Below, one piece after another: positions 1 through 64,000 of a stretch of 64,000 nt of DNA. Position numbers and translations under genes: made by a program. The notes below the pieces were generated by a model. It made no database searches and was not told the DNA's origin. It saw only the letters and a program-made list of their open reading frames with translations. Each line of letters opens with the position of its first letter. The stretch's first letter is position 1. The stretch comes from an uncultured Roseovarius sp. (GTDB lineage: Bacteria > Pseudomonadota > Alphaproteobacteria > Rhodobacterales > Rhodobacteraceae). The DNA lies in assembly GCA_947497295.1 (NCBI GenBank), contig CANMFU010000003.1:62001-126000 (forward strand). The letters are read 5' to 3'.

Positions 1-120
1 AATGGCGGTCGGTCCAATCCATCATCGGCGCGACGGATAAACGGGATGCGTTGAGAACATTATATTTTTTATCTTTATCAGCCATTTATCGCTCAGCCAT
101 CCGTCCCATTCTTGTCTCGT

Positions 121-189
121 ATGTTGTAATTCGCGCCCATTTTTGGCATAGTTTACAACAAATGTTGTAACTCAGGCCTCATGTTGTAA
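121..189. promoter_or_regulatory. Operator-like repeats upstream of the integrase remnant
   Basis: The nonamer ATGTTGTAA occurs three times, at 121-129, 162-170 and 181-189. The middle copy forms a perfect palindrome, TTACAACA (153-160) and TGTTGTAA (163-170) with a 2-nt spacer. The last copy ends four bases before the integrase ATG at 194. This suits a dimeric repressor or excisionase binding at an integrase promoter, or arm-type attachment sites. The repeats are seen; the role is inferred. Confidence 0.5.
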
Positions 190-193
190 CCCC

Positions 194-925
194 ATGGGTA
201 CCATCATCAAGCGCAAGCGGAAAGACGGCTCCACTTCCTGGCTCGCCCAAATCGCGATCCGGCGAGCAGGAAAGACGGTTTTTCGCGAGAACCGTACCTT
301 CGAGCGCCGCTCGATCGCCGCAGCCTGGCTCGAGAAACGCGAGAAGGACTTGGCGAAACCCGGTGCGTTGGAGGACTTCCGCGCAGGCGACCACAAACGC
401 CGTGATGTAACCCTCGCCGATGCCATAGATAAATATGTCGATGATAGCGCAAAGGCAATCGGTCGGACCAAGTCCCAAGTGCTCAAGAGTATTAAGAATT
501 TCGACATCGCATCCAAGCCCTGCGCTGAGATCGACAGCGCGGACATCGTCGCCTTCGCACAGGAAAAACTGAAATCGGGTGTGACACCTCAGACGGTGTC
601 AAACTACATGTCGCACATGAGCGCCGTCTTCACCGTTGCTGGACCCGCCTGGAACTATCCCCTGGACGAGAAAGCAATGCGTGACGCCCTGATTGTCGCG
701 AAGAAGCTCGGCCTGACCCAAAAGAGCCGACATCGGGACCGGCGGCCGACGTTGGACGAGCTTGATCGACTGATAACGCATTTCCTCGACCGGTCGATCC
801 GACGCCCCTCCTCCGTACCGATGCACCGCGTCATGGGTTGGCCGACTCGGCGGAGGCCGACCATACGCTGCGTCTGCGAAGGCTTCGTGCCAAAACGGCA
901 GAAGCGGCTATTCAAGCCTGAATAG
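194..925 (+). pseudogene. Tyrosine recombinase (phage-type integrase), C-terminally truncated
   Basis: The 243-residue product has the N-terminal half of a site-specific tyrosine recombinase. A basic arm-binding start (MGTIIKRKRKDG, residues 1-12) is followed by a helical core-binding domain to about residue 200 (DALIVAKKLGL, PTLDELDRLITHFLDR). After residue ~213 the sequence loses resemblance and ends in an unrelated basic tail. The catalytic domain, with its Arg, His-x-x-Arg and Tyr residues, is absent, so this cannot be an active integrase. The family is usually 330-400 residues. A deletion probably fused the first half to unrelated DNA. No ribosome-binding site is visible before the ATG. 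It marks the left end of a decayed integrated element that also carried the RES gene and the retron. Confidence 0.7.
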
Positions 926-1192
926 ATCGAAACCCGCATGCCGGGCGGCAAACCAAGGTCCACTACGTGCGGAAAAGAGGCTTTGCAAAGTTGTGATATG
1001 CGTTACAAGTCAACGCTCTTAATCTACTCGCGGATTGAGCAGATTCCGCAACTGAAGATCTGAGTCCGAGGGGGCAGAGGAAACAGGGTTAGATCGACAT
1101 AAAAAATGCGTCAATCTCTACATCAAATGTATATACTTCCTCTTGGAATGAAAAATCTTCCGATCAAGTAAGCGGAATCAAACGAGAAAACT

Positions 1193-2353
1193 ATGAAAAA
1201 TAAGGACGGGCGCTGGCCACCTGAAAACGTCAGCCTTTGCTTAGCTTGCTCAAAACATCCTGAAGTCATGGAGCTGGTCAATAGTGACCTCGCTGAGGGA
1301 GCTTGCGGTTTATGCGGCTCCGATTCAGAATCAGTATTTAATCTTGAAACATTCGAAAAATTGCGAAATTTGATCCGTGCTCTGATCCGATTGTATTTTG
1401 ACGAGGATGCATACAACCACCATTGGGGAGGGTCATCGGTCCACGAATTGCTATCGATTCAAAAAAAACCCGATTGTATCGATAGCTTCATCGGACACTT
1501 ACGTTGATGAATTCATCTATCGCGTCCAGGAAGAAGGCGATGTTTATCCCGCTTCTGATAAAGGAATTTGTTTATACGCGGGTCATGGCGAAATGGGGAG
1601 AGAACTACAGTTTTCAATTTCCAACACCAACCACACTTCTTTGCGCAACATTGAATATCGACTTATCCGGGAGAACTTTCATCTTGTTGAGGCTGACATG
1701 GGGTGTTTATTGATCAAATCATAGACGACCTTGCATTCAGCATACCCGAAGGTGATCTTTGGTTTCGTGCCCGAACCGGCGTCAAGAAATCTTATACCGA
1801 GATGGGAAATTTCCAGATTTCGCATATCGCTGTTCCCTTCAAGTTTGATGAAATTGGTGCGCTTCCGCCGCGTTCGGCCTCGCCCGGCAGAACCAATCGA
1901 GAAGGAGTTTCTGTTCTTTAACTTGCGAATGAAATTGAAACGGCTGTAGCAGAGATCAGACCTCACCCTGGTCATATGATTTCAGTTGGTGGGTTTCGTG
2001 CTGCAAGGTCCCTGAAAGTCGCTAACTTCGATCCTCCAATCGGCAATTTCAGCTCTTGCGACGAGAGGCTCGATTTATTTACCGATATCTTTCATGTTGG
2101 TCAACTTCTTGGCTCACCGGTTATTCCTGAAGAGAGATACAAATACGCCGCAACGCAATTACTCGCAGACATACTCATTCGTCGAGGCTTCGACGGCCTT
2201 AAGTTACGGAGCTCGGTCGGGATCGATCAAAATATTTGTATTTTCGATCCGCAAGTTTTTGAGCTTGATGAAACTAACTCTTTTGTAAAGCAGGTCGATA
2301 GTTTGCATTACGTATTCTCAAACATTCTAACCTCTCCCCCTCCCGACGAATAG
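1193..2353 (+). pseudogene. RES-domain protein with a HEPN-like N-terminal domain, broken by two frameshifts and a stop
   Basis: Read across frames, this is one RES-family gene. The N-terminal part (1193-1470) has CLAC and CGLCG cysteine pairs and resembles the N-terminal domain of large RES proteins. The RES domain begins near 1755 with WFRARTG and has the family's LPPRSASPGRTNREG and ETAVAEIRPHPG segments. Lesions are a shift out of frame near an A8 run (1461-1468), a shift back at a GGGG run near 1700-1703, and an in-frame TAA at 1919-1921 where the family has Tyr in a VLYLA motif. RES toxins degrade NAD+; this copy should be inactive unless the indels are sequencing errors. Base composition is clearly more AT-rich than the rest of the window, indicating transfer. 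No antitoxin gene is seen. Confidence 0.72.
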
Positions 2354-2561
2354 AACCGGGTGCAGACGCAAACAGATTTGATTGGTGCTGAGGTTGGAAA
2401 AATGGTCTGCTAAGCCCTGTGTTATTGTGAGATATTAAGGATTTTGAGAGTGCCTGCGATACCTTTGGCGGAACGCGGACATTCGCTGCGCCCTGGATGA
2501 CGGCAGCTGTGCGCAGAAAGTGAAGAACGCGTAGATTGGCTCCGCTTGACGTATACTTGAG

Positions 2562-3131
2562 TTAAGATTCGGGCTTGACTGCGTCCTCTTCGATCATGCC
2601 AATAATCGCGTACACAACCTCATCAATAAATCCATCTTCCTCATTCACGTTACTAGGCCAAGTTTTATATAGCGTTTCATTTAGAAGAGGGTACTTTTCA
2701 TCCACTGCGAAATATGCCGATTTGATTGGCAAAATTCGGCCTTTGCGTGATATATTCATTGAAATAGACGAATTTAGCTCTTTATTCGTCCAACCATTTT
2801 TCGCAAAAGTTTCTGTAAGATACGGCATGAAGAAGCGAGATTTCAATAGGCCATGATTAACCTTTTCCACGATAGAGTCGCCCCACTTAATAGAGCTCTC
2901 GTCAAAAAAAACTTTCACTCCCTTATTGACTAATGCGTCATTTAGCTTCCGCACATGTTCCTTGTCCTCACTTGCATGCGACAGAAAGACATCACACTCT
3001 TTTTTCATGTCGGCCAATTCCTCTACCCACTTAATATCTGTCAGGCCAGCGTCATGCGCTTGAAGACAAAGCTTCGCCAGAACGGGGTCAGACGCGCCTC
3101 TAACCTGCTTTATGTGTGCGAGCCATCCCAC
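2562..3131 (-). CDS. TIR-domain effector, with the end of the retron RT thumb at its N terminus
   Basis: Residues 46-130 form a bacterial TIR domain: CDVFLSHASEDK (46-57) is the first strand and loop, FFDESSIKWGDS follows, and WTNKEL (114-119) supplies the likely catalytic Glu118. TIR effectors of this type usually consume NAD+ when a defence system is triggered. Residues 1-30 (WLAHIKQVRGASDPVLAKL) are not TIR; they match the last part of a retron reverse transcriptase, where VRG is typical. The frame is open upstream of the nominal GTG start, through the 3' end of the RT gene. I read this as the C-terminal part of a single RT-TIR protein separated by a -1 frameshift. If it starts at the GTG it would be a free TIR protein. 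Confidence 0.8.
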   Translation of the reverse strand: MGWLAHIKQVRGASDPVLAKLCLQAHDAGLTDIKWVEELADMKKECDVFLSHASEDKEHVRKLNDALVNKGVKVFFDESSIKWGDSIVEKVNHGLLKSRFFMPYLTETFAKNGWTNKELNSSISMNISRKGRILPIKSAYFAVDEKYPLLNETLYKTWPSNVNEEDGFIDEVVYAIIGMIEEDAVKPES

Positions 3132-4042
3132 AATGTGCTTCTTGAGCTGTTGCTCATCTCCTGACGACCACGTTTTTGAAGCTTCTTGAAAACTAATTTT
3201 TTCACTGAAAATATGATCAGCCGCAGGCGAGAGATGTCAGTTCGCCTGACGTTGACGCGTTCATTTACAGTCAGGCCGGTAACCACCTGTCGGTTATTCG
3301 GCATCATAAGCCTTGTCTTCTGATCATTAATCACGAAGCCGGATGTACGAACGGCATCCTTCAGCTGGTCACCCAATGTTATTTCGCGCCCATCTTCATT
3401 GTCAAAGAAGTCTTTGACAATGCTTTTCGGAACTGCTTTCTTGCTAGAAGAAAAGGTTATATCATCAGAATACCGAGTATACTTTATCTTTTCTGATCTG
3501 GCTATCTCAAGAAATTTCCGATCCAAGCTGTTGGCAATTATATTGGCGAGTATTGGTGATGTACTTGCTCCTTGTGGCAAGCTTCCTTCGAATGTGCAGA
3601 TCCGAGCAAGAATGGTCGAAACACGTGGGTTAAAGCCAAAAAGTTTTGAAATAAAGAGCCCCCGAACCCTCGCAAAAGTTATGGAGGGAAAGAAATCCTT
3701 GAGGTCAATATTTAAAATCCATCTCTGATTATGATGGTAAGCTGCATTGGAAACGAACGATGATCCTTTAACGAAAGCCTTTACATGTGGTCCGAGATTG
3801 TAAACCTGCTTCAGAAGAGGGGTCAGCCGATCTTGAGAAAGCGCAAGCCCCCGTAAGGGCATCGCTATTTGTCTATCGTCACCGCTCTTCTTGGGTATGC
3901 TGAAAGTCTTATAATATTTTTCATCATCACAATGCTGTATGACGTAAAAAAACTTTTCTGGGTCTAATCTAAGCGCATGTGCTACATCCTTAACAGAATG
4001 AGCGATCTTAAGCTGAAAAATCTGCTGATCCAGTTCGTTCAT
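3110..4042 (-). CDS. Retron reverse transcriptase (N-terminal and catalytic part of an RT-TIR protein)
   Basis: This 310-residue protein carries the signatures that set retron RTs apart: NAxxH at 99-103 (NAAYH), first catalytic Asp in NIDLKDFF (Asp113), LPQGASTSP (155-163), the active-site YSDD at 191-194 and VTG at 254-256 followed by VNERVNVRR. It would copy part of the adjacent ncRNA into multicopy single-stranded DNA. After about residue 270 (LRLIIFS) this frame drifts into a basic tail, while the -1 frame continues into the expected RT thumb and then the TIR domain. The crossing lies near a TTTT run (3208-3211) and an A6 run (3197-3202 on the complement). The ATG is 16 nt after the ncRNA repeat, the standard retron layout. 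Base composition differs from the host genes. Confidence 0.9.
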   Translation of the reverse strand: MNELDQQIFQLKIAHSVKDVAHALRLDPEKFFYVIQHCDDEKYYKTFSIPKKSGDDRQIAMPLRGLALSQDRLTPLLKQVYNLGPHVKAFVKGSSFVSNAAYHHNQRWILNIDLKDFFPSITFARVRGLFISKLFGFNPRVSTILARICTFEGSLPQGASTSPILANIIANSLDRKFLEIARSEKIKYTRYSDDITFSSSKKAVPKSIVKDFFDNEDGREITLGDQLKDAVRTSGFVINDQKTRLMMPNNRQVVTGLTVNERVNVRRTDISRLRLIIFSVKKLVFKKLQKRGRQEMSNSSRSTLWDGSHT

Positions 4043-4058
4043 TGTCTACCCAGTTTCT

Positions 4059-4189
4059 GCAGCTCGACCCTCGCTCTTTACCTCGTGTCGGGTATTCCGC
4101 ATGTCGCACGGGCGACGCCGCGCGATTGTGTACTGACATTCTAATAAGCAGCCGTGGATTCAACAGCCCCAAGTAGAGGGTCGAGCTGC
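4059..4189 (-). ncRNA. Retron msr-msd RNA
   Basis: On the RT strand, GCAGCTCGACCCTC (4189-4176) is matched by a perfect reverse complement at 4072-4059, giving a 14-bp a1/a2 stem that encloses about 100 nt. The second arm ends 16 nt before the RT start codon, as in known retrons, where a1/a2 pairing and a branching guanosine prime reverse transcription. Inside, GTCGC-4 nt-GCGAC (4103-4116) is a clear hairpin suitable for the msd. The repeat and hairpin are seen directly; msr/msd borders and the priming base are not determined. The full structure would need RNA folding with covariance across related retrons. Confidence 0.8.
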
Positions 4190-4417
4190 CATCGTGCTCT
4201 CATGACTATCGAGATCATTAAAGACCCAGCAATCAAGTTATCTCATCACGTTGCCTAAATACCCCGGACATCGACCTTAAAAGCCAACCACCCTTCGTCT
4301 CGCCGTAACGCCTCATGCTGAGCCGCGCATGATACTCGTATACAAGTTGACTCCGGTCATCTGCTGTGAGCGTCACGAATGACGGTATGGGCCGGATGCC
4401 ACTTCTTCATGCGCCTT

Positions 4418-4905
4418 TTACACACGACCTTGGTGATCGACCTTGTCCCAGAATGCGTGTTTGCGTGGGTCCGTACGCCGTAGGTCCTGCACAAAGGCAT
4501 CGTGGCTTTGAAAGACGCCGTAATCCGCGATTGCCATATCGGCCTGGGCGCAGGAGGCGAGGTGCCGGGCGGCATGGCGGTAGCGTTTGGCGCGGTTGTT
4601 TTGAAGGGCAAAGGTGATCATCGAGCGCCACACCAGTGTGGCGGCCAAGGGATGTTCGGACCTTAGCAACTCGGATATGGGGGTCAGAACTTCATAGGCA
4701 TTGCCATCCAGCTCTGCGTGACGGGACAGTATCACGTCAGTGGCAAGCCCGGCATCGGGCCAATTCAAAAAGAAGATGAGCCCCTGGAGCAGGTCGGGAT
4801 GGGTCCGCACATGGGTGCGGGCATCCAGCAGCGCCTCATCATCGTCGAAATCGGGCAGGCGTGAGAGATAGCGGCGCAGAGTCTCCGCGCAGACGTATGG
4901 TTCGG
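4418..4905 (-). pseudogene. C-terminal fragment of a DUF6880-family protein
   Basis: About 158 residues, from LRRYLSRLPDFDDDEALLDA to the TAA at 4418-4420, match the C-terminal half of the DUF6880 family: RHAELDGNAYE, HPLAATLVWRSMI and KRYRHAARHLASC are the recognisable segments. The family has several hundred residues and no related sequence or start codon appears upstream. The frame stays open further, but there it runs antisense to a DoxX gene and has no resemblance. I therefore call a 5'-truncated remnant. Its approximate right end was placed where similarity stops. Confidence 0.6.
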
Positions 4906-5053
4906 CTATGAATACATGCGCCGCGCCAATATTGAGGGCATGTTCCGCTGGGTCACAACCACCGCCGCGGCGTCTGGTAAGATCTCGCCACCTCTGGCTA
5001 TTGTCGGCCGCAGCCCCCCGCTGCGGCCGGTTTTGCGTGCGGCGGCGCGCGTT

Positions 5054-5079
5054 TATTGCATCTAGTGCAATAGTGAATG
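5054..5079. promoter_or_regulatory. Palindromic LysR-type operator candidate
   Basis: TATTGCA (5054-5060) and TGCAATA (5066-5072) form a perfect 7-bp inverted repeat with a 5-nt spacer, about 130 nt before the DoxX start. The overlapping string GCAATAGTGAATG (5067-5079) recurs with one change as GCAATGGTGAATG at 13066-13078, in the promoter between a LysR gene and a VOC dioxygenase. A common regulator is inferred. Confidence 0.4.
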
Positions 5080-5203
5080 ACGGATTATCCCTGTTCCAAG
5101 GCAGACGCGGCGCCCCTAGTTTAGCGTCAGACCCCCGGCGCAGCACCCCCCCCGCCATTGCGCAATCGGCCTGTTTCGAGACGACCAAAAAAGGAGACCG
5201 CAG

Positions 5204-5599
5204 ATGACCCGCCGCCCCCTTGAGAGCGAATGGGCGCCGCGCATGCTCAGCGTGTTGCGCATCGCCGCCGGACTGACTTTCCTGTGCTATGGCAGCGAAA
5301 AGATCCTCGGCTTTCCCGATGGGCGCGCGCCCGAGATGTTCTCGATGTCCTGGACTACTGGCGTGATTGAGCTGATCACCGGGGCGCTCATTGCCCTCGG
5401 CCTTTTCACCCGCCCCGCCGCCTTCATCGCCTCGGGCACGATGGCCGCCGCCTATTTCGTCGCGCATGCACCGCAGAGCGTTTATCCTTCGGTCAATGGC
5501 GGCGCGGGGGCGATCCTCTTTTGCTTTGTCTTTTTCTACCTCATCTTCGCAGGCCCCGGCCCGTGGAGCATCGACGCCGGGCCCGGCCAGCCCAGCTGA
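5204..5599 (+). CDS. DoxX-family membrane protein
   Basis: The 131-residue protein has four hydrophobic helices with the DoxX pattern: the first includes MLSVLRIAAGLTFLCYGSEK, then a glycine-rich second helix (ITGALIALGLFTRPAAFIAS) with the typical LGLFTR turn, and a C-terminal IFAGPGPWSID motif. DoxX proteins (CatD and MhqP in Bacillus) sit in the inner membrane and accompany quinone- and thiol-stress oxidoreductases. The ATG follows AAAGGAG at good distance. It is the first gene of a likely operon with the glutathionyl-hydroquinone reductase 64 nt downstream. The exact reaction is unknown. Confidence 0.85.
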   Translation: MTRRPLESEWAPRMLSVLRIAAGLTFLCYGSEKILGFPDGRAPEMFSMSWTTGVIELITGALIALGLFTRPAAFIASGTMAAAYFVAHAPQSVYPSVNGGAGAILFCFVFFYLIFAGPGPWSIDAGPGQPS

Positions 5600-5663
5600 G
5601 CGCATCCGCGCATTTCACACACCCTCAGGCAACCGCCTGACCGATTTCAGGAGATACAAGACC

Positions 5664-6635
5664 ATGGGACTTCTCATCGACGGCGAATGGCACGACAAAT
5701 GGTATGACACCGACAGCACCGGCGGCAAATTCGAGCGCAGCGAGTCGCAGTTCCGCAACTGGGTGACGGCCGATGGCAGCGCCGGGCCGACCGGCAAGGA
5801 CGGTTTCAAGGCTGAGGCGGGGCGCTATCACCTTTATGTCTCGCTCGCTTGCCCCTGGGCGAACCGCACGCTGATCCTGCGCAGCCTCAAGGGGCTGACG
5901 GACGCGATCGGCCTTTCGGTCGTCAACCCCTACATGGGCGATCATGGCTGGACGTTCGAGCCCGACCCGGGTGTCATCCCTGATCCCGGCGGCGCGGATT
6001 ACATGTATCAGGTCTATCTGCGCGCCGATCCCGAATATTCGGGCCGCGTGACCGTGCCTGTCCTTTGGGACCAGGAGCGCGGCACCATCGTCAGCAACGA
6101 ATCCGCAGACATCATCCGCATGCTCAACTCGGCCTTCGACGGCATCGCCACCGAAGGCACCGATTACAGCCCCGCCGCGCTGATGGACGAGATCGACGAG
6201 ATCAACGCACTGACCTATGACGCGGTGAATAACGGTGTCTACAAGGCCGGTTTCGCCACCGATCAAAAGGTCTACGAGGGCGAGGTGCGCAAGCTTTTCG
6301 ATGCGCTCGATACGCTGGAGGACCGGCTGGGCCAGCAGCGCTATCTGGTCGGCGACCGCCTGACCGAAGCCGACTGGCGGCTCTTCACCACGCTCATCCG
6401 CTTTGATCCGGTCTATCACGGGCATTTCAAGTGCAACCTGAAGATGCTGAAGGATTACGACAATCTTTGGAGCTATACGCGCGAGCTGTATCAAATCCCC
6501 GGCGTCGCCGAGACAGTGGATATGGATCACATCCAGCAGCATTACTACCGCAGCCACGGCACCATCAACCCGAACGGGATCGTGCCTGCCGGGCCGGTGC
6601 TGGACCTTGAGCAGCCCTCGACGCGGGGCTACTGA
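5664..6635 (+). CDS. Glutathionyl-hydroquinone reductase (GST Xi class, YqjG/ECM4-like)
   Basis: Cytosolic enzyme that reduces glutathionyl-hydroquinones using glutathione. The family's catalytic motif is present as CPWANR (cysteine near residue 66), followed by the thioredoxin-fold region and the helical domain with DRLTEADWRLF. The C-terminal segment, VAETVDMDHIQQHYYRSH, is characteristic, and the length of 323 aa is normal. A longer open frame exists, but the ATG at 5664 is preceded by CAGGAGA and starts the conserved MGLLIDGEWHDKWY, so it is preferred. Located just downstream of DoxX, it fits a quinone/chloroaromatic detoxification role. Confidence 0.92.
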   Translation: MGLLIDGEWHDKWYDTDSTGGKFERSESQFRNWVTADGSAGPTGKDGFKAEAGRYHLYVSLACPWANRTLILRSLKGLTDAIGLSVVNPYMGDHGWTFEPDPGVIPDPGGADYMYQVYLRADPEYSGRVTVPVLWDQERGTIVSNESADIIRMLNSAFDGIATEGTDYSPAALMDEIDEINALTYDAVNNGVYKAGFATDQKVYEGEVRKLFDALDTLEDRLGQQRYLVGDRLTEADWRLFTTLIRFDPVYHGHFKCNLKMLKDYDNLWSYTRELYQIPGVAETVDMDHIQQHYYRSHGTINPNGIVPAGPVLDLEQPSTRGY

Positions 6636-6665
6636 AACACCGGCCCGCTGACGCGGGCAAAACAA

Positions 6666-6697
6666 AAGGCCCTGCGGGAGCGATCCCGTAGGGCCTT
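6666..6697. terminator. Bidirectional hairpin terminator
   Basis: AAGGCCCTGCGGGA (6666-6679), loop GCGA, and TCCCGTAGGGCCTT (6684-6697) form a 14-bp stem with one G-T pair. Adenines precede it and CTT closes it. It lies between two convergent genes, the hydroquinone reductase and catalase, and could end both transcripts. Confidence 0.8.
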
Positions 6698-6724
6698 GCC
6701 GTTTGCGCTCTGGCCAACGGCGCG

Positions 6725-8179
6725 TCAGCCGTCGCGCACGCCTTTCTCAACCCGCTCGCCGATATTTTGATCGACGTTGCGCCAATACTCGAACGCGCGT
6801 TCCAGAACCTTGTCCGACACGCCGTCCTTGAGGTGGCCGGTGATGTTGTTCACCAGCCGATCGCGCGCGGCGTCGTCCATCACGTCGCGCACCAGCGTGC
6901 CGGCCTGACCCCAATCATCGTCATCCTCGCGCAGCGTGTAGGCCTGGCGCACCATGTCACCATCCGCGTACCAATTTCCCGCGTCGTCGGTAAGCGATGG
7001 ATCCGCCGCCGGGCCGCCGTAGGAGTTGGGCGCATAGACCGGGTCAGTTACATTCTCGGTCCGCATCGCGCCATCCTTCGCGTAGCTGTGAACGGGCGAT
7101 TGCGGCTTGTTCACAGGGATCTGGCGGTAATTGGCACCCAATCGCGCGCGGTGCGCGTCCGAGTAGGAAAAGCCCCGCGCGAGCAGCATCTTGTCCGGGC
7201 TGAGGCCGATGCCGCGCACCAGATTGTTCGGCTCGAAGGCGGCCTGCTCGATCTCGGTATGGAAATCGGTCGGGTTGCCGTTCAGCGTCAGCTTGCCCAC
7301 CTCGATCAGCGGGTAGTCGTCATGCGGCCAGACCTTGGTCAGATCGAAGGGGTTGAAGCGGTAGGTCTTGGCTTCCTCGAAAGGCATGATCTGCATCTTC
7401 AGCGTCCATGTCGGATAGTCCCCATCCCGGATCGAATTGAAGAGATCGCGGCGGTGATAGTCGCCATCGGTGCCGGCCAGCCGGTCGGCCTCGTCTCCGG
7501 TCAGGAAGTCGTTTCCCTGATCGGTCTTGAAGTGGTATTTGACCCAGAATTTGTCGCCGTTCGCATTCACCCACATATAGGTGTGGCTAGAAAAGCCGTC
7601 CATGTGACGCCATGTCTTGGGGATGCCCCGATCGCCCATCAGCCAAGTGACCTGATGCGCGGATTCCGGCGACAACGTCCAGAAATCCCACTGCATGTCA
7701 TGGTCGCGCAGACCATTATCGGCGCGGCGTTTCTGCGAGCGGATGAAGTGCTGGAACTTCATCGGATCGCGCATGAAGAAGATCGGCGTGTTGTTACCGA
7801 CCATGTCGTAATTGCCTTCCTCCGTGTAGAATTTCAGCGAGAAACCGCGCGGATCGCGCCATGTGTCGGGGCTGCCCCGCTCGCCCGCGACGGTGGAAAA
7901 CCGAGACAGAACGTCGGTTTTGACGCCCGGCTGCAGGAAGGCGGCGCTGGTGTATTTGCTGACGTCATGCGTCACCTCGAAATGGCCAAAGGCACCGCTA
8001 CCCTTGGCGTGGGGCTGGCGCTCGGGGATGCGCTCGCGGTTGAATTGCGCCATCTGCTCAAGCAGGTAATGGTCGTGCAGGACGATCGGACCATCGCGTC
8101 CGACCGTGAGGGAATGCTCATCACTTGCAACGGGAATACCCGCATCGGTCGTTGTCGGTTTCTTGGCGTGATCGGTCAT
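6725..8179 (-). CDS. katA: Monofunctional haem catalase
   Basis: Converts hydrogen peroxide to water and oxygen in the cytosol. The 484-residue length fits a small-subunit clade catalase. The distal His lies in HAKGSGAFG (from residue ~58), the catalytic Asn in GNNTPIFF, and the proximal Tyr ligand in [14 protein letters not shown]. The substrate-channel segment [20 protein letters not shown] is intact. A LysR gene lies 108 nt upstream on the same strand, the arrangement seen for OxyR-like control, although that regulator does not look like OxyR. The symbol follows family usage. Confidence 0.96.
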
Positions 8180-8287
8180 GCTCAGCTCTCCTTCGTGACG
8201 TTTAAGTGCGTAAACGCATCAGGATGCCGTTGGATCCATGGCCAGAGGGGGCGACACCGACATTCGGCCTCCGGCACAGAATACACG

Positions 8288-9193
8288 TCACTTTTCCCAA
8301 GGCAGATCCCTGCATGTCGCAACCAGATGCTCGACCAGCAGGCGCAGACGCGTCGATTGGAACCGGCTGGGCGGAAAGACCGCGAATATGTCGCGCCGAG
8401 GCGCCGTGGTGAAGCCCGGCAGGATCGCCCGCAAGGCGCCGGTCTCGAGGTGTTCCGCGGCATAGAAGATGGGAAGGATGGCAATCCCCACCCCCTGCAA
8501 TGCGGCACTGCACAGCATGTCGCCCGAGTCGGTGCGAAAGCCCGCGCGCAGGCTGATCTGCCCGGCATTGCCGGACGCATCCAGATAGCGCCATTCGTGC
8601 ACGCCGCTATTGCCGGTAAAGGCCAGGACGTCGTGATCCGTCAGATCGGCAGGCCGGTCCGGCATGCCGTGTTCGGCCAGATAACCGGCACTTGCGCACA
8701 GGACGAACGGACAGCCGGCCATGCGCCGCGCGATCAGCGACGTATCGGCCAGCGCACCGATGCGCACGGCCAGATCGACTCCCTCGCTGGCCATATCGAC
8801 GAACCGCTCGTTCAGGCTCACGTCCAGCTCGACCTCGGGATAGCGGGCGGCGAATTCGGCGATAGCCGTGCCCAGATACTTGATCCCGAAATTCTGCGGC
8901 AGGCTGATCCTCAGCGGCCCCTTGGGGCGTGATTTCAGCTCAAGCGCCAGCTCTTCGGCCTCGCGCAGATCCTGTAGTGCGCGCGCCGCCCTGTCATAAT
9001 AAAGCGCGCCTTCTTCGGTCACGGTCACGCTGCGGGTCGTCCGGTTGAGCAGTTTGACCTTCAGATCCTGCTCAAGGTTCTGAACCTGCTTGGACACCGC
9101 CGAACTGGTGATCCCCAGCGCCCGCGCTGCCCCGGCAAAACCGCCCGCCTCGACCACGGCGACAAAGACCCCGACGCGCGAGATATGGTCCAT
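8288..9193 (-). CDS. LysR-family transcriptional regulator
   Basis: An N-terminal winged helix-turn-helix (VGVFVAVVEAGGFAGAARAL, then SSAVSKQVQNLEQDLKVKLLNRTTR) is joined to a periplasmic-binding-type effector domain with the usual EGVDLAVRIG and GVGIAILP motifs. The ATG at 9193 gives the standard LysR start MDHISRVGVF; the frame is open 12 codons further. It is divergent from a DoxX gene at 9302 and upstream of catalase on the same strand, so it may control one or both. Two ATTATCAA repeats lie in the divergent promoter. The ligand is unknown; the setting suggests quinones or other electrophiles. Confidence 0.92.
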   Translation of the reverse strand: MDHISRVGVFVAVVEAGGFAGAARALGITSSAVSKQVQNLEQDLKVKLLNRTTRSVTVTEEGALYYDRAARALQDLREAEELALELKSRPKGPLRISLPQNFGIKYLGTAIAEFAARYPEVELDVSLNERFVDMASEGVDLAVRIGALADTSLIARRMAGCPFVLCASAGYLAEHGMPDRPADLTDHDVLAFTGNSGVHEWRYLDASGNAGQISLRAGFRTDSGDMLCSAALQGVGIAILPIFYAAEHLETGALRAILPGFTTAPRRDIFAVFPPSRFQSTRLRLLVEHLVATCRDLPWEK

Positions 9194-9196
9194 GCG

Positions 9197-9245
9197 ATTA
9201 TCAACCTTTTGGAATGAATGAACTGACAAAGTCCTATATTATCAA
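9197..9245. promoter_or_regulatory. Divergent LysR/DoxX promoter with direct repeats
   Basis: ATTATCAA occurs at 9197-9204 and again at 9238-9245, 41 nt apart or about four helical turns, between the LysR ATG (9193) and the DoxX start (9302). This spacing places both on the same DNA face, as expected for a LysR tetramer. Seen directly; binding is inferred. Confidence 0.35.
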
Positions 9246-9301
9246 GCGATGCTTGTCATGCGATATGAGTGCCAGAGCAAACACATTCGGAAGGAAAGAC
9301 A

Positions 9302-9733
9302 ATGACACATTCCGCAAACCTCGCTTACGGCGCCACCATCACCCGCATCTCTCTGGGCAGCGTCCTGCTGGCCCACGGTTTTCTCAAGCTGCTAATCTTT
9401 ACCGTGCCCGGCACGGTCGCCTATTTCGGCAGCCTCGGCCTGCCCGCCATCGCGGCCTATCTGACCATCTTTGCCGAACTGGCCGGCGGCACCGCCATCC
9501 TCCTCGGCCTCTACACCCGCCTCGCTGCCCTTCTGTCGATCCCGCTGCTGCTGGGCGCGGTCTGGGCGCATGTGGGCAATGGCTGGGTCTTCAACGCCGA
9601 GGGCGGCGGCTGGGAATTCCCGCTGCTTCTGGTGGCCCTCGCCGTGGCCGTCGCCGTGCAGGGCGGTGGCGCCTATGCGCTGCGCCGCCTGCCGGTGATC
9701 GACGGGCTCATCCCGCAGGCGCTCAAGGCGTAA
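9302..9733 (+). CDS. DoxX-family membrane protein (second copy)
   Basis: The 143-residue protein has four transmembrane helices; ITRISLGSVLLAHGFLKLL and FAELAGGTAILLGLYTRLAA are the first and second DoxX segments, and GGGWEFPLLLVALAVAVAVQG the last pair. The start at 9302 follows GGAAAG. It resembles the copy at 5204 in fold but not closely in sequence. In Bacillus, DoxX proteins pair with a dioxygenase (CatD/CatE) against catechols and quinones, and the following genes here are also electrophile-related. Confidence 0.85.
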   Translation: MTHSANLAYGATITRISLGSVLLAHGFLKLLIFTVPGTVAYFGSLGLPAIAAYLTIFAELAGGTAILLGLYTRLAALLSIPLLLGAVWAHVGNGWVFNAEGGGWEFPLLLVALAVAVAVQGGGAYALRRLPVIDGLIPQALKA

Positions 9734-9739
9734 CATGCC

Positions 9740-9780
9740 GCCGCGCCCGCCCTTGTGACAATCGCGCAGGCGGGCGCGGC
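9740..9780. terminator. GC-rich hairpin after DoxX
   Basis: GCCGCGCCCGCC (9740-9751) and GGCGGGCGCGGC (9769-9780) are a perfect 12-bp inverted repeat with a 17-nt loop. It lies just after the DoxX stop. No T-run follows, so it could be a terminator, an attenuating hairpin or a 3' RNA stabiliser. Confidence 0.5.
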
Positions 9781-9835
9781 AAAATGCGCTAAGCTGCTGC
9801 GGCAGTCAGCACCAAACGCGAAAGGATCACGCGAC

Positions 9836-10396
9836 ATGACACGCATCTTGGGGATTTCCGGCAGCCTGCGCGCGGGCTCGTTCAACACTGCGCTTTTGCG
9901 CACCGCGCAGGGCCTCATGCCCTAGGGCGCCACCTTGGAGGAAGGCAGCATTCGCGGCATACCGCTCTATGATGCGGACGAGGAGGCGCAGGCGGGTATC
10001 CCCCCAGCGGTCGAGCGTTTGAAAGAGCAGATGGCGGCCGCCGATGGCGTGCTGCTTTTTACGCCCGAGTACAACAATTCGATCCCCGGCGTGTTCAAGA
10101 ACGCGATCGACTGGACCAGCCGCCCCGCCAGCGATATCGCCCGCATCTTTGGCGGCAAACGGGTGGCCGTGCTGGGCGCCTCGCCCGGCGGGTTCGGCAC
10201 GATCCTGTCGCAGGATGCCTGGCTGAGCGTGCTGCGCACCCTCGGCACGCGGCCCTGGTATGAGGGCCGGTTGATGGTGGCGCGGGCGGGCGGCGTCTTT
10301 GACGAGGACGGGCAGATGACCGACGGCGCAATGCGGGACCGCCTTGCGGCGTTTCTCGCCGGATTTAGCGCCTTCGCCGCCGCGCGGGACAGCTGA
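9836..10396 (+). pseudogene. NADPH-dependent FMN reductase, interrupted by an amber codon
   Basis: The sequence reads as a complete 186-residue flavodoxin-like NAD(P)H:FMN/quinone reductase: MTRILGISGSLRAGSFN carries the FMN phosphate loop (GSLRAGSFN), and FTPEYNNSIPGVFKNAIDW and LGASPGGFGT are family hallmarks. A TAG at 9923-9925, codon 30, breaks it after GLMP. The frame is otherwise intact to the stop at 10394-10396, so only one base separates it from a working gene. No internal start would restore the nucleotide-binding loop. Either a recent nonsense mutation, a base-call error, or suppression explains this. Confidence 0.85.
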
Positions 10397-10549
10397 CGCC
10401 ACTGGAACCTTTGCCGAGGCGATCCGTTTCCCTAGCACGCGGCACATTGGCTGCGTCAAGTTTCACGCCGGATGCGCCTTCGCCGGATCCGGCAGTCGCC
10501 TTTGCGCCTTGATCGGCGCGAACGATATTTAAATCTGAGGAGAACACTC

Positions 10550-11176
10550 ATGCCCACACTCTACACGATGCCCGGAACCTGCTCGCTCGCACCCAATATC
10601 GCGGTGGCCTGGCTGGATGCGCCGGTCGAGGTGCATACAATGGCTTATGGCGGTCACAAAAAGGCCGACTATCTGGAAATCAACTCCAAGGGCAAGGTGC
10701 CCGCCGTCAAGTTTGACGATGGCGATGTGCTGACCGAGGCGTCAGCGATCCTTGAATGGCTGGGCGCCGCGCATGGCAAGGGCACCTATGGCCGCGATAC
10801 CAAACTGGGCCGCAAGGAGGCCGAGGCGCTGTCCTACATGACATCCGAAATGCACGCGACCTATGGCGGCCATTTCGGCCCGCAGAATTTCGCCGAGAGC
10901 CAAGATGCCGTCGAGGAGGTCAAGCGCAAGACATATGAGAAGTTGGCCAATCAATACAAGCATCTGAACGACGTGCTGAACGCGAATGGCCGCGAGTGGT
11001 ATCTGGGCAAGCGCAGCTTTGCCGACACGTTCCTTTATGTGCTGGAACGCTGGATCGAGCAGACGCCGCTGTCAATCGACGACTATCCTGCGCTCAAGGA
11101 TCACCGTGCCCGGATGGAGGCCGACAAGGGTGTGCAAACAGCGCTGAAGCGGCAGGATATGGAGCCGATCGGGTAA
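10550..11176 (+). CDS. Beta-class glutathione S-transferase
   Basis: The 208-residue cytosolic enzyme begins LYTMPGTCSLAPNIAV; Cys11 in this position is the mark of bacterial beta-class GSTs. The glutathione-site motif appears as NSKGKVPAVKFDDGDVLTEASAILEW. It should conjugate glutathione to electrophiles or act as a mixed-disulfide reductase. The ATG at 10550 is preceded by TGAGGAGA. The stop overlaps the next start as TAATG, so translation of the DUF5996 gene is probably coupled. Confidence 0.9.
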   Translation: MPTLYTMPGTCSLAPNIAVAWLDAPVEVHTMAYGGHKKADYLEINSKGKVPAVKFDDGDVLTEASAILEWLGAAHGKGTYGRDTKLGRKEAEALSYMTSEMHATYGGHFGPQNFAESQDAVEEVKRKTYEKLANQYKHLNDVLNANGREWYLGKRSFADTFLYVLERWIEQTPLSIDDYPALKDHRARMEADKGVQTALKRQDMEPIG

Positions 11177-12135
11177 TGGCATCCGCCAATGGAAAAAACT
11201 GGCCGTCTCTGCCTTGGTCTGGCTGGGCAGAGACATGCGCCGCGTTGCATCTGTGGACGCAAATGCTGGGCAAATACCGCGTGGCGCATACGCCATGGGT
11301 GAACCATGCGTGGCATTCGGCGCTTTATGTCACGCCGCGGGGGATGACGACCGGCCCGGTGCATGAGGCGGGCGGCTGCGTGACCCTGACGCTCGATTTC
11401 GCCGATCACCGCCTGATTGCCGAGGCCGATGGCGGCGCGCGCGAGACCTTCGCGCTGGAGCCGATGAGCGTTGCGGAGTTCTACACCCGCATCAAACGTG
11501 CCGTCGAGGCTGTTGGTGGCACGTTTGACATTCACGGCGCGCCCAACGAGCTCCCAGATGCGGTGCCCTTCGCCGAGGACACCGAGGAACGCCCCTATGA
11601 TGCCGACGCCGCCGTGCGGTTTCACAAGGCGCTTCTGCATATGGTGCCAGTTTTCGAGCGGTTCCGCACCGGCTTTCTGGGCAAGGTGTCGCCGGTCCAT
11701 TTCTTCTGGGGTTCCTTCGATCTGGCGCTCACCCGATTTTCGGGTCGCACCGCGCCGCTGCACCCCGCGGGGATCCCCAACTTGCCCGATGCGGTCGCGC
11801 AGGAGGCCTATAGCCACGAAGTATCCTCCGCCGGGTTCTGGCCCGGTGGCGGCGGCGTGGATGAGCCGATGTTCTATTCCTATGCCTATCCCACGCCCGA
11901 TGGCTTTGCAGAGTATCCCGTTGAGCCTGCGGCGGCGCGCTTCGACACCGGTCTGGGCGAATTCCTGCTGCCCTATGCCGATGTCATCGCCAGCGACGAC
12001 CCCGAGGGGATGCTGATGGCCTTCCTGCAATCCACCTACGCGGCTGCGGCGGACACGGGCGATTGGGACCGCGATGCGCTGGACTGCGAGATCGGCATAC
12101 CCGGCAAGCCGCGCCCGCTGCACCGGCCAGATTGA
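11176..12135 (+). CDS. DUF5996-family protein
   Basis: The 319-residue protein matches the DUF5996 family: WPSLPWSGWAETCAALHLWTQMLGKYR at the start, HAWHSALYVTPRGMTTG, then SPVHFFWGSFDLALTRFSGR and an AYSHEVSSAGFWPGG segment. No catalytic role is established. No signal peptide or membrane helix is visible, so it is probably cytosolic. Its start overlaps the GST stop by one base. Co-translation with a GST suggests a related stress role, which is inference. Confidence 0.85.
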   Translation: MASANGKNWPSLPWSGWAETCAALHLWTQMLGKYRVAHTPWVNHAWHSALYVTPRGMTTGPVHEAGGCVTLTLDFADHRLIAEADGGARETFALEPMSVAEFYTRIKRAVEAVGGTFDIHGAPNELPDAVPFAEDTEERPYDADAAVRFHKALLHMVPVFERFRTGFLGKVSPVHFFWGSFDLALTRFSGRTAPLHPAGIPNLPDAVAQEAYSHEVSSAGFWPGGGGVDEPMFYSYAYPTPDGFAEYPVEPAAARFDTGLGEFLLPYADVIASDDPEGMLMAFLQSTYAAAADTGDWDRDALDCEIGIPGKPRPLHRPD

Positions 12136-12144
12136 GCCATGCGT

Positions 12145-13044
12145 TCAGAGGCTGCACACCGTCTGGACATGCTCCTCGAAGAAGTCGGAGAAGGTCGCGA
12201 CCCTCAAGGGAAGCTGGTTGTAGGGCGGATAATAAAGCGTCAGCCAGATTTCGGGCAGGCTCCAGTCCGGCAGCACCTGCACCAGCCGCCCCGCCTCCAG
12301 ATCGCGCGCCACGATGAAGCGCGGCAGCAGCGCGATCCCCTCGCCGTTCAGCGCCAGCCGCGCCAGTAGGTCGCCGTTATTGGCGCTGAACGTGCCCTCT
12401 ACCTTGTGACTGCGCTGCACCGATCCGCGCGTCAGCTCCCAGATCTCCTCGCGCGCGTCCGCCGCGTAGCTGAGGCAGGCAAAGCTGCGCAAATCCTCGG
12501 GCGCCTTTGGCAACCCATTCGCCGCGACATAGTCTGTTGAGGCGACCAGCACGCGCGGCACCTGGCTGATCTTGCGCCAGATGGTCGACTTGTCACTGGG
12601 CGGGCCGGAAATGCGGATGGCGAGGTCGAAATCCTCCTCGACGATATCGACGAAACTGTCCGACAGATGCACGGCAACATGGGTATGCGGGTGCAGGGTG
12701 GCGAATTGAGTCAGCACCGTCGGCAGCACCATGGCCCCCAGCGACATGGGCGCGCTGATGCGGATGCTGCCTGCGGTCATGCCCTGCGCCTCGCGTGTCT
12801 CCTCGACCGCGCGCGCCAGATCCTGCGCCAGCGGCGCGACTCGCGCGGCATAGAGCGCACCCGCCGAGGTCAGCGACACCCGCCGCGTGGTGCGCACCAG
12901 CAGTTGCAATTGCAGGCTGTCCTCCAGCGCCGCAATCGTGCGCGTGACCGACGCCGGCGTCATGCCCAGCTGGCGCGCCGCCCCGGCAAAGCTCTCAAGC
13001 TCGGCCACCGCCAGAAAAACGCGAATGGATTCCAACTCTCCCAT
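12145..13044 (-). CDS. LysR-family transcriptional regulator
   Basis: A 299-residue LysR protein with the N-terminal helix-turn-helix (FLAVAELESFAGAARQLGMTPASVTRTIAALE) and effector domain containing SDSFVDIVEEDFDLAIRIS and NGEGIALLPRFI. It is divergent from the VOC dioxygenase gene at 13158 and convergent with the GST/DUF5996 pair. The intervening promoter carries GCAATGGTGAATG, which recurs nearly unchanged upstream of the DoxX/hydroquinone reductase operon, making this the best candidate regulator of both. The inducer is unknown. Confidence 0.93.
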   Translation of the reverse strand: MGELESIRVFLAVAELESFAGAARQLGMTPASVTRTIAALEDSLQLQLLVRTTRRVSLTSAGALYAARVAPLAQDLARAVEETREAQGMTAGSIRISAPMSLGAMVLPTVLTQFATLHPHTHVAVHLSDSFVDIVEEDFDLAIRISGPPSDKSTIWRKISQVPRVLVASTDYVAANGLPKAPEDLRSFACLSYAADAREEIWELTRGSVQRSHKVEGTFSANNGDLLARLALNGEGIALLPRFIVARDLEAGRLVQVLPDWSLPEIWLTLYYPPYNQLPLRVATFSDFFEEHVQTVCSL

Positions 13045-13050
13045 GCGGTC

Positions 13051-13104
13051 ATTATTACATCATGCGCAATGGTGAATGCAACATTATAACTGTTCATGTG
13101 AATG
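13051..13104. promoter_or_regulatory. Divergent LysR/dioxygenase promoter
   Basis: GTGAATG occurs at 13072-13078 and 13098-13104, 26 nt apart. The first copy sits in GCAATGGTGAATG (13066-13078), also found with one change at 5067-5079. CATCAT-5 nt-ATGGTG (13060-13076) is a near palindrome. The position between divergent LysR and dioxygenase starts is typical of LysR operators. Confidence 0.4.
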
Positions 13105-13157
13105 GTGCCCTGCCTTATGTTCAAGCTCAAGCTAGATCACCAGCCAAGGAGGCCGCC

Positions 13158-14090
13158 ATGCTTACCCAGATCAAAGGCCTGCACCACGTCACGTCGATGG
13201 CGGCGGATGCCCAAGAAAACAACGATTTCTTTACCAAGCTGCTCGGCATGCGCCGGGTCAAGAAAACCGTCAATTTCGACGCGCCCGACGTCTATCACCT
13301 CTATTACGGCGACGAGAGCGGCACGCCCGGCTCGGTCATGACCTATTTCCCCTTCCCCCACATCGCGAAGGGCCGCCGCGGCACCGGCGAAGTCTCCGAG
13401 ACCGCCTTTTCCGTGCCTGTGGGCACGCTGCATTACTGGCGTGAGCGTCTGTCGCTGGCCGGTGTGGAAGGCGTCAAAGCCGATGAGCAGTTCGGCGAGG
13501 CACGGCTGCGCTTTCATGGTCCGGACGGCGACGGCTTTGCGCTGGTCGAGGTGGCGGGCGACACGCGCGCGCCATTTGACGGTGGCCCGGTGCCCGCGGG
13601 CAAAGGCATTCGTGGCTTTCACGGCGTCACCATGCGGCTGCGCGACGCGGACGCCACGGCGCAGCTCTTGGCCTTCATGGGCTACCGCGAGATTGTCCGC
13701 GAGGGCGCGCTGATCCGAATGGGCCTTGAGAACGGCAATGGCGCCGATGTCATCGACCTCGAGGCACTGCCGAATGAGGGCCGCGCCCGCGAAAGCGCCG
13801 GATCGGTGCATCACGTCGCCTTTGCCGTCGAGAACCGCGAGGCGCAGGCCGAGGTGCGCCGCGCCCTGCTGGATGCTGGCGCGCATGTGACGCCGGTCAT
13901 CGACCGCAATTATTTCTGGGCGATCTATTTCCGCACCCCCGGCGGGGTGCTCTTCGAGATCGCCACGAACGAGCCCGGCTTTGACCGGGACGAAGACCCC
14001 GCCCATCTGGGCGAGGCACTGAAACTGCCGGACCAGCATGCGCATCTGCGCGCCCGGCTGGAGGGAACATTGCCCGCCTTGGCGGATTGA
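13158..14090 (+). CDS. Ring-cleaving dioxygenase, VOC/glyoxalase superfamily (MhqO-like)
   Basis: The 310-residue protein has two paired vicinal-oxygen-chelate modules. Likely metal ligands are His in [10 protein letters not shown], His in [10 protein letters not shown] and Glu in [14 protein letters not shown]; the family ending [14 protein letters not shown] is complete. In Bacillus, MhqA/MhqO/CatE relatives open hydroquinone or catechol rings. The ATG at 13158 follows AAGGAGG. A divergent LysR gene and a WrbA quinone reductase 43 nt downstream support quinone or hydroquinone detoxification. Confidence 0.9.
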
Positions 14091-14133
14091 GTTCCCGAAG
14101 ATCGTGGATCACTTAATTGAAAGGAGACTGAAA

Positions 14134-14724
14134 ATGTCCGTCAAACTCGCAATCATTTACTATTCCACCTACGGCACCAATCACCAGATGGCCGAGATCG
14201 CCGCCGAGGCTGCCCGCGAGGCGGGCGCCGAGGTTCGTCTTCTGAAGGCGCCCGAGACCGCGCCCCAATCGGTCGTCGAGGGCCAGGACGCCTGGAAGGC
14301 GCAGGCCGAGAAGACCGCCAACATCCCCGAGGCCACCGTGGACGATATGGAATGGGCCAACGCCTATCTCATTTCGGCGCCGACCCGCTTTGGCGTGATG
14401 GCGAGCCAGCTGCGCGCCTTCATCGACACGCTGGGCGGCATCTGGGGCAAGGGCGGTCTGGCGAACAAGCCGGTCACGGCCATGACCTCGGCCCAGAACG
14501 TCCACGGCGGGCAGGAGACGACGCTGCAATCGCTCTACACCACCGTGATGCATTGGGGCGGCTTCGTTGTGGCGCCCGGCTATACCGATGAGGTCCTCTT
14601 CAAGACCGGCGGCAACCCGTACGGCTACAGCCACACGGCGGGCGAGGAGTTCTCGGACGACGCGAAGGCCGCGATTGCCCACCAGACCCGCCGCCTCGTC
14701 GAGGTGGCCGGAAAGCTGGCCTAA
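14134..14724 (+). CDS. wrbA: NAD(P)H:quinone oxidoreductase, WrbA type
   Basis: The 196-residue flavodoxin-like enzyme reduces quinones by two electrons, avoiding semiquinones. FMN phosphate loop is [12 protein letters not shown] (residues 9-20); [28 protein letters not shown] and the C-terminal [19 protein letters not shown] match WrbA. The ATG at 14134 follows AAAGGAG. It is probably cotranscribed with the preceding VOC dioxygenase: one reduces quinone to hydroquinone, the other could cleave the ring. Confidence 0.93.
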
Positions 14725-14747
14725 GCGCCGCAGATCCGCGCATCGCC

Positions 14748-14774
14748 CTGCCGCAGCAGCAGACATTGCGGCAG
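14748..14774 (+). terminator. Hairpin after wrbA
   Basis: CTGCCGCA (14748-14755) and TGCGGCAG (14767-14774) make an 8-bp perfect stem. No T-run follows. It lies in the 142-nt gap before the exported hydrolase gene and may end or attenuate the dioxygenase-wrbA transcript. Confidence 0.4.
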
Positions 14775-14866
14775 GCATCACCGCTTGAGCAGCCTGCGCC
14801 GGACAGGACACGACAGGGACAAGGTTCCGTCGGATCGGGCACACCGCAACCAAAAGGAAAACTGAT

Positions 14867-15655
14867 ATGAAATCGCTGAAAAAATCACTTCTCGCCGCCC
14901 TCGCGGGGGCCTCAATGATCATGCAGCCGGTCGCCTTCACCACCGCGGCCTATGCGCAGGAAGCCAAGCCGCTGCATCTCGAAGGCCTGTCGAAAGAGCC
15001 TACCGAGGCGGCAAACGCGGCGCTCTATGATCCCACCGACGCGGTTCTGCTGCTACTCGACCATCAGACGGGCCTGTTCCAGACCGTCAACGACATCAGC
15101 ATCGAAGAGCTGCGCCGCAACACCATGGCGCTGGCCAAGATCGCCCAGCAGGCGGATATTCCGATCATCTACACAGCGTCGGAGCCGAACGGCTCGAACG
15201 GCCCGCTGATGGATGACCTCGCAGAGCTGCTGGAGGCCGATGAGGACGCGCAATATATCGCGCGTCAGGGCGAGGTCAGCTCGTGGGACAACGCCGATTT
15301 CGTCGAGGCGGTCGAGGCCACGGGCCGCAAGACGCTGGTGATCGCCGGTGTCTGGACCAGCGTTTGCGTCGCCTTCCCCGCGCTTCAGGCGACCGCCGAA
15401 GGCTATGACGTCGTCGTCGTCATGGACGCGTCGGGCGACGTGAGCAAACTGGCTGCCGATGCCGCCATGACCCGCATGGCCGCTGCCGGGATCGCACCCG
15501 TCACGACCAACACCATCCTGAGCGAGACGCACCGCACATGGAACCGCCCGGACGCGGCCGACTGGGGTGCGCTCTATGGTGAGGTCTCGCCCGGCTACCA
15601 CGCCGTCACCGAGAGCTTCAACCGCGCACAGGAAGCGGCCAAGTCGGCTGAATAA
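14867..15655 (+). CDS. Exported cysteine hydrolase, isochorismatase-like (YcaC subfamily)
   Basis: Residues 1-30 are a Sec signal peptide ending AYAQEA. The mature part is an isochorismatase-like alpha/beta hydrolase: Asp in LLLLDHQTGLF, ARQGEVSSWDN as in YcaC, and the nucleophilic Cys in GVWTSVCVAFPALQ. The substrate is unknown; YcaC-type enzymes are usually cytosolic, so the signal peptide is unusual and places it in the periplasm. The following gene also encodes an exported hydrolase, suggesting a shared periplasmic step. Confidence 0.88.
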   Translation: MKSLKKSLLAALAGASMIMQPVAFTTAAYAQEAKPLHLEGLSKEPTEAANAALYDPTDAVLLLLDHQTGLFQTVNDISIEELRRNTMALAKIAQQADIPIIYTASEPNGSNGPLMDDLAELLEADEDAQYIARQGEVSSWDNADFVEAVEATGRKTLVIAGVWTSVCVAFPALQATAEGYDVVVVMDASGDVSKLAADAAMTRMAAAGIAPVTTNTILSETHRTWNRPDAADWGALYGEVSPGYHAVTESFNRAQEAAKSAE

Positions 15656-15682
15656 GCCACAGGCGCCCAACTCATGACAAAG

Positions 15683-15706
15683 GCGGTCGCGCGTCAGCGC
15701 GGCCGC
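15683..15706 (+). terminator. Hairpin between the two exported hydrolase genes
   Basis: GCGGTCGCGC (15683-15692), loop GTCA and GCGCGGCCGC (15697-15706) form a 10-bp stem with one G-T pair in the 78-nt gap. There is no T-run, so it may be an intercistronic RNA stabiliser rather than a terminator. Confidence 0.4.
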
Positions 15707-15733
15707 CGCGCACCCCCCGAAACGGAGGAAACC

Positions 15734-17539
15734 ATGCCGATATTCAGACACACCGCCCTGCGCAGCGTGGCGCTGAGCGCCCTGATCGCAGGCACGCCCG
15801 CCCTGGCGCAGGACCAGCAGGCCGCCGATCTGATCGTGACCAACGCCGGGATGGTCTTCGCCGGCGGCGAAGCGTCCTCGGACACGACCGCATTTGCCGT
15901 GCGCGATGGCACCTTCGTCGCGCTGGGAAGCGATGACGAGATCGACGCCTATCGCGGCGACGAGACCCAAGTGATCGACGCAGGTGGCCGCACGATCATT
16001 CCGGGCCTCAACGACTCGCACTCGCACCAGATTCGCGGCGGGCGTTTTTACAATCTGGAGACCCGCTGGGATGGCATCCCGTCGCTGAAGGAGGCGCTGG
16101 AGCGCATCCGCACCGAGGCGGGCCGCGTGCCCGAGGGCGAATGGGTCCGCGTCATCGGCGGCTGGTCCCCCTTCCAGTTCGAGGAAGAGCGCATGCCGAC
16201 CGTGGAGGAGCTGAACGAGGTCGCCCCCGACACGCCCGTCTTCGTGCTCTATCTCTACAGCAAGGGCTTTCTCAATCAGGCCGGCGTCGAGGCGCTGGGA
16301 TACACGCCCGAGACCGAGACCGCAGACGGCAGCCGCATCGAATTCCTCGACGGCGGCGGCGCGATCTTGCACGCCGAGCCTAACCCCTCGATCCTCTACA
16401 AGACCATCGGCGCTCTGCCGCAGATGTCCGAGGAGGACATGGTCAACTCGACCAAGCAATATTACCGCGAGCTGAACCGCCTCGGCCTCACGTCGTCCAT
16501 CGACGCGGGCGGCGGCGGGCATGTCTTCCCCGAAGATTATGTCGGCTCGAAAAACATCGCCACCAATGACGGCCTGCCCCTGCGGATGAGCTATTATCTC
16601 TTCGCGCAGGATCCGGGTGGCGAGGTCGCCGAGTTCGAGACGTGGATCGCGAATAACGAGGTTGGCGTCAATCAGGACGTCCATCTGGACCATGGCTACG
16701 AATTGGACGGCGGCGGCGAATTTCTGGTTCACAGTGTCGGTGACTGGGAAAACTTCCTCGCCCCCGCGCCGGACATCTCGGAACGTGAGGACCCCCGCGG
16801 CGATCTGCACGAGGTCACCAGCCAGCTGGTCGAGGCCGGATGGCCCCTGCGCCAGCACGCCACCTACGGTGACAGCGTCGCGCTGATCATGGACGTGTTC
16901 GAGCAGGTCGCCGAAGAGCAGGGCAAATTCGCCCCCCGCTGGGCCATCGACCATGCCGAGACGGTGCGCGAGACGGAACTGGATCGCATCAAGGCCCTCG
17001 GCGGCGGCATCGCCATTCAGGACCGAATGGCCTTTGCCGGGGAGTATTTCGTCGAGCGCTACGGGGCCGAGGCGGCCCGCGCCGCGCCCCCGGTGCGCAA
17101 GATGCTGGATATGGGCATCCCCGTTGGCGCCGGCACGGACGGCACCCGCGTCAGCAGCTACAACCCCTGGCCGTCGCTCTACTGGCTGGTCACGGGTAAG
17201 ACCGTAGGCGGTCTGGAGCTGTGGGACGACGCCAACAAATTGACCCGCGAAGAGGCGCTGAGCATCTTCACCTCCGGCAGCGCGTGGTTCTCGCAGGAGG
17301 AAGGCGTCAAGGGCAAGATCGAGGAAGGCATGTATGCCGATTTCGCGATCCTGTCGGATGATTACTTCACCGTTCCCGAAGAGGACATCATGTCGCTGGA
17401 GGCGGTGCTGACCGTGACGGGCGGCAACGTGGTTTATGCGGATGACGCCTTTGCCGAGTTCGCGCCTGAGGCCCTACCCGAGGTCAGCCCCGACTGGTCG
17501 CCAGTCGTGACCTATCAAGACACGCTGAGCGCACGCTAA
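15734..17539 (+). CDS. Exported amidohydrolase, YtcJ-like (amidohydrolase family 3)
   Basis: The 601-residue protein starts with a signal peptide (MPIFRHTALRSVALSALIAG, cleavage near ALAQD). The amidohydrolase barrel has the metal site DSHSHQIRGG, further candidate ligands in RQHATYGD and WAIDHAETV, and GAGTDGTRVSSYNPW near the end of the barrel; ADFAILSDDYFTVPEEDI closes the second domain. It should hydrolyse a C-N bond in the periplasm; substrate unknown. The ATG at 15734 follows ACGGAGGAA. It pairs with the upstream exported YcaC-like hydrolase. Confidence 0.88.
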   Translation: MPIFRHTALRSVALSALIAGTPALAQDQQAADLIVTNAGMVFAGGEASSDTTAFAVRDGTFVALGSDDEIDAYRGDETQVIDAGGRTIIPGLNDSHSHQIRGGRFYNLETRWDGIPSLKEALERIRTEAGRVPEGEWVRVIGGWSPFQFEEERMPTVEELNEVAPDTPVFVLYLYSKGFLNQAGVEALGYTPETETADGSRIEFLDGGGAILHAEPNPSILYKTIGALPQMSEEDMVNSTKQYYRELNRLGLTSSIDAGGGGHVFPEDYVGSKNIATNDGLPLRMSYYLFAQDPGGEVAEFETWIANNEVGVNQDVHLDHGYELDGGGEFLVHSVGDWENFLAPAPDISEREDPRGDLHEVTSQLVEAGWPLRQHATYGDSVALIMDVFEQVAEEQGKFAPRWAIDHAETVRETELDRIKALGGGIAIQDRMAFAGEYFVERYGAEAARAAPPVRKMLDMGIPVGAGTDGTRVSSYNPWPSLYWLVTGKTVGGLELWDDANKLTREEALSIFTSGSAWFSQEEGVKGKIEEGMYADFAILSDDYFTVPEEDIMSLEAVLTVTGGNVVYADDAFAEFAPEALPEVSPDWSPVVTYQDTLSAR

Positions 17540-17545
17540 GCCTTG

Positions 17546-17573
17546 GCCGCCGCGCCTGCCCCGGCGCGGCGGC
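17546..17573 (+). terminator. GC-rich hairpin after the amidohydrolase gene
   Basis: GCCGCCGCGCC (17546-17556), loop TGCCCC, and GGCGCGGCGGC (17563-17573) form an 11-bp perfect stem six bases after the stop codon. No strong T-run follows. Probable transcript end. Confidence 0.6.
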
Positions 17574-17657
17574 ATCGTCCACATGGGCGGAGTTTTCGCC
17601 CGCAAGAGACCGGCAATGACGGTCTGCCCGGTGCCACGTCTCAAAGGAGAGGATACC

Positions 17658-18587
17658 ATGACCAAGACAGTCTCTGCCGCCATTCCCGGCCTGCATCACG
17701 TCACGGCCATTTCCGGACCGCCGCAGGACAATCTGAACTTCTGGGTCGGCACGCTGGGCCAGCGTCTGGTCAAACGGACCGTGAATTTCGACGATCCGGG
17801 CACCTATCACCTCTATTACGGCGACGCGGATGCCGCGCCCGGCTCGATCATGACGTTCTTTCCCTTCGTCGATGCCGGGCCGGGGCGCGCAGGCGCAGGG
17901 ATGGCCTCCGCCGTCGCCTATGCTGTGCCGGATCTGGACAAACGGATGATGGACCTCGCTGGGGCGGCCGTCGATTTCGAAGGCCCGTTCGAGCGGTTCG
18001 GCGAGCGCGCCATCGCGCTGCGCGATCCGGATGGCTTGCGCGTCGAGATCATCGAGGGCGGGGCCCGCGACGAGGGCTTTCATTCGGTGACGCTGTGGCT
18101 GGACGATCTCGCCGCCACCGCCAACGTGCTGGAGGCGATGGGCTACGAACGCGTAGCCGATGACGAAACCGCGACCGGCGGCACCGGCGGGACGGGGACG
18201 CGCGTGCGCTACCGCTCCACCGACCCTGAACGCGGCTCGGCGGTGGATTTGATGACATCGGATGCCCGTTCTACCGGGCGGCCCGGTGCGGGTACGATTC
18301 ACCACGTCGCATTTCGCGCACGTGACGCGGGCGAACAACTGGCCTGGCGCGAGCGGCTGGCGGCGATTGGCATGCGGGTGACGCCCGTGATCGACCGGCA
18401 GTATTTCGATGCGATCTATTTCCAGACGCCCGGCGGTATCCTCTTCGAGATCGCGACCGATCCACCGGGTTTCGCGGTGGACGAGGATCCTGCGCATCTG
18501 GGCGAGGCGCTGAAGCTGCCCGAGGAATACGAGGCGCACCGCGCCCGTATCGAGCAGGTGCTGCCGCAGATCCGGGTGCCGTCATGA
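17658..18587 (+). CDS. Ring-cleaving dioxygenase, VOC/glyoxalase superfamily (second MhqO-like copy)
   Basis: The 309-residue paralogue of the gene at 13158 has the same two VOC modules: PGLHHVTAISG, TIHHVAFRARD and GGILFEIATDPPGF hold the likely metal ligands, and [14 protein letters not shown] ends it. The ATG at 17658 follows AAAGGAGAGG. It overlaps the next start by four bases (ATGA). A dioxygenase coupled to a carboxylesterase matches the Bacillus mhqO/mhqD pair of the hydroquinone regulon. The middle has a short Gly/Thr-rich insertion (TGGTGGTGT). Confidence 0.9.
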   Translation: MTKTVSAAIPGLHHVTAISGPPQDNLNFWVGTLGQRLVKRTVNFDDPGTYHLYYGDADAAPGSIMTFFPFVDAGPGRAGAGMASAVAYAVPDLDKRMMDLAGAAVDFEGPFERFGERAIALRDPDGLRVEIIEGGARDEGFHSVTLWLDDLAATANVLEAMGYERVADDETATGGTGGTGTRVRYRSTDPERGSAVDLMTSDARSTGRPGAGTIHHVAFRARDAGEQLAWRERLAAIGMRVTPVIDRQYFDAIYFQTPGGILFEIATDPPGFAVDEDPAHLGEALKLPEEYEAHRARIEQVLPQIRVPS

Positions 18588-19291
18588 GTGCCAGGATCGG
18601 AGGCCGTACGGGCGGCACCGGCCCGCACTCAGGGCAACGGCTGGCTGTTGCCGGCGCCCCGCTCAGCCGTGCGCGGCTGGCTGTCATCATGCTGCACGGG
18701 CGGGGCGGATCGCCGGAGGACATGATCGGGCTGGCCGATCACCTCGCCTTGCCGGACCTTGCGGTGCTGGCATCTGAGGCGGCGGACCGCTCGTGGTGGC
18801 CGGACTCGTTCCTCGCCCCGCTCAGCGCGAACGAGCCGGGGCTGGGCAGCGGGCTGAGCGTGGTCGAGGCGCTGCTGGAGGGTCTCGCATCCGAGGGCTT
18901 TGGACCGGAGCGCATCGCGCTGGTCGGCTTCAGCCAGGGCGCCTGCCTCGCCGTCGAGGCGGCGGCGCGGCACGCGCGGCCGTTCCGCGCCGTCGCGGCC
19001 CTGTCGGGCGGGCTAGTCGGAACCGCAGAGGCGGGTGGCGCGCCGCAGGACGATCTGTATGGTCGGCCTGCAAAACGCTTTGACTATGACGGCCGGCTGG
19101 ACGGCGTGCCCGTCCTGCTGGGCTGTCACGAGCGCGACCCGCACATCCCGCTTGCCCGTGTGCGCAAAAGCGAAAGCGTACTGGGTGCGATGGGCGCAGA
19201 CGTCGATACGATTGTCATTCCCGGCGCCGGTCATGGTATCATCGCAGATGAGGCCGCCTGGCTGCGCAAGCATCTGAATGATGCCACATGA
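18584..19291 (+). CDS. Phospholipase/carboxylesterase (MhqD-like alpha/beta hydrolase)
   Basis: The 235-residue alpha/beta hydrolase has MLHGRGGSPEDM (oxyanion loop), nucleophile Ser in LVGFSQGACLA, Asp in GCHERDPHIPL and His in GAGHGI, a complete catalytic triad. It overlaps the upstream dioxygenase by four bases, so the two are translated together. In Bacillus the equivalent pair is induced by hydroquinones; the esterase may act on a ring-cleavage product, but its substrate is not known. Confidence 0.88.
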   Translation: MSARIGGRTGGTGPHSGQRLAVAGAPLSRARLAVIMLHGRGGSPEDMIGLADHLALPDLAVLASEAADRSWWPDSFLAPLSANEPGLGSGLSVVEALLEGLASEGFGPERIALVGFSQGACLAVEAAARHARPFRAVAALSGGLVGTAEAGGAPQDDLYGRPAKRFDYDGRLDGVPVLLGCHERDPHIPLARVRKSESVLGAMGADVDTIVIPGAGHGIIADEAAWLRKHLNDAT

Positions 19292-19302
19292 AGGAGGGAC
19301 CG

Positions 19303-19596
19303 ATGAGCGACAGGATCGAGATCACGCTTGAGGAAGGTGAAACCAAAGGGCGCTACGTTACGGTGGTGGATGGTCACGAGGCGGAAATGACCTATTCCCG
19401 TCTGGGTGGAACCACCATCATCATCGACCACACCGGCGTGCCCGATGCCCTGCGCGGGCTGGGCGTGGGCCAGGCCCTCGTGCAGCGCGGCGTCGAGGAT
19501 GCCCGTGCCAAGGGTCTGAAAATCGTCCCTCTCTGCCCCTTCGCCAAGGCGCAGATCAACAGACACCCCGAATGGCAGGACGTCCTGAACGACTGA
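19303..19596 (+). CDS. Small GNAT-type N-acetyltransferase (YjdJ-like)
   Basis: The 97-residue protein has the short GNAT fold of the YjdJ group: GRYVTVVDGHEAEMTYSR, the acetyl-CoA loop LRGLGVGQALVQRGVEDAR and LKIVPLCPFAKAQINRHPEW, where the Cys-Pro-Phe segment is typical. The ATG at 19303 follows AAGGAGGGACC, better than the ATG five codons upstream. Substrate unknown. It is 11 nt behind the esterase and probably in the same operon. Confidence 0.85.
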   Translation: MSDRIEITLEEGETKGRYVTVVDGHEAEMTYSRLGGTTIIIDHTGVPDALRGLGVGQALVQRGVEDARAKGLKIVPLCPFAKAQINRHPEWQDVLND

Positions 19597-19635
19597 CGCC
19601 TCTGCCCCCATGCATCCACCAGAAAGGACCACCCC

Positions 19636-20613
19636 ATGAGCTGGAGCCCCTGCCCCGATCCCGTCCCCGGAGACCGCGAGACAACCGACGCCATCGAAAC
19701 CCTGATCGTGCCGCGCGCCGTCGATCTGGGCGAGATGGAGGTGCGCCGCGCGCTGCCCTCGACGAAACGCCAGATGGTCGGCCCGTTCATCTTCTTCGAC
19801 CAGATGGGCCCTGCCGAATTCCTGACCGACGAGGGGATCGACGTGCGGCCGCACCCGCATATCAACCTCGCCACGCTGACCTATCTGTTTGAGGGGCAGA
19901 TCCATCACCGCGATAGCCTCGGCACCGATATGGCGATCGAGCCGGGCGCGGTGAACTGGATGAAGGCGGGCCGCGGCATCGTCCATTCCGAGCGCACCGC
20001 GCCTGAGCGGCTGAAGACCGGCCAGCGCCTCTTTGGCATTCAGACATGGATGGCCCTGCCCGAGAATGAGGAGGAATCCGATCCGGCCTTCATGCATCAC
20101 GGCAAGACGGATCTGCCCATGGTCGAGGCCGAAGGGCTGAAGGCGCGGCTGATCGCCGGATCGGCCTTCGGCGCGACCTCGCCGCTCAAGACCGCCTCCG
20201 ATACGCTCTATGGCGATGTGACCCTCGCGCCCGGCGCCCGCGCGCCGATTGCCGCAAATACCGAGGAACGCGCGCTCTACACGATCAAGGGCAAGATCGA
20301 GGTGGCGGGCGACGTATTCGAGCCCGGTCAACTGCTGGTACTGCGCCCCGGCGACGAGATCACCGTCAAAGCCCTGCCCGACGGGACCGGCGATCATGCG
20401 CGCTTCATGCTGTTCGGCGGCGCGCCGATGGAAGGGCCGCGCTATATCTGGTGGAATTTCGTCTCGTCACGGGCGGACCGGATCGAGCAGGCCAAGGAGG
20501 AATGGGCGCGCGGCCGGTTCGAGACCGTGCCAGGCGACGAGGAAGAGTTCATCCCTCTGCCCCAGGACAACACCAAGCCACGCCGCGCCGTTGGCGGAGT
20601 GCATTACCCGTGA
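19636..20613 (+). CDS. Pirin-family bicupin
   Basis: The 325-residue pirin has the N-terminal cupin with metal ligands in VRPHPHINLATLTYLFEGQIHHRDSLG, followed by GRGIVHSERT and the C-terminal cupin with LRPGDEITVKA. Pirins of this type often have quercetinase activity, cleaving flavonols with oxygen, and are linked to redox stress. The C-terminal TKPRRAVGGVHYP is intact. Its TGA overlaps a GTG start of the antiporter gene (GTGA), so the two are likely translationally coupled. Confidence 0.92.
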   Translation: MSWSPCPDPVPGDRETTDAIETLIVPRAVDLGEMEVRRALPSTKRQMVGPFIFFDQMGPAEFLTDEGIDVRPHPHINLATLTYLFEGQIHHRDSLGTDMAIEPGAVNWMKAGRGIVHSERTAPERLKTGQRLFGIQTWMALPENEEESDPAFMHHGKTDLPMVEAEGLKARLIAGSAFGATSPLKTASDTLYGDVTLAPGARAPIAANTEERALYTIKGKIEVAGDVFEPGQLLVLRPGDEITVKALPDGTGDHARFMLFGGAPMEGPRYIWWNFVSSRADRIEQAKEEWARGRFETVPGDEEEFIPLPQDNTKPRRAVGGVHYP

Positions 20614-22508
20614 CAGCACGCATTGCCCTGCCGGTCGCCGCCGCCCTCGCGGTGGCGGCCGGCACCTCCGCCCATGCCGCAGGCCCCGCCGGGCAGCCGG
20701 CCCTTTTCGGCCTTGTCGGCATGGAGCTGGCCTTCCTCGAGGCGCTCATTCTGATCGCGCTGGCCTGCATCTGCGTGCCGCTGTCGCGCGCACTGGGGCT
20801 GGGCACGGTGATCGGCTATCTCGCCGCGGGGGTCATCGCGGGGATCGGCCTGCCGATATCTTTCGCCCGTGAGCCCCGAGAGCTTTTGCACTTTGCCGAG
20901 TTCGGCGTGGTCCTTTTCCTCTTCGTCATCGGGCTGGAATTCCGCCCTGCCCGCCTGTGGGAAATGCGCGGCACCATCTTTGGCCGCGGCCTGTCGCAGG
21001 TCATGGCCTGCGCGGCGCTGCTGACGGTCGCAGCCCTCCTTTATGGCCTCGACTGGCGCGCGGCACTGATCGTGGGTCTTGGCCTTGCGCTGTCCTCGAC
21101 CGCGCTGGTCATGCGCGGGATTGACGAGAGCGGCGAACGCAACACCCCTTTCGGACAGACCGCCATCGCGGTTCTGCTGTTCGAGGATCTGGCCATCGTG
21201 CCCTTCCTGCTGCTGGTCACGCTGCTGGCGCCATCGGGCGCAGAGGCGACGCTGGCGGATAACGCCTCGGCGGTTGCCATCGGTGTCGGTGCCATCGCAC
21301 TCCTGATCGTCATCGGACGCTATGCGCTCGACCCGATGTTCCGCGTCATCGCCCGCACCCGCACGCCCGAATTGATGACGGCGGCCGCCCTCGGCGTGGT
21401 GGTCTTTGCCGCGCTCATCATGGCGTCGGCGGGTCTGTCTTACGCGATGGGCGCGTTCATCGCCGGGGTGATGCTGGCCGAATCCTCCTACCGGCATGAG
21501 ATCGAGGCGGATATCGAGCCGTTTCGCGGCCTCTTCATGGGCCTCTTCTTCGTCGCGGTGGGCCTCTCGCTCGATCAGGGGGCGGTGGCCGAGAATTGGC
21601 TGGTGATCCTGCTTGCCGTGCCGGTGACGGTCGCGCTCAAGGGGATCGGGGCCTACGTCGTCAACCGCGCCTTCGGCACGCCGCACGCGGTTGCCCTGCG
21701 CATTGCATTTGCCATGGGGCAGCACGGCGAATTCGGCTTTGTCCTATTTTCCGCTGCCAGTTCCGCGCTGATCCTGCCGGGGGACGTGGCCTCAATTGTG
21801 GTGGCGGTCGTCACACTGTCGATGGCCGTCTCATCACAGTCCGAGCGCGCCTACCGCCTGGTCATGGGGCGGGGCGAGCGCGAGGTCATTGACGAGGATT
21901 ACTCCGACGCCCAAGGATCGGTATTGATCATCGGATTTGGCCGCGTCGGCCAACTGATCGCGCAGCCCCTGATCGCAGAAGACATCACCGTGACGCTGCT
22001 GGATCACGACGCGGACCGCATCCGCGAAGCCAAACGTTTTAACGAGCGGGTGCATTTCGGCGTTGGCACGCGGGCCGAGGTGCTGGAGGCGGCCGGAGCG
22101 TCAACTGCGCGGGCTATCGTGGTCGCCACGGATGATCCGGAAACGACGCTTCGCATCGTTCAGATCGCGCAGCAGCGGTTCCCGAACGCGGCCCTTATGG
22201 CGCGCGCGCATGATCGCATCCACGCGGTTCGGCTGGCCGGCGCCGGGGTGCCTGCGGACGCGATTATCCGCGAGACGCGGCTGTCTGCCCTCGCACTGGG
22301 CGAGGTGACATTGCACAGCCTTGGCTATTCCAGAGAAGAGGCCCGCGAGGTCATCGCGCGAGTAAAGGATCGCGACACGGCACGCCTCGCCGAGCAGATC
22401 GTTGCCGGCCGTGATGCAGACGCGCGCGATGCCATCGTTGCCGCCATCGCGCCCGAACCGCTTGGCCGCACATCCGAGGGTATCTCGACGACAGGCACAG
22501 ATACGTAA
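20610..22508 (+). CDS. CPA2-family K+/H+ antiporter with TrkA-N domain (KefB/KefC-like)
   Basis: Inner-membrane K+ efflux antiporter. About twelve helices fill residues ~30-420 (GYLAAGVIAGIGLP, GLGLALSSTALVMRGIDE, MGQHGEFGFVLFSAA), followed by an NAD-binding TrkA-N domain with GFGRVGQLIAQPLIAED and ATDDPETTLRIVQIAQ. Kef proteins are held shut by glutathione and opened by glutathione conjugates, acidifying the cytoplasm against electrophiles. That fits the GSTs and dioxygenases nearby. The start chosen is GTG at 20610, overlapping the pirin stop by four bases; 632 aa is near the family length. Confidence 0.9.
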   Translation: MTARIALPVAAALAVAAGTSAHAAGPAGQPALFGLVGMELAFLEALILIALACICVPLSRALGLGTVIGYLAAGVIAGIGLPISFAREPRELLHFAEFGVVLFLFVIGLEFRPARLWEMRGTIFGRGLSQVMACAALLTVAALLYGLDWRAALIVGLGLALSSTALVMRGIDESGERNTPFGQTAIAVLLFEDLAIVPFLLLVTLLAPSGAEATLADNASAVAIGVGAIALLIVIGRYALDPMFRVIARTRTPELMTAAALGVVVFAALIMASAGLSYAMGAFIAGVMLAESSYRHEIEADIEPFRGLFMGLFFVAVGLSLDQGAVAENWLVILLAVPVTVALKGIGAYVVNRAFGTPHAVALRIAFAMGQHGEFGFVLFSAASSALILPGDVASIVVAVVTLSMAVSSQSERAYRLVMGRGEREVIDEDYSDAQGSVLIIGFGRVGQLIAQPLIAEDITVTLLDHDADRIREAKRFNERVHFGVGTRAEVLEAAGASTARAIVVATDDPETTLRIVQIAQQRFPNAALMARAHDRIHAVRLAGAGVPADAIIRETRLSALALGEVTLHSLGYSREEAREVIARVKDRDTARLAEQIVAGRDADARDAIVAAIAPEPLGRTSEGISTTGTDT

Positions 22509-22610
22509 GGACAGCGTGATGCAGGTGGCATGGAGCTGGTTCATCACCCTGCCGTCAAACGGAACCGGACAATTTCCAGAAGGTTGAACCCTTAGAGAAA
22601 GGAAATTCAA

Positions 22611-23363
22611 ATGTTTTCACTGGCTGACAAGACAATGCTGGTCACAGGTGCCGCTGGCGGCATCGGCACCGCGATGTGCAAGGTTCTCGCCGGTCTCGGT
22701 GCGAGGGTCGCGCTGACGGATCTGGAGGACAGCGGAGGCCGGGATGCCGCCGCCGAGCTGGGCGATCAGGTCACCTTCTATCCGATGGACGTCACCGATA
22801 GCGGCGATATCGACAAGACGATGGACCGCATTGAGGCCGATCTTGGCCCGCTGTCGGGTGTTGTTGCCAATGCCGGTATCGCACCCACGGGGCCAACGAT
22901 GGAGTATTCACAGGAAACATGGGACAAGGTCATCGCCATCAACCAGACCGGCGTTTTCCTGACCGCCCAGCAGGCCGCACGGCGGATGGACAAGCACGGC
23001 GGCGGCGCGATGGTTCTGACATCGTCCATCGCCGGTATCTCGGTGGTGCATCCCGAGCGGCACATTGCGTATGGCGCGTCCAAGGCCGCTGTTGCGCATA
23101 TGGCGGCGCTGATGGGCGTGGAATGGGCAACCAAGAACATCCGCGTCAACGCATTGGCGCCGGGATATGTTGATACGTCCATACTCGACGGCGTGAAAAA
23201 GGACGATCCCGAGATGTTCGAGGAATGGGTTGCCGCAATGCCGATCAAACGCGTCCTGTGCCCCGAGGAAATCGCCAATGTCGCGGCGTTCCTTCTGTCA
23301 GACGCGGCCAGTGCGATCACGGGCGCTACGATCGCCGCCGATGGTGGCTATTCAAAGGCGTGA
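22611..23363 (+). CDS. Short-chain dehydrogenase/reductase
   Basis: A 250-residue classical SDR: NAD(P)-binding TGAAGGIGTAM (residues 12-22), NAG at VVANAGIAPT, catalytic Ser in LTSSIAGIS, YGASK with the catalytic Tyr and Lys, and APGYVDTSILDG after it. Asp in TDLEDSGGRD at the end of beta-2 points to NAD(H). The start follows AGAAAGGAAA. Substrate not predicted. Confidence 0.9.
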   Translation: MFSLADKTMLVTGAAGGIGTAMCKVLAGLGARVALTDLEDSGGRDAAAELGDQVTFYPMDVTDSGDIDKTMDRIEADLGPLSGVVANAGIAPTGPTMEYSQETWDKVIAINQTGVFLTAQQAARRMDKHGGGAMVLTSSIAGISVVHPERHIAYGASKAAVAHMAALMGVEWATKNIRVNALAPGYVDTSILDGVKKDDPEMFEEWVAAMPIKRVLCPEEIANVAAFLLSDAASAITGATIAADGGYSKA

Positions 23364-23436
23364 CAGCCGCGTGACGACTTATCGCCTTGCCGGTCGCTAA
23401 TCTGCCGGGAACGGCTTTGGCCAAATGGAGCATCCC

Positions 23437-23979
23437 ATGACCACAATATCCGACAGCCACGACCGTTACGGGTTTGTAAGCCGCATCCTGCACTGGGGCA
23501 TGGCGGCCCTTTTCGCGGCCCAATTCCTGTCCGCTGGCCTGCATTACGCGCTGCCTCGTGATCATCCGGTGCGCGACTTTTTCTGGAGCTATCACTACAC
23601 CGTGGGCGCAACGCTGTTCCTGCTGGTTCTGCTGCGGGGGATCTGGGGATTGGCGAATATGCGGCAACGTCCCACGCATCCGGGCCTTATCGGCCGGGCA
23701 GCTGTTGCCGGGCATCTGGCGATGTATGTCCTCATGGTGGTCGTTCCGTCGGTAAGGCTCATCGCCGCCGCCGGCAGTAAAAGCGGGTTCAGCTATCTCG
23801 GCATTCAGATATTCCCCGCCCGCGATACCGAAGTCGCGTGGATGACCTCCTTGGCCGAATGGCATGGCGAAATGGGCTGGATATTGGCCTTTTTGATACT
23901 GGGCCACATCACGATGGCAATCGGATGGCATCATCTGATCAAACGTGACGGCACTCTGGAGCGGATGACAGGCAAATAG
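23437..23979 (+). CDS. Cytochrome b561-type membrane protein
   Basis: A 180-residue protein with four transmembrane helices. Likely haem ligands are His in RILHWGMAALF, SYHYTVGATLF, AVAGHLAMYVLM and LAEWHGEMGWILAFLILGHITM. Bacterial b561 proteins move electrons from quinol pools, and CybB-like members oxidise superoxide. The start at 23437 gives the usual DRYGFVSRILHW opening; an in-frame ATG lies four codons upstream. It is 73 nt after the SDR. Confidence 0.9.
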   Translation: MTTISDSHDRYGFVSRILHWGMAALFAAQFLSAGLHYALPRDHPVRDFFWSYHYTVGATLFLLVLLRGIWGLANMRQRPTHPGLIGRAAVAGHLAMYVLMVVVPSVRLIAAAGSKSGFSYLGIQIFPARDTEVAWMTSLAEWHGEMGWILAFLILGHITMAIGWHHLIKRDGTLERMTGK

Positions 23980-24091
23980 TGTCAAACCGTCTGTGCCGAA
24001 CATCGCGACATCCGAGATGCGGATCATCCCTTTCCGGATTTTCAGAAATGACTGCCACCAGATGGCGCGCATGATCGAGAGGACTTAAAAC

Positions 24092-24853
24092 ATGGCAGAA
24101 CAAATAATCGAACTGACCGATGACTTCTGGAACATCCGGGGCGATTTGCGGATGGCTGGGATCCTCAATGTCGGCACGCAATGCTCCCTCGTCAGGCTGG
24201 GCGAGGGGCGGTTTGTCTTTCTCGACAGCTATACGCTAACGGGCGACATCCGCGAGCGTGTGATGGCGCTGACCGATCAGGGCCGCGCGGTCGAGGCGGT
24301 GCTGAACGTTCATCCGTTCCATACGCTGCACTGCGCGCAGATGGCCAAGGATTTCCCCTCGGCCACCTTCTACGGATCTTCCCGCCATGCCGTGGAAGTT
24401 CCAGAAGTGTCCTGGGCGCCCGATAAGGTCGAAGCCGATGCCGTCCGTGCACGCTACCCCGAGCTTGCGTTCTCACTGCCGGACGGCATCGACTACATCA
24501 GCGATATCGACGGGGTCCACGCCGGATCGCTGCTGGTCTTTCACCCGCCCAGCGGGGCGCTGCATGTCGATGATACCTTCAACGTCCTGCCCGTGCCGGA
24601 GATCATGCACAAAGTCTTGCCGATCCCGCGCATCGCCTTCCACCCCAAGCTGGAGGATGCCTTGGACAGCGCCCCGGATGCCGGCGCGCGTTTCTGCGAC
24701 TGGGCCGAGCGGATCGCGGCGGACTGGTCGGCAACGCGGACGCTCTGCGCCGCACATTCCGCGCTCAGCCGTTTCGAGGACGGTGCATTTTCGACAGCCC
24801 TGCGCGCGACGATCAGCAAGGCACGGCCCAAGCTTGCCAAAGCACGCGCATGA
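24092..24853 (+). CDS. Metallo-beta-lactamase-like protein with altered metal motif
   Basis: The 253-residue protein resembles metallo-hydrolase-fold proteins: LVRLGEGRFVFLDSYTL near the start, a region equivalent to the metal motif reading LNVHPFHTLHCAQMAKDF, then YGSSRHAVEV and LLVFHPPSGALHVDDTFNV. The standard HxHxDH is not present (HPFHTLH instead), so full two-metal hydrolysis is doubtful. No signal peptide. The stop overlaps the ATG of the next gene (ATGA), so they are translationally coupled. Function unassigned. Confidence 0.6.
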   Translation: MAEQIIELTDDFWNIRGDLRMAGILNVGTQCSLVRLGEGRFVFLDSYTLTGDIRERVMALTDQGRAVEAVLNVHPFHTLHCAQMAKDFPSATFYGSSRHAVEVPEVSWAPDKVEADAVRARYPELAFSLPDGIDYISDIDGVHAGSLLVFHPPSGALHVDDTFNVLPVPEIMHKVLPIPRIAFHPKLEDALDSAPDAGARFCDWAERIAADWSATRTLCAAHSALSRFEDGAFSTALRATISKARPKLAKARA

Positions 24854-25430
24854 CGCACCCTCACTGGCCTATGGCGCGCGGATCCCATCGCGCCCTTGCA
24901 ACGCAATTCGGCACCGATCGCGCGGACCTCATGCAGTGGGTGCTCACCACCGGCGATCCGCTTGCCGATCCGGTTGCGGCCCGCATTGCCGAAGACGATC
25001 AGGCCTTGGCAAACGCACTCGACCGGGGGCTGCGGAACGGGCTCGCCACGCTCGACGAGCCGGACCGCGAATTGGCCGCCTAGCTGGAGGATATCGAGCA
25101 GGCTGTCGCCGAGGTGGATGACGATCTTCTTGCCGATGGCGCGAGAGGTTTCTGGACGATGTCGCCCGCGGTTCACGTCATCTCGCTCAGCGTCGGATCG
25201 CTGATCCGTGTCTACGAGTCGCCCTCGATCGCTGCCGTCCTGTCGGGGACCGGTCGGCTTGTCGACGCGGCCGATGCACGCTTGCGCGAAACGGCGAAAT
25301 GGCTGGGCGAAGCGATGCTGCCCGGCGCATTGCGCCCCGGCGCGCCGGGCCATGTCGCGACGGTCGGGGTACGCATGCTGCACGCGAAAGTCCGGTATTC
25401 CATCCGCAAACCCAAGGCAAAATCCAGCCA
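24850..25430 (+). pseudogene. MpaB/latex-clearing-protein-like oxygenase (DUF2236), interrupted and truncated
   Basis: The frame reads MTHPHWPMARGSHRALATQFGT and continues into RGFWTMSPAVHVISLSVGSLIRVYESP, LRETAKWLGEAMLPGALRPG and GVRMLHAKVRY, all typical of the DUF2236/MpaB oxygenase family. A TAG at 25081-25083 (codon 78) interrupts it, and similarity stops near 25430, just before an IS3 remnant. The family is 300-400 residues, so about half is missing. The IS probably removed the 3' end; the stop may be later decay. Confidence 0.75.
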
Positions 25431-25464
25431 CTCTCGGCAGATTGCTGCGCAATCGCCTGCCGGG

Positions 25465-25785
25465 CTATGGATGGCACCAGACCATGAAGAACCGGATCGT
25501 GCTGGAAAACGACTACCTGCCCGGCGATCTCGAACGCCAGATCGGGGCCTTCGCCGATTACTACACCAACCAGCGCTACCACGAGAGCCTGAGCAACGTC
25601 ACACCCGCCGACGTCTACTTCGGCCGCGACAAAGCCATTCTCAGAGAAAGGAAAAGGATCAAGACGCAGACAATCCGCCACTGCCGCTTGCAACGTCAAA
25701 AACAAGTCGCATACTCAATCACACAAACGAGCCAGAGCCTCCAATGCTCAAACCGCTCTCATGTCCCGTTTTATATGACGACGGA
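25465..25785 (+). mobile_element. IS3-family transposase (OrfB) C-terminal remnant
   Basis: In the second frame, GWHQTMKNRIVLENDYLPGD, then FADYYTNQRYHESLSNVTPADVYFGR, match the end of an IS3-family rve integrase domain; Tyr-His-Glu-Ser and the TPADVYFGR motif are diagnostic. The DDE catalytic core and OrfA are missing. The right end is probably near 25785. It abuts the truncated MpaB gene, so the insertion or a deletion from it removed that gene's 3' part. Confidence 0.8.
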
Positions 25786-26070
25786 CAGGTAAGGCGCCAA
25801 CAACAGGTGCAACACATTTCGTTTGCAGCGGTTTCGGGCAACGAAATAAGGGGCTTCAGAATCCTTGGGGCACTATTCATCACGATGCTCAAGGTACGAA
25901 TCCCATATCCCAAATCTCGCGTAGCTTGCCCTCGTCGCTCCCGACCCGCTCCTGCCGTTCAGGTAAGCTTCCGATGCAGCAGGGCCGCGTGAGAGAAGAC
26001 TTACGTTACCGTGCGGTCATTTTATGTTAAGATGGTATCATTCAAACACTACTCGCTTTGGGAGTGTGCC

Positions 26071-26262
26071 ATGCAGACGTTCATTACCCTGTTCGCATTA
26101 GTGCTTTTAGCTATTGGTGGGCCAGACGAGGTTGCGACCTGCTCTATCACAAACGTACAAAGCGACCAGGTTCATTGCTGCAAGCTGCCCTCCGGGCAGA
26201 CCTGCTGCGCTGAGACGCTCGATGAGGACGGGAAGGTCGCGGGCTGCGGTTGCAGCCCATGA
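26071..26262 (+). CDS. Small secreted cysteine-rich protein, unknown function
   Basis: A 63-residue product with a hydrophobic N-terminal segment (MQTFITLFALVLLAIGG) that should act as a signal peptide, followed by a short mature part with eight cysteines (TCS, HCCK, TCC, GCGC). The paired cysteines suggest disulfides or metal binding in the periplasm. The ATG at 26071 is preferred because it begins at the signal peptide; the frame is open 20 codons upstream. Its stop overlaps the next ATG by four bases, coupling it to the 412-residue protein. Confidence 0.6.
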   Translation: MQTFITLFALVLLAIGGPDEVATCSITNVQSDQVHCCKLPSGQTCCAETLDEDGKVAGCGCSP

Positions 26263-27497
26263 CCGGCCTTCACGCGTCCCGCTCCGCCGTCTGCCTGCTG
26301 GCGGGCTTTGCCACGAGCCTGCTCTCTGGGCAAGCCACAGCGCAGAACATCAAAGACAAGTTCAACCTCATCCTAACGATCCGGGACCACTCTTTCCCAA
26401 ACGAACCCCGGTTTGAGACGCCCTACGTCCGGGTCTACGTGACCGACGATTCCAGTGAACCGCACGTAAGCGATTCCGACAACATTCTGACCCGAACCCC
26501 CCAGGGCGACTTCAACGGAAAGACCTATGTGTTCCGCGACGAGATCGGTGACGGAGACCAGATCCGCGCATACGCCCATATCTTGGTCTCGGCGCTCGAC
26601 AGCAAGGACGGGCAGGACTATTTCCCGGTCGATCCCCGCCCCCTTCGCACGCGGTTGCAGGCAGAGAATCTCGGCTCCGCGTTGGAACCCGAGGTCCGAC
26701 TCGACCGACGAGAGAAGCTGGCCGAGATCTACCGCGCTGAGCTGAACGGCATCCTGCGCAGCAGTCAATTGGACGATGCATCCTTCCGACAGGCTTGGGC
26801 GGCGGCGTTGAGCGCCATCGAATACGACCCACGGCTTGACAACTACCTGCTGGCCGTCCGCGTCATCCGCGCGAACCTCTCGGTCGCGGGCAGCACGCTG
26901 GTAGCGACGCCCTCAACACCCGACGACCTCATGGCTTTGGGCGGGTTCTCCGAGCTCTCGTTCGAGGATAGGTGGGCGGTCTACCTCGACCTGCTCGACA
27001 CCCTCTCGCAGGCGCCAGAACTCTCGCGGCGCTACGGCTCCGCCGGCACAGTGCGCGAAGCGGGCATCCAACTGGGCACCGAAATGCTGGATCACATCGA
27101 TTTCGCGGACTCGGATCAGACAGCCCTGTCCGTCGTAAAGGTCTACCAGATCCTCGCCACGCTCCACGCCGCATCCAACGACTGCTTTTCGGTGACTGAG
27201 AACGCGGCCGAGGCTCTGCGCAATGCCGAGGCCATCGAGATGTCGTGGGCGGTCCAGCGGCGGCTGTTCCTGGAATGGGGAGACTGCCTCGAACGTGTGT
27301 CCGCGTTCGGCGACGGGCGCAGCATTGAAGAGTTTGTGGCAGAGGCCTCGACCGACGACTTCGTGCAGGATCTCTGGAGCGCCTATCGGACCGCCGGGGC
27401 CCGAGTTGAAAGCCGCCTGCGCTTCGCCACCAGCGATGCCGACCGCCGTATCGCTGATCTTCTTATTATCGCTAACCGCATTGAAGAAGGGAATTGA
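26259..27497 (+). CDS. Exported protein of unknown function, 412 aa
   Basis: A signal peptide (residues 1-30, ending GQATAQN) precedes a mature part that starts with a beta-rich region (NLILTIRDHSFPNEPRFETPYVRVYVTDD) and continues as mostly alpha-helical sequence to the end. No catalytic motif or known family was recognised. Start overlaps the stop of the small cysteine-rich gene, and the next gene begins two bases after its stop. It is therefore the central member of a tight four-gene operon with a small membrane protein and a solute-binding-like protein. A periplasmic scaffold or sensor is possible but speculative. Confidence 0.7.
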   Translation: MTGLHASRSAVCLLAGFATSLLSGQATAQNIKDKFNLILTIRDHSFPNEPRFETPYVRVYVTDDSSEPHVSDSDNILTRTPQGDFNGKTYVFRDEIGDGDQIRAYAHILVSALDSKDGQDYFPVDPRPLRTRLQAENLGSALEPEVRLDRREKLAEIYRAELNGILRSSQLDDASFRQAWAAALSAIEYDPRLDNYLLAVRVIRANLSVAGSTLVATPSTPDDLMALGGFSELSFEDRWAVYLDLLDTLSQAPELSRRYGSAGTVREAGIQLGTEMLDHIDFADSDQTALSVVKVYQILATLHAASNDCFSVTENAAEALRNAEAIEMSWAVQRRLFLEWGDCLERVSAFGDGRSIEEFVAEASTDDFVQDLWSAYRTAGARVESRLRFATSDADRRIADLLIIANRIEEGN

Positions 27498-27499
27498 CC

Positions 27500-27787
27500 A
27501 TGAACACGCCTCCGCGCCGTCAACGAATCAAGGCTCGCAATATCGGGCTTGACCAGTCGACGAAGCGCTTCGTCGTCTATTCCACCGTAATCGTAAGCTC
27601 GATCATCGCGCTCTGCGTGATCTTCGTCGTCGCGCTCATGCCGATCTTCCGGTCCGGCTATACCATCCCCGATGTCCTCAAGAACTGGGGCGGACTGATT
27701 ATCGGTTTCTATTTTGGCTCCTTCATCACGCTATTGAAGGACTGGTCTCAAGAGAATGTCGATGCCTACCGTGACGATGAGGAATAG
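27500..27787 (+). CDS. Small inner-membrane protein, unknown function
   Basis: The 95-residue protein has a basic N terminus (TPPRRQRIKARN), one strong helix (FVVYSTVIVSSIIALCVIFVVALMPIF written in part) and a second, glycine-rich one (WGGLIIGFYFGSFITLL), then an acidic tail DAYRDDEE. The gap from the previous stop is two bases, and the following gene starts inside its 3' end. No family recognised. The topology allows it to anchor the exported partners encoded on either side. Confidence 0.7.
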   Translation: MNTPPRRQRIKARNIGLDQSTKRFVVYSTVIVSSIIALCVIFVVALMPIFRSGYTIPDVLKNWGGLIIGFYFGSFITLLKDWSQENVDAYRDDEE

Positions 27788-28595
27788 ACTGGCCACGCTG
27801 GTCCTGCTGGCCGCCGCGCCCGCGGGCGCGCAGGAGTTCGTGGTCCCCTTCGACCGCGATTACGAACCGCTGTCCTACATGTCCGAAGGCACGCCGATGG
27901 GCTTCGACATCGACCTCACCAAGGCCATCGCGACCGAGGCCGAGCTCGAGATCAGTTTCACCCCGGCGGATTTCTTCTCGATCCAGATGGGGGGATGGCC
28001 AGAGGATTGGGCTTTCGCCGTCGCCTCAATGTCCCGCAACCCCGCGCGGGAGGAGCGCTTCGACTTCATCGGACCCTATTACTACGACACCGTCGTGTTG
28101 GTCTCTGCCGACGACGGAGTGGACGGCTTTGCCCCGCCCGCGCCCGGCGCCCGGATCGGGGTCTGCCGGGGCTGCATTTATCGGGCCGCGATCTTGGGCG
28201 GATACGTGGAACTCGATCCCGGGTCCGACATGGCCGGCGACGAGGTCGAGATCATAGACTTCAGCACGGATACAGACGCTATCCAGCAGTTGCTAGTCAC
28301 CGATGACATCGGGGTCGACTATGCCGTGACCAGCGCCCACGTAGCCGAGCGCTTTCTCGACGCGGGCTTCCCGGTGGAAATCTCGAACTATCAACTCTTC
28401 GTCACGCCCGTCTGGATCGTGGTGCCCAAAGGACGGGATGAGATCCGCGCAGCGGTGAATTCAGCTTGGCTGTCCCTGCGCAACCAAGGAAAGGTCGAAC
28501 CGCTCTGGGACGCTCATCTGAAGCGGGACTACATCAACCCGATCACGATCCTGGATCTGAGCGGTGACGTAGACGGCGACGGTGATGGCGAATGA
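27756..28595 (+). CDS. Periplasmic solute-binding protein, family 3-like
   Basis: The protein has the fold of polar-amino-acid binding proteins: signal peptide (NRLATLVLLAAAPAGA), VPFDRDYEPLSYMSEGTPMGFDIDLTKAIA at the first strand pair, REERFDFIGPYYYDTVVLVS at the hinge and WLSLRNQGKVEPLWDAHLK near the end. No ABC permease or ATPase is nearby, so it may be a sensor or orphan receptor. Starts at 27756, 27762 or 27777 are possible; all overlap the preceding gene. The Asp/Gly-rich C-terminal tail (DVDGDGDGE) looks like a calcium-binding-type repeat. Confidence 0.8.
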   Translation: MSMPTVTMRNRLATLVLLAAAPAGAQEFVVPFDRDYEPLSYMSEGTPMGFDIDLTKAIATEAELEISFTPADFFSIQMGGWPEDWAFAVASMSRNPAREERFDFIGPYYYDTVVLVSADDGVDGFAPPAPGARIGVCRGCIYRAAILGGYVELDPGSDMAGDEVEIIDFSTDTDAIQQLLVTDDIGVDYAVTSAHVAERFLDAGFPVEISNYQLFVTPVWIVVPKGRDEIRAAVNSAWLSLRNQGKVEPLWDAHLKRDYINPITILDLSGDVDGDGDGE

Positions 28596-28699
28596 GCACC
28601 CGATTGCTCATTTTAACAGGCCTGCGAAGTCGATGAGGGACGCGAGCGTGCCACGCGGGTCGCTCGCAACTGCCGCCTGCGGCAGAGGCCGCGCCGCAG

Positions 28700-28960
28700 A
28701 GCTCTGCGAGCATATGCGTGGTTCTGTACGCATCTCGATGCATGGAGGGGACGCGTGGGGCCAAGCATGCGGCAGGCGCATGTCGGCGGCGAAAAGGTCT
28801 TCGTGGATTTTGTCGGCGGGTACGATCGACATTGTCGATCCCGACACCGGTGATCCGGCCCTTGCTAAACAATCTGAACACGCGGCTCATGCGCAATTAC
28901 GGGGCCAGCCGCGCCGATCTCCTTATGAGCCGGATACCTGCGATCGTAATGGTCTGACGC
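28700..28960 (+). mobile_element. IS21-family IstA remnant
   Basis: Pieces of an IS21 transposase appear in different frames: MRQAHVGGEKVFVDFVGG, then TIDIVDPDTGDPA one frame over, and LLNNLNTRLMRNYGASRADLL further on. The order is that of IstA, with frameshifts and an internal deletion. No IstB follows. With the IS3 remnant at 25465 it brackets the four-gene operon. Confidence 0.6.
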
Positions 28961-29141
28961 CCTAAAGGACGTTCCGCACGCAGCCATGCACGCTGCCGAC
29001 GGTATCCAGCATCGAGCAGGTGTCCCAGGTGATTACCGCAGCCCCCGGACCGGGTTCTGATACCGCACCGTCGTCGCCGTTCGCGCGAGCATCACAACCG
29101 GCTTGTTTTGGCGGCGCCCGCCTGGCGAATAGACGGGCTGG

Positions 29142-30344
29142 CTAGTCTGACATATGCGAGCCATCCAGCACCCGGCCCAGAACAAAATCGGCCGTCACCT
29201 CCTCACCGCACACCAGCATCGCGGCCAGTTCACCGCCCAATATCTGCGGGGCAATCACGACGTCGGGCTGAACAAGCCGGATACGGCTGAGATTCGCGGG
29301 ATCATTGACAGCACAGACCGTGCGGCCCTTTCCGCCAAGATCGCGCACAGCAAGGATTGCGAATGCGTTTTCGGCGTCTTCTTCAAACATTGCGAGAATT
29401 GCAATGGCTTTGTCGCAGCCCGCAGCCTGAAGGGTCTCCGCGTGACCTGCATCCCCGATGACGATGTCATCGTCGCCTGCCGGGTCGCTAGCGGGCGCAT
29501 CCCGCAAAACGCGTGTCACCGGCTGCCCGCGCGTTTGCAACTCCCTGTAGGTATTCTGCGCGAGGGCGGAATTTCCAAGAACGACGATGTGATTTTCCCG
29601 CTTCATCTGCTTCTCTTTCTGGTTTGTGATGCGCTCGACGCTTCTGCGGAGCAGTGGGGTGGCGATCGCGGTCAGCGATGTCGCGAAAACGGCAACGCCG
29701 AACACGATCAATGAGATGGTGAATATCCTGGCCTCAAGCGTCCGCGGGGTAATCTCGCCATATCCCACGGTGCTCATTGTCACCAACGAATAGTAGAACG
29801 CCGTAAAGAGGTCTTCGATCGGCGGATCGAAATCGGCGCCGAAATGATACGATCCATATGTGGCGTAGGAAAACAGCATGAAGATCGAACTGATCGAAAA
29901 CAGCGAACTGGCAGCCAGATTTGCGTGCCGGAAAGCCCCCGCCGAAACCGCCAGAACCATCGCCACCAGAATGAGGTAGGCGAACAATGCGGGTGGCCAT
30001 GCCTGTCCGGTAATGTAGCCGTCAATGACGGCTGTCACGATCAGGATCAAGGCCATGATCCACGCCACACGCGAGTGCGAGAGCAAACCGACCGAGACGA
30101 TCAAAAGGCCGACGCCGATAATGATCGGTGCCAGCAGGCGGGGCGCGATAGTGATCCTGCCATCCAGAAATTGCGTGTAGAGCGATGCCCAATCTGCGCC
30201 GATCGTGGCGTAGATCAGCCATGCCGCAGCAGAGAAAACCAACAGCGTGACGGGAACATGGGGAAACCAGACCGGGCCGCGCAATGTCTTGTAGATCCTG
30301 CGCGACTGGATGCGCAGCTGCGTGACGGGATGAAAGCTCAGCAT
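29142..30344 (-). CDS. kch: Potassium channel with TrkA-N domain (Kch-like)
   Basis: The 400-residue protein has several N-terminal helices, a pore loop with the K+ selectivity filter TVGYGEITPR and a cytosolic TrkA-N domain (HIVVLGNSALAQNTYREL, DAGHAETLQAAGC). Size and order match Escherichia coli Kch. It should conduct K+ across the inner membrane, gated by ligand or redox state through the TrkA-N domain. It lies alone between stretches with no clear genes. The ATG at 30344 fits the hydrophobic start. Confidence 0.88.
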   Translation of the reverse strand: MLSFHPVTQLRIQSRRIYKTLRGPVWFPHVPVTLLVFSAAAWLIYATIGADWASLYTQFLDGRITIAPRLLAPIIIGVGLLIVSVGLLSHSRVAWIMALILIVTAVIDGYITGQAWPPALFAYLILVAMVLAVSAGAFRHANLAASSLFSISSIFMLFSYATYGSYHFGADFDPPIEDLFTAFYYSLVTMSTVGYGEITPRTLEARIFTISLIVFGVAVFATSLTAIATPLLRRSVERITNQKEKQMKRENHIVVLGNSALAQNTYRELQTRGQPVTRVLRDAPASDPAGDDDIVIGDAGHAETLQAAGCDKAIAILAMFEEDAENAFAILAVRDLGGKGRTVCAVNDPANLSRIRLVQPDVVIAPQILGGELAAMLVCGEEVTADFVLGRVLDGSHMSD

Positions 30345-31594
30345 TTTGACAAGCCGTTTGTTTTGATCGTCAACGCGCGCATGGTACCTGCCTACAACAT
30401 CGGGCGTGTGGCCGCGACGATATTATCGCCAGATCCCACTTCTCCATGCCCATGCCGACCTCGACAGCGAGGTTGAAAATGATGGCTCAACCACAAAAAG
30501 CAACGCCAGATCTATCCATGTCCGTTCAGAACCCGTGTCCCACGGCGTCACCAGAAAGTCTTTCGCGTTCAAATGGCGGGAGTCCTAATGTGTCATGGAC
30601 GAACGTGCCGGATCGCATTTAGAACATCTGTGAAAGTGCCAAAAACGTCTGAAGTCGCTGCTGGGTCGTTTACTTGTATGGACAGTTGCGGCCGTTGCGC
30701 GCTGGTCGCTGCGCACACGTATCGCATCGCCGTTGCTCCTTCACATGGCTGCAGGCGCTCTGATGATACCCGTGATTCTGATCGAAATTTACCTTGTGCT
30801 TCATGTTGCGGGCCGAAGACGGCGGGCGTTGCCTGTCCTGGGCGGTACAGGCCTTGGCGATATCGGACTGGGCCGCGCGTCTCGCGATGGTGCCGAAAGC
30901 TCTCTGGCCAGCATCCTGCTCAGCGTCCGCAACCCTGATCGGACGGTCAACTGGATCTAGGGTGGCGCGCATCGGGGCATCGTGCGGAACCTGAGCATGC
31001 GCACCACGGTCCAGCTTGGTCGCCGGGCGAGCGGCCTTCCACCAAATGGTCCAACAGGTTCTTGTCGACGCTGATCGGTTAATATCTTTTCACAGCAGTA
31101 AGCTCGCGAAAGCACAAAATTCAGGATAGTCTCAAAGGTGGTGCCGCAAAGCGGTGAGGTCAAACCCTACAGGTCCACGCAACTTGGACCTCGACGCGAC
31201 CTGAAGTGCTACCAAGAGGAATTGAGCCGGTTAGCTGGCTAATCTTACCTATCCAACGGTTTCCAATCAGATTTTCCGGCTGGTAAAGCATGTGATCCAA
31301 AGCCTTGATACATCCCGTTTCCCGCTCAAGCCTCTCAGGCTGCCACTCTCCATTCTCGGGCACCATCACGCTGATCGTGCTGCATTTCAGGCGCTGCTAT
31401 CAATCGCCAACCACCGCGTGGCCCGCTGTTTCAAGCGGTTCAGACGGCTCCGCACCCTCTGAATCGTCGGCGGCGCTTCACGGCCTGACGCCTGCCACCC
31501 CCGGACAGTATCGCAGGCTTAAATGGGAAGCTTGGGATCAAAAGCGAACACTCAAGAGGGGTTTCTAGCCGCCAAGCCGAAAGCCAGGCACGGT
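30345..31594. other. Intergenic region with no supportable gene
   Basis: About 1.25 kb without an intact gene. Two stretches look like worn coding sequence: a hydrophobic run on the + strand near 30740-30830 (HMAAGALMIPVILIEIYLVL) and a basic one near 31280-31460 (LVKHVIQSLDTSRFPLKPL). Neither could be assigned to a family. No RNA gene or repeat was recognised. Confidence 0.5.
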
Positions 31595-32944
31595 TCAATC
31601 GCCGCTTAGTTTACTCCCAGAAGGCCTGGTAAAAATCACGTCGTTCAAGGATTGCTCAAGGATCGCAGTTTCTGCTCCGTGAAGGTCTTGCAGCATGCGC
31701 GACAATTCACCACAGGCCGAAGGTTTTTCAGAACATGGGCGGCTGGGTGGGTCAGGATTGTTCGTGCCTGAGCCGGAAACGCCCAACGACAGGTCCAGAT
31801 CCCGCGCCAGATCTGCGACCGTCGTGACGTGAAGGTCGCGCAAGAGCCCGATCCGCTCGTCTTCGGTGAGCAGGATGTACCCTGAAGCGTGCAAATTTTC
31901 AAAAAGCTCGTACCGCAGGTCAAGCGGGATCGCGTCCTGCAATTGCTCCTGCGACGCCGTCTCTCCGTTTCGGGCGTAGCGGGCAAGGATCGACAGGACA
32001 GCCACGGCCATCTCCAGTTTCAGGGCCGGGGACGGGGCCAATTCCTCATTGAGAAACGCGTCGCGTGTCTTCCACCATTCCGGCAATGAGGCGGCGAAAA
32101 CGGCCCCCAGAATGACGGCGCTCCAGGACAGGTAGAGCCAGAACAGAAAGATCGGCAGGATTGCCACCGCGCCGTAGATCGTCTCATAGGTCGACCCCCG
32201 CGCCAGGATACTATCGAAACCCCACCGAAGCACCTGAACGCCCAAACCCGCGATGACGCCACCGACGGCTGCATCGCGTAGCCGGACCGGCCGCGCCGGA
32301 ACGATCTTGAACAAAAGCATGAATGTCAGGGATTGCGCAATCAGCGCAAAGAACATGCCCAGCGTCGGAAGCGCTTTTTCGGTCTGTTCCAGCCCGACAC
32401 CGCTGCGTGCCCATTGCGTCAGCGTGGTGAACGTGCCGCTTGTCAGGACAAAGCTTGCCCCCAGCAGAAGCGGACCAAGCGTCAGGACTGTCCAGAAGGT
32501 CAGAACCCGAACGCCGATCGAGCGGGGCTTCTGAATCCGCCAGATCTGATTTAGCGTCGCCTCAATAGTCCACAGAAGCATGACGGCCGTTATCGCCAAC
32601 GCGATGATCCCAAGAACAGTGAGATTGGCCGCATTGCGCGAGAACTCGGCAAGATAGTTGCCGACCTCGGCCCCGAATTCGGGGACGAATATGTTGAAAA
32701 ACAACTCCTCCATCCGCTCTCTGGCCGGGTCGAATGTTGCGAACCCCGACAGGATGGCAAACGCGATCACCATGAGCGGAACAAGCGCCAAGAGGGTCGA
32801 AAATGTCAGCGCGCCGGCCAGAAGGGTCATCCCGTCGGCAATGAATCGCCGCGCCGCATAGGCGATCAAACTCGTCAAATCGACAAGGAGCCTTGGCACT
32901 TTTTCTGCTACTTGGCGTATTTTTCGCCGAACACGGTCAGTCAT
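31595..32944 (-). CDS. YihY/virulence factor BrkB family membrane protein
   Basis: The 449-residue protein has six transmembrane helices with the family signature: FIADGMTLLAGALTFSTLLALVPLMVIAF, ATLNQIWRIQ, and YGAVAILPIFLFWLYLSWSAVILGAVFAA. A cytosolic C-terminal region of about 150 residues follows, including a helical winged segment (YELFENLHASGYILLTEDERIGLL). The start at 32944 gives MTDRVRRKIRQV; the longer open frame upstream has no resemblance. Function is not established (it was once called RNase BN in error). Confidence 0.88.
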   Translation of the reverse strand: MTDRVRRKIRQVAEKVPRLLVDLTSLIAYAARRFIADGMTLLAGALTFSTLLALVPLMVIAFAILSGFATFDPARERMEELFFNIFVPEFGAEVGNYLAEFSRNAANLTVLGIIALAITAVMLLWTIEATLNQIWRIQKPRSIGVRVLTFWTVLTLGPLLLGASFVLTSGTFTTLTQWARSGVGLEQTEKALPTLGMFFALIAQSLTFMLLFKIVPARPVRLRDAAVGGVIAGLGVQVLRWGFDSILARGSTYETIYGAVAILPIFLFWLYLSWSAVILGAVFAASLPEWWKTRDAFLNEELAPSPALKLEMAVAVLSILARYARNGETASQEQLQDAIPLDLRYELFENLHASGYILLTEDERIGLLRDLHVTTVADLARDLDLSLGVSGSGTNNPDPPSRPCSEKPSACGELSRMLQDLHGAETAILEQSLNDVIFTRPSGSKLSGD

Positions 32945-33299
32945 CCGCAACACATAACAGAAAAGCGCGCGGCGGTAACACGATAGTATTGCCCCACAAG
33001 ACGTAGGAACGCCGACCTTTGAAGAGGCGCAAGCTTGATCAAGCGCGGCAATTGCTAGTCGATGCACGCCGGGGCAGTGGACATGTAGCGCCGCAAAACA
33101 CCCCATTCTGCCAGGCGTGTCATCCTTGCTGGCGTGGTCTCTGATCAGGGTTCTGTCACAACGTGATCGACCGGCACCAAACCTTGGTGGATGGACGTAT
33201 TTGGAAGCAGCGCAGCTGGTGGACAACATATTGGTCTGTGTCGTCTCATCTTGGACCTGTCCCGCTTTCGTGCGGCCCCAAATACTCGGCTAGGCCACT

Positions 33300-33420
33300 G
33301 CCCTTTCGAAGGCGCAAGCTTTGCCAGCCCAGTTCACAATAGCGGCGTCGCGCATTGCAGAGCACGTTTACATAGTCCAAAATGCCAACCTCAGCCTTGC
33401 GGCGGGTCTCCTCCGGGGTG
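33300..33420 (-). mobile_element. Possible IS3-family OrfB end, degenerate
   Basis: On the minus strand, ETRRKAEVGILDYVNVLCNA followed by RRRYCELGWQS resembles the ending of IS3 transposases (DYIE-FYN-RRRHS-LGY). Several key residues differ and only about 40 residues match, so this is a weak call. Confidence 0.3.
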
Positions 33421-33480
33421 AAAGTGCTGGTCCTCGACGTCATCATCGACCTCGGATCGAGCCTGTTCAGGAGCTCACCG

Positions 33481-33715
33481 TAGCATTTGGCGGGGCCGGC
33501 CCAATATCGAAGAAGCCATCGCGATCGGCCCGGAGGCGCCTGCCCTTGCGTGGCTGGGCATCTTCGGACCCGGGATCGCCAACGGCATGATCCCGGGCGG
33601 GCCGCAAGTCGGCATGGCGGCTTCAGAAATGACACGCATGCAGCCAACGTTTCCGCTTGCCTTCAGCGTCTGCCTCCTGATCGGTGCCGACGCGATTTAT
33701 ATCCTGCCGCGATAA
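33481..33715 (+). pseudogene. C-terminal remnant of an unidentified membrane protein
   Basis: One frame reads NIEEAIAIGPEAPALAWLGI, then FGPGIANGMIPGGPQVGMAA, and ends FPLAFSVCLLIGADAIYILPR before a TAA at 33713-33715. The regular hydrophobic pattern with Gly/Pro loops looks like a real transporter terminus, but no start or upstream part is present and the family was not identified. Confidence 0.35.
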
Positions 33716-33788
33716 AACAAGCTATCGACGTTGGCAAAACCCGAGCATGAGTGATCATGCCTGGTGAGATGCCGCATCCGGTCTGGTG

Positions 33789-34910
33789 TCATGTGAACCG
33801 ACGCTTTTTGGTCGTGCGATGTCGCAGGAAAAAGCGCACCATTTCCCGTGAGGCATCCGGACCTGTGGGATCAGTATAACCTCCGGCCGCGTGTCCGCCG
33901 GACCAGGCATGCCCGGATCCGTGAACGACCCAGTGTTCCGTATATGGCCGCCCCCTGCCCACACGATGCACCGTGCGCGTAAAGTCACGGCCTCCTGCAA
34001 CGTGAGTTTTCTTTTCCGTCCGGTCAAGATGCTGATAAGGTTCCAGCGCCCGAATGGCGATGAAACGTCCGTTGCGGGGGTTGATGACCTTGTCTGAATC
34101 GCCATGAAAAATAATAGTCGGCATCTGGACATCGTGGCGCCGACCTGGGTCACCGCTCTGCATTGCTCTTGGCACGGACGCTGAATCATGCGCAGCCCCT
34201 ACAGCCAGACCGGAATGGACACCAACCGCAGCAAATATGTCGGGATACTCCGTCGCCAGAATCAATCCCGCCGCCGCACCAGCTGACAGCCCCGCGACAT
34301 AGACCTTGGCAGGATCGGCGTTCCAGTCAGCGATGATCTGACGCGTCATGTCCGCGAGCAAAGCCGGCTCTCCCGCGCCGCGTTTCTGATCGCCGCGTCT
34401 ATACCAGTTCCAGCACCGATAATGATGCGCGTCGCGCGCCTGCGACGGATAAAGGACAAGAAAACCGAACTCCTCTGCCAGCGTGTTCATCCCGGTACCA
34501 CGGGCGAAATCGGTTGAGGATTGCCCGCACCCATGCAGCATGACGACCAAAGGAAGCGGTGCCGATGCGGTTCTGGCAACGGCAGGCACATAGAGTTTGT
34601 AGGCACGGGCGCCAAATACAGTCTCGTGCGATCCGTCCTTGAACGATGCGCCTCGCGGAACGCGTGCCTGCGACCGGGATGTCGCCGGAACGGGCGTTCG
34701 CGCTTTAGCACTGGTATTTCCGCCGCTGGACGCAGCTTTGGTAGAAGGCTTTGCAGGCTTGTTGCCACGTCTTCCGGATTTTTTGACCGTGCGTTTCTTT
34801 GGTTTGACAGGCCCAAGGATCGTGTCCCACATGTCGGCGATTACGGAAACGCTCGCGCGTCTCAGTTTACGTTGTGTCTTTGCACGGGCGCGTCTGAACG
34901 GATCGTGCAT
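33789..34910 (-). CDS. PHB-depolymerase-family esterase
   Basis: The 373-residue protein has a long basic N-terminal region (residues 1-90, Lys/Arg/Ser/Pro-rich) and an esterase domain with oxyanion loop VVMLHGCGQSSTDFA, nucleophile Ser in VAGLSAGAAAGLILA, IIFHGDSDKVINPRN (Asp) and HGSGHAWSGG (His). It is of the LpqC/PhaZ-like catalytic type 1 group. There is no classical signal peptide, and the basic N terminus is like that of intracellular relatives binding polyester granules. Hydrolysis of short polyhydroxyalkanoate or other esters is expected. Confidence 0.85.
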   Translation of the reverse strand: MHDPFRRARAKTQRKLRRASVSVIADMWDTILGPVKPKKRTVKKSGRRGNKPAKPSTKAASSGGNTSAKARTPVPATSRSQARVPRGASFKDGSHETVFGARAYKLYVPAVARTASAPLPLVVMLHGCGQSSTDFARGTGMNTLAEEFGFLVLYPSQARDAHHYRCWNWYRRGDQKRGAGEPALLADMTRQIIADWNADPAKVYVAGLSAGAAAGLILATEYPDIFAAVGVHSGLAVGAAHDSASVPRAMQSGDPGRRHDVQMPTIIFHGDSDKVINPRNGRFIAIRALEPYQHLDRTEKKTHVAGGRDFTRTVHRVGRGRPYTEHWVVHGSGHAWSGGHAAGGYTDPTGPDASREMVRFFLRHRTTKKRRFT

Positions 34911-35348
34911 CTGACCTCACAAATTTGGAAGGGTTTGGGGATCAAAGAAAAAAGCCGGAGTTCTCAGTTTCGCAGCTTGCCAAAGACTGCACATTGACCA
35001 TTGCATGTCTGAATTCGAACTACCGTCATGCCCGATTGGTTCATTCGCAAATTTACTTTTTCGCGATGGTTGACGGCAAAGATTGTCCATAATCCCACCG
35101 TCACCGACCAGAGCAACGCGGTCGCGTTCGGCACGATCACTTGGTACTGCGTCAATCATAGGCCATTTCGGTGCGCTTGGGATCTCCATAGCTGCGGTCG
35201 ACTACAACGACAAACGCGCCCTCCATCATCCTAGCCTGTCGGTTCGAAAACCGCCCTTACGCAGCAATAATGCGGACCCGATCGTTTGCCCATCCCGCAC
35301 CAATCAGGCGAACTGGCGGCTTGCGACCCTTGCGCTTTCGATCCGGGA
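34911..35348. other. Intergenic region with no supportable gene
   Basis: About 440 bp between the esterase start and the stop of a membrane protein gene, both on the minus strand. Short open frames exist on both strands, but none has a recognisable family, ribosome-binding site or codon pattern. No repeat or RNA element was seen. Confidence 0.5.
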
Positions 35349-36068
35349 TCAGCTTTTGCCCGCCCCATCCAGACGCCCCTTCGATCTGGTGGCACAGAGG
35401 GCGTAGACCGTGAACGCGAGGAAGCCGAAGCCAAGGATCAGCTCGAACGGTTCCTGCTCCTTGCCGGATACGAACCATGAGGACATCAATTCCCCTATAC
35501 TCATGCTCGGGGGGATGTCGTAGAATACGGGAACCAATTCGAAATAGACGTAAAGCATCGCCGGAAGCAGGAAGTACAGGATCAGCGCGACCGGCGCCGT
35601 CAGAAGCTCCACTGCACGCGGGGCGCGATCGCCAAGGAGGAACGTCGCAAGAAGACGGCCGAAAGCCCCATATAGTCCGACGGCTATGAAGGCGAAGTGC
35701 AGCGGAAAGTGACGCGTGTTATGTAAGTTGAATTCCTGTTTCTGATTGACGTCCAGCAGTGCCGCGGGCGTTTCAAAGTCGAAAACCCGCTGGCCCCAAC
35801 TAGCCTCTTCACCGGCAATCAGCAAAAGCACCGCGGCGAACAGCAGATAGGCCACAGAAAAAAAGCGCTCGTCGGGCCACAGACGGATGGCAGCGATCCC
35901 CGCGAGAAGGGCCGCAACAACGTAGACCAGGACCGTGAGCCACTCTACCGGTCCGTCTTCCCGGATCAGCCAGTTATACCGGCCGGTGTCAGCCGCCTTG
36001 CTTGCAAAGATGAATGCCGCTGCAGCCAAAGGAAACAGGGCCACCGCAGCGATGAATAGTGATGGCAT
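35349..36068 (-). CDS. Polytopic membrane protein of unknown function
   Basis: The 239-residue protein has about six transmembrane helices (LFIAAVALFPLAAAAFIFA, VEWLTVLVYVVAALLAGIA, VAYLLFAAVLLLIAGEE and others). The motif IAGEEASWGQRVF, followed by NQKQEFNLHNTRH, is shared with a group of uncharacterised bacterial membrane proteins. The ATG at 36068 starts directly before the first helix; 13 more codons are open upstream. An 18-bp palindrome lies 72 nt upstream and may be an operator. Confidence 0.75.
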   Translation of the reverse strand: MPSLFIAAVALFPLAAAAFIFASKAADTGRYNWLIREDGPVEWLTVLVYVVAALLAGIAAIRLWPDERFFSVAYLLFAAVLLLIAGEEASWGQRVFDFETPAALLDVNQKQEFNLHNTRHFPLHFAFIAVGLYGAFGRLLATFLLGDRAPRAVELLTAPVALILYFLLPAMLYVYFELVPVFYDIPPSMSIGELMSSWFVSGKEQEPFELILGFGFLAFTVYALCATRSKGRLDGAGKS

Positions 36069-36139
36069 GCGATGTGGGCGTGATCGCGAAGATACGTAAT
36101 TTGGCAATCCAAAATCCTCATCTGTGGCCTAACATCCCA

Positions 36140-36157
36140 CAAATGGCATGCCATTTG
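36140..36157. promoter_or_regulatory. 18-bp perfect palindrome, possible operator
   Basis: CAAATGGCATGCCATTTG is fully self-complementary. It lies 72 nt upstream of the membrane protein gene that starts at 36068 on the minus strand. A dimeric repressor site is plausible; no regulator gene is adjacent. Confidence 0.4.
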
Positions 36158-36771
36158 GTACCAAAGTTGCCCGATAAGGGCTGGAGATCAAGTATTTTCG
36201 ACGCTGAGAACGCGCGAAAACACCCGAAGACAGGGCGGCTCCTGTCGTAAATCCACGCTAATTTGACCGCGCTGCGAGGTTTTTCAGCCCGGTGGACTGA
36301 CCTGTCGAACCACGTTCCCTCAGCCCGGGGAAAGACGGCGGTCACGCGCATATCAAAGGGGTTCGCAGCCAGCAGTTTACGCCAAGGCTAGAGGCGCAAA
36401 CGCGCTGAACCATAGCAGTCGGGCAGGCTCAGACAATTGGCGAACACCTTGCAGAGAACGCCGAGTGGAGTGAGTTGCAGGGATAATCCAAAAGAGCTGT
36501 TTGCTTGGCACCTGTATCCGTCAGGAGACCAAGCAGCGCTCGGACCGCTTTGGCGACGCCAAAAGCGGGCGCTGCTTAGGCCAGGCATAAAATCCGGTGC
36601 GACACTTTTGATCTTCAATCGGGGCTTGGCCGGGGCGCCGATGGGCCGTAGATTGGACACCAGCGTGCGGTTCAATCCCGCCAAAGGACGAGCGCGGCGC
36701 CAGATCCCGACCCGGCCACCATTCCAAAACATGGTTTTCAGATCAAACCAAAAGAGGCCGCAGCCAGCATT
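36158..36771. other. Intergenic region with no supportable gene
   Basis: About 610 bp. A hairpin, CCGCTTTGGC (36545-36554) with GCCAAAAGCGG (36558-36568), has a one-base bulge. No coding frame was convincing. The P-type ATPase promoter and its AAGAGG ribosome-binding site lie at the right end. Confidence 0.5.
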
Positions 36772-38616
36772 ATGTCACACATTCAGGACCGTCTAAATAT
36801 TGTCTTGGTGTCAATTGCGCTGAGCGGACTTGCGGGCGGTCTGGCGCTGTGGGCCGCCGGGCAGCCGGACTGGGCCGATATCGTTTGGATCGCCGGGGTT
36901 GTCCCGGTATTGGCCGCGCTCGCCGTCGAAATCATCCGCAGCCTGTCCAGGGGCGATGTCGGGCTGGATATCGTTGCCGCGCTGTCCATGACCGCAGCGC
37001 TGGTTTTCGGCGAAACGCTCGCGGCGGCGGTGGTCGCGCTGATGTATTCCGGCGGCACCTTTTTAGAAAGCGCCGCCGAACGCCGCGCCCGCCGCGAGAT
37101 GAGCGATCTGCTGTCGCGGGTGCCGCGATCCGCAACGCGGCATGAAAACGGCGCGCTGGTCGAGGTGGATCTGGACGACATTGCCCCCGGCGATCTGCTG
37201 CTGATCCGGCAGGGCGACATCGCCCCGGTGGACGGCACGGTCGAGGGCGATGGCGCCGTCCTGAACCAGTCGGCCCTGACCGGAGAGGCGATGCCGGCCC
37301 GCCTGCCCGGCGGCGGCGAGGTGATGAGCGGCTCGACCAACACCGGCGATGCGTTCGATCTGCGCGCCACCCACCGGGCCGCCGACAGCACCTATGCCGG
37401 GATCGTCCGGCTGGTCGAGGCCGCGCAGAAATCCAAGGCGCCGATGGTGCGGCTGGCGGACCGCTATTCGCTGGTGTTCCTTGTGGTGACAGTCGTCATC
37501 GCCACCGCCGCGTGGTGGTTCAGCGGCGATCCCATTCGCGCGGTCGCCGTGCTGGTCGTGGCTACGCCCTGCCCGCTCATCCTGGCGGTGCCAGTCGCGC
37601 TGGTGGCCGGCATGTCGCGCGCCGCGTATTACGGCGTGCTGATCAAGGGCGCCGGCCCGCTGGAGGCGATGGCCCGGATCCGGTCGGTGATCCTCGACAA
37701 GACCGGCACGCTGACGGACGGACGCCCAAGGATTGTGGCCATTGAGGTGCAGTCAGATCTGTCCGAAGACGAGATCCTGTTTTTTGCCGCCGCGCTGGAT
37801 CAAGCGTCGAAACATCCCATTGCGCAGGCCATCGTCACCGCTGCTCAGGAGCGCGGCATCAACCTGCCTGTTCCCGAAAGCCCGGTCGAGGTCCCCGGCG
37901 CGGGAATCACCGGAATGGTGGGTGGCCTCCGCGTCGCCGTGGGCGGCGCAGATTTCGTCATCCGGCAGGTCGCGGCGGGCCACTCGGACCATCCCGCCAC
38001 GACCGAGGCCGAGGTGACGGTGGCGGTTGCCGTCGACGACCGCCTGGTCGGGCATCTTGTCATGGCCGACATGCTGCGCAGCGGCACGGGCGGCTTTCTG
38101 GCCGGGCTGCGCAGGATCGGCATCGCGCGCATCCTGCTGGCCACCGGCGACCGGCAGGCGGTTGCCGATGGCGTCACCGCAGGGCTGGATCTGGACGAGG
38201 TCCACGCCCGAATGACGCCGGATCAAAAGGTGCAGCTGGTGCTGTCAGAGCGCGATCGCGGCCCGGTAATGATGGTCGGTGACGGTGTCAACGACGCGCC
38301 GGCGCTGGCGGCGGCCGATGTGGGCGTGGCCATGGGTGCGCGCGGAACCGCCGCGTCCGCCGAGGCAGCGGATGTGGTGCTGCTGGTCGACCGGCTGGAC
38401 CGCCTTCTGCCGGGGCTGGAAGTGGCGCGCGGCGCGCGGCGGATCGCGCTGGAAAGCGTTTTCGTCGGTATCGGGCTGTCCATCCTCGGCATGATCGCCG
38501 CCGCCCTTGGGTATCTCAGCCCGGTGCAGGGCGCGCTTCTGCAGGAAATTATTGACGTGGCAGTGATCCTGAACGCGCTGCGTGCGCTCAGGATCGTACC
38601 GAAGGCTGCGGCCTGA
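36772..38616 (+). CDS. P1B-type metal-transporting ATPase without metal-binding domain (TPC motif)
   Basis: The 614-residue ATPase has the actuator motif SALTGEAMP, membrane metal motif ATPCPLILAVP, phosphorylation site DKTGTLTDG, nucleotide-domain SKHPIAQ and hinge GDGVNDAPALAAADVG. It exports a metal cation from the cytosol. No N-terminal heavy-metal-associated domain is present; the protein starts with membrane helices. The TPC in place of CPC or SPC separates it from Cu+, Zn2+/Cd2+ and Co2+ subtypes, so its metal is uncertain. The ATG follows AAGAGG. No regulator gene of the MerR or ArsR type is adjacent. Confidence 0.92.
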   Translation: MSHIQDRLNIVLVSIALSGLAGGLALWAAGQPDWADIVWIAGVVPVLAALAVEIIRSLSRGDVGLDIVAALSMTAALVFGETLAAAVVALMYSGGTFLESAAERRARREMSDLLSRVPRSATRHENGALVEVDLDDIAPGDLLLIRQGDIAPVDGTVEGDGAVLNQSALTGEAMPARLPGGGEVMSGSTNTGDAFDLRATHRAADSTYAGIVRLVEAAQKSKAPMVRLADRYSLVFLVVTVVIATAAWWFSGDPIRAVAVLVVATPCPLILAVPVALVAGMSRAAYYGVLIKGAGPLEAMARIRSVILDKTGTLTDGRPRIVAIEVQSDLSEDEILFFAAALDQASKHPIAQAIVTAAQERGINLPVPESPVEVPGAGITGMVGGLRVAVGGADFVIRQVAAGHSDHPATTEAEVTVAVAVDDRLVGHLVMADMLRSGTGGFLAGLRRIGIARILLATGDRQAVADGVTAGLDLDEVHARMTPDQKVQLVLSERDRGPVMMVGDGVNDAPALAAADVGVAMGARGTAASAEAADVVLLVDRLDRLLPGLEVARGARRIALESVFVGIGLSILGMIAAALGYLSPVQGALLQEIIDVAVILNALRALRIVPKAAA

Positions 38617-38629
38617 GCGATGCCAGCGC

Positions 38630-39040
38630 ACTGCCCTCGACCCCGATCCGCCCCAGCACTATCGGGGCAACGGTAATCTCAGCCACGACGAACGTATAAT
38701 TGGGATAATGCAGCTATTTCAAACGGCCCGCACGTGAGCAGCCGCCCCGGCAGTAAGATGATGCGCGTCGTCCAGCGGCGGCCCAGTGTCACCAGAATTT
38801 AGACGCTCAAGATCTGCAATACGGCCAATGCCGCCGGCCAGCCCCGGATACCGCATGATCGTAGCCGGACAGCAGCAGGCTGGCGATCCAGAGGCTGTGC
38901 ATCGCCACCATAACCGGATAATGCCCCGCGCCCGCCTGATGGGCACCGCGCGCCATAAGACGCGCGGTCTTCAGACGGGCGATGATCAACTCGCCCGGCC
39001 TTTGAAGGACAGTGAACGCGAGAAATCGAAACGTCGCCAT
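38630..39040 (-). pseudogene. Isoprenylcysteine methyltransferase-like (ICMT), broken
   Basis: Across frames the sequence reads FLAFTVLQRPGELIIARLKT, YPVMVAMHSLWIASLLL, LAVLQILSV, ILVTLGRRWTTRIILLPG and NYTFVVAEITVAPIVLG, the order of bacterial ICMT/YpbQ-type membrane methyltransferases. At least two frameshifts and a TAA at 38799-38801 break it. The ATG at 39040 is five bases after the stop of the polyketide synthase remnant, so the two formed an operon. The 3' end runs up to the ATPase gene on the other strand. In related bacteria this pair makes and methylates alkylpyrones or alkylresorcinols. Confidence 0.7.
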
Positions 39041-39045
39041 CTCTA

Positions 39046-39626
39046 TCACGCGGCCGGCGCCTGAACATGCATCGTCGAGTATGACGCGGTAAAGCCGGGG
39101 CGTGGCGCGCAGGCCATCATCTGGCCTGTGGTCCCAGCATCCAGACGGCCCGGCCCCAGCACCAGCGCGTCTTTGATCGCCGCAATCACCTTGGCGCCGC
39201 CCGGATTGCAGACATACGGGGCGATCTGGCCCTGACCGAGCCCCGCCGCCTTTAGCGCGCCATGCGTCGCCTGCGCCTCCAGCGCCGGAGTCGCGATATC
39301 GGTCGTTAAAGCCGTGACGACGCAGTCGACCTCTGCGGCTGTCCATCCGGCCTCCAGCAAGGCCGCATTGGCGGTCTGAATGAACAATGCGCTTGCGCCC
39401 GACATGAAGGCGTCATTTCGGCCCCTCCAGCCGTGGATTTGCGAGAACCAGTCTATCGCGGCAACCGAAGGACGCCGGTTGATCCCGTCGTCTCGAACGT
39501 TTTGCCAAGGCGCAGGACCTGCGGGTACTTGTCGCCGAAGATAATGGCGGCACGGTCTGCAACCTCGGATTGATGCAGGCAAAATGGCGGCAAAGCAATC
39601 GAAGGGGCGTGCAGACAGATGGGCAT
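39046..39626 (-). pseudogene. Type III polyketide synthase (chalcone synthase-like), broken by frameshift and deletion
   Basis: MPICLHAPSIALPPFCLHQS and YPQVLRLGKTFETTG start a type III PKS. One frame over it continues AIDWFSQIHGWRGRNDAFMS, then DCVVTALTTDIATPALEAQA, and jumps to QIAPYVCNPGGAKVIAAIKD and ends PGFTASYSTM. The frameshift lies near 39475. The segment with the catalytic Cys, normally soon after TPALEA, is missing, and so is the GNMS region. Remaining length is about 190 codons against the usual 350-390. The ICMT remnant follows directly. Confidence 0.72.
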
Positions 39627-39876
39627 GACAGATCCCTTTGGCGTTGCGGCCCGATCCACCTTCGCGCCAGCCCGGACGGTCAGTCAGGCCAATCCGCCGA
39701 ACCAGCAATCGAACAACGCGAATGCCGACGTCAGTTCACAAGGAGCTTTCTGGAGGCCAATGGGCAGTGAGCCACCCAAGCTATTTGCCCAGAATAGCTT
39801 ACGAACACTTTTCAGCCATGCGTCACACCCTGCCCAGTGCGCAACGGGCGACTGGTATCGCCCGCTGCATCTGTCA

Positions 39877-41199
39877 TCACAGCCCGTATTGCTCGCGGGC
39901 GTAGTTTCCCAAGCCAACCGCGTCGAGCTTGCTGAGCGGGGCGAGGAAAGTCACCTGGATCACGCCGGGCGCGCGGCCAATCTCAACCGCGCCGTTCACG
40001 GTGGCACGGTTGCGGATCTCGGCCACGGTCACGTCCAGCAGCCTCGCCGCGCGCGCCAGACCGTTTTCGATGGCGTCATTCAGGTTGGCCGCTGTTCCAA
40101 TGACGGAAATCGGCGCCAGCGGCTCGATCTCGGTCACGCCCCATCTTTCTGCCAGACGCGCGCCCTTGGCATTTTCTTCGGGGCTGAACGGCTTGGCCAT
40201 GGGCGGAAGATCTTCTTCCAGCGGGAAAAGAACCGGGCCGTCTAGTGGATAATCTTTCACCACTTCGACCTGCAAGGTCACGCTGCCCGATACGTCCATG
40301 GTATGCCCGGCAATCTCGCCATCGCCCTGCCCGGCATGCATGTCGCCCATATAGACGCCCGCGCCCTTCACCTTTACTGGGCAGACCAGAATGGCCCCGG
40401 CGCGCACCGCGTCGATATCCATGTGGCCGTCGGTCTTGTGCTCGCTCAGTTGCTCGGCCGTGATGCCGTATTCATGCGGCGCCCCGACAAGGAAGGCACC
40501 GAAATCGCCCGCATTATGGCTGTCGGGCATCGGCATTGATGGGCAGGTGCCCAGTTGCCCCATGAAGGGGCGCATCCGTACCAGCGTGCCCGGCATGTCC
40601 GACGGTGCGTAGTTCAAAATCGAATGCTGGCGGCTGGCATCGGGCAGCGCCGAATAGTGGTCGGCCTGCATCGCAATCGTCTCTGCCGCCGCCTTGGGCA
40701 GGGTCAGGCCCACGCTATGGGTGTCGTCGAAGGTGACGGTGTAACCATGCACGATCTCGAACGGGGTGACCGCATTGCCGCAGGCATCGCATTTCACCGA
40801 GCTCTGCCCGATGCCCTCGATATGCGTTTCGGGCCACACGGTATCGCAGACCGGGCAGCGCGCAGCGACGTAAGGATCGCCCAGGCAAAACCCCTCGGGC
40901 GAGCTGTCATGGCCTGACGCCGTAGCGATGGAGGTTACGGTAATGTCGCGGATGCGGATGGCAACGCCGTCGCCTACCTCGGCGCCATCGACATAGACCG
41001 GCTGCGTTACCTCATGCCCGCCGCGCAGGCGCGGCGTGATCATCGGGCCCCAGCAGCCCGGCGCGGTATTGGCGATGATGGTGCCGCCATCCTCGACCGG
41101 GCCCAGCATGGGCGCGTCCGGGTCCAGAACGCTATTGGTGAATTTGTCCACGACAACGCTGCGGTGCGTGGGATCGTTTGGCTTGATACCGTCCGGCAT
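39877..41199 (-). CDS. Acetamidase/formamidase family protein
   Basis: The 440-residue protein of the FmdA/AmdA family hydrolyses formamide or short amides to ammonia and the acid. Recognised segments are NTAPGCWGPMITPRLRGG, a zinc-ribbon-like insert with two CxxC pairs (RCPVCDTVW, KCDACGN), MPMPDSHNAGDFGAFLVGAP and GAGVYMGDMHAGQGDGEIAG. The CxxC insert is an addition to the simplest family members. The ATG at 41199 follows GGAGGACACC. A cupin gene is divergent at 41322. Confidence 0.85.
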   Translation of the reverse strand: MPDGIKPNDPTHRSVVVDKFTNSVLDPDAPMLGPVEDGGTIIANTAPGCWGPMITPRLRGGHEVTQPVYVDGAEVGDGVAIRIRDITVTSIATASGHDSSPEGFCLGDPYVAARCPVCDTVWPETHIEGIGQSSVKCDACGNAVTPFEIVHGYTVTFDDTHSVGLTLPKAAAETIAMQADHYSALPDASRQHSILNYAPSDMPGTLVRMRPFMGQLGTCPSMPMPDSHNAGDFGAFLVGAPHEYGITAEQLSEHKTDGHMDIDAVRAGAILVCPVKVKGAGVYMGDMHAGQGDGEIAGHTMDVSGSVTLQVEVVKDYPLDGPVLFPLEEDLPPMAKPFSPEENAKGARLAERWGVTEIEPLAPISVIGTAANLNDAIENGLARAARLLDVTVAEIRNRATVNGAVEIGRAPGVIQVTFLAPLSKLDAVGLGNYAREQYGL

Positions 41200-41321
41200 G
41201 GTGTCCTCCGCTATGTTGCTATTTCCTGAACTCAGCTTAGTTTGCATTTTTCAGCAGACAAGGCGCGATATGACGCGCGGCTTGTCTGATCGCAAAGCAC
41301 GTAGAATGGCAGGCAGATGAT

Positions 41322-41990
41322 ATGGAAGTGAACTCTGACTTCTCACAGCGCATTTTGGTCCATTCGACCGGGCTGCCATGGCAGGCCTCGCCCTCTGCCG
41401 GAGTGTCGCGCCGGATGCTGGACCGGATCGGCGGCGAGGTTGCGCGCGCGACCAGCATCGTGCGCTTTGATGCCGGTCACAGCTTCGCGGCGCATACCCA
41501 CGGCGGCGGCGAGGAATTTGTCGTGCTGGAGGGCGTGTTTCAGGACGAGCATGGCGATTATCCCGCTGGCACCTATGTACGCAATCCTCCGACCAGCAGC
41601 CACACACCTCGGTCTGATGCAGGCTGCACAATTTTCGTCAAATTATGGCAATTTGACCCCGATGATCGCGATCAGTTCCGCAAGGACATGCGCGCTGGGT
41701 TGGGTGACTATGGCGACGGCGTGCAGCGTGCCGAATTGCACAAAAATGCACAGGAAACCGTCAGCTATGTCCAACTGGCCGCCGACACTCCGTTTGACAC
41801 AGACGCTGAAGGCGGCATTGAGGTGCTGGTGCTGGACGGATCGGTGACAGAGCAGGGCGACATCTTGCAACAAGGATCGTGGCTGCGCCTGCCCGAGGGC
41901 CAGTCCATCGTTGCAACCGCGGGCGGGGATGGTGCAGCGCTGTGGATGAAAACGGGTCATTTGCGCCATGTTGCCGCGCCCGATGCGTGA
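41322..41990 (+). CDS. ChrR-like double cupin
   Basis: The 222-residue protein has a cupin with metal-binding residues in [19 protein letters not shown] (His, His, Glu) and [12 protein letters not shown], and a weaker second cupin ([21 protein letters not shown]). It resembles the cupin part of ChrR anti-sigma factors but lacks their N-terminal zinc-binding domain, and no ECF sigma gene adjoins. Possible roles are a small-molecule dioxygenase or a sensor. Confidence 0.75.
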
Positions 41991-41994
41991 CGGA

Positions 41995-42146
41995 TTGGGC
42001 GGCACCCGCGCCAGTCGGCGCTGCTGGACTGGGTCACTGCGCCGGACTCGAACCAGATCCGCAGCCTTGAGGCGATCGCGATGAGGATGGCCGATCACGC
42101 ACTCAGCCGGTATGGCCCGCTTGCAGAAATCCGCGACGCATCGTGA
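41995..42146 (+). pseudogene. Short C-terminal coding remnant, family unknown
   Basis: One frame reads QSALLDWVTAPDSNQIRSLE and then AIAMRMADHALSRYGPLAEI before a TGA. It looks like protein sequence of this genome's style, but no start is present and no family was recognised. It lies between the cupin stop and a convergent membrane protein gene. Confidence 0.25.
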
Positions 42147-42204
42147 CAGGACGGCAATCCTGGCGCAACTTCGCGTCGGTTGGGGCCAGAAGCCGCCGGA
42201 TGTC

Positions 42205-42603
42205 TTACCGCGCCCGCGCCTGCCGGATATAGACCCACGCAATTCGTGATATGACCGCCCAGACCATGATCCGCAGCGTCATGGCGGCAATGGTGCGCGT
42301 CTCATATGCGCCGCCTTGCTGGATATAAATGCCTAAGGCCGCCATCACCAGAAACGTCACCGCCAGAATGGCCAGCGAGATCCAGACGGCCGAGCGTTCC
42401 TGCCGCAGCAAACCGACACCGGCGAGGATATAGACGAACCCAGCCATGAAATTGAACCGCAGCACAAATGGCACCACATCGCCAATTGCCGCATCGCTGG
42501 CAAAGAGCGCACGCCCGCCGGCGAACACCGTCAGCGCGCCGAACACGATAGCGACGAGAGCCGTGATTTGCAGGGTGCGATTGCCCGAGTTGGCTTTTGT
42601 CAT
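42205..42603 (-). CDS. Small membrane protein, four helices
   Basis: The 132-residue protein has four hydrophobic segments (LQITALVAIVFGALTVFAGG, FMAGFVYILAGVGLL, AVWISLAILAVTFLVMAALG, IAAMTLRIMVWAVISRIAW). The pattern resembles uncharacterised small membrane proteins; no catalytic motif was recognised. It stands alone, facing the cupin gene. The ATG at 42603 opens MTKANSGNRTLQ. Confidence 0.65.
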   Translation of the reverse strand: MTKANSGNRTLQITALVAIVFGALTVFAGGRALFASDAAIGDVVPFVLRFNFMAGFVYILAGVGLLRQERSAVWISLAILAVTFLVMAALGIYIQQGGAYETRTIAAMTLRIMVWAVISRIAWVYIRQARAR

Positions 42604-42816
42604 GTCATCTGTCCTCAGTTATTGTCCAGTCGTCCGCCCTGCAGGCAACACAGCGTATCAGACCTGTTCTGTGCCACTTCACCATGGATCGTCGCGATGC
42701 AGGCACCCTGTCCGGCGGTCAGCTTGCGCAGAAAACTCATTACGACACCAGCCCGCGTGCTGTCGAGAGCGATAGCGGCGCGCGTCATCCGCTTGCAGGT
42801 ACAGCCGCTATGCGCC

Positions 42817-43158
42817 TTAGTCGGACACTTTTTTGACGAACTGGAATTTCAGACCCATCTGGCCGATGCCCGGAACCTTGCAGTCGATATCATGATCGCC
42901 GTCCACCAGCCGGATACCACGCACCTTGGTCCCGACCTTGACCACCGACGACGATCCCTTGACCTTGAGATCCTTGATCACCGTCACCGTATCGCCGTCG
43001 CTCAGGACATTGCCGACGCTATCGCGCACTTCGGCCGCCTCGTCTGTCGGCGCCTCCGGCGACCATTCATGGCCGCATTCCGGGCAAATCAGCAACGCGT
43101 CCATCTGGTAACAAAAGGAAGACGCACATTCAGGGCATGGAGGCAAGGCTTGGGTCAT
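42817..43158 (-). CDS. PhnA/YjdM-like zinc ribbon protein
   Basis: The 113-residue protein has an N-terminal zinc ribbon with CPEC and CPEC pairs (PPCPECASSFCYQ, LLICPECGHEW) and a C-terminal SH3-like domain with DGDTVTVIKDLKVKGSS and IDCKVPGIGQMGLKFQFVKK. Length and order match E. coli PhnA (YjdM). Despite the name, a role in phosphonate use is unproven. The ATG at 43158 gives the family start; 24 open codons upstream are dismissed. Confidence 0.88.
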   Translation of the reverse strand: MTQALPPCPECASSFCYQMDALLICPECGHEWSPEAPTDEAAEVRDSVGNVLSDGDTVTVIKDLKVKGSSSVVKVGTKVRGIRLVDGDHDIDCKVPGIGQMGLKFQFVKKVSD

Positions 43159-43281
43159 GGCCCGGCTATAGCCCTCCTGCGGGCCCATGGCCAGACCGGG
43201 ATTGACGGTGCCCGGCGCATTAAGACGCAAGGCAAGACATTAGCTATTGGCGGCCAACACGATTGCACTCATACACCACCT

Positions 43282-44157
43282 GTGCCCACCCGACATTTCA
43301 TCACGTTCTGGCATCATCTTCGATATGCCCCATTGCTGTCTGCGCTGACCATTTCCCGGCGCCGCAGCTTTGACGCGCGGGTGCGCGCCTTCGGCAATTT
43401 CATCGGCTTTGCCGCGCGCTGGTTTCCGGTGGCCAGGCGCAGGCTGGACCGCGAGCTGATCCGCGTGGTGCCCGACATGCCGCGCCCCGAGAGGATGAGG
43501 CTGTGCCGCAATATCGGCAGGAACATGGGCAAGACGCTGTTTGAAATCTACAACTGCGCCGAGTTTCAGAAACTACAAAACCGCATCACCACCTCCGGCC
43601 CCGGTCTTGGCGCGCTCGAGGCGGCGCGCAGCCAAGGCAGGGGCGCGATCATCGTGTCCGGGCATTTCGGCCAGTGGGAGGCCATTCGCGCCGTGCTGAA
43701 AGCGCGGGGAATGGAAACCGGCGCCGTGTACCGCCCGCAGGCGAACCGCCATTACCAGCGCCGCCTGCTGGCGGGGATCGAGGCAGGCGGCCTGCCCATC
43801 ATGGCAACCGGCAAGATCGGCACCAAGGCGCTGGTCAGTCACCTGCGCAAGGGCGGATTCATCGCCATCCTTCTGGATGAAAAGGTGGCTGACGGTGTGC
43901 GCATGTCCTTTCTGGGGCATGACGCGCTGACCTCGCTGGCCGCGGCGCGGCTGGCGCTGAAATATAATCTGCCGATGGTGCCCGCCTACGGCACGCGCAT
44001 AGGCGATGGCAGCAATTTCGCCGTCGAGTTTGAGGCGCCCATCCCGCCCAGCGACGCCCTGACGATGACGCAGGCGTTCAACGACAGCCTGTCGGCGCGC
44101 ATCTTGGACAAGCCCGATCAATGGTACTGGATGCTGCGCCGCTGGCACGGGCTTTAG
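43282..44157 (+). CDS. Lysophospholipid/lipid A acyltransferase (LpxL/HtrB family)
   Basis: The 291-residue protein has the acyltransferase signature HFGQWE (His-x4-Glu) within GAIIVSGHFGQWEAIRAVL, followed by AVYRPQANRHYQRRLLAG, GFIAILLDEKVADGVRMSFLG and PMVPAYGTRIGDGSNFAVEF. It should attach a fatty acyl chain to lipid A precursors or lysophospholipids at the inner membrane. The GTG at 43282 gives VPTRHFITFWHHLRYA at the family's usual start. Upstream frame extension overlaps the PhnA gene and is rejected. Confidence 0.85.
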   Translation: MPTRHFITFWHHLRYAPLLSALTISRRRSFDARVRAFGNFIGFAARWFPVARRRLDRELIRVVPDMPRPERMRLCRNIGRNMGKTLFEIYNCAEFQKLQNRITTSGPGLGALEAARSQGRGAIIVSGHFGQWEAIRAVLKARGMETGAVYRPQANRHYQRRLLAGIEAGGLPIMATGKIGTKALVSHLRKGGFIAILLDEKVADGVRMSFLGHDALTSLAAARLALKYNLPMVPAYGTRIGDGSNFAVEFEAPIPPSDALTMTQAFNDSLSARILDKPDQWYWMLRRWHGL

Positions 44158-44208
44158 CCGCGCAGGTCCCTTGGCGGTGGATACCTCACCTCTCGGAGCC
44201 AGCCCGCT

Positions 44209-44679
44209 TTATGACGCATCCTTGAGTACACCCAACTGCGCACCTTCCAACAACATGACCGTGTCGGCGTCCTGCTTCTGAAACCCAAGCCTGTCATAGA
44301 CAGCGCGCGCGCTGGGGTTATCCGCGTAAACCGTCAGCTTCAGAAAGCGCGGCGCGCCCCAGATCGTGTGGGTCAGCGCCGCTGACAGCAGACGCCGCCC
44401 CATGCCGCTGCCGCGAGCGGCCTCGGCCACCCACAGATCGCTGACGTACAGCCCCGGACCGCCGTGGATGGTCGAGAAAACCGGCATCGCCAGCAGCGCG
44501 CCGGTGCCGTCTGCGGCCATCAGGCCCAGCGCAAAGGGATGCGGTCCAAACAGCGCGGCGCCCAACGCCTCTGCATCCGCGCGATGCGCATCACCCAGAT
44601 GAACGGACAGATGGCGCAGCCCGGCGTGGAATGCGGTCATCGTCTCAGCCGTGACGGTTTGAATGATCGGCGCGGTCAT
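44209..44679 (-). CDS. GNAT-family N-acetyltransferase
   Basis: The 156-residue acetyltransferase carries the acetyl-CoA motif VAEAARGSGMGRRLLSAAL and the C-terminal FLKLTVYADNPSARAVYDRLGFQ. It is the last gene of the ABC-aminotransferase-BKACE operon, with its ATG overlapping the BKACE stop by four bases. That coupling suggests it acetylates an amino acid or amine in the same pathway, possibly to detoxify or trap an intermediate. Substrate unproven. Confidence 0.88.
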   Translation of the reverse strand: MTAPIIQTVTAETMTAFHAGLRHLSVHLGDAHRADAEALGAALFGPHPFALGLMAADGTGALLAMPVFSTIHGGPGLYVSDLWVAEAARGSGMGRRLLSAALTHTIWGAPRFLKLTVYADNPSARAVYDRLGFQKQDADTVMLLEGAQLGVLKDAS

Positions 44680-45605
44680 CGGATCGCCACCGCATCGCCG
44701 CCCTTGAGGTGCAGCATCGCGCGCGCTTCATCGGGGGCGGCGATGTCGCGGCCCAGATCCTCGACAATGCGGCGGATCTTGGTCACCTGCTCCGCGTTGG
44801 TTTTGGCCAAAGTGCCACGCGATATCATCAGCGAATCCTCCAACCCGACGCGCACATGTCCGCCAAGGATGGCCGACATGGTAATCAGCGGTATCTGATG
44901 GCGGCCAGCCGCCAACACGGAAAACGTATAGCTGTCGCCAAACAGCCTGTCGGCGATCAGTTTCATATGCATCAGGTTTTCCGGGTCCGGGCCGATCCCG
45001 CCCAGCACGCCGAACACGAACTGGATGAACAGCGGCGCCTGGGTCAGCCCGCGATCCACAAAGTGTTTCAGCATATAGAGGTGGCTGACGTCGTAGCATT
45101 CAAACTCGAACCGCGCGCCGCGCTTCTGGCCCATCTCGTGCAGCACATGCACCATGTCACGCGGCGTGTTCTTGAAGATCAGATCGTCGGAATTCTCAAG
45201 AAACGGTTTTTCCCAGTCATATTTCCAGTCCGTAATCCGCTCTGCCGCCGGATAGAGCGCAAAATTCATCGTACCCATGTTGAGCGAGCACATCTCGGGC
45301 TCGGCCTGCATCGGGGCCGCCAGCCGCTGCTCCAGCGTCATCGTGGCGCTGCCGCCGGTGGTCAGGTTCAGCACCGCGTCACAGTTCTGCTTGATGCGCG
45401 GCAGGAAGGCGTTGAAATGTTCGGGACTGGCCGAGGGCCGCCCATTCTGGGGATCGCGCGCATGCAGATGCAGGATCGCCGCGCCGGCCTCGGCGGCGCC
45501 GATGGCGTGCTCGGTCATCTGATCGCCGGTGATCGGCAGATAGGGCGACATTGACGGTGTATGGATCGATCCGGTGATTGCGCAGGTAATGATGATCTTC
45601 GACAT
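44676..45605 (-). CDS. Beta-keto acid cleavage enzyme (BKACE, DUF849)
   Basis: The 309-residue BKACE has the zinc site in AAILHLHARDPQNGRPS (His-x-His) and the substrate region NLTTGGSATMTLEQR, with GPDPENLMHMKLIAD and GHVRVGLEDSL near the end. These enzymes condense a beta-keto acid with acetyl-CoA, releasing acetoacetate and a shorter acyl-CoA. Specificity varies among subgroups and is not predictable here by eye. It lies five bases behind the aminotransferase, which could supply its keto acid, and is coupled to the GNAT gene. Confidence 0.92.
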   Translation of the reverse strand: MSKIIITCAITGSIHTPSMSPYLPITGDQMTEHAIGAAEAGAAILHLHARDPQNGRPSASPEHFNAFLPRIKQNCDAVLNLTTGGSATMTLEQRLAAPMQAEPEMCSLNMGTMNFALYPAAERITDWKYDWEKPFLENSDDLIFKNTPRDMVHVLHEMGQKRGARFEFECYDVSHLYMLKHFVDRGLTQAPLFIQFVFGVLGGIGPDPENLMHMKLIADRLFGDSYTFSVLAAGRHQIPLITMSAILGGHVRVGLEDSLMISRGTLAKTNAEQVTKIRRIVEDLGRDIAAPDEARAMLHLKGGDAVAIR

Positions 45606-45609
45606 GGAG

Positions 45610-46944
45610 CTACTCCGCTGCCAGCTTGGGCATCTCAGCCATGAATTGCGCCAGCGAACGGTCCAGCATGTCGGTCATCTCATCGAGCTGCGCCTCGGTC
45701 ACGATCATCGGCGGGCAGACGAGGAAATGATCGCCCGATGCGCCGCCCCGCGTGCGACGCGAATAGATGATCAGACCGTTGTCATAGGCGATATCGACCA
45801 GACGGGAATGGGCATTTACTGCCGTCGGCAGCGGCTGTTTCGTGCCGCGATCCGCCATCAGCTCGAACGCGGTCAGCAGGCCCTTGCCGCGCACGTCGCC
45901 AATCAGCGGGTATCGCTGCATCAGCCCGGCCAATCGCTGCGCCAAAGCATCCCCCATCTTCGCCGCATTGCCGACCATGTCCTGCCGCGCGATTTCGTCC
46001 AGAACGGCAGAGCCTGCCGCGCAGGCCAGCGGATTGCCCGCATAGGTAAACCCGTGGATGAAGCCGCCCGCGTCCATCACCGCGTCGACCATATCACCCC
46101 TCGCGATCATCGCCCCCAGCGGCGCATAACCCGCGCCGAACCCCTTGGACAGGCAGATGAGGTCGGGCGCAATATCCCAATGTTCGGCGCCAAAGAACGC
46201 GCCGGTGCGCCCGCCGCCTGTCATCACCTCGTCATGGATCAAGAGCACGCCGTATTGCGTGCAAATCTCGCGGATGCGCTGCATGTAGCCTTCGGGCGGC
46301 ACTAGCGCGCCGGTGGAGGCGCCGCCGACAGGCTCGACGATAAAAGCCATGACCGTTTCGGGGCCTTCATCAAGTATTTTCTGCTCCAGCATGTCCGCAT
46401 AATACCAGCCCGTCGCTTCATTGTTTGGGTCCAGCCCGTCGAGATAGGCGCGCGGCGCGGGGATTTTCGGCATCCGCTGCATCATCGGATCAAAGGGCGC
46501 CGTCATGGTGGACATGCCGGTGATGGACAGCGCCCCCAACGTGCAGCCGTGATAGCTGGGAAAGCGCGAAATGACCTTGTAGCGTTGCGCCTGTCCTTGG
46601 GTCAGCACGTATTGGCGCGCCAGCTTCAGGCAGCTTTCCACCGCTTCCGACCCGCCAGAGACAAAGAACACCTTGTCCAGCCCGTCGGGCGTCAGCGCCG
46701 TAATCTTCTCGGCCAGTTCCTCCGACGCCTCGGTCTGGAAATGCAGGCGGTAGCCGAAGGTGGATTTGTCCATCTGCGCGCGCATCGCGTCGAGTACGGC
46801 AGCGTTGGAATGGCCGATATTGGACACCATCGCGCCGCTCGATCCGTCGATGTATCGCTTGCCCGAGACATCCCACATGTAGATGCCATCTGCCCGGTCC
46901 AGAACAGGGCGGGGCGATTTGGTCTGGTAGAACAAGTTCGACAT
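45610..46944 (-). CDS. Class III aminotransferase (PLP-dependent)
   Basis: The 444-residue class III (omega) aminotransferase has FVSGGSEAVESCLKLARQY at the cofactor phosphate site, Asp in LLIHDEVMTGGGRTG and the PLP-binding Lys in LICLSKGFGAGYAPLGA. It transfers an amino group from an amino acid or amine to an alpha-keto acid. Lying between the ABC importer and BKACE, it may turn an imported beta- or omega-amino acid into the BKACE substrate. The exact donor is unknown. Confidence 0.92.
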   Translation of the reverse strand: MSNLFYQTKSPRPVLDRADGIYMWDVSGKRYIDGSSGAMVSNIGHSNAAVLDAMRAQMDKSTFGYRLHFQTEASEELAEKITALTPDGLDKVFFVSGGSEAVESCLKLARQYVLTQGQAQRYKVISRFPSYHGCTLGALSITGMSTMTAPFDPMMQRMPKIPAPRAYLDGLDPNNEATGWYYADMLEQKILDEGPETVMAFIVEPVGGASTGALVPPEGYMQRIREICTQYGVLLIHDEVMTGGGRTGAFFGAEHWDIAPDLICLSKGFGAGYAPLGAMIARGDMVDAVMDAGGFIHGFTYAGNPLACAAGSAVLDEIARQDMVGNAAKMGDALAQRLAGLMQRYPLIGDVRGKGLLTAFELMADRGTKQPLPTAVNAHSRLVDIAYDNGLIIYSRRTRGGASGDHFLVCPPMIVTEAQLDEMTDMLDRSLAQFMAEMPKLAAE

Positions 46945-46956
46945 TGGGACGCCTAT

Positions 46957-47718
46957 CTAACGGCTGAGATGTTTGCGCAGGAAGTTCTTGGTGCGCTCTT
47001 CCTTCGGGTTCTGGAAAATCACGCTTGGCGGCCCCTCCTCGACCACCACGCCCTGATCCATGAACAGCACGCGGTCGCAGACGCTGGCGGCGAAATCCAT
47101 CTCATGGGTGACGATGATCATGGTCATGTGCTGCTCGGCCAATTTTTTCATCACGAGGTTCACCTCCTCGACCAGCTCGGGGTCCAGCGCCGATGTTGCC
47201 TCGTCGAACAGCATGACCTTGGGCTTCATCGCCAGCGCGCGGGCAATCGCGACGCGCTGCTTCTGCCCGCCCGACAGGCGCGAGGGGAACACGTCGATCT
47301 TGTCCGAGAGGCCCACATTGGCCAGCTGTTCCTCGGCCAGTTTGTTGGCGTCGGCAGTTGACATGCCCTTGAGCATCTTGGGCGCCAGAGTGATGTTGTC
47401 GCGCACGCTCAGATGTGGAAACAGGTTGAAATGCTGGAACACCATGCCGATGTCCTGGCGCACCTGATTGACGTGCTTTTCATACTGGCGATGCGGCAGT
47501 TTCTTGTTGATCTGCACGCCCTCCAGCCAGACCTCGCCCGAGGTGAGAGGATCCAGCTCGTTGATCGCGCGCAGCAGCGTGGATTTGCCCGACCCCGAGG
47601 GGCCGATGATCGCGACGATCTGGCCGCGCTCGACAGTCAGGTTGATGTCCTTGAGAACCTCCAGCGCGCCAAAGCTTTTGGCGGCGTGGCGGATATCGAC
47701 GAAGGGGGTATCGGACAT
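46957..47718 (-). CDS. Polar amino-acid ABC importer, ATPase subunit
   Basis: The 253-residue ATPase has Walker [13 protein letters not shown], signature [15 protein letters not shown], Walker [16 protein letters not shown] and the switch His in [10 protein letters not shown]. This is the GlnQ/HisP-type ATPase of polar amino-acid importers. It works at the inner face with the two permeases encoded next. The [13 protein letters not shown]-type region and [20 protein letters not shown] insert are usual for the group. Confidence 0.95.
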
Positions 47719-47729
47719 GGGAGGGCTCC

Positions 47730-48386
47730 TTAGCGCTGGGCCGCGATGCGGCGCTCAAGGCGGCGCAAGACGGCCTCAAGGCACAGGTTGATGACATAAT
47801 AGCAGGCAGCGGCGGCGATATAGAACTCAAACGGGCGATAGGTGCGGCTGATCGCCTGCTGCGAGGCCAGCGTCAGTTCGGCCACCCCGATCACCGACAC
47901 CAGCGCCGAATCCTTGAGCAGCGCGATCATGTTGTTGCCCATGGGGGGCACCACCGCCTGCACCGCCTGCGGGATCACGATCCGGCGCAGCGTCTGGCCG
48001 CTGGACAGGCCCAGCGTGCGCGCGCCCTCATACTGGCCCTTGTCGACCGCAAGGATCGACGCCTGTATCAGTTCGGAATTATAGACCGCGAAATGCAGGC
48101 CCAAACCGATGACGCCGGCCACAAAGGCAGGCAGGTCAATGCCGATCTGGATGAGGCCAAAATAGATCAAAAACAGTTGCAGCAGCAACGGCGTGCCCAT
48201 GAACAGCCACGCAAACAGACGAAACGGCAGGCGGATCGTCCAATGGCCGTATAGCGCGATGACGCCGAACACGATTCCGCCGAAAAAGCTGAGCAGACCC
48301 GCGCCGATGGTAATGGCGACGGTCCAAGCCATGCCCAGCAAAAGGACGTCGAAATATTCGGGGATGACGGTGAAATCAAGACCCAT
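47730..48386 (-). CDS. Polar amino-acid ABC importer, permease subunit
   Basis: A 218-residue HisM/GlnP-type permease with five or so helices and the EAA loop [21 protein letters not shown], which contacts the ATPase. [13 protein letters not shown] early in the sequence is typical. It forms a heterodimer with the permease encoded just upstream. Twelve bases separate it from the ATPase gene. Confidence 0.95.
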
Positions 48387-48416
48387 GGCGGCCTCCTGCC
48401 TGTGTGACGTGCGCGC

Positions 48417-49070
48417 TCATACGATCTGCGCCCGGCGGTCCAGCCACTTGATGCCCTGGCCGGCTGCGTAGATGATGATCATGTAAAGAATGCCGGCGAT
48501 CAGGAACATCTCGAACGGCTTGTAGGTCGACCCGATAAAGCGCTGCGCGGTATAGGTCAGCTCGATCACCGAAATGGGTGCGACCAGTGCCGTGCCCTTG
48601 ATCAGCGCGTTGATGTTGACGCCCAGCGGGCGGATCATCATGCGCGCGGCCTGCGGCAGGATCACCTTGCGCATTGTCTGCCCCTTGCTCATGCCCAGCG
48701 TGCGCGACGCCTCGGTCTGGCCGCGGTCGACTGATACGATGGCGCCGCGGATCGTTTCGGTCATGTAGGCGCCGATATTGACGCCCAGCGCGATGGTGCC
48801 GGCGGCGAACGCATCCAGCTGGATGCCGATCTGGGGGCCGCCGAAATAGAGCAGGAAAATCTGGATCAGCGCGGGCGTGCCGCGAAACACGCTGACATAC
48901 CCCGCCGCGATCCAGCGCAGCGGCGCCAGCCGCGACAGGCGCATCGACGCGCCCAGCGTGCCGCAGGCAAGGCCCAGCAGGCAGGTCAAGACCGATAGCT
49001 GCAGCGTAACGACAGCGGCCTCTATGAAGAAGGGGTAAACGCGCAGGATCAGGTCGATGTCCAAGGGCAA
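48417..49070 (-). CDS. Polar amino-acid ABC importer, permease subunit
   Basis: The second HisQ/GlnP-type permease, about 217 residues, with GTPALIQIFLLYFGGPQIGI and the EAA loop EASRTLGMSKGQTMRKVILP. There is no ATG at the start. TTG codons at 49070 and 49064 are available, and the second is better spaced from GGAGA (7 nt), giving MDIDLILRVYPFF as the likely N terminus. It pairs with the permease at 47730. Confidence 0.93.
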   Translation of the reverse strand: MPLDIDLILRVYPFFIEAAVVTLQLSVLTCLLGLACGTLGASMRLSRLAPLRWIAAGYVSVFRGTPALIQIFLLYFGGPQIGIQLDAFAAGTIALGVNIGAYMTETIRGAIVSVDRGQTEASRTLGMSKGQTMRKVILPQAARMMIRPLGVNINALIKGTALVAPISVIELTYTAQRFIGSTYKPFEMFLIAGILYMIIIYAAGQGIKWLDRRAQIV

Positions 49071-49189
49071 TCTCCGATACTATGAAACCGCACATCGCGG
49101 GCGGCGACACCGCTGTGGCGCGGCTTCAGGGACGAACGCGCCAGACGCGTGGGGGTGGGCCCGCCGGACGCACCGGCAGGCCCATGACA

Positions 49190-49975
49190 TCAGCGGATAT
49201 CTCCGCCGACCCACTCATTCGCGATTTCCATGTAGGTGCCGTCCTCCATCATGTCGTCCAGCGCCTTTTGCATGGCAGCGGCCAGATCCGGGTTGTTCTC
49301 GCGGATGGCGATGCCTGCCGGAAGCGGCTCGGCGGTGGGGTCCGCAATCTCAGCCAGATCATACTGACCGCTTTGCATGGCCAGGATGACGGGGATCCGG
49401 TCGTTCACGATGACGTCGACACGGCCGTTGGTCAGCTCCAGCAGCAGTTCGGGCAGGCCTTTGTAGGTCTTGATGTTGTAGCCCTGCGCGCTGGCCCATT
49501 CCTCGTTCGTTTCGCCCAGCGTGACGCCGACAACCGCATCGTCCAGCTGCTCCATCGTGGTGATGTCCGAGCCTGCATTGGTAAAGATCGCGCGGCGGGT
49601 CTGGTAGTAGGGGCCGACGAAATCAATCACCTTGTCACGCTCTTCGGTGATCGACATGGAGCCGACGACCGCATCGTATTTATTGGCCAGCAGCCCGCCG
49701 ATGATGCCGTCCCACGCGGTGGTGACGATCTCGGTCTCAAGGCCCATACGCTTGGCAATCTCGGCGCCGATGGCGGGGTCGAACCCGACGACCTCATTGT
49801 TTTCGTTGACGAAATTGAAGGGCGGATACTGGCCCGTCATGGCGATTTTCAGAACGCCGCGCTCTTTGATACCTTCCAGCTCGTCCGCGAAGACAGGCTG
49901 CATCATCACGACCCCCAGCAGCGCGGCGCTGCCCATCAGGACCGTGCGGCGCATCGTCTTGGATGTCATTGTCAT
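49190..49975 (-). CDS. Polar amino-acid ABC importer, solute-binding protein
   Basis: The 261-residue family 3 binding protein has a signal peptide (RRTVLMGSAALLGVVMMQPV, cleaved after FADE or nearby). The mature part carries GVLKIAMTGQYPPFNFVNEN, GFDPAIGAEIAKRMG and DAVVGSMSITEERDKVIDFV. It delivers the ligand to the two permeases. The ATG at 49975 follows GGAGAAACAG; an open stretch upstream overlaps the divergent promoter and is dismissed. The ligand is an amino acid by family, identity unknown. Confidence 0.95.
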   Translation of the reverse strand: MTMTSKTMRRTVLMGSAALLGVVMMQPVFADELEGIKERGVLKIAMTGQYPPFNFVNENNEVVGFDPAIGAEIAKRMGLETEIVTTAWDGIIGGLLANKYDAVVGSMSITEERDKVIDFVGPYYQTRRAIFTNAGSDITTMEQLDDAVVGVTLGETNEEWASAQGYNIKTYKGLPELLLELTNGRVDVIVNDRIPVILAMQSGQYDLAEIADPTAEPLPAGIAIRENNPDLAAAMQKALDDMMEDGTYMEIANEWVGGDIR

Positions 49976-50116
49976 ATTCTGTTTCTCCCGTTGAATATTG
50001 TCTGTTCCAGGCTGCGGCACCCGGCAGGTGCGCTCTTTGGGCCTTGCAAAGAGGTTTGCACAGGCACCAATCATCATGCAAATAAATAAAGGCAATGGCC
50101 CGGATTGAGAGGATCA

Positions 50117-51073
50117 ATGATGCGCCCTTATGAACAACGCTTTGTGTGGAATCTGGACTGGAACCTGCTGCGCACCTTCATGGTCATGGTCGAACAGGGC
50201 GGAATCACCCCCGCCGCCACGTTTCTGGGGCTCAAGCAGCCGACCATCAGTTCGGCGCTGAAACGGCTTGAGGCGCAGGTGGGCAAGCGGCTGGTCAACC
50301 GCTCATCCACCCATTTCAGTGTGACGCCGATGGGCGAGGTTCTCTACCGCGAGACCAGCACGATCTTCGGCTCGGTCATGCAACTGCCGATCCTGCTCAG
50401 CGGCGCCGAAGATGCGGTGACCGGCCAGATCACCATCGCGCTGGCCAGCCATATCGCCTGCCCGCATTTCGACGCCGTGCTGGAGCGGTTCAACGCCGCC
50501 AACCCCGACGTGACCTACACCCTCAGCATCAATGAGAGCGAGGAGGTGATCACGCGGGTCGAGCAGAACCGCGTGTCTTTCGGCCTCTGCCTGGTGTCCC
50601 ACAAGCGGCCCAAGCTGAATTACCGCGTGCTCTACCGCGAATATTTCGGGCATTACTGCGGGCCTGGGCATCGCCTGTTCGGCAGGACCGGCTTGAAGCT
50701 GTCCGATCTGGAGGATGAAGTGGCGGTGTCGTTTCAGACCGATAGCGCCGCCGGACCGCTGTTCGAACTGGCGGGCCTGCGTGCCCGCGCCGGGATGCGC
50801 CCGGATTTGAAGGGCGTGTCCTCCAGCCTGTCCGAGGTGCGGCGCATGATCATGTGCAATATCGGCATTGGCGCCCTGCCCGTCCACGTCGCGGCGCGCG
50901 ATGTTACCGCCGGGCGGCTCTGGCAACTGCCGCCCGCCACCAATCTGCCCGCTATCGACATCCACGTCGTCACCAACCCCGCGCGCAGCCAGAACCACGC
51001 CGAGGCTGTGCTGTCGCAGATGTTGATTGATCAAATCACCAGCATCTCCCTGCCCGAACGGTCCTACTCCTGA
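50117..51073 (+). CDS. LysR-family transcriptional regulator
   Basis: A 318-residue LysR protein with helix-turn-helix ATFLGLKQPTISSALKRLEA and effector domain segments HIACPHFDAVLERFN and IGIGALPVHVAARDV. It is divergent from the binding-protein gene, the normal position for a LysR activator of the transport and catabolic operon. ATG codons at 50117 and 50120 both follow AGAGGA; the first is used. The SDR gene 66 nt downstream may share its transcript. Confidence 0.92.
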   Translation: MMRPYEQRFVWNLDWNLLRTFMVMVEQGGITPAATFLGLKQPTISSALKRLEAQVGKRLVNRSSTHFSVTPMGEVLYRETSTIFGSVMQLPILLSGAEDAVTGQITIALASHIACPHFDAVLERFNAANPDVTYTLSINESEEVITRVEQNRVSFGLCLVSHKRPKLNYRVLYREYFGHYCGPGHRLFGRTGLKLSDLEDEVAVSFQTDSAAGPLFELAGLRARAGMRPDLKGVSSSLSEVRRMIMCNIGIGALPVHVAARDVTAGRLWQLPPATNLPAIDIHVVTNPARSQNHAEAVLSQMLIDQITSISLPERSYS

Positions 51074-51139
51074 CACCTGTGCGCCGTTGACACTGCCGCC
51101 GCGCAGGCTACTAGTTATGGCAACCCCCGGAGGGATCTC

Positions 51140-51871
51140 ATGACCAACAGAACACTTCTGCTGACCGGTGCCAGCCGGGGCATCGGGCACGCGACGGTAA
51201 AGTCGTTTCAGGCCGCAGGCTGGCGCGTGCTGACAGTCTCGCGTACCGCATTCGATAACCGCTGCCCATGGCATGCCGGCGCCACTGACCATTTCCAAGG
51301 CGATCTGGCCGACGCAGAGGCGCGCGTCGATCTTGTCTCGCGAGTGCGCGAAACGTTGGGCGGCACCGGCCTTGGCGCGATTGTCAACAACGCCGGCATT
51401 TCGCCGAAGGGCGATCGTGGCACCCGCCTTGGCATTGCTGATACCGCCGATGAAGTCTGGCATCAGGTATTCAACGTCAACCTCTTCGGCCCCGCCGCCC
51501 TGATGCGTGACCTCATGCCCGAACTTCAGCAGGCGCAGGGCACGGTGGTCAATGTCGGCTCTATCGTCGGCAGCCGCGTGCATCCCTTCGCAGGTGCCGC
51601 CTATGCCTGCTCCAAGGCGGCGCTGGCCGCGCTCACCCGCGAGGCGGCGGCGGAATTCGGGCCGCGCGGCATTCGCACGAACATGGTCACCCCCGGCGAG
51701 ATTGAAACCGAAATCCTGTCGCCGGGAACCGAGGAAATCACGCGCACCATCCCCCTACGACGCCTTGGCCAGTCCGAAGAGGTCGCGCGCGTTGTCCTTT
51801 TCCTGTGCTCAGCGCAGGCATCCTACGTCAATGGTGCGTCCATCGACGTCAACGGCGGCCAGCACGTTTAA
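51140..51871 (+). CDS. Short-chain dehydrogenase/reductase
   Basis: A 243-residue SDR with the cofactor motif TGASRGIGHAT, NNAGISP, catalytic Ser in VNVGSIVGS, Tyr and Lys in YACSKAAL and the C-terminal NGASIDVNGGQHV. The basic residue in VSRTAF after beta-2 suggests NADP(H). The ATG follows GGAGG. It probably reduces or oxidises a substrate in the adjacent amino-acid pathway, although that link rests on position only. Confidence 0.9.
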   Translation: MTNRTLLLTGASRGIGHATVKSFQAAGWRVLTVSRTAFDNRCPWHAGATDHFQGDLADAEARVDLVSRVRETLGGTGLGAIVNNAGISPKGDRGTRLGIADTADEVWHQVFNVNLFGPAALMRDLMPELQQAQGTVVNVGSIVGSRVHPFAGAAYACSKAALAALTREAAAEFGPRGIRTNMVTPGEIETEILSPGTEEITRTIPLRRLGQSEEVARVVLFLCSAQASYVNGASIDVNGGQHV

Positions 51872-51916
51872 ACCACCGCTTTGTGCAGGCCGGCAAAGCC
51901 AAAAACGGGCCATAGC

Positions 51917-51936
51917 TTTTCTTGGTAAAAATACCC
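51917..51936. repeat. Intergenic repeat, copy 1
   Basis: The string TTTCTTGGTAAAAATACCC, with a further T before it, lies in the gap between two convergent genes, and recurs with one change at 55083-55102. Such TTTCTTGG-AAAAATAC elements are common between genes in roseobacter-type genomes (recalled knowledge); a role at transcript ends is possible. Confidence 0.55.
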
Positions 51937-52010
51937 AGAACACCCGGTACATACGTGCACACCACACGAATAGCCCGCCACCCATCCCCCGCCGCGGCAA
52001 GAACTGTACG

Positions 52011-53168
52011 CTAAAGCCCAGCCTCCAGCCGGTCCAACACCCGTGCCAACATGGCATCACAAGCATCCAACTGCGCGGCGTCAATATACTCGTCTGGCTT
52101 ATGCCCCTGTGCCATATGCCCCGGCCCGCAAACGGCGGTGGCGATGCCCAGACGGTTGTGAAACAGCCCGCCCTCGGTGCCGAAATCCACCTTGACCGCA
52201 GGATCGTCTCTGCCCGTCACGTCGCGAAGGAACGCGACGATGGCGGAATTCAGCGGCGCCTCAAGGCCGGGATACGTATTCGTCTCGGCAAAATCGATAG
52301 CCACCTGTGGATGGCTGCCACGATAAGGCGCAACAATCTGCGCCGCGTCCCTTTGCAACGCGGCCACGATACCCGCAGGATCATCGGCCGCAATGTTGCG
52401 GATCTCAAAATCCAGCGTGCAGTGATCTGGCACGATGTTCAGCTGAACCCCACCACGCATAATCCCCGCGTGAAGCGTGGTGTAGGGCACCGAATACGCC
52501 GCGTCCTTGCGCCCGTTTGCAGCAATATCGGCCTGCCGCGCGCGCAGGCACCCCATAAGGTCAGCCCCCAGATGCAGCGCATTGACGCCCTCGGGCGCAA
52601 GCGCCGAGTGGCTGGCATGGCCGGTGCAGCTGGCGCGCAGGGCCGTTTTGCCCTTGTGACCGGTGGCAATTGCCATCCCCGTCGGCTCGCCCACGATGCA
52701 CAGGCTCGGCTTGATGCTTCGCGGCTCCAGCGCGTCGATCAGGCTGCGTACACCGACGCAGCCAATTTCCTCGTCATAGGAAAACGCCAGATGCAACGGC
52801 GTTTTCAGATCGCGCCCGGCGGCCAGCCGGGCGGCGTGAATGGCCGCGGCAACAAATCCCTTCATATCAGCCGTGCCTCGCCCGTAATAGCGCGCGCAAT
52901 CCCGCCGCATCTTGAACGGATCGCTCGACCAAGCCTGGCCTTCGACTGGCACCACGTCGGTGTGACCCGACAGCATCACTCCGGGGCGATCCCGCGGGCC
53001 GATGGTGGCAAACAGGTTGGCGCGAGCGCCGTCCTGGGTGCCGACAGTCTCAAATTGGATGCCAACGTCGCTCAAAAGCTGGGCGATGAAGGCGATCAGA
53101 TCCAGATTGGGCGTGCGGCTGATGCTGGGAAAGGCGATCAGCTGGTCCAGGATATCAAGTGTTTTCAT
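52011..53168 (-). CDS. M20-family deacylase, acetylornithine deacetylase-like
   Basis: The 385-residue zinc hydrolase has metal sites SGHTDVVPVEG, GTADMKGF, catalytic Glu-Glu in SYDEEIGCVG and the final His in CGPGHMAQGHKPDEY. This matches ArgE of the M20A group, which removes the acetyl group from N-acetylornithine. Here, beside an aminotransferase operon with a GNAT gene, it may instead deacylate another N-acyl amino acid. It is followed within five bases on the downstream side by no gene, and preceded by DUF1028 with a 4-nt gap. Confidence 0.88.
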   Translation of the reverse strand: MKTLDILDQLIAFPSISRTPNLDLIAFIAQLLSDVGIQFETVGTQDGARANLFATIGPRDRPGVMLSGHTDVVPVEGQAWSSDPFKMRRDCARYYGRGTADMKGFVAAAIHAARLAAGRDLKTPLHLAFSYDEEIGCVGVRSLIDALEPRSIKPSLCIVGEPTGMAIATGHKGKTALRASCTGHASHSALAPEGVNALHLGADLMGCLRARQADIAANGRKDAAYSVPYTTLHAGIMRGGVQLNIVPDHCTLDFEIRNIAADDPAGIVAALQRDAAQIVAPYRGSHPQVAIDFAETNTYPGLEAPLNSAIVAFLRDVTGRDDPAVKVDFGTEGGLFHNRLGIATAVCGPGHMAQGHKPDEYIDAAQLDACDAMLARVLDRLEAGL

Positions 53169-53172
53169 TATC

Positions 53173-53841
53173 TTAATGACCTCCCGGCACGCCGTAGCTG
53201 GGCGCCTGGGACGGATTCAGCGCCCGCGAGACATATGCCTCCATCTCGGGCTTCCACCGCTCCCACAGCGCGCCAAGCGCATCTGTGGGGCCGTCATCGC
53301 GCCAGTCGATACGCAGATCGGCAACGGGCCACGCCACGTCCCGCGCCAGCAACATCCCGGCAGAATGCACGCTGCCCTCTTTGCCGCCGGCATTCAGCGC
53401 CGCCTGCATGGCAGCAACTAAACGGTCGCCAAGGGGCTGGCCAGGCGTCCGATCAAACACCTCGACCATCGCATTCGGCACCGCGTTGGAGGCCAGCATA
53501 TTCCCCGCAGCGACGACACCCTCGCCGACGATCACATGATGCATGCCCAGCGTATGTGCGCCCGAAAAATGCGCCACTCCGCCCCGTCCATCGACCAGCG
53601 CAAGCTGGCGATACTCCAGATGCGGCGCGTCCTTTTTCAACGCCTCCAGCGCATCCGTCGCGGACATTCCCTGCTCCATCAGGTCCTGGCCCTTTGGCCC
53701 AGGGCGCGGGTCGGTGATGGTCTGTGTCGACACCGCCCCAGCGCCTGCGCACACATGCGCGGCAACGCAAGCCGAAGAGGAGGCCACGTCGACCCCGATC
53801 ATACCAGTGTCAGCGCAGCCGGCAGATATGGAAAATGTCAT
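53173..53841 (-). CDS. DUF1028-family protein
   Basis: The 222-residue protein matches DUF1028, an Ntn-hydrolase-like group: MTFSISAGCADTGMIGVDVASSSACVAA at the start, TDPRPGPKGQDLMEQG, and GVVAAGNMLASNAVPNAMVE. Function is not established; members are often encoded with RidA and amidohydrolase or peptidase genes, as here. The ATG at 53841 gives the family N terminus. It is translated just before the M20 deacylase, four bases apart. Confidence 0.85.
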   Translation of the reverse strand: MTFSISAGCADTGMIGVDVASSSACVAAHVCAGAGAVSTQTITDPRPGPKGQDLMEQGMSATDALEALKKDAPHLEYRQLALVDGRGGVAHFSGAHTLGMHHVIVGEGVVAAGNMLASNAVPNAMVEVFDRTPGQPLGDRLVAAMQAALNAGGKEGSVHSAGMLLARDVAWPVADLRIDWRDDGPTDALGALWERWKPEMEAYVSRALNPSQAPSYGVPGGH

Positions 53842-53867
53842 ATCAGGGTTCCTTTTCAGGTAGCTTT

Positions 53868-54282
53868 TCAATCGGGAATGACTGCGGTGACTTCAGTTTC
53901 GACAAGCCATTCGGGCCGCGCCAGCGCAGACACTACGATACCGGTCAAGCAGGGATGCACCCCTTTCAGCCACTTGCCCATTTCCTGATACGCGGCCTCG
54001 CGGTGACGGATATCGACCAGATACACCACAATCCAGCAAACATGCGCCATTTCGCTGCCCGCCTCCTGCAACAGCGTATCGATAGTCTCCATAGTCTTGC
54101 GCGTCTGCGATACCGCGTCGCCGATACCGATGTTTTCGCAGCCGCCCAGATCCTGCGCGACCTGACCTCGCAAGAATACCATCGTGCCACGCGCAACCCA
54201 GCCCTTGTGACAGATCGTTTTCCAGCTTCTGCTCGGGATAGGTGTCACGAGTGTTGAACGGGCGCCGGGGTTTATGGGTCAT
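53868..54282 (-). pseudogene. RidA-family protein with a single-base frameshift
   Basis: MTHKPRRPFNTRDTYPEQKL begins a RidA/YjgF protein and breaks after ENDLSQ. One frame over it continues GWVARGTMVFLRGQVAQDLG, then WLKGVHPCLTGIVVSALARP, to VIPD. Removing one base from the GGG run at 54202-54204 (CCC on the + strand) restores the sequence LSQGWVARGTM. RidA proteins hydrolyse reactive imines made by PLP enzymes, which suits the nearby aminotransferase. The gene is either newly inactivated or carries a sequencing error. Confidence 0.82.
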
Positions 54283-54552
54283 CCGGATCATTCCTTATGT
54301 GGCTCTGCGAGGCAGACGACAGCCACCGAGATATCGGACCATACCGCAGTTGAGGCACTCAGCTAGCAACAGACAGCCAGACGCTTCCAAGATCAAGCAT
54401 AGACCTAAGACGACATCGTATGATTGTCTCGAAACGATGCGATGATCTTTATTTTGCGCCGTACATCGTAGCCAAGACCGATCGTATAATGCCGCCTGCG
54501 CTTGGTTTTGCGCCGCCGATGCCAGCGAAAGCGTGCCGCATCCGTGATATCG

Positions 54553-54984
54553 TTATTTTTGCGCATCCGACGGACGGCTCAGCACATAGGTTGCTGCGCC
54601 GCCCATGCAGATGGCCTGAATCGCAATCAACTGCCACGCCAACCCGCCGACAATCGACCCCAGCAAGACAATCGCCATCACCGTGCAAGCCATCGCCTTG
54701 TATCTGGGCGCGATCACGCCGTGCTCTTCCCAATCCAGAATGATAGGGCCAAAGATACCGTTGCCCGCCAGCCACGCCCGCAGGCGCGGCGCGCTGCGGG
54801 CAAACGCAAAGGCCGCCAGCAGCACAAATGGCGTTGTCGGCAGCACCGGCAGGATCACCCCCACAGCGCCCAGCGCCAATGAAACCGCACCGACACAGAC
54901 CCACAGCGCGCGCAAGACTACGCCGCCCGGGCGGATGCTTTCATCGCTGGAATGGGGTGGACCTGAAGGCATGACGTCCCGCAT
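54553..54984 (-). CDS. DUF454 (YbaN-like) membrane protein
   Basis: The 143-residue inner-membrane protein has the DUF454 core: ALWVCVGAVSLALGAVGVIL, PVLPTTPFVLLAAFAFARSA, then WLAGNGIFGPIILDWEEHGVIAP and two C-terminal helices. The PTTPF and RxxGxI-type segments are the family mark. Function unknown. It stands alone on this strand, with about 270 bp of unassigned DNA on its 3' side. Confidence 0.88.
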   Translation of the reverse strand: MRDVMPSGPPHSSDESIRPGGVVLRALWVCVGAVSLALGAVGVILPVLPTTPFVLLAAFAFARSAPRLRAWLAGNGIFGPIILDWEEHGVIAPRYKAMACTVMAIVLLGSIVGGLAWQLIAIQAICMGGAATYVLSRPSDAQK

Positions 54985-55082
54985 TATCGCCGATACACGT
55001 AGGTGTGATCTAGCGCGTTCACCTCAAACTGACCAGCCCGGCCTGCCCCCCGACAATCACAATCTTTGCGCGCCCGCGTGTT

Positions 55083-55102
55083 TTTTCTTGGCAAAAATAC
55101 CC
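55083..55102. repeat. Intergenic repeat, copy 2
   Basis: TTTCTTGGCAAAAATACCC, preceded by a T-run, matches the element at 51917-51936 except for C in place of T. It lies downstream of the PuuD-like gene (minus strand), consistent with a 3'-end element. Confidence 0.55.
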
Positions 55103-55151
55103 AAACACTACGGCCAGATACAAATGCGGGCGCTGATTGGTGCGCGCGCCG

Positions 55152-55931
55152 TCACGCAGACTTCAGCACCGATGCCGGCCGCTCCCCTGCGGCCCAATTT
55201 CGCGCCGCAGACCCAAACGCTTCGAATAAGGGGCGCGAAACCGGGTCCAGGGCCGCGTTCCACTCAGGATGCCACTGGACCGCCAGCGCAAATCCCGGCG
55301 CATCGGTGACGTGGATCGCCTCGGCTGTTCCATCGGGCGCATGCCCATCGACGTGGATCCGCGTCCCCGGCGCGTTGATGCCCTGCCCGTGCAAGGTATT
55401 CGTCATCACCTGCCGCGCACCGACCAAGCGATGAAACAGTCCGCCCTCCGAAAAGGTCACGACGTGGCGCAGCGCGAACTGCTCTTCCAGCGTTCCATCA
55501 GGGGGCATGCGGTGGTTGTCACGTCCCGGCAGGTCGCGGATTTCAGGATACAACGTGCCGCCCATCGCGACGTTCACTTCCTGAAATCCGCGGCACAGTC
55601 CCAGGATCGGTTGGCCCAGCTCGACGCACGCCCGGACGAGAGGCAACGTCACTGCATCGCGGGCCATGTCAAAGGCGCCATGCGCATCGGTCGGCGGCTC
55701 GCCATAACTCTCTGGATGCACATTGGCGCGCCCGCCGGTCAGGATAAAGCCATCGCAGACCTGCATCAGTTCCTCAACGCTGACCAGCGCGGGGTCAGCA
55801 GCAATGATATATGGCATCCCGCCTGAAACCTGCGCCGCAGCGTCAAGGTTCATTCGGCCAACAGCATGTACCGGATAGCGATCGTCGATTACATATTGGT
55901 TGCCGATGATACCGATAATAGGGCGTCGCAT
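55152..55931 (-). CDS. Class I glutamine amidotransferase, PuuD-like gamma-glutamyl hydrolase
   Basis: The 259-residue protein has the peptidase C26 fold: RRPIIGIIGNQYVID, CDGFILTGGRANVHPESYGE, nucleophilic Cys in ILGLCRGFQEVNVAMGGTL and the His-Glu pair in AVQWHPEWN. PuuD-type enzymes release GABA or other amines from gamma-glutamyl conjugates. The start at 55931 gives the family N terminus; the longer frame upstream is dismissed. It is next to the amino-acid catabolic region and might serve amine use. Confidence 0.88.
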   Translation of the reverse strand: MRRPIIGIIGNQYVIDDRYPVHAVGRMNLDAAAQVSGGMPYIIAADPALVSVEELMQVCDGFILTGGRANVHPESYGEPPTDAHGAFDMARDAVTLPLVRACVELGQPILGLCRGFQEVNVAMGGTLYPEIRDLPGRDNHRMPPDGTLEEQFALRHVVTFSEGGLFHRLVGARQVMTNTLHGQGINAPGTRIHVDGHAPDGTAEAIHVTDAPGFALAVQWHPEWNAALDPVSRPLFEAFGSAARNWAAGERPASVLKSA

Positions 55932-56009
55932 AAAAGCCTGCACATGAAGAATGATTTCAGTACATCTTGACCTGCGTGCCAGGTTTTTCAACCCCTGCAC
56001 CGCCCTCGG

Positions 56010-56168
56010 TCATGTCACTTTGGTCGCTTTCGGCCTTTGCCGGCGACACCGATCGCTGCAATAATGCACCTCGTCCCACACAGCCGACCATTTTCGCCTC
56101 CATGTGAAAGGGCGCCCGCACGTGGCACAAATCTTGCTCGGCAGATCGCCCTTGGCTTTGTGTTTCAA
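56010..56168 (-). CDS. DUF2256-family small zinc-ribbon protein
   Basis: A 52-residue protein with the full DUF2256 pattern: DLPSKICATCGRPFTWRRKW (CxxC pair), WDEVHYCSDRCRRQR (CxxxC pair). Four cysteines should bind zinc. Only a TTG start fits: a stop codon lies shortly upstream in frame, with TTG at 56168 or two codons earlier. It is 78 nt upstream of the PuuD-like gene on the same strand. Function unknown. Confidence 0.8.
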   Translation of the reverse strand: MKHKAKGDLPSKICATCGRPFTWRRKWSAVWDEVHYCSDRCRRQRPKATKVT

Positions 56169-56253
56169 CGGCAAATCACTCTACAGGTCTCAAATAAGGG
56201 CATCCGCGACAAATTTACGTGCGAACTGGCGCCTACCCCAAGATTGGCTGCGA

Positions 56254-56475
56254 TCAATCTGCTTCCGGCTGTGCCGGTATGGTGCTTTCAGGCAAGTCTG
56301 TGCTGATGCCGCCCTCGACGCCACCTTCCGACGATGGATCGTTCCCGGCAAAACTCAGCCATGACACCAAGATGAACAGTAAAACGACGGCAAAGATGAC
56401 GACCGCGATCATTCCTATAATTGGCGTCTTATGGGCTGCTTTCTTAGTCTCTGTGTTGGTGTCGGGTGCCGACAT
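56254..56475 (-). CDS. Small single-helix membrane protein
   Basis: The 73-residue protein begins MSAPDTNTETKKAAHKT, has one helix (PIIGMIAVVIFAVVLLFILV) and an acidic, Ser/Gly/Pro-rich tail (GNDPSSEGGVEGGISTD). The start at 56475 is preferred over an open extension of 18 codons. No family recognised by name. It is divergent from pepN, with the shared promoter in the 121-bp gap. Confidence 0.6.
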   Translation of the reverse strand: MSAPDTNTETKKAAHKTPIIGMIAVVIFAVVLLFILVSWLSFAGNDPSSEGGVEGGISTDLPESTIPAQPEAD

Positions 56476-56596
56476 TCTAAATTCTCCGCGTAGCTTCGTT
56501 GCGCGCCTTGCAGCGCCGATTATGGGCATTGAAGCCCACTGCGTATGTCCTTAACTCTGTCGTCAACCAATAGGTTCCGACCGAAAAGGACGCATC

Positions 56597-59161
56597 ATGC
56601 CCGCCGCCCCAGCAGACGCCGCCCCCCAGACCGTTCACTTGTCCGACTATACCGCACCCAACTGGCTGGTTCGGGACGTGCATCTGACATTCCGCCTTGA
56701 TCCGACGCGTACGCGGGTGCACAGCCGCATCACCTTTGCGCCCAATCCAGACGCAGACTCCCGCGATTTCGCCTTGGATGGCGAAGACATGAGCCTGATC
56801 CGCGCCTGCATCAACGGCAGCGAAGTGTCGCCCGACGTCACGCCGCACGGCCTGACCTGCGATGTGCCTGACGCTGAATTTGTCTGGGAGGCCGAGGTCG
56901 AAATCAATCCATCGGCCAACACCGCGCTGGAGGGGCTCTATATGTCCAGCGGCATGTATTGCACCCAATGCGAGGCCGAGGGCTTTCGCAAGATCACCTA
57001 CTACCCCGACCGCCCTGACGTGATGAGCGTGTTCACCGTGCGCATCGAGGGCGGCGAGCCGGTGATGCTGTCCAACGGCAATCCGGTGGCCGTTGGCGAC
57101 GGCTTTGCCGAATGGCACGATCCCTGGCCGAAGCCCGCCTATCTCTTTGCGCTGGTCGCCGGTCGGCTGGTCAATCATCCCGGCAGGTTTACCACCATGT
57201 CGGGCCGCGAGGTCGAGCTGAACATCTGGGTGCGCCCCGGCGACGAAGACAAATGCGCCTTCGGCATGCAGGCATTGAAGGATTCTATGCGCTGGGACGA
57301 GGAGGTGTATGGCCGCGAATACGACCTGGACCTGTTCAACATCGTCGCGGTCGACGATTTCAACATGGGCGCGATGGAGAACAAGGGGCTGAACATCTTC
57401 AACTCCTCCTGCGTTCTGGCCTCGCCCGAGACATCCACCGACGCCAATTTCGAGCGGATCGAGGCGATCATCGCACATGAGTATTTCCACAACTGGACGG
57501 GTAACCGGATCACCTGCCGCGACTGGTTTCAGCTGTGCCTGAAAGAAGGGCTGACGGTGTTCCGCGACGCGCAATTTACCAGCGACATGCGCAGCGCCCC
57601 GGTCAAACGGATCGAGGATGTCATCGCCCTGCGCGCCCGCCAGTTCCGCGAGGATAACGGGCCATTGGCACATCCGGTGCGGCCCCACAGCTTTGTCGAG
57701 ATCAACAATTTCTACACCGCCACGGTCTATGAAAAGGGCGCCGAGCTGATCGGCATGCTGAAAACATTGGTCGGGGATGATGCATGGGCCAAGGCGCTGA
57801 CGCTGTATTTCAAACGCCATGATGGTCAAGCCTGCACGATCGAGGATTGGCTGAAGGTTTTCGAGGACGTGACAGGCCGCGATCTGGCGCAGTTCAAACG
57901 CTGGTACGAGGATGCCGGCACCCCCCGCCTGTCTGTCACGGACAGTTATCAGGACGGCACCTATACGCTGACGTTCAAACAACAGACTCCGCCGACCCCG
58001 GGGCAAGAAAACAAACCGCCACGCGTGATTCCGATCAAGGTCGGGCTTCTGGGCCAGAATGGCGGCGAAGTGCAGAAAACCCGTGTGCTTGAGATGACCA
58101 AATCCGAGCAAAGCTTTGAATTCTCAGACCTTTCCGCGCATCCTATCCCCTCGATTCTGCGCGATTTCTCCGCGCCGGTGATCCTGGAGCGCGAGACGAA
58201 CAACGCCGAGCGCGCCTTTCTTCTGGCGCATGACACCGACCCCTTCAACAAATGGGAAGCGGGCCGCGCCCTGGCCCGCGATGGGCTGCTGGCAATGATC
58301 CGCGATGGCGCCGCGCCCGATGCCGCCTATCTGGAAGCGGCCCGTCTGATGGCGCTGGACGACACACTCGATCCGGCGTTCCGCGCGTTGGCACTGGGCC
58401 TGCCCAGTCAGGATGATCTGGCGCAGGCGCTGTTCGAAGAAGGTGATACGCCCGATCCACAGGCGATCTTTGACGCTCTCGAAGCGTTGAAGGAGGCGCG
58501 CGCGAGCGCCATGAAAGATGCCGCGCAACAGCTTTATGCGCGGTATCAGGTCACCGCCCCCTACCGCCCGAATGCCGAACAAGCCGGCGCGCGCGCGCTG
58601 GCAAATTCGGCGCTCGCGATGATCACCCGGCGCGATGGCGGCGCAGCGGCGCACGCACAGTTTGATGCGGCGGACAACATGACACAGCAGCTGGCGGCCT
58701 TGGGAAGCTTGTTGCAGGCAAGGCGCGGCGATGCCGCAGTGCAGGCGTTCTACGACCAGTGGCAGCACGACCGGCTGGTCATCGACAAGTGGTTCGGCCT
58801 GCAAATCGCGATGGCGGATCCGGCGCAGACGGTAGATGTGACAGAGCGTCTGACGCAGCATGCTGATTTCACTATGAAAAATCCAAACCGCTTTCGCGCT
58901 ACACTGGGGGCGCTGGCAGGATCACCGGCAGGATTCCATCACGCATCGGGCAAAGGTTACAAACTGCTGGCCGATTGGCTGATCAAGCTTGATCCGCTGA
59001 ACCCGCAGACCACTGCCCGCATGTGTTCCACCTTCGAGACATGGCGCCGCTATGATGAAGTTCGGCAACGCTTGATACGCGCCCAACTGGAAAGGATTGC
59101 AGATCAGCCCAGCCTCAGCCGCGACACCGCCGAAATGGTCGGGCGCATTCTAAAAGCCTGA
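56597..59161 (+). CDS. pepN: Aminopeptidase N (M1 family)
   Basis: The 854-residue cytosolic zinc aminopeptidase removes N-terminal residues from peptides. Substrate motif GAMENKG lies near residue 260, and zinc motif HEYFHNWTGNRITCRDWFQL (HExxH-18-E pattern) near 295, with the catalytic Tyr in NNFYTATVYEKGAEL. The DUF3458 middle and C-terminal helical domains are complete. The length matches proteobacterial PepN (about 850-880). The ATG follows AAAAGGA. Confidence 0.97.
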   Translation: MPAAPADAAPQTVHLSDYTAPNWLVRDVHLTFRLDPTRTRVHSRITFAPNPDADSRDFALDGEDMSLIRACINGSEVSPDVTPHGLTCDVPDAEFVWEAEVEINPSANTALEGLYMSSGMYCTQCEAEGFRKITYYPDRPDVMSVFTVRIEGGEPVMLSNGNPVAVGDGFAEWHDPWPKPAYLFALVAGRLVNHPGRFTTMSGREVELNIWVRPGDEDKCAFGMQALKDSMRWDEEVYGREYDLDLFNIVAVDDFNMGAMENKGLNIFNSSCVLASPETSTDANFERIEAIIAHEYFHNWTGNRITCRDWFQLCLKEGLTVFRDAQFTSDMRSAPVKRIEDVIALRARQFREDNGPLAHPVRPHSFVEINNFYTATVYEKGAELIGMLKTLVGDDAWAKALTLYFKRHDGQACTIEDWLKVFEDVTGRDLAQFKRWYEDAGTPRLSVTDSYQDGTYTLTFKQQTPPTPGQENKPPRVIPIKVGLLGQNGGEVQKTRVLEMTKSEQSFEFSDLSAHPIPSILRDFSAPVILERETNNAERAFLLAHDTDPFNKWEAGRALARDGLLAMIRDGAAPDAAYLEAARLMALDDTLDPAFRALALGLPSQDDLAQALFEEGDTPDPQAIFDALEALKEARASAMKDAAQQLYARYQVTAPYRPNAEQAGARALANSALAMITRRDGGAAAHAQFDAADNMTQQLAALGSLLQARRGDAAVQAFYDQWQHDRLVIDKWFGLQIAMADPAQTVDVTERLTQHADFTMKNPNRFRATLGALAGSPAGFHHASGKGYKLLADWLIKLDPLNPQTTARMCSTFETWRRYDEVRQRLIRAQLERIADQPSLSRDTAEMVGRILKA

Positions 59162-59221
59162 AGTGTTTCACCTTGATCGTGTGCCGCTCACGTGCTGCGA
59201 AATGGGTGCGGCGCACATTTG

Positions 59222-59917
59222 TCAGCGTTCGACCCTGCCACCACGCGCCTCGACGGCTATCGGGCGCAGCGGCGGACGGGGCGAGCTGGTGACGGCGCAA
59301 TAATTCTGGCCGCGAAGCCATGCTGCCATTTCGCTCCGCTTGCTTGCATCACGCAGCGGCCCCCAGTCGGCGGCGACCCCACGCCAGCGCCCGTCTTTGA
59401 GCGCGATGGCGCTATCGCGCGTCACCGTGCGGGCCATGATGCGGATTGCGCAACTCAGGTTGTCGCCCCCATCCGTCAGTGCCCCGCCCGACCGGGCCCG
59501 GCAGCCATAGCTGCGCGCGGTACCCGGCAGGATTTGCAGCAAGCCATACCATAGCCCGCCGCCGCCCACTGCCTTGGCCCGGTAAGTGCTTTCGTATTTT
59601 GCCAAAGCCGAAAGGAACCCCACCCAGAATGCACGCCGCCGGGGCGCATCTGCCGAGGTATATCCAGGGCACCACGTCGCAATATCGCGTGGCACTTCGC
59701 GCACAAGTGGGTCGCCATGCTGCGCCAGAGCCGACAGCGCACTGCGCGTCCAATCGGCACCCGCCGGGCGGTGGTCCCAACGCGCCGTGGGGATAACGAC
59801 AGTGCGCGCCACCGGCCGAGTTTCTTCCCCCGCATCAGTTTCCGTTTCAGCAAGACCGCCGACGGGGGCGGACAGGCTCAGCATCAGGATAACAAGGCAA
59901 AGGGGCAGCGGCTTCAT
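59222..59917 (-). CDS. Lytic transglycosylase-like SLT-domain protein
   Basis: The 231-residue protein has a signal peptide (MKPLPLCLVILMLSLSAPVG) and a transglycosylase SLT-like domain: catalytic Glu likely in FLSALAKYESTYRAKAVGGG, followed by GLLQILPGTARSYGC and DNLSCAIRIMA. Lytic transglycosylases cleave peptidoglycan in the periplasm. Two cysteines (YGC and LSC) may form a disulfide. The stop faces pepN with a 60-bp gap. Confidence 0.8.
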   Translation of the reverse strand: MKPLPLCLVILMLSLSAPVGGLAETETDAGEETRPVARTVVIPTARWDHRPAGADWTRSALSALAQHGDPLVREVPRDIATWCPGYTSADAPRRRAFWVGFLSALAKYESTYRAKAVGGGGLWYGLLQILPGTARSYGCRARSGGALTDGGDNLSCAIRIMARTVTRDSAIALKDGRWRGVAADWGPLRDASKRSEMAAWLRGQNYCAVTSSPRPPLRPIAVEARGGRVER

Positions 59918-60114
59918 GGCTTATTTTCGCTGAAACCTGCGCGTCAGGCAATCCCAGCCCAGCATCGCAGGCAAAATATGGCGCAGCGCCGTAGGATGGC
60001 ACGCGCGCCCGCGTTGGCGATTGTCCACGGCTTCTCCCTCGCTCAGACATGATTTGGCCCGATTGCGGCGCCACAACCAGAGAGACCGCCCCACCTCACG
60101 AAGGTTGCCCGAAA

Positions 60115-61350
60115 ATGTCTCGTTTTTTGATCAACGCCGCCAACCGTTTGTTAAAAAGCACAAAAACTGCGCAGCCAAGCCCCACAGTGCAGCAGGATCT
60201 GGATCTGCTCAGCCGCCGGATCATCCTGCCATCAATGCCCGTCACCGATGAAGAAATGGCCCGCGCCGCGTTTCAGGATCTGGGCCAGAAACTGGCCCGC
60301 CAAGAAATGTGGGAGGAGTTGAGCCAGGAAATCCGCGAGGCAGACAGCCGCCGCTCTGCCACGCCCGGCGGCGAATCGGCCGCGCTGTTGCTGGCCTTCG
60401 GGGCGCGCGGAGACGTTGTCGCGGGCGCCGAAGAGGCGCTGCATGACGGCGTCGCGCCAGCCTCAGACGGGATTGATGCGCTGGAAACTGTCTGCTTAGA
60501 ACAATGCGGCGATTACGCCATCGCGCTGATTGTTGCGCTGGCCCATATCGATCTGGGCTGGGCATGGCGCGCCGACCCTCTGCGCGGCGACCTCGTCGAA
60601 GCGCAGAAGCAGGCACAGGCGCATTTAGATCGCGCCGCGGATATCCTTGAGCCGCATTGCGGCTTTGCCGAAAATGCGCCCTCGCTAGCGGCCGCTCAAT
60701 GCGCACTGATGAGCGGGCTGGCTGATCCGCGCGAGGCGCGTATTGCGGACCATTTTGAAGACCTGATCGACCTTGATCCCGCCAGCCCGCGCCACATGCG
60801 TGCGTTGGGGGCGGCGCTGCTGCCCGCCAGACAGGGCAGCTACCGCGAGCTGGAGCTGGAGGCGCGCCGCACGGCCGCGCGCACGGGCGACATCTGGGGC
60901 GCAGGTGCCTATGCGTGGGTTTATTTCGACGCACTGGCGCTGGATGCGGGCACACTTGGATCGGTGGACCGGGTGTTTTTCATCGACGGTCTGCGCGACA
61001 TACTGCGCCGCAGCCCCGATCAGCATACCGCCAATCTGCTGGCCGCCTTCTGCGCTGTGACCATGCGCGATGATCCGGCCTCAACGCAGGTGCATCCTGC
61101 CGCCCGCACGCAGCTGCGCGATTGCCTCAGCTGGATTTTGCGCGATCATCTGCACGAATTGCATCCCCTGATCTGGACGCAAGCGCTTCACCGCCCCGGC
61201 GCGGCCGCATTGCCATCGCGCCGTGCGCTGATCACCGAAGGACGCCAGACCGCCCTGCGCGCTATCGCAGCTCAATTTGCCGAAGACATCTCTGGTGGTA
61301 AATCCATCGCCTTTTCGCCGACTGGAATGTACCTGCTTCCGGCGCTCTAA
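60115..61350 (+). CDS. Protein of unknown function, 411 aa, helical repeat-like
   Basis: A cytosolic protein with no signal peptide or membrane helix. It is mostly alpha-helical and rich in Ala, with tetratricopeptide-like spacing (AALLLAFGARGDVVAGAEEA, RADPLRGDLVEAQKQAQAHL, FEDLIDLDPASPRHMRALGA). No catalytic motif was recognised. The ATG at 60115 starts MSRFLINAANRLLKS; an upstream ATG at 60049 is possible. It lies 72 nt before gatB and could be cotranscribed. TPR-like scaffold is a guess from composition. Confidence 0.75.
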   Translation: MSRFLINAANRLLKSTKTAQPSPTVQQDLDLLSRRIILPSMPVTDEEMARAAFQDLGQKLARQEMWEELSQEIREADSRRSATPGGESAALLLAFGARGDVVAGAEEALHDGVAPASDGIDALETVCLEQCGDYAIALIVALAHIDLGWAWRADPLRGDLVEAQKQAQAHLDRAADILEPHCGFAENAPSLAAAQCALMSGLADPREARIADHFEDLIDLDPASPRHMRALGAALLPARQGSYRELELEARRTAARTGDIWGAGAYAWVYFDALALDAGTLGSVDRVFFIDGLRDILRRSPDQHTANLLAAFCAVTMRDDPASTQVHPAARTQLRDCLSWILRDHLHELHPLIWTQALHRPGAAALPSRRALITEGRQTALRAIAAQFAEDISGGKSIAFSPTGMYLLPAL

Positions 61351-61422
61351 GGCACGCGCCCCTCTTGCCCCAACGCGCGCCCTGCCCTAGAACACGGGCG
61401 ATCTGACCAAAGGACGCCCCCC

Positions 61423-62934
61423 ATGCTGGACCTGACTTATGAGACCCCGAAACCGCGCGTAATCGCCGGCGCCAAGCATGACTGGGAGCTGGTGATCGGC
61501 ATGGAGGTCCATGCGCAGGTCGCCTCGAACGCCAAGCTGTTTTCAGGCGCGTCCACACAGTTTGGCGCCGAGCCGAATTCGAACGTGTCGTTCATCGACG
61601 CTGCCATGCCCGGCATGCTGCCTGTCATCAACGAGTTCTGCATTGAACAGGCGGTGCGCACCGGCCTTGGCCTCAAGGCGCAGATCAACCTGAAATCGGC
61701 GTTCGACCGCAAGAATTACTTCTATCCCGACCTGCCGCAGGGCTATCAGATCAGCCAGCTTTACCACCCCATCGTCGGCGAGGGCGAGGTTCTGGTGGAC
61801 ATGGAGCCGGGAATCGCACGGCTGGTGCGCATCGAGCGGATCCATATGGAGCAGGACGCCGGCAAATCCATTCACGACATGGACCCGAACATGTCCTTTG
61901 TCGATCTTAATCGCACGGGCGTCTGCCTGATGGAGATCGTCAGCAAGCCCGACATTCGCGGCCCCGAGGAGGCCGCCGCGTATGTGCTGAAAATGCGCCA
62001 GATCCTGCGCTACCTTGGCACCTGCGACGGCAACATGCAGAACGGCAACCTGCGCGCTGATGTGAACGTCAGTATCTGCCGCCCCGGCCAATATGAGAAA
62101 TATCAGGCGACGCAGGATTTCTCGCACCTCGGCACGCGCTGCGAGATCAAGAACATGAACTCGATGCGGTTTATCCAAGCCGCGATCGAGGTGGAGGCCC
62201 GCCGCCAGATCGCCATTGTCGAGGCGGGCGGCGAGGTGGTGCAGGAAACGCGCCTCTATGACCCGGACAAGAACGAAACCCGCTCCATGCGCTCCAAGGA
62301 AGAGGCGCATGATTATCGCTACTTCCCCGATCCCGACCTGCTGCCGCTTGAGATCGAGCAGGACTGGGTGGATCGCATCAAAGCCACCCTGCCCGAATTG
62401 CCGGACGCCAAAAAGGCCCGCTTTGTGCTGGATTTCGGCCTGTCGGAATATGACGCCTCGGTGCTGACCGCCGAGGTCGCCAATGCCGCCTATTTCGAAT
62501 CCGCAGCCAATGGCCGCGATGGCAAGCTGGTGGCGAACTGGGTCATCAACGAGCTGTTCGGCCGCCTGAAAAAGGAAGGCGCTGACATCACAGACAGCCC
62601 TGTTTCCCCGGCGCAGTTGGGCGGGATCGTCGATCTGATCGCATCGGACGCGATTTCCGGCAAGATCGCCAAGGACCTGTTTGAAATCGTCTATACCGAG
62701 GGCGGTGATCCGGCGCAGATCGTCGAAGATCGCGGCATGAAACAAGTGACCGATACCGGCGCAATCGAGGAGGCGGTGGATCGCATCATCGCCGAAAACC
62801 CCGCGCAGGTCGAAAAGGCGCAGGCCAACCCGAAACTGGCCGGCTGGTTCGTCGGTCAGGTGATGAAGGCCACCGGTGGCAAGGCAAACCCGAAGGCCGT
62901 GAACGACATCGTCGCCGCCAAACTGGGCCAATGA
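61423..62934 (+). CDS. gatB: Aspartyl/glutamyl-tRNA amidotransferase subunit B
   Basis: GatB binds the misacylated tRNA in the GatCAB complex and, with ammonia from GatA, converts Glu-tRNA(Gln) or Asp-tRNA(Asn) to the amide form. The 503-residue protein has the family start [56 protein letters not shown] and the C-terminal YqeY-like tail ending [17 protein letters not shown]. gatA and gatC are not next to it. Its stop overlaps the thioesterase start (ATGA). Confidence 0.98.
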
Positions 62935-63425
62935 CCGTCGCCGCTGCCCAAAACGGCCCGGCCATGTCGGACTGGATGACCATTCGGCCTGAGTGGATCG
63001 ACTTTAACGGCCACCTTAACATGGCCTACTATAATGTGCTGTTCGATGATGGCATCGACGACATCTACCGCCTGATCGGCTTTGGCGCCGATTACGCGCG
63101 CACCCGCGGCATGACCACCTATGTCGCTGATTTTCGTGTGCGCTACTTGCGCGAATTGCACGAAGGCGACCGCGTGCGCTGTGCCTTTTACCTGCTGGAT
63201 CACGATTCCAAACGATTTCACTGCTTTCAGGAGTTGTTCCACGAAGATGGCTGGATGGCTGCCACGGCCGAGGGGCTGACGCTGCATGTCGATATGAACG
63301 GTCCGCGGGTGGCGCCCATGCCCGCCGACATTGCGGCTAATGTTGCGGCAATGCAGGCCGCCCACGACCTGCTGCCGCGCCCTCACGGCGTTGGACTGCC
63401 CATCGGAATTCCCCGAAAAACGTAA
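62931..63425 (+). CDS. Hotdog-fold thioesterase
   Basis: The 164-residue protein is a 4-hydroxybenzoyl-CoA-thioesterase-like hotdog enzyme: [20 protein letters not shown] holds the likely catalytic Asp, and [20 protein letters not shown] and [12 protein letters not shown] complete the fold. It should hydrolyse an acyl-CoA; substrate unknown. The ATG overlaps the gatB stop by four bases, so translation is coupled; [11 protein letters not shown] twelve codons in is an alternative start. Confidence 0.88.
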
Positions 63426-63491
63426 CGCCCCTTTCAACCTGCGCCCGGCGCGCTTAGGTAAGACGCCACCACGAGCAGAACGGAGCCCGCA

Positions 63492-63983
63492 ATGGCGCAT
63501 TTCGAATACAAGGTCATTCCGGCCCCTACAAAGGGCCAAAAGGCCCAAGGGATCAAATCACCCGAGGCCCGTTTTGCCAACACAATTGAAGGGTTGCTGA
63601 ACGAACAGGCCGCCGACGGGTGGGAGTATCTGCGTACCGACATCCTGCCCAGCGACGAGCGGTCGGGCCTGACCGGGACGCAGACGCTTTACCGTACGCT
63701 GCTGGTGTTTCGTCGCTGCAAGGGCGGATCTCAGCATGCTGCTGACGATATGATTGCGTCCGCCCAAGAGGTTGCCGAGGCTGTATCGCAGGAAAAAGCG
63801 CCCCAGCGGCGCGAGCCGTCGCTTGCCCCGGTCCGGCCGACACGCGGAGATCCCGCGCCAGCGCCGGAAACGCCAGCGCCCGAAACGCCAGAGCCTGAAA
63901 CGCCCAAACCCGACACACCCGCGCCGGATCCCGACACACCAGACCCGGACGCCCCTAAGCCCGGTACACCCAAACCCGATTGA
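63492..63983 (+). CDS. DUF4177-family protein with proline-rich tail
   Basis: Residues 1-75 (MAHFEYKVIPAPTKGQKAQG, LLNEQAADGWEYLRTDILPS, TLYRTLLVFRR) match the short DUF4177 domain, with its NxxxADGWE core. From about residue 118 the tail is a run of Pro-Glu-Thr and Pro-Asp-Thr repeats with no regular structure expected. The start follows CGGAGCCCGCA. Function unknown; the tail may be a flexible linker or envelope-spanning segment, but no signal peptide is visible. Confidence 0.8.
   Translation: MAHFEYKVIPAPTKGQKAQGIKSPEARFANTIEGLLNEQAADGWEYLRTDILPSDERSGLTGTQTLYRTLLVFRRCKGGSQHAADDMIASAQEVAEAVSQEKAPQRREPSLAPVRPTRGDPAPAPETPAPETPEPETPKPDTPAPDPDTPDPDAPKPGTPKPD
63850..63982 (+). repeat. Low-complexity coding repeat (Pro-Glu/Asp-Thr)
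   Basis: Short imperfect units coding PETPAPETPEPETPKPDTP and then PDPDTPDPDAP fill the 3' end of the DUF4177 gene. Unit length is variable (9-15 nt), so copy number may differ among strains. Confidence 0.7.
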
Positions 63984-64000
63984 ACTCAGGCTTCGACCTC

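Follow-up and report, generated by a model that had tools for sequence, protein, structure and literature searches.

A Roseovarius Retron of the RT-TIR Type Whose Reading Frame Has Probably Been Lost in the Reverse Transcriptase Thumb

A Retron Gene in Two Reading Frames

The stretch of 64,000 nucleotides analyzed here, from an uncultured Roseovarius sp. (the window), carries on its minus strand two overlapping open frames in different reading frames, one for a reverse transcriptase (RT) and the other ending in a TIR domain, next to a predicted retron ncRNA (Table 1). The RT frame contains the motifs NAAYH, YSDD and VTG, which agree with the NAxxH, YxDD and VTG by which retron RTs are recognized, and it matches the Pfam domain RVT_1 (1e-20). 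The TIR frame is open from at least position 3233 down to 2562, has GTG 3131 as its first start codon and matches TIR_2 (2.2e-18). In TIR domains the Glu of the W..KEL stretch is the presumed catalytic residue, and its column is nearly invariant across the aligned copies of this gene.

Table 1. Positions of the retron components, the adjoining genes and two broken genes elsewhere in the window.
Feature	Position	Strand	Remarks
Integrase, truncated	194..925	+	adjoins dusA; matched to 242 of the 392 residues in its relative, which lies in L112
RES-domain gene, broken	1193..2353	+	three pieces in two frames; in-frame stop 1919-1921
TIR frame	2562..3196	-	what is left of the RT thumb, then the linker and the TIR domain; stop after 211 codons
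TIR_2 domain	2673..2990	-	P0002 residues 82-187; bears W..KEL with the presumed catalytic Glu
RT frame	3110..4042	-	310 aa, ATG start; about 28 residues past the A run unlike homologues
A6 run (sense strand)	3197..3202	-	frame-change point
Predicted retron ncRNA (msr-msd)	4059..4189	-	bounded by a 14-bp inverted repeat without mismatch (4176-4189, 4059-4072)
DUF6880 gene, C-terminal remnant	4389..4891	-	profile positions 322-471 of 472
FMN_red gene, broken	9836-10396	+	in-frame TAG near 9923-9925; sense codon in relative G034
L-PSP (RidA-like) gene, broken	53868-54282	-	frame change near 54188-54199

The a1/a2 inverted repeat that characterizes retrons lies 5' of the RT frame, and the RNA of positions 4043-4192 folds at -58.3 kcal/mol (z -2.97), a value equalled by none of 200 shuffled sequences. 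Similar arms precede the RT in three relatives (L109, L002 and L090), and the 5' part of the ncRNA is nearly identical between the window and the first two of these. A scan of positions 1500-5200 against Rfam gave no match up to E 1, and the predicted ncRNA therefore falls outside the curated families; among viral contigs, a 24-mer of it was found solely in the contig that carries L109.

Both frames belong to one gene family. The NCBIfam model NF042941 ("TIR domain-containing anti-phage reverse transcriptase") is matched by the RT frame over model positions 1-276 of 464 (409.8 bits, E 1.4e-122) and by the TIR frame over positions 279-460 (233.5 bits, E 4.4e-69), and since the two pieces match a single model of 464 positions, in order, their pairing is not due to chance. 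Scored apart, neither piece reaches the 600 bits set as the cut-off for the whole protein, because the reading frame is broken at the A6 run; the one-frame relatives L109 and L002 score 675.3 and 652.7, both above it. The two pieces likewise match the PADLOC single-gene type RT-TIR_XII as abutting halves (E 1.3e-111 for the RT). The numbering of retron types, with type XII for RT-TIR, is reportedly that of Mestre et al. A working member of the family would read RT and TIR in a single frame; at the window locus they occupy two, so we describe it as a broken member by descent.

These results bear out most of the original prediction, which had proposed a retron with an RT-TIR protein divided by a -1 frame change. 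Its coordinates and the -1 reading are correct, with the switch at the A6 run; the RT motifs that it named are present in the 310-residue frame; and the end at 4189, which lies beyond the RT start, is accounted for by the upstream arm of the ncRNA. The identity as a retron follows from the ncRNA arms and the PADLOC and NCBIfam matches, and that RT and TIR were ancestrally one protein follows from the abutting NF042941 halves and from homologues that are mostly in one frame. It had also taken the beginning of the TIR frame for the RT's own thumb, and the stretch concerned (GWLAHI.QVRG.SDPVLAKLC) does sit in the same chain in the one-frame relatives.

The genome holds a second retron-like RT (L088, G000:C17:20914-21405), a 326-residue open frame for which RT_IX is the best match in PADLOC (3.2e-126).

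Relatives of the RT-TIR Gene

RT-TIR retrons are already known, as an NCBIfam equivalog, as a PADLOC type and as the published Retron-TIR, which was reported by Gao et al. (PMC7699616). The original prediction had singled out an RT-TIR chain crossing a slip-prone site in an alphaproteobacterium as noteworthy; the split itself was confirmed, but the family is already curated and also occurs in further alphaproteobacteria, Shimia (L002) and Hyphomicrobium (L003).

A scan of contigs recovered 385 RT relatives, of which the best 80 were examined; seven of these 80 had a TIR match, in all seven cases in the frame of the RT. A family-wide search at E up to 1e-40 gave matches in 18 of 394 genomes, the own genome counted, and those of L090, L092, L093 and L107 spanned both RT and TIR. 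These seven and four copies, together with L109 from a viral contig and L132 from E. coli, the latter annotated as one CDS, make up the 13 of 14 other RT-TIR copies that are in one frame and free of internal stops across the aligned gene; L107 reaches the end of its contig ahead of any stop. None of the homologues in this alignment, which the original prediction had called for, is shifted at the place where the window gene is. Nor did the homologues examined include the contrary case that it had described, close homologues with RT and TIR as separate genes divided at this same place. The remaining copy, on the E. coli plasmid p13P484A-1 (L110), resembles that of the window in lying in two frames, but its split is near residue 186 (P0003 numbering), within the RT core.

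In E. coli, 82 of 5,426 complete genomes carry the RT-TIR gene at a level of at least 99%. Among the 20 records listed of the 83 matched, the gene is one CDS in 18, is split in one (a plasmid) and is interrupted by IS1 in one, the insertion lying inside the RT-TIR gene of NZ_OY757949.1. We therefore rejected the notion that no other RT-TIR gene is broken, given both the L110 gene, which is split elsewhere, and the IS1-cut record.

An order-wide search with P0003 at E up to 1e-60 matched four of 390 genomes (own genome included), and besides the window only the gene of G313 (L090) was matched over RT and TIR. A search with the TIR within the genus found five of 84 genomes, again with the own one included, and the other four were matches at the level of the TIR only, with 28-40% identity. 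The DNA of the whole retron, compared with phage and plasmid collections by blastn with 11-base words, had no match. The closest relatives found were L109, from an IMG/VR contig, and L002, from Shimia sp. R9_2, which form single open frames of 493 and 506 aa, in contrast to the split gene of the window. L002 is 68.5% and 69.8% identical to the window in the two parts. With L109, the window RT frame shares 221 of 283 residues before the A run and only 6 of 27 past it, where the TIR frame shares 156 of 210. The L109 gene lies on the minus strand of L136 (11848-13329), a few kb from a long ORF that, judged by its sequence, resembles a Mu-like transposase.

The Frame-Change Site and the RT Thumb

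The A6 run fills two in-frame AAA (lysine) codons of the RT frame, in the context GTG AAA AAA TTA, so that a one-base slip by a single tRNA would be possible. A slip at this run, by programmed -1 frameshifting or during transcription, could then give some full-length RT-TIR along with the short RT, as the original prediction had considered in proposing a mechanism that sets the ratio of the two products, and the 211 codons of the TIR frame are indeed open and look constrained. A canonical -1 slippery heptamer has the form X XXY YYZ in the zero frame, and no such heptamer is present at the A6 site, since G AAA AAA does not fit. Pseudoknot-free folding of the 87 nt downstream revealed no stimulating structure (z -1.03, with 31 of 200 shuffles as good), and by eye there is no Shine-Dalgarno-like stretch immediately 5' of the run. 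The relatives also argue against a slip in use by the cell: the site and the frame change are not kept among the 13 one-frame copies, 12 of which have no A/T run of 6 at this place. L109 reads AAAGAAGG and L002 reads AAAGAAAG, and L009, the only copy with A6 at the same site, is nevertheless in one frame. The short product would in addition be without most of the thumb, discussed below. We consider programmed frameshifting or slippage improbable here, and a ratio-setting role is unsupported; our literature search found no work linking retrons with programmed ribosomal frameshifting. The proposal that slippage at A6 provides a small share of RT-TIR, so that a costly TIR effector is kept at low dose in this lineage alone, is very improbable.

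A working two-protein system is also conceivable, in which the TIR part would be restarted at GTG 3131, which overlaps the RT stop by 22 nt, or at ATG 3008, which lies 11 nt past a GAGG and would yield a TIR protein of 148 aa. We judge this highly improbable: L109 and L002, which are in one frame, have the ATG as well, the homologues examined include none with RT and TIR divided at this place, and the RT frame would still end within the thumb. A natural 310-residue RT accompanied by a separate TIR gene was rejected, with the thumb residues quoted above lying in the TIR frame.

An AlphaFold2 model of L109 (mean pLDDT 81.0, pTM 0.53) places the lesion within the RT thumb, although with these scores the placement of the domains is uncertain. 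In the model the point of the break (residues 282-283) ends the first thumb helix (267-283), and three further helices (285-292, 300-315 and 320-331) come past it, ahead of the TIR domain. The best structural matches of the RT part were Eco2 and Ec86, with Eco2 (9lm3) at the top (E 4.7e-28). Retron Eco2 (Ec67), also the best PDB match by sequence, resembles the window retron in that its RT is fused to an effector, and differs from it in that this effector is a Toprim and not a TIR domain. Such fusions have been reported for about 32.8% of 3,395 retron or retron-like RTs, with Toprim, protease and TIR among the effectors; the same source describes Toprim pieces as toxic on their own and the whole protein as non-toxic, and the Eco2 thumb as contacting the msr RNA (PMC12405507). 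The short RT of the window should therefore not work as a retron RT. Its frame stops shortly past the A run and unrelated residues stand in for most of the thumb, so this copy would be expected to yield neither a normal RT nor a TIR joined to one.

In an intact copy, the RT would use the ncRNA to make msDNA, in complex with which it would keep the fused TIR effector silent until interference by a phage released the TIR, probably leading to NAD depletion. In the window copy, loss of the frame at A6 within the thumb would have inactivated the retron. We think it rather probable that the locus is one of the known single-gene type RT-TIR (Retron-TIR, PADLOC type XII) in which the frame has been lost in the RT thumb.

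With respect to L109, pN and pS are 0.140 and 0.877 for the RT and 0.170 and 0.851 for the TIR, synonymous sites between the two being saturated. When amino-acid changes were polarized with L002, 21 fell to the window and 17 to L109 in the RT, and 17 and 13 in the TIR, i.e. there was no clear excess on the window branch in either part. The lesion would therefore be recent, or not real, or bypassed. We regard it as probably recent, since no other lesion was seen in this gene and each half still has the look of being under constraint.

A Decaying Island Beside dusA

The gene dusA, with its Dus domain, lies directly to the left (its match ends at window position 85), and genomic islands have been described whose integrases lie at dusA's 5' end (PMC4482086). 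DNA similarity of the window integrase to an intact relative stops near position 839. The pieces of the RES gene were defined by tblastn with a 386-aa homologue in L133, the RES domain itself lying at 1976-2353, and the first frame change of this gene is at an A8 run (1461-1468); among 198 genomes of the family only the own copy was found, and three plasmids were matched. The DUF6880 remnant is 92% identical to L123 across 503 bases, after which similarity stops. With integrase, RES and DUF6880 genes all broken, the retron sits among broken genes, and we conclude that it lies on a decaying island beside dusA. The flanks searched of L109 and L002, unlike those of the window, have no match to the dusA integrase, dusA or RES. 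Between dusA and the retron flank, the search for attachment repeats gave a single 17-nt pair, 88% identical, the second member of which falls within the RT gene, and we therefore do not use repeats to place an end of the island. In a genus relative (L120) the integrase copy is likewise truncated, with other residues beyond about 144. Elsewhere in the window, a segment at about 25470-25790 recurs within the same genome and among many relatives of the genus and is likely a mobile element.

The frame change could also be an error of base calling or assembly at the homopolymer, in which case the cell would carry an intact RT-TIR retron. The genome is a draft of 32 contigs, the single lesion of a gene whose halves look constrained falls on an A6 run, and a frame change of the RES gene likewise falls at an A run. 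In another dusA island, a frameshift in hsdS is reported to have turned out to be a sequencing error (PMC4482086). A census of frames against four genus relatives, covering 8 stretches of 20 kb, gave 22 rows, in 17 of which there was one frame without stops, among them the integrase and DUF6880, though truncated. Five rows had stops or two frames; two of these are real breaks, in the FMN_red and L-PSP genes, and the other three we took to be shadow frames of the ORF list, in whole or in part. The two broken genes are ordinary ones outside the island, and together with the A8 frame change of the RES gene they raise the odds of base-call error, since they fit general error as well as decay. Against error, most census rows (17 of 22) show a single uninterrupted frame, and longer runs within the same gene, of 8 at 2904-2911 and of 7 at 3946-3952, are in frame. 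Moreover, the in-frame stop in RES and the truncated integrase and DUF6880 genes are not homopolymer errors. A run of this length is in itself unremarkable here, because the RT-TIR gene holds four of the 18 A/T runs of at least 6 in the whole window and has a G+C content of 43% (62% for window positions 20001-64000).

The original prediction had left three possibilities, namely new inactivation, wrong base calls and a frameshift that sets the ratio of products. We rate a wrong call as unlikely, while it remains a real rival in view of the two ordinary genes broken elsewhere in the window; the two halves are otherwise free of stops and look constrained, as would be the case with an error or a bypass. 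New inactivation fits best: our preferred reading, and a fairly probable one, is that a retron of known type has recently lost its function through this lesion.

Use of the slip by the cell would represent a new way of dosing a toxic effector, although the evidence is against it. What this locus adds to a retron family known for phage defence is a divergent and apparently broken copy, showing how a decaying island can lose such genes.
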